Of a stretch of 5,201 nucleotides of DNA, positions 1 through 5,201 are shown piece by piece. Within the stretch, counting starts at the first letter, position 1; the number at the start of each line of letters is the position of its first letter. The notes beneath the pieces are model-generated. The model saw only the letters and a program-made list of their open reading frames with translations, ran no database searches and had not been told where the DNA came from. This stretch comes from Gammaproteobacteria bacterium (GTDB lineage Bacteria > Pseudomonadota > Gammaproteobacteria > J113). The translations under genes and the position numbers were made by a program. The stretch spans positions 1-5,201 of the forward strand of contig RFJX01000138.1 in the NCBI GenBank assembly GCA_003694425.1, given 5' to 3'.

Positions 1-182
1 CCTATTCCCGCAGCCGGGGGCTGTTCGCCGGCATCGCCCTGGATGGCTCGGTCCTGGAGATCGACCACGCGGCCACCGCCCGCTTCTACGGCAAGCCGGG
101 CCTGACGGCGTATGATGTCTTCGAAGGAAAGGTACCGAAGGTCCCCGAGGTGGTCCGGCGGCTGCACGAGGCGCTGAAGTGA
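1..182 (+). CDS. C-terminal fragment of a SYLF (Ysc84-like) lipid-binding domain protein
   Basis: This is the last 59 codons of a gene that begins before the window. Complete codons start at base 3 and the TGA stop is at 180-182. The fragment opens with [19 protein letters not shown] and continues to an [19 protein letters not shown] segment. This matches the end of the SYLF/Ysc84 (DUF500) domain, where a YSRSKGLFAG-x-SLEG block is followed by an N/R-x-FYGK block. In bacteria these are usually small exported proteins and the domain binds phospholipids in eukaryotic relatives; the bacterial role is poorly defined. The N-terminal part, including any signal peptide, is not visible. The stop overlaps the GTG start of hisE in a GTGA arrangement, so the two genes are probably co-transcribed and translationally coupled. 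HisI, the usual neighbour of hisE, was considered, but the residues do not fit it. The family call is from recognised motifs only. Confidence 0.8.
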
Positions 183-502
183 GCGAGGAGATCCTCAGGC
201 GCCTGGGCGAGGTCATCGAGGCGCGCAAGGCGGCCGGGCCGGAGGAGTCCTACGTCGCCAGCCTGCACCACAAGGGGCTGGACGCGATCCTGAAGAAGAT
301 CGGCGAGGAGGCCACCGAGACGGTAATGGCGGCCAAGGACGGGGATTCGGCCCACCTGGTGCGCGAGGTGGCCGATCTGTGGTTCCATTCCCTGGTGCTG
401 CTGTCGCACATGGGGCGGGGGCCGGAAGAGGTGCTGGAGGAGCTTTCGCGGCGCTTCGGCACCCCGGGGCACGCCGAGAAGGCGGCCCGCCAGACCAACT
501 GA
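179..502 (+). CDS. hisE: Phosphoribosyl-ATP pyrophosphatase HisE
   Basis: The 107-residue product matches HisE, the cytoplasmic enzyme that hydrolyses phosphoribosyl-ATP to phosphoribosyl-AMP and pyrophosphate in the second step of histidine biosynthesis. Typical HisE blocks are visible: [21 protein letters not shown] at about residues 24-44, then the all-alpha (MazG-like) metal-binding pairs E44-x-x-E47 and E63-x-x-D66 in REVADLWFH. The length is normal for a stand-alone HisE, so this is not a HisIE fusion. The start is GTG at 179-181, which overlaps the stop of the upstream SYLF gene; a GAGG at 168-171 lies seven bases upstream as a Shine-Dalgarno. tatA follows after 16 bases. The hisE-tatABC order is known from gammaproteobacteria such as pseudomonads, where hisI normally precedes hisE. 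Here a SYLF gene holds that position. Confidence 0.96.
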
Positions 503-518
503 CGAAGAGGTATCACGC

Positions 519-758
519 ATGGGTTTCAGCATCTGGGAACTTCTGATCGTGCTGGTCATCGTGGTGCTGCTGTTCGGCACCAGGAAGCTGCGCAACATGG
601 GCGGTGACCTGGGTGCCGCCATCCGCAGCTTCCGCCAGGCGATGAACAGTCAGGACAAGCCGGAAGAGGGCGCCGAACCGGCCGCCGGGGTCACCCACGA
701 GAAGGGCGGCCAGGTGATCGAGGGCGAGAAGCAGGACCAGGACGCATCCAAGGTCTGA
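519..758 (+). CDS. tatA: Twin-arginine translocase subunit TatA
   Basis: This 79-residue protein is TatA, the small inner-membrane subunit that assembles around a substrate-loaded TatBC receptor to let folded twin-arginine proteins cross. Residues 5-19 form one hydrophobic N-terminal helix ([15 protein letters not shown]). The invariant hinge follows as FGTRKL at 19-24, then an amphipathic helix (about 25-44, with a [15 protein letters not shown] core) and a charged, variable tail rich in Glu, Gly and Lys. The GTRKL hinge and the DLGAAI-x-x-F-x-x-AM segment are TatA-like rather than TatB-like (TatB has GPERLP). Residue 7 is Glu where E. coli TatA has Gln8; TatB has Glu at this place. The ATG at 519 has a good AAGAGG Shine-Dalgarno at 505-510, eight bases upstream. 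It is the third gene of the packed SYLF-hisE-tatABC unit. Confidence 0.96.
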
Positions 759-770
759 AGCCGCCCGCAG

Positions 771-1040
771 ATGTTCGACATCGGCTTCTGGGAGCTGGCG
801 CTGATCGGCATCGTGGCCCTGCTCGTGCTTGGGCCGGAGCGCCTGCCCGGCGCCGCCCGTACCGCAGGGCGGATGATCGGCCGGGCCCGACGCACCCTCT
901 CCGACCTGCGGCGCGAGCTGGAGCAGGAGGTCGATCTGGACCTGCCGAAGATCCCCAACCGCATCAGCCCGGAGGATCTGCTCCGGGATCCGCCACCCGG
1001 AGAAGCCCGGAAGGATGAGCGAAACCCCGGAAGTCCCTGA
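771..1040 (+). CDS. tatB: Twin-arginine translocase subunit TatB (short form)
   Basis: This is TatB, which pairs with TatC in the inner membrane to form the receptor for twin-arginine signal peptides. The N-terminus MFDIGFWEL carries the functionally important Glu8. One hydrophobic helix (about residues 7-20) is followed by the hinge LGPERLP with G21-P22, as in E. coli TatB. An amphipathic basic helix follows at about 27-52 ([24 protein letters not shown]). The protein stops at 89 residues, about half the length of E. coli TatB (171), because the long Pro/Ala-rich cytoplasmic tail is almost absent; that tail is largely dispensable in E. coli. The start lies 12 bases after the tatA stop with no convincing Shine-Dalgarno, so translation probably depends on coupling to tatA. 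The last 26 bases (1015-1040) overlap the start of tatC in another frame. Confidence 0.95.
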
Positions 1041-1785
1041 AGAGCAGCAGGGGCAGCCGCTGATCGCCCATCTGCTGGAGCTGCGCGAACGCCTGCTCCA
1101 CTCGGTGCTTTGTGTGCTCCTGGTGTTCCTCTGCCTGTTCTGGTTCGCCAACGACCTCTATGCCTGGCTCGCCCGCCCCCTGCTGGAGAAGCTGCCCGCG
1201 GGGGCCAGCATGATCGCCACCGAGGTGGCCGCCCCCTTCCTCGCCCCCTTCAAGCTGACCCTGGTGGTGTCGATCTTCCTCTCCGTACCCTTCCTGCTCT
1301 ACCAGGCCTGGGCCTTCATCGCACCCGGCCTCTACCGGCACGAGCGCCGTCTGGTCCTGCCCCTGCTGGTCTCCAGCACCGTCCTGTTCTACCTCGGGAT
1401 CGCCTTCGCCTATTTCGTCGTCTTCCCGCTCATCTTCGCCTTCTTCACCAGTACCGCCCCGAGCGGGGTGGCGGTGATGACCGACATCAGCCGTTATCTC
1501 GACTTCGTGCTCAAGCTCTTCTTCGCCTTCGGCCTGGCCTTCGAGGTGCCGGTGGCGGTCTTCCTGCTGGCCCGCACCGGGGTCATCAGCGCCGATGACC
1601 TTGCCGCAAAGCGCCCCTATGTCGTGGTCGCCTCCTTCGTCATCGGCATGCTGCTCACCCCGCCGGACGTCATCTCCCAGGTGCTGCTGGCCGTGCCCAT
1701 CTGGCTGCTGTTCGAACTGGGGCTGGTGATGGCGCGCCGTTTCGGGGGAAGCAGGCGCGGCGGGGAAGAGCCGACGGCCACCTGA
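1015..1785 (+). CDS. tatC: Twin-arginine translocase subunit TatC
   Basis: TatC is the six-helix inner-membrane core of the Tat receptor and binds the RR motif of substrates. The 256-residue product aligns with E. coli TatC by eye across nearly its whole length. Landmarks, with E. coli equivalents, are LLELRER with E22/R24/R26 (E15/R17/R19), the [11 protein letters not shown] periplasmic segment, F101 (F94) and E110 (E103) in [15 protein letters not shown]177 (E170) in AFEVPVAV, and GMLLTPPDV with D218 (D211). Hydrophobic helices fall at roughly 29-46, 79-101, 113-140, 163-185, 201-214 and 220-240, ending in an Arg/Gly-rich cytoplasmic tail. All the key signal-peptide-binding residues are present, so the translocase should be functional. 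The ATG lies inside tatB; a GGAGAA at 999-1004 is 10 bases upstream and coupling to tatB is likely. Confidence 0.98.
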
Positions 1786-1802
1786 CACCCCCCGACGGGG
1801 TG
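1786..1802 (+). terminator. Possible weak terminator hairpin after tatC
   Basis: Directly after the tatC stop, CACCCC (1786-1791) and GGGGTG (1797-1802) form a perfect six-base-pair stem around a five-base CCGAC loop. The following bases are not a proper U-tract; the nearest run, TTTT, is at 1819-1822, 16 bases past the stem. It may act as a weak intrinsic terminator or 3' end stabiliser of the tat transcript, or may allow read-through into the next operon. The position between two functionally unrelated units is the main support. Confidence 0.35.
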
Positions 1803-1884
1803 GGTGACAAACTTAACCTTTTGTGCCAGACTTCCGGCATAAATTGTTGAACCGTCTGGATCATGTTACCCACTCGAACTTTCC
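1803..1884 (+). promoter_or_regulatory. AT-richer leader with possible promoter and inverted repeat, upstream of the barrel gene
   Basis: This stretch is clearly less GC-rich than the coding DNA on either side and lies between the tat operon and a two-gene export cluster, so a promoter is expected here. The best -10-like element is CATAAA at 1839-1844 (four of six consensus bases). The only -35-like match is TTAACC at 1813-1818, with a 20-base spacer that is too long for a good sigma-70 promoter. A perfect inverted repeat, CCAGAC at 1826-1831 and GTCTGG at 1854-1859, brackets the -10-like element and could be an operator or a leader hairpin. No Fur-box-like sequence was seen. The promoter assignment is an inference from position and composition. 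Confidence 0.3.
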
Positions 1885-1890
1885 GGGGGA
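1885..1890 (+). promoter_or_regulatory. Ribosome binding site that sets the start of the barrel gene
   Basis: GGGGGA lies seven bases before the GTG at 1898. It decides the start in favour of 1898 over the upstream in-frame GTG at 1823. The upstream start would put 25 non-hydrophobic residues ahead of an otherwise classical Sec signal peptide. Confidence 0.6.
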
Positions 1891-1897
1891 ACTGCTT

Positions 1898-3205
1898 GTG
1901 CTGAAACGGATATTTCCCGCGCTGCTCATCCTGCTGGCCACCCTTCCGGTCCGGGCGGACGAAGTCCTGGATCGGGCCCGTGAGCTCATGGAGCAGAACC
2001 GGCCGCAGGCCGCCTATGAGCTCCTCGCCCCGCTGCAGGCCGAACGGGCCGGCGACCCCGACTACGACTACCTGCTGGGGGTGGCGGCACTCGATTCCGG
2101 CCACAAGGGCGAGGCGGTCTTCGCCTTCGAGCGGGTCCTGGCGGTCAACCCGGACCACAAGCTGGCGCGTGCCGAGATCGCCCGCGCCTACTTCGAGCTG
2201 AAGGAGTACCAGACCGCGAAGGGCGAGTTCGAAAGCCTGCAGGGGCAGGCGATCCCGGACGAGGTCAAGGAGACGATGAGCCGCTACCTGGCGGCCATCG
2301 ACCAGCAGCTCGGTGCGCTGCGGACCCTGTGGCAGGGCTATGTCGCCATGGATCTGGGCTACGACAGCAACGTCAACAGCGCCACCTCCGCCGGCACCGT
2401 GGCGATCCCCGCCATCTCCTCCATCCCCACCCAGCTCTCCGCCGCGGCGGTGGAGCAGAGCGACATGTTCGTCCGCTTCTCCGGCGGCGTCTCCGTCCGC
2501 CACCGGCTGACCGACGACTGGCTCCTGCACGCCTCCGGCAACGCCTTCAACCGCCAGACCGAATCCCCCTTCAGCACCAGTGCCTTCGGCGGCCATGCCG
2601 GGGTGACCCGGCTGCTGGGCAACCACTCCCTCACCCTGGCGGTACAGGGACAGGAGTTCTTCGTCGATCAGGCCACCTTCCGCAATGTCCTCGGCCTGCA
2701 GGGGCAGTGGGGTTACCAGTACGACAACCGGACCCGGTTCAGCGCCTTCGTCCAGTACCTCGACCTCACCTACCCCACCCAGAAGCCGCGTGACGCCACC
2801 CGGATCGTGGGCGGCGTCGGCGCCACCCGGGCGCTGATGGGCAAGCGCAGTCCGGTCATCTTCGCCTCGGTCTACGGGGGGGTGGAGGACGAGCAGCACA
2901 GCGGCGTGCCGCATCTGGGCCACGACCTGGTCGGCGGCCGCGCCGGTGGCCAGATCAAGCTGCGCCACGACATCGACCTGTTCGGCGCCCTCTCCTACGA
3001 GTACCGGGACTACCACGGCCCCGACCCCCTCTTCATCGCCACCCGCGAGGACCAGCAGTGGGACGCCACTGTGGGCGCGGACTGGCGTTTTGCCAGGAAC
3101 TGGAAACTGACCCCCAAGGTGAGCTATACCGACAACAACGCGAACATCACCATCTATGCATACGATCGCCTCGTCGCCGGCGTGAGTCTGCGCCGCGATT
3201 TCTAG
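1898..3205 (+). CDS. TPR plus outer-membrane beta-barrel protein, Slam/DUF560-like (candidate type XI secretion translocon)
   Basis: I read a 435-residue exported protein starting at GTG 1898. A Sec signal peptide (LKRIFPALLILLATLPVRA, cleavage after A20) is followed by a soluble alpha-helical part at about 22-135. This part looks like three TPR-type units: AAYELLAPLQ; DYLLGVAALDSG-x-x-x-EAVFAFERVLAVNPDH; ARAEIARAYFELKEYQTA. From about 145 to the end come alternating amphipathic strands, starting with GYVAMDLGYDSNVNSA and ending VAGVSLRRDF. The terminal Phe is typical of barrels inserted by the BAM complex. TPR domain, YDSNVN entry and a roughly 290-residue barrel is the layout of Slam (surface lipoprotein assembly modifier, PF04575), which moves substrates across the outer membrane. 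The gene lies 26 bases upstream of a likely substrate, as in known Slam loci. Generic TPR-porin is the main alternative; the barrel is certain in type, the Slam function inferred. Confidence 0.72.
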   Translation: MLKRIFPALLILLATLPVRADEVLDRARELMEQNRPQAAYELLAPLQAERAGDPDYDYLLGVAALDSGHKGEAVFAFERVLAVNPDHKLARAEIARAYFELKEYQTAKGEFESLQGQAIPDEVKETMSRYLAAIDQQLGALRTLWQGYVAMDLGYDSNVNSATSAGTVAIPAISSIPTQLSAAAVEQSDMFVRFSGGVSVRHRLTDDWLLHASGNAFNRQTESPFSTSAFGGHAGVTRLLGNHSLTLAVQGQEFFVDQATFRNVLGLQGQWGYQYDNRTRFSAFVQYLDLTYPTQKPRDATRIVGGVGATRALMGKRSPVIFASVYGGVEDEQHSGVPHLGHDLVGGRAGGQIKLRHDIDLFGALSYEYRDYHGPDPLFIATREDQQWDATVGADWRFARNWKLTPKVSYTDNNANITIYAYDRLVAGVSLRRDF

Positions 3206-3217
3206 GATCTGGCGATC

Positions 3218-3224
3218 AGGAGGA
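3218..3224 (+). promoter_or_regulatory. Strong Shine-Dalgarno of the FecR-domain gene
   Basis: AGGAGGA, a near-perfect anti-16S match, lies seven bases before the ATG at 3232. It is the strongest ribosome binding site in the window, consistent with high expression of the second gene relative to the barrel gene, which starts with GTG and a weaker site. It rules out the longer in-frame reading from 3058, which would run through the end of the barrel gene. Confidence 0.85.
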
Positions 3225-3231
3225 TGGCCAA

Positions 3232-4653
3232 ATGAACAGAACCCCCACCCCACGCATCAAGCCCCTGCGCCTGGCCATAGCGGCCCTCTCCGCCGGGGCC
3301 CTGCCCTTCACCGCGCAGGCCATCGAGGCCGGCAAGGTCTATTTCGCGACCGGCAATGCGAGCCTGGTGCGCGACGGACGCCCGCTGCCCCTGCGCCGGG
3401 GTGCCGCCGTCGAGAGCGGAGACACCATCGAGACCGGCAACGGCAGGGCCCAGATCCGGTTCCGGGACGGCCACTTCGTCTCCCTGCAGCCGGACACCAC
3501 CTTCAAGGTGGACCGGTTCGAGTACGAGGAGCAGAAGCAGGAGGGCAAGGGCTTCTTCAGCCTGGTCAAGGGCGGCCTGCGGGCCATCAGCGGGCTCATC
3601 GGCCGCAAGGACCGCGAGGCCTACCGGCTCAAGACCCCGGTCGCCACCATCGGCATCCGCGGCACCGAGTACCTGGTCAAGCTCAACGGCGGCCTCTACG
3701 TCAACGTCGGCGACGGCTCCATCTGGATCAAGAACGAGGCCGGCGAGCTGGTCCTGCTGGCCGGACAGTCCGCCGTGGTCCCCGGCGAGGGCCAGCCGCC
3801 GCAACAGACCGACAACAAGCCGGTGCTGCCGCCGGAGCAGGGTGGCGGTGGCGGAGAAGAGGAAGGGTTCTCCAGCCCCGAGAACGTGACCGGTGAGGGC
3901 AAGCCGGACATCATCCCGCAGGGGCTGACCAGCGGCAGCCGCTACGCCCTGGCCAATGTCTGGGCCGACACCTGCTGCTTCGAAGGCACCTTCGCCGGCG
4001 GCAGCCCGAGCCAGCCGGTGAACGCCACCTTCAGCGGCGGCGCCCTGGTGGCCTGGACCGGCCCCTCCCCGGTCACCGTCGGCGCCATCGGCAACGCCAC
4101 CGCCACCGACTTCGGCAGCGACGCAGGTACCATCGGCTGGGGGCGCTGGACCGGCGGCACCCTCTCCGTGGTCAACGGCATCGCAGACACGCTCGATGAC
4201 GACATGCACTACGTGATCGGCATCCCCACCGCGACCATGCCGACCAGCGGCACCGCCAGTTACAGCCTGGTCGGCGCGACCTCGCCCACCCGGGTCGGCG
4301 ACGGGCTGACCGGGACGGTCAACAGCGGCTCGATGAACGTCGCCTTCGGCGCCATGCCGAGCATCAGCACCACCCTCAACCTCAGCCTGGGCGGAAACAG
4401 CTACACGCTGAATGACAGCTTCAGCGGACCCGGGGATCACACCTTCTCCGGCTTCGGACTCAACGTCAGCGACACCATGGGCAACTGCGCCTCGGCCAGC
4501 TGCAATGCCAGCCTCGAGGGCTTCTTCGCCGGCCAGAACGCCTCCCATGCCGGATACAGCTACGAGATCTACGACGGCTTCAACAATTCCAGGATCATGG
4601 GCGCCGCCGCCTTCAGCCAGGGCGGAGGGGGGGGCAGGGGCAACCCGCCATAG
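3232..4653 (+). CDS. Exported FecR-domain protein with C-terminal TbpB-like beta domain; candidate Slam/type XI cargo
   Basis: The 473-residue product has a Sec signal peptide with cleavage after TAQA (A30) and no lipobox Cys or RR motif. Residues about 34-184 are a FecR domain (PF04773 type): ESGDTIETGNGRAQIRFRDG, LVKGGLRAISG and the signature TPVATIGIRGTEYLV at 135-149, ending in LLAGQSAVV. A Pro/Gly/Glu linker (about 185-230) leads to a Gly/Ser/Thr-rich beta domain (about 235-461). It contains YVIGIPTATMPTSGTASY, SMNVAFG and a final GFFAGQNASHAGYSYEI ... RIMGAAAFSQ, which resembles the last strands of TbpB-like barrels (G-x-FFG-x-x-A-x-x-x-GG ... GVFG). Four cysteines occur (C248, C249, C419, C424). 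The tail is GGGGGRGNPP. Unlike classical FecR there is no membrane helix and no sigma factor gene adjacent, so it is unlikely to be an anti-sigma factor. Adjacency to a Slam-like barrel suggests a secreted or surface cargo. FecR is firm; TbpB-like is probable; ligand unknown. Confidence 0.78.
   Translation: MNRTPTPRIKPLRLAIAALSAGALPFTAQAIEAGKVYFATGNASLVRDGRPLPLRRGAAVESGDTIETGNGRAQIRFRDGHFVSLQPDTTFKVDRFEYEEQKQEGKGFFSLVKGGLRAISGLIGRKDREAYRLKTPVATIGIRGTEYLVKLNGGLYVNVGDGSIWIKNEAGELVLLAGQSAVVPGEGQPPQQTDNKPVLPPEQGGGGGEEEGFSSPENVTGEGKPDIIPQGLTSGSRYALANVWADTCCFEGTFAGGSPSQPVNATFSGGALVAWTGPSPVTVGAIGNATATDFGSDAGTIGWGRWTGGTLSVVNGIADTLDDDMHYVIGIPTATMPTSGTASYSLVGATSPTRVGDGLTGTVNSGSMNVAFGAMPSISTTLNLSLGGNSYTLNDSFSGPGDHTFSGFGLNVSDTMGNCASASCNASLEGFFAGQNASHAGYSYEIYDGFNNSRIMGAAAFSQGGGGGRGNPP
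4627..4634 (+). repeat. G8 homopolymer tract near the 3' end of the cargo gene
   Basis: Eight consecutive G bases encode part of the C-terminal glycine run (GGA-GGG-GGG-GGC). By frame analysis, gain of one G would move the stop to 4671-4673, and loss of one G would extend the frame to a stop at 4727-4729. Either change affects only residues after the conserved GAAAF segment. It is a potential slippage site, not evidence of variation. Confidence 0.8.
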
Positions 4654-4706
4654 GCGGCCCGGCAAAGGGATGAACCACCTTCAGAGAGGCCCCCTTCACC
4701 GGCGAG

Positions 4707-5201
4707 ATGCACCGTACATGCGGGCCTGAAGTCCGCAGCGCCGTCCCCGGCATCCTCTGGCCCGGCCTGCCGGGGCCGCACGGCGAGGTCCTGCTGAGCC
4801 TGCTGTTCCAGCTCGAGCAGAGTCAGTGGTGGTCTGCAGAGCGGCTGTTCGAGGCCCAGTGGCGCCAGCTCCGTGCCCTGCTGGACCACGCCCGCCGCCA
4901 CAGCGCCCACTATCGCCAGACCCTGCCCGGGGCCGTCGGCCCGGAGGAGTGGACCGGGGTGCCGGTCCTGCCCCGGGAGCTGGTGCAGCGCTCGCCGGAC
5001 TCCCTGCGCTGCGCCCGGCTCCCAGCCGAGCACGGCGGCCGCAGGACCGTCAGCACCACCGGCTCGACCGCCCGCCCGCTGAAGGTGGAACGTTCGGACC
5101 TGGCCATGACCCTGGCCGAGGCGATGGTGGCGCGCGACGAGCTGTGGCACCGGCGTGACCTCTCTGCCCGCCTGGCCGTGATCTCCACCTACGTGCAGGA
5201 C
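4707..5201 (+). CDS. CapK/PaaK-like adenylate-forming enzyme, N-terminal part
   Basis: An open frame of exactly 165 codons runs from ATG 4707 to the window edge without a stop. It reads VPGILWPGLPGPHGEVLL, then SLLFQLEQSQWWSAERL, then a helical QWRQLRALLDHARRHSAHYRQTL and WTGVPVLPREL. This pattern is typical of the start of CapK/PaaK (phenylacetate-CoA ligase-like) proteins: LL-x-HA-x-x-x-S-x-x-YR, W-x-x-x-PVL-x-R-x-x-L. The nucleotide-binding loop follows at 116-127 as STTGSTARPLKV; the usual form is TSGSTG-x-P, so Ala122 replaces the second Gly. The family activates carboxylates as acyl-adenylates, often in surface polysaccharide or lipid loci; the substrate cannot be told. An in-frame stop at 4671-4673 limits upstream extension. 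The Shine-Dalgarno is poor (AGAGAGG at 4683-4689 is too far), so the exact start is uncertain. It may be co-transcribed with the FecR-domain gene 53 bases upstream. Confidence 0.78.
   Translation, partial: MHRTCGPEVRSAVPGILWPGLPGPHGEVLLSLLFQLEQSQWWSAERLFEAQWRQLRALLDHARRHSAHYRQTLPGAVGPEEWTGVPVLPRELVQRSPDSLRCARLPAEHGGRRTVSTTGSTARPLKVERSDLAMTLAEAMVARDELWHRRDLSARLAVISTYVQD

Follow-up and report, generated by a model that had tools for sequence, protein, structure and literature searches.

The outer-membrane proteins of the DUF560 (Slam) family, the translocons of the type 11 secretion system (T11SS), fall into ten clusters. According to two surveys, experimentally verified translocons belong to cluster 1 only and the other nine clusters had no characterised member (PMC8406197, PMC12282271). 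For Slam1, it has been reported that unfolded TbpB is moved into liposomes with the help of Skp, and the model proposed there is that Slam recognises a C-terminal motif (PMC9090332). Furthermore, HrpB of Xenorhabdus (T11SS-1B) is described as exporting soluble HrpC in E. coli (PMC8406197). The cargo proteins of Grossman et al. 2025 have an N-terminal effector, a pedestal and a C-terminal 8-strand barrel; that work surveyed clusters 1 and 3 of the ten, and a FecR effector is in none of the roughly ten architectures given there (PMC12282271).

Here, a locus is described in which a DUF560 protein is encoded next to a FecR protein with a TbpB-like end. We consider it probable, at about 0.76, that the DUF560 protein is a type 11 (Slam-type) translocon for this neighbour, which combines a FecR domain with a TbpB-like barrel and has no lipobox.

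Organisation of the locus

The window, i.e., the whole stretch of 5201 bases that was analysed, is one entire contig. The assembly to which it belongs is incomplete (76%) and comprises 2.08 Mb in 301 contigs. All genes lie on the plus strand in the following order:

179-502, plus strand: phosphoribosyl-ATP pyrophosphohydrolase gene
519-1785, plus strand: two TatA/B-family genes, then tatC
1898..3205, plus strand: DUF560/Slam-family (T11SS) outer-membrane protein, 435 amino acids (PF04575, AlphaFold2 model), here called translocon
3232..4653, plus strand: predicted T11SS cargo, 473 amino acids, FecR domain and TbpB-like C-terminal module
4707..5201, plus strand: 5' part of an adenylate-forming ligase gene (PaaK/DVU_1553-like; NF045666, E 6.7e-5, under the cut-off), running off the contig end

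The translocon frame starts with GTG at 1898, and an alternative in-frame GTG is present further 5' at 1823; the cargo frame starts with ATG at 3232, immediately preceded by AGGAGG. Both genes are on the same strand, separated by 26 bases, and a purine-rich stretch precedes each start. No promoter was detected when 1700-5201 was scanned, and the one terminator-like site in this region is on the minus strand and at chance level. The two frames and the 26-base gap are exactly as given in the preliminary description, and so is the final Phe of the first protein, which also has an N-terminal hydrophobic stretch. The FecR domain of the cargo and the recurrent ligase gene from 4707 were absent from that description.

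The predicted translocon

Within the first protein, three parts are distinguished:

1898..1957, plus strand: putative signal peptide, amino acids 1-20 (...PVRA/DE), read from the sequence by eye; helix 6-14 in the model
1961..2314, plus strand: periplasmic TPR domain, amino acids 22-139
2327..3199, plus strand: predicted 14-strand outer-membrane barrel, amino acids 144-434

The protein matches PF04575 with 28.4 bits at a cut-off of 22 (29.6 bits in the genome search), and 67 of the 70 members of the alignment built around it (A2, the window's protein included) do so at E <= 0.01. Of about 8000 candidate proteins that were scored, at least 1009 match it at E <= 0.001. The AlphaFold2 model (pLDDT 92.0) displays helical repeats followed by 14 long strands. 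For the repeats, PF14559 and PF07719 both score above their cut-offs, and the Slam-specific TPR model (TPR_Slam, PF24575) stays at 20.6 bits, under its cut-off of 35.2. Family membership, TPR domain and 14 predicted strands support the earlier proposal of a Slam-type protein. This arrangement of TPR domain and predicted 14-strand barrel is shared with Slam1 of Neisseria, where translocon and TbpB genes likewise adjoin and the cargo ends in a TbpB C-lobe.

Since TPR domains and barrels are also combined in the exporters of polysaccharides (PgaA, BcsC, PelB), the DUF560-like protein could belong to this kind, with the FecR protein as a periplasmic or surface accessory. BcsC (9b8a) and PelB (9h80) are the top Foldseek matches by E-value, BBP2_2 (PF10082) lies above its cut-off (25.0 over 23.7, amino acids 354-432 only) and EpsL matches weakly. 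We nevertheless regard polysaccharide export as very unlikely, because 14 strands are predicted, with CymA/OmpG as the best match in VIA-align, versus the 16 given for PgaA (PMC8406197), and because the TbpB-like end of the neighbour is a mark of T11SS substrates. A sequence search of solved structures returned mostly TPR chains; no Slam chain is among the solved-structure matches listed, by sequence or by fold, which is uninformative on relatedness.

The predicted cargo

The second protein was divided as follows:

3232..3321, plus strand: putative Sec type I signal peptide, amino acids 1-30 (...FTAQA/IEA), without lipobox, read from the sequence by eye
3421..3720, plus strand: FecR domain, amino acids 64-163 (Pfam; fold match to PupR CCSSD at amino acids 61-203)
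3841..3933, plus strand: Pro/Gly/Glu-rich linker of low confidence, amino acids 204-234 (pLDDT <50 at amino acids 203-227)
3934..4221, plus strand: predicted beta-strand pedestal (handle), amino acids 235-330 (TbpB C-lobe alignment starts at amino acid 237)
4252..4620, plus strand: predicted 8-strand barrel, amino acids 341-463, the likely translocon-targeting domain
4519..4554, plus strand: C-terminal motif GFFAGxNAxxAG, here GFFAGQNASHAG, amino acids 430-441, conserved in alignment A1

The preliminary description had named two C-terminal motifs, and both GFFAGQNASHAG and, close to the C-terminus, RIMGAAAF are found. In the alignment of 71 cargo relatives (A1, the window's protein included), G430, G434 and G457 are invariant and F431, F432, A433, A437, A440 and G441 nearly so. 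For the cargo, about 8000 candidates were scored and at least 1148 proteins match at E <= 0.001; given these numbers of homologues for cargo and translocon and the invariant glycines, the motifs are not due to chance.

The end of the cargo had also been called TbpB-like, and the predicted fold agrees, with a TbpB-type handle and an 8-strand barrel. In the predicted model, the TbpB C-lobe aligns with 183 residues (amino acids 237-466), pedestal included, and HphA structures align with amino acids 236-465. On sequence level, PF01298 (TbpB_B_D) does not match the window's cargo at E <= 1 and matches 5 of the 71 A1 members at E <= 0.01. FecR, TbpB_B_D and HphA_C are the only three Pfam families that match A1 members at this threshold. 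A sequence search of solved structures with the cargo alone gave nothing usable. With the barrel region as sole query, 23 proteins were found; three are without PF04773, so a few proteins outside the FecR group have the barrel as well.

In 120 cargo proteins, the window's included, a strict lipobox pattern (SPII cysteine) was found in none, and a looser pattern in one (P0071), within a hydrophobic stretch. Judged from these sequences, the cargo is a FecR protein without lipobox and not a surface lipoprotein. In this respect it differs from Neisseria TbpB, as it does by having FecR in place of the N-lobe and by lacking the PF01298 match. It resembles HrpC of the HrpB/HrpC system and the hemophilin HphA, where a DUF560 gene stands beside a non-lipidated one-barrel cargo with a Sec type I signal peptide (PMC8406197), which is putative in the window's protein, and differs from both by the FecR domain ahead of the pedestal.

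Such a barrel might also be an integral 8-strand outer-membrane barrel that is inserted by BAM and anchors the FecR domain, the DUF560 neighbour then being unrelated to export. This is highly improbable: the TbpB C-lobe match takes in the pedestal as well, no outer-membrane barrel family is among the three Pfam matches of A1, and a final Phe is present in just 4 of the 120 cargo proteins.

The PupR/FecR sigma regulators have the same FecR (CJM) fold, and a role as FecR-type anti-sigma regulator was therefore considered for the cargo and can practically be dismissed. A putative signal peptide stands where the cytoplasmic anti-sigma domain and the transmembrane helix would be, and the PupR match goes no further than residue 251 of the chain, so that almost the whole STN subdomain (250-324) lies beyond it; all three elements are missing in the window's cargo. 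In PupR, the FecR fold is described as the juxta-membrane part and the STN subdomain as needed for receptor binding (PMC7186176). Since the cargo has no STN subdomain, PupR-style binding to TonB receptors is not expected.

Pairing across genomes

Co-occurrence of the two genes in related genomes, which the preliminary description had named as a check, is seen from both sides. For the cargo side, the cargo alignment was compared with named bacterial genomes, and the best 80 matches gave 77 loci, mostly from Betaproteobacteria (e.g., Sideroxyarcus, Rhodocyclaceae and Methyloversatilis). A translocon profile match lies within 400 bases on the same strand in 67 of the 77 (64 upstream, 3 downstream). 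Reading the remaining rows adds three loci with overlapping open frames (L027, L072, L074) and three where one translocon is followed by two consecutive cargo genes (L012, L022, L050), which results in 73 of 77. Three of the exceptions are cut by the contig end (L066, L082, L085), and one locus (L046; 1/77) has 1.47 kb of upstream sequence without a translocon.

Linkage seen from the translocon side is the less biased test. Among 36 genomes of relatives, the own genome included, all seven PF04575 matches are immediately followed by a PF04773 match; 15 of the 22 PF04773 matches are without a PF04575 neighbour, so PF04773 is common away from DUF560. In 229 genomes of the class, a sample that shares genomes with the first, 29 PF04575 matches were listed, corresponding to 21 distinct genes above the cut-off when two pieces in genome G148 are taken as one. 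Using the A1-derived profile and 1.5 kb flanks, a FecR frame directly adjoins 15 of these 21; the window's own DUF560 gene was missed by the sample and is not counted. No FecR gene was found within these flanks beside the other six, three of which are in G148 (with strong PF04575 scores) and one each in G216, where the contig stops 155 bases downstream, G224, and G133, where the frame has 133 residues. None of these four genomes is among those with a PF04773 match. Seven further class rows are under the PF04575 cut-off: one has a FecR gene downstream (L110), one a FecR-barrel gene upstream (L105; the latter is L133), and none was found beside the other five.

In a DUF560 tree of 32 chosen rows, ten of them hand-picked from the cargo-side loci and with L099, L103 and L112 left out, a single branch (93/88; 92% of bootstrap trees) splits 26 FecR-linked rows from five others without FecR, all five of which are long branches; one further row is in neither group. 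In this tree, the DUF560 proteins of the window's type stand apart from the strong PF04575 members. A second translocon-cargo pair is present in the same genome (contig C57), with 37% identity between the translocons and 32% between the cargo proteins, which argues that translocon and cargo genes remained paired while they diverged. Taken with the Slam-type fold and the TbpB-like end, this co-occurrence supports the original reading of the two genes as a translocon and cargo unit.

Of 82 complete FecR frames that immediately follow a translocon gene, 66 have the barrel profile; three of the other 16 have a match to the C-terminal motif (L056 doubtful) and 13 have neither, some of these being fragments and others FecR-only proteins of about 250 residues (L118, L119, L120; the first two represent two genomes but one family). 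Furthermore, Azonexus, Dechloromonas and Propionivibrio loci contain an additional FecR-only gene ahead of the translocon. Since 16 of 82 frames are without the profile, the DUF560-FecR association does not always include the barrel and, if anything, FecR is the steadier partner. For the FecR-only proteins, the cargo model offers no explanation.

Proposed mechanism and fate of the FecR domain

In the favoured reading of translocon and cargo, both proteins would cross the inner membrane via Sec. The translocon would form a 14-strand barrel within the outer membrane, and its TPR domain would lie in the periplasm. Recognition of the cargo, still unfolded, would depend on the C-terminal barrel, in line with the proposal for Slam1 and TbpB; the cargo would pass through the translocon and fold outside. 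Barrel and pedestal would thereby act as export module, and the FecR domain would be the working end that is left outside. As the cargo has no lipid anchor, it would either be set free or stay attached through contacts of another kind. Most likely, we infer, the exported FecR domain binds a ligand or a surface partner, because the nearest named NCBIfam models for this part are Lsa33, a surface adhesin, and LipL45, a lipoprotein, both matching far below the cut-offs. These two are Leptospira proteins.

A different fate is suggested by the adhesins LapA and MpAFP. These are secreted by type 1 systems, and a TolC-like pore retains their N-terminal module. By analogy, only the barrel would be exported via the DUF560 protein, and the FecR domain would stay in the periplasm as plug or sensor, so that the cargo spans the outer membrane. 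The NCBIfam profile of the LapA retention module (NF033682) matches 67 of the 71 A1 members at E <= 0.01 (best 5.3e-11), and the only solved chain found by the A1 profile at E <= 0.1 is the antifreeze protein 5ix9 (E 0.024), part of a retention-module adhesin. The missing lipobox also fits, and CHASE2-cyclase-like frames occur in 9 of 95 loci. In PupR, the FecR-type part is located in the periplasm (PMC7186176), and a Burkholderia biofilm operon is shared by a FecR protein and a CHASE2 kinase (PMC5192318). On this partial likeness of the relatives, the FecR domain may stay in the periplasm. We nevertheless consider retention unlikely, since the likeness is partial and weak. It concerns the 60-70 residues that follow the signal peptide in relatives and covers about the first half of the profile in each of ten proteins examined, the best A1 member reaches 42.9 bits, under the cut-off of 50, and the cargo of the window is not matched by the profile at E <= 1. 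Moreover, in the published Slam1 model, the entire cargo is transported (PMC9090332).

Relation to described DUF560 systems

The component families are known; new are their combination, its spread and its neighbours. In the open-access main texts searched, no paper listed joins FecR to T11SS or DUF560, and the word FecR is absent from the main text of PMC12282271, PMC8406197 and PMC5449769. The publications that mention both "slam" and "FecR" concern, by title, other subjects.

The recurrent pairing in many other bacteria suggests that type 11 secretion has a branch that has received little study. The FecR-barrel proteins would supply a definite family of cargo where the T11SS has none known, and a role would be given to FecR proteins that are annotated merely by a domain name from iron regulation. 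The named loci, mostly of Betaproteobacteria, provide tractable hosts such as Azospira oryzae (L024) and Methyloversatilis (L025, L027).

A wider gene cassette

The neighbourhoods of 95 loci (the 77 cargo-side loci, L007 and 17 others) were compared; L083/L132 and L078/L131 are very likely the same contigs twice, which affects this number as well as the 82 frames above. Unsupervised clustering of the neighbours recovered the cargo in 93 loci, the window counted, and the translocon in 89. It further revealed a TPR and GT41 gene in 31 loci, on the same strand in all 30 that were anchored, and an adenylate-forming ligase gene in 19, the window among them; additional clusters are present, some of which are antisense frames or shared synteny. 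By profile, with the two likely duplicate contigs among the 95 loci, GT41 is counted in 30, the ligase in 19 and CHASE2-cyclase-like frames in the nine mentioned, two of which (L120, L127) are partial frames only. Sequences from the 95-locus set itself served to build the GT41, ligase and CHASE2 profiles, a single one in the case of the ligase, and these match by construction.

A Pfam scan covered 56 neighbours, namely 53 of 77 listed downstream frames and three added by hand (the GT41 frame of L024 and the CHASE2 candidates of L122 and L131); frames above 1000 amino acids and a number of short ones lay outside it. Glyco_transf_41 was found in 21 of the 56, one hand-picked frame included, and CHASE2 in three, two hand-picked frames included. 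Eight ligases examined against NF045666 reach 106-147 bits, under the cut-off of 300.

With GT41 and ligase genes linked to the pair, it may be asked whether T11SS cargo is modified before export. The GT41 enzyme HMW1C acts on an exported adhesin prior to its secretion, and owing to this precedent a modification of the cargo by the linked enzymes is a fair guess and no more. A more elaborate view, which we hold to be distinctly unlikely, would be a separate T11SS branch in which a lipid-free surface protein, decorated in the cytoplasm by the OGT-like GT41 enzyme and the ligase, is exported C-terminus first through the DUF560 pore and its folded FecR domain, instead of a lipid anchor, holds it in the outer membrane as a LapA-like plug, from which it signals to CHASE2 sensors.

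The order translocon-cargo-GT41-ligase-FecR recurs (L012, L017, L019, L022, L070). The window has translocon-cargo-ligase, and a GT41 gene of the same genome is on another, short contig. The window's ligase falls into the same cluster as the recurrent neighbour ligase and is 41% identical over 160 amino acids to the gene that follows the pair in L057.

Genes recurring beside the pair

Behind the cargo gene, a gene for a TPR-containing GT41 (OGT-like) glycosyltransferase is recurrent and was counted by profile in 30 of the 95 loci, among others L012, L017, L019, L022, L024 and L010. The genome of the window also has a GT41 gene, but on another contig, which is short. Furthermore, an adenylate-forming ligase gene (PaaK/DVU_1553-like) adjoins the pair in 19/95 loci by profile count, including the window, L057, L047, L026, L045, L016, L119 and L069; here, the match to the corresponding NCBIfam model lies below the cut-off of that model.

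C185 3279-5213: TPR and GT41 gene, genome of the window
Window 4707-5201: adenylate-forming ligase gene

CHASE2-cyclase-like frames were also found near FecR/T11SS pairs, namely in 9/95 loci using a profile that was itself built from three of these frames. Pfam CHASE2 was detected in 3 of the 56 scanned frames, two of these three having been added to the scan by hand. For Burkholderia biofilm, an operon with FecR and CHASE2-kinase genes has been reported (PMC5192318).

CHASE2-cyclase-like frames
L122 2700-5249
L129 5544-7808
L131 3135-5429
L073 9817-12078
L133 4569-6815

FecR-only genes and cargo variants

In Azonexus, Dechloromonas, Propionivibrio and relatives, the translocon gene is directly preceded upstream by a FecR-only gene of 247–370 amino acids, as measured by open frame (L018, L030, L038, L039, L041, L049, L051, L052, L067, L076 and L086). 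At L118, L119 and L120, FecR-only proteins without a detectable barrel partner the DUF560 genes. This suggests either that the cargo is encoded elsewhere or that the barrel is sometimes dispensable.

FecR-only genes
L018 3676-4533: directly upstream of translocon
L118 10717-11481: paired with DUF560 gene
L119 4467-5228: paired with DUF560 gene
L120 4591-5397: paired with DUF560 gene

Two consecutive pedestal-barrel modules behind a single FecR domain are present in 5/120 cargo proteins (P0007, P0008, P0021, P0033 and P0080). At L058, a single 4.1-kb contig labelled Limisphaerales (Verrucomicrobiota), the pair occurs in reversed order. The tree of 32 chosen DUF560 proteins places L058 among betaproteobacterial rows, which points to either transfer or misbinning.

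Other FecR genes in the genome of the window

C169 (L008) 3607-4248: FecR-only gene
C137 (L009) 2699-3412: fourth FecR gene of this genome

The FecR-only gene at L008 is flanked by a long repetitive, putatively TpsA-like frame and a putatively TpsB-like frame of two-partner secretion, both named by reading the sequence. L008 may be another case of FecR beside an outer-membrane exporter. The FecR gene at L009 adjoins two frames on the opposite strand, which, again judged from sequence alone, appear to encode autotransporter-type barrels.
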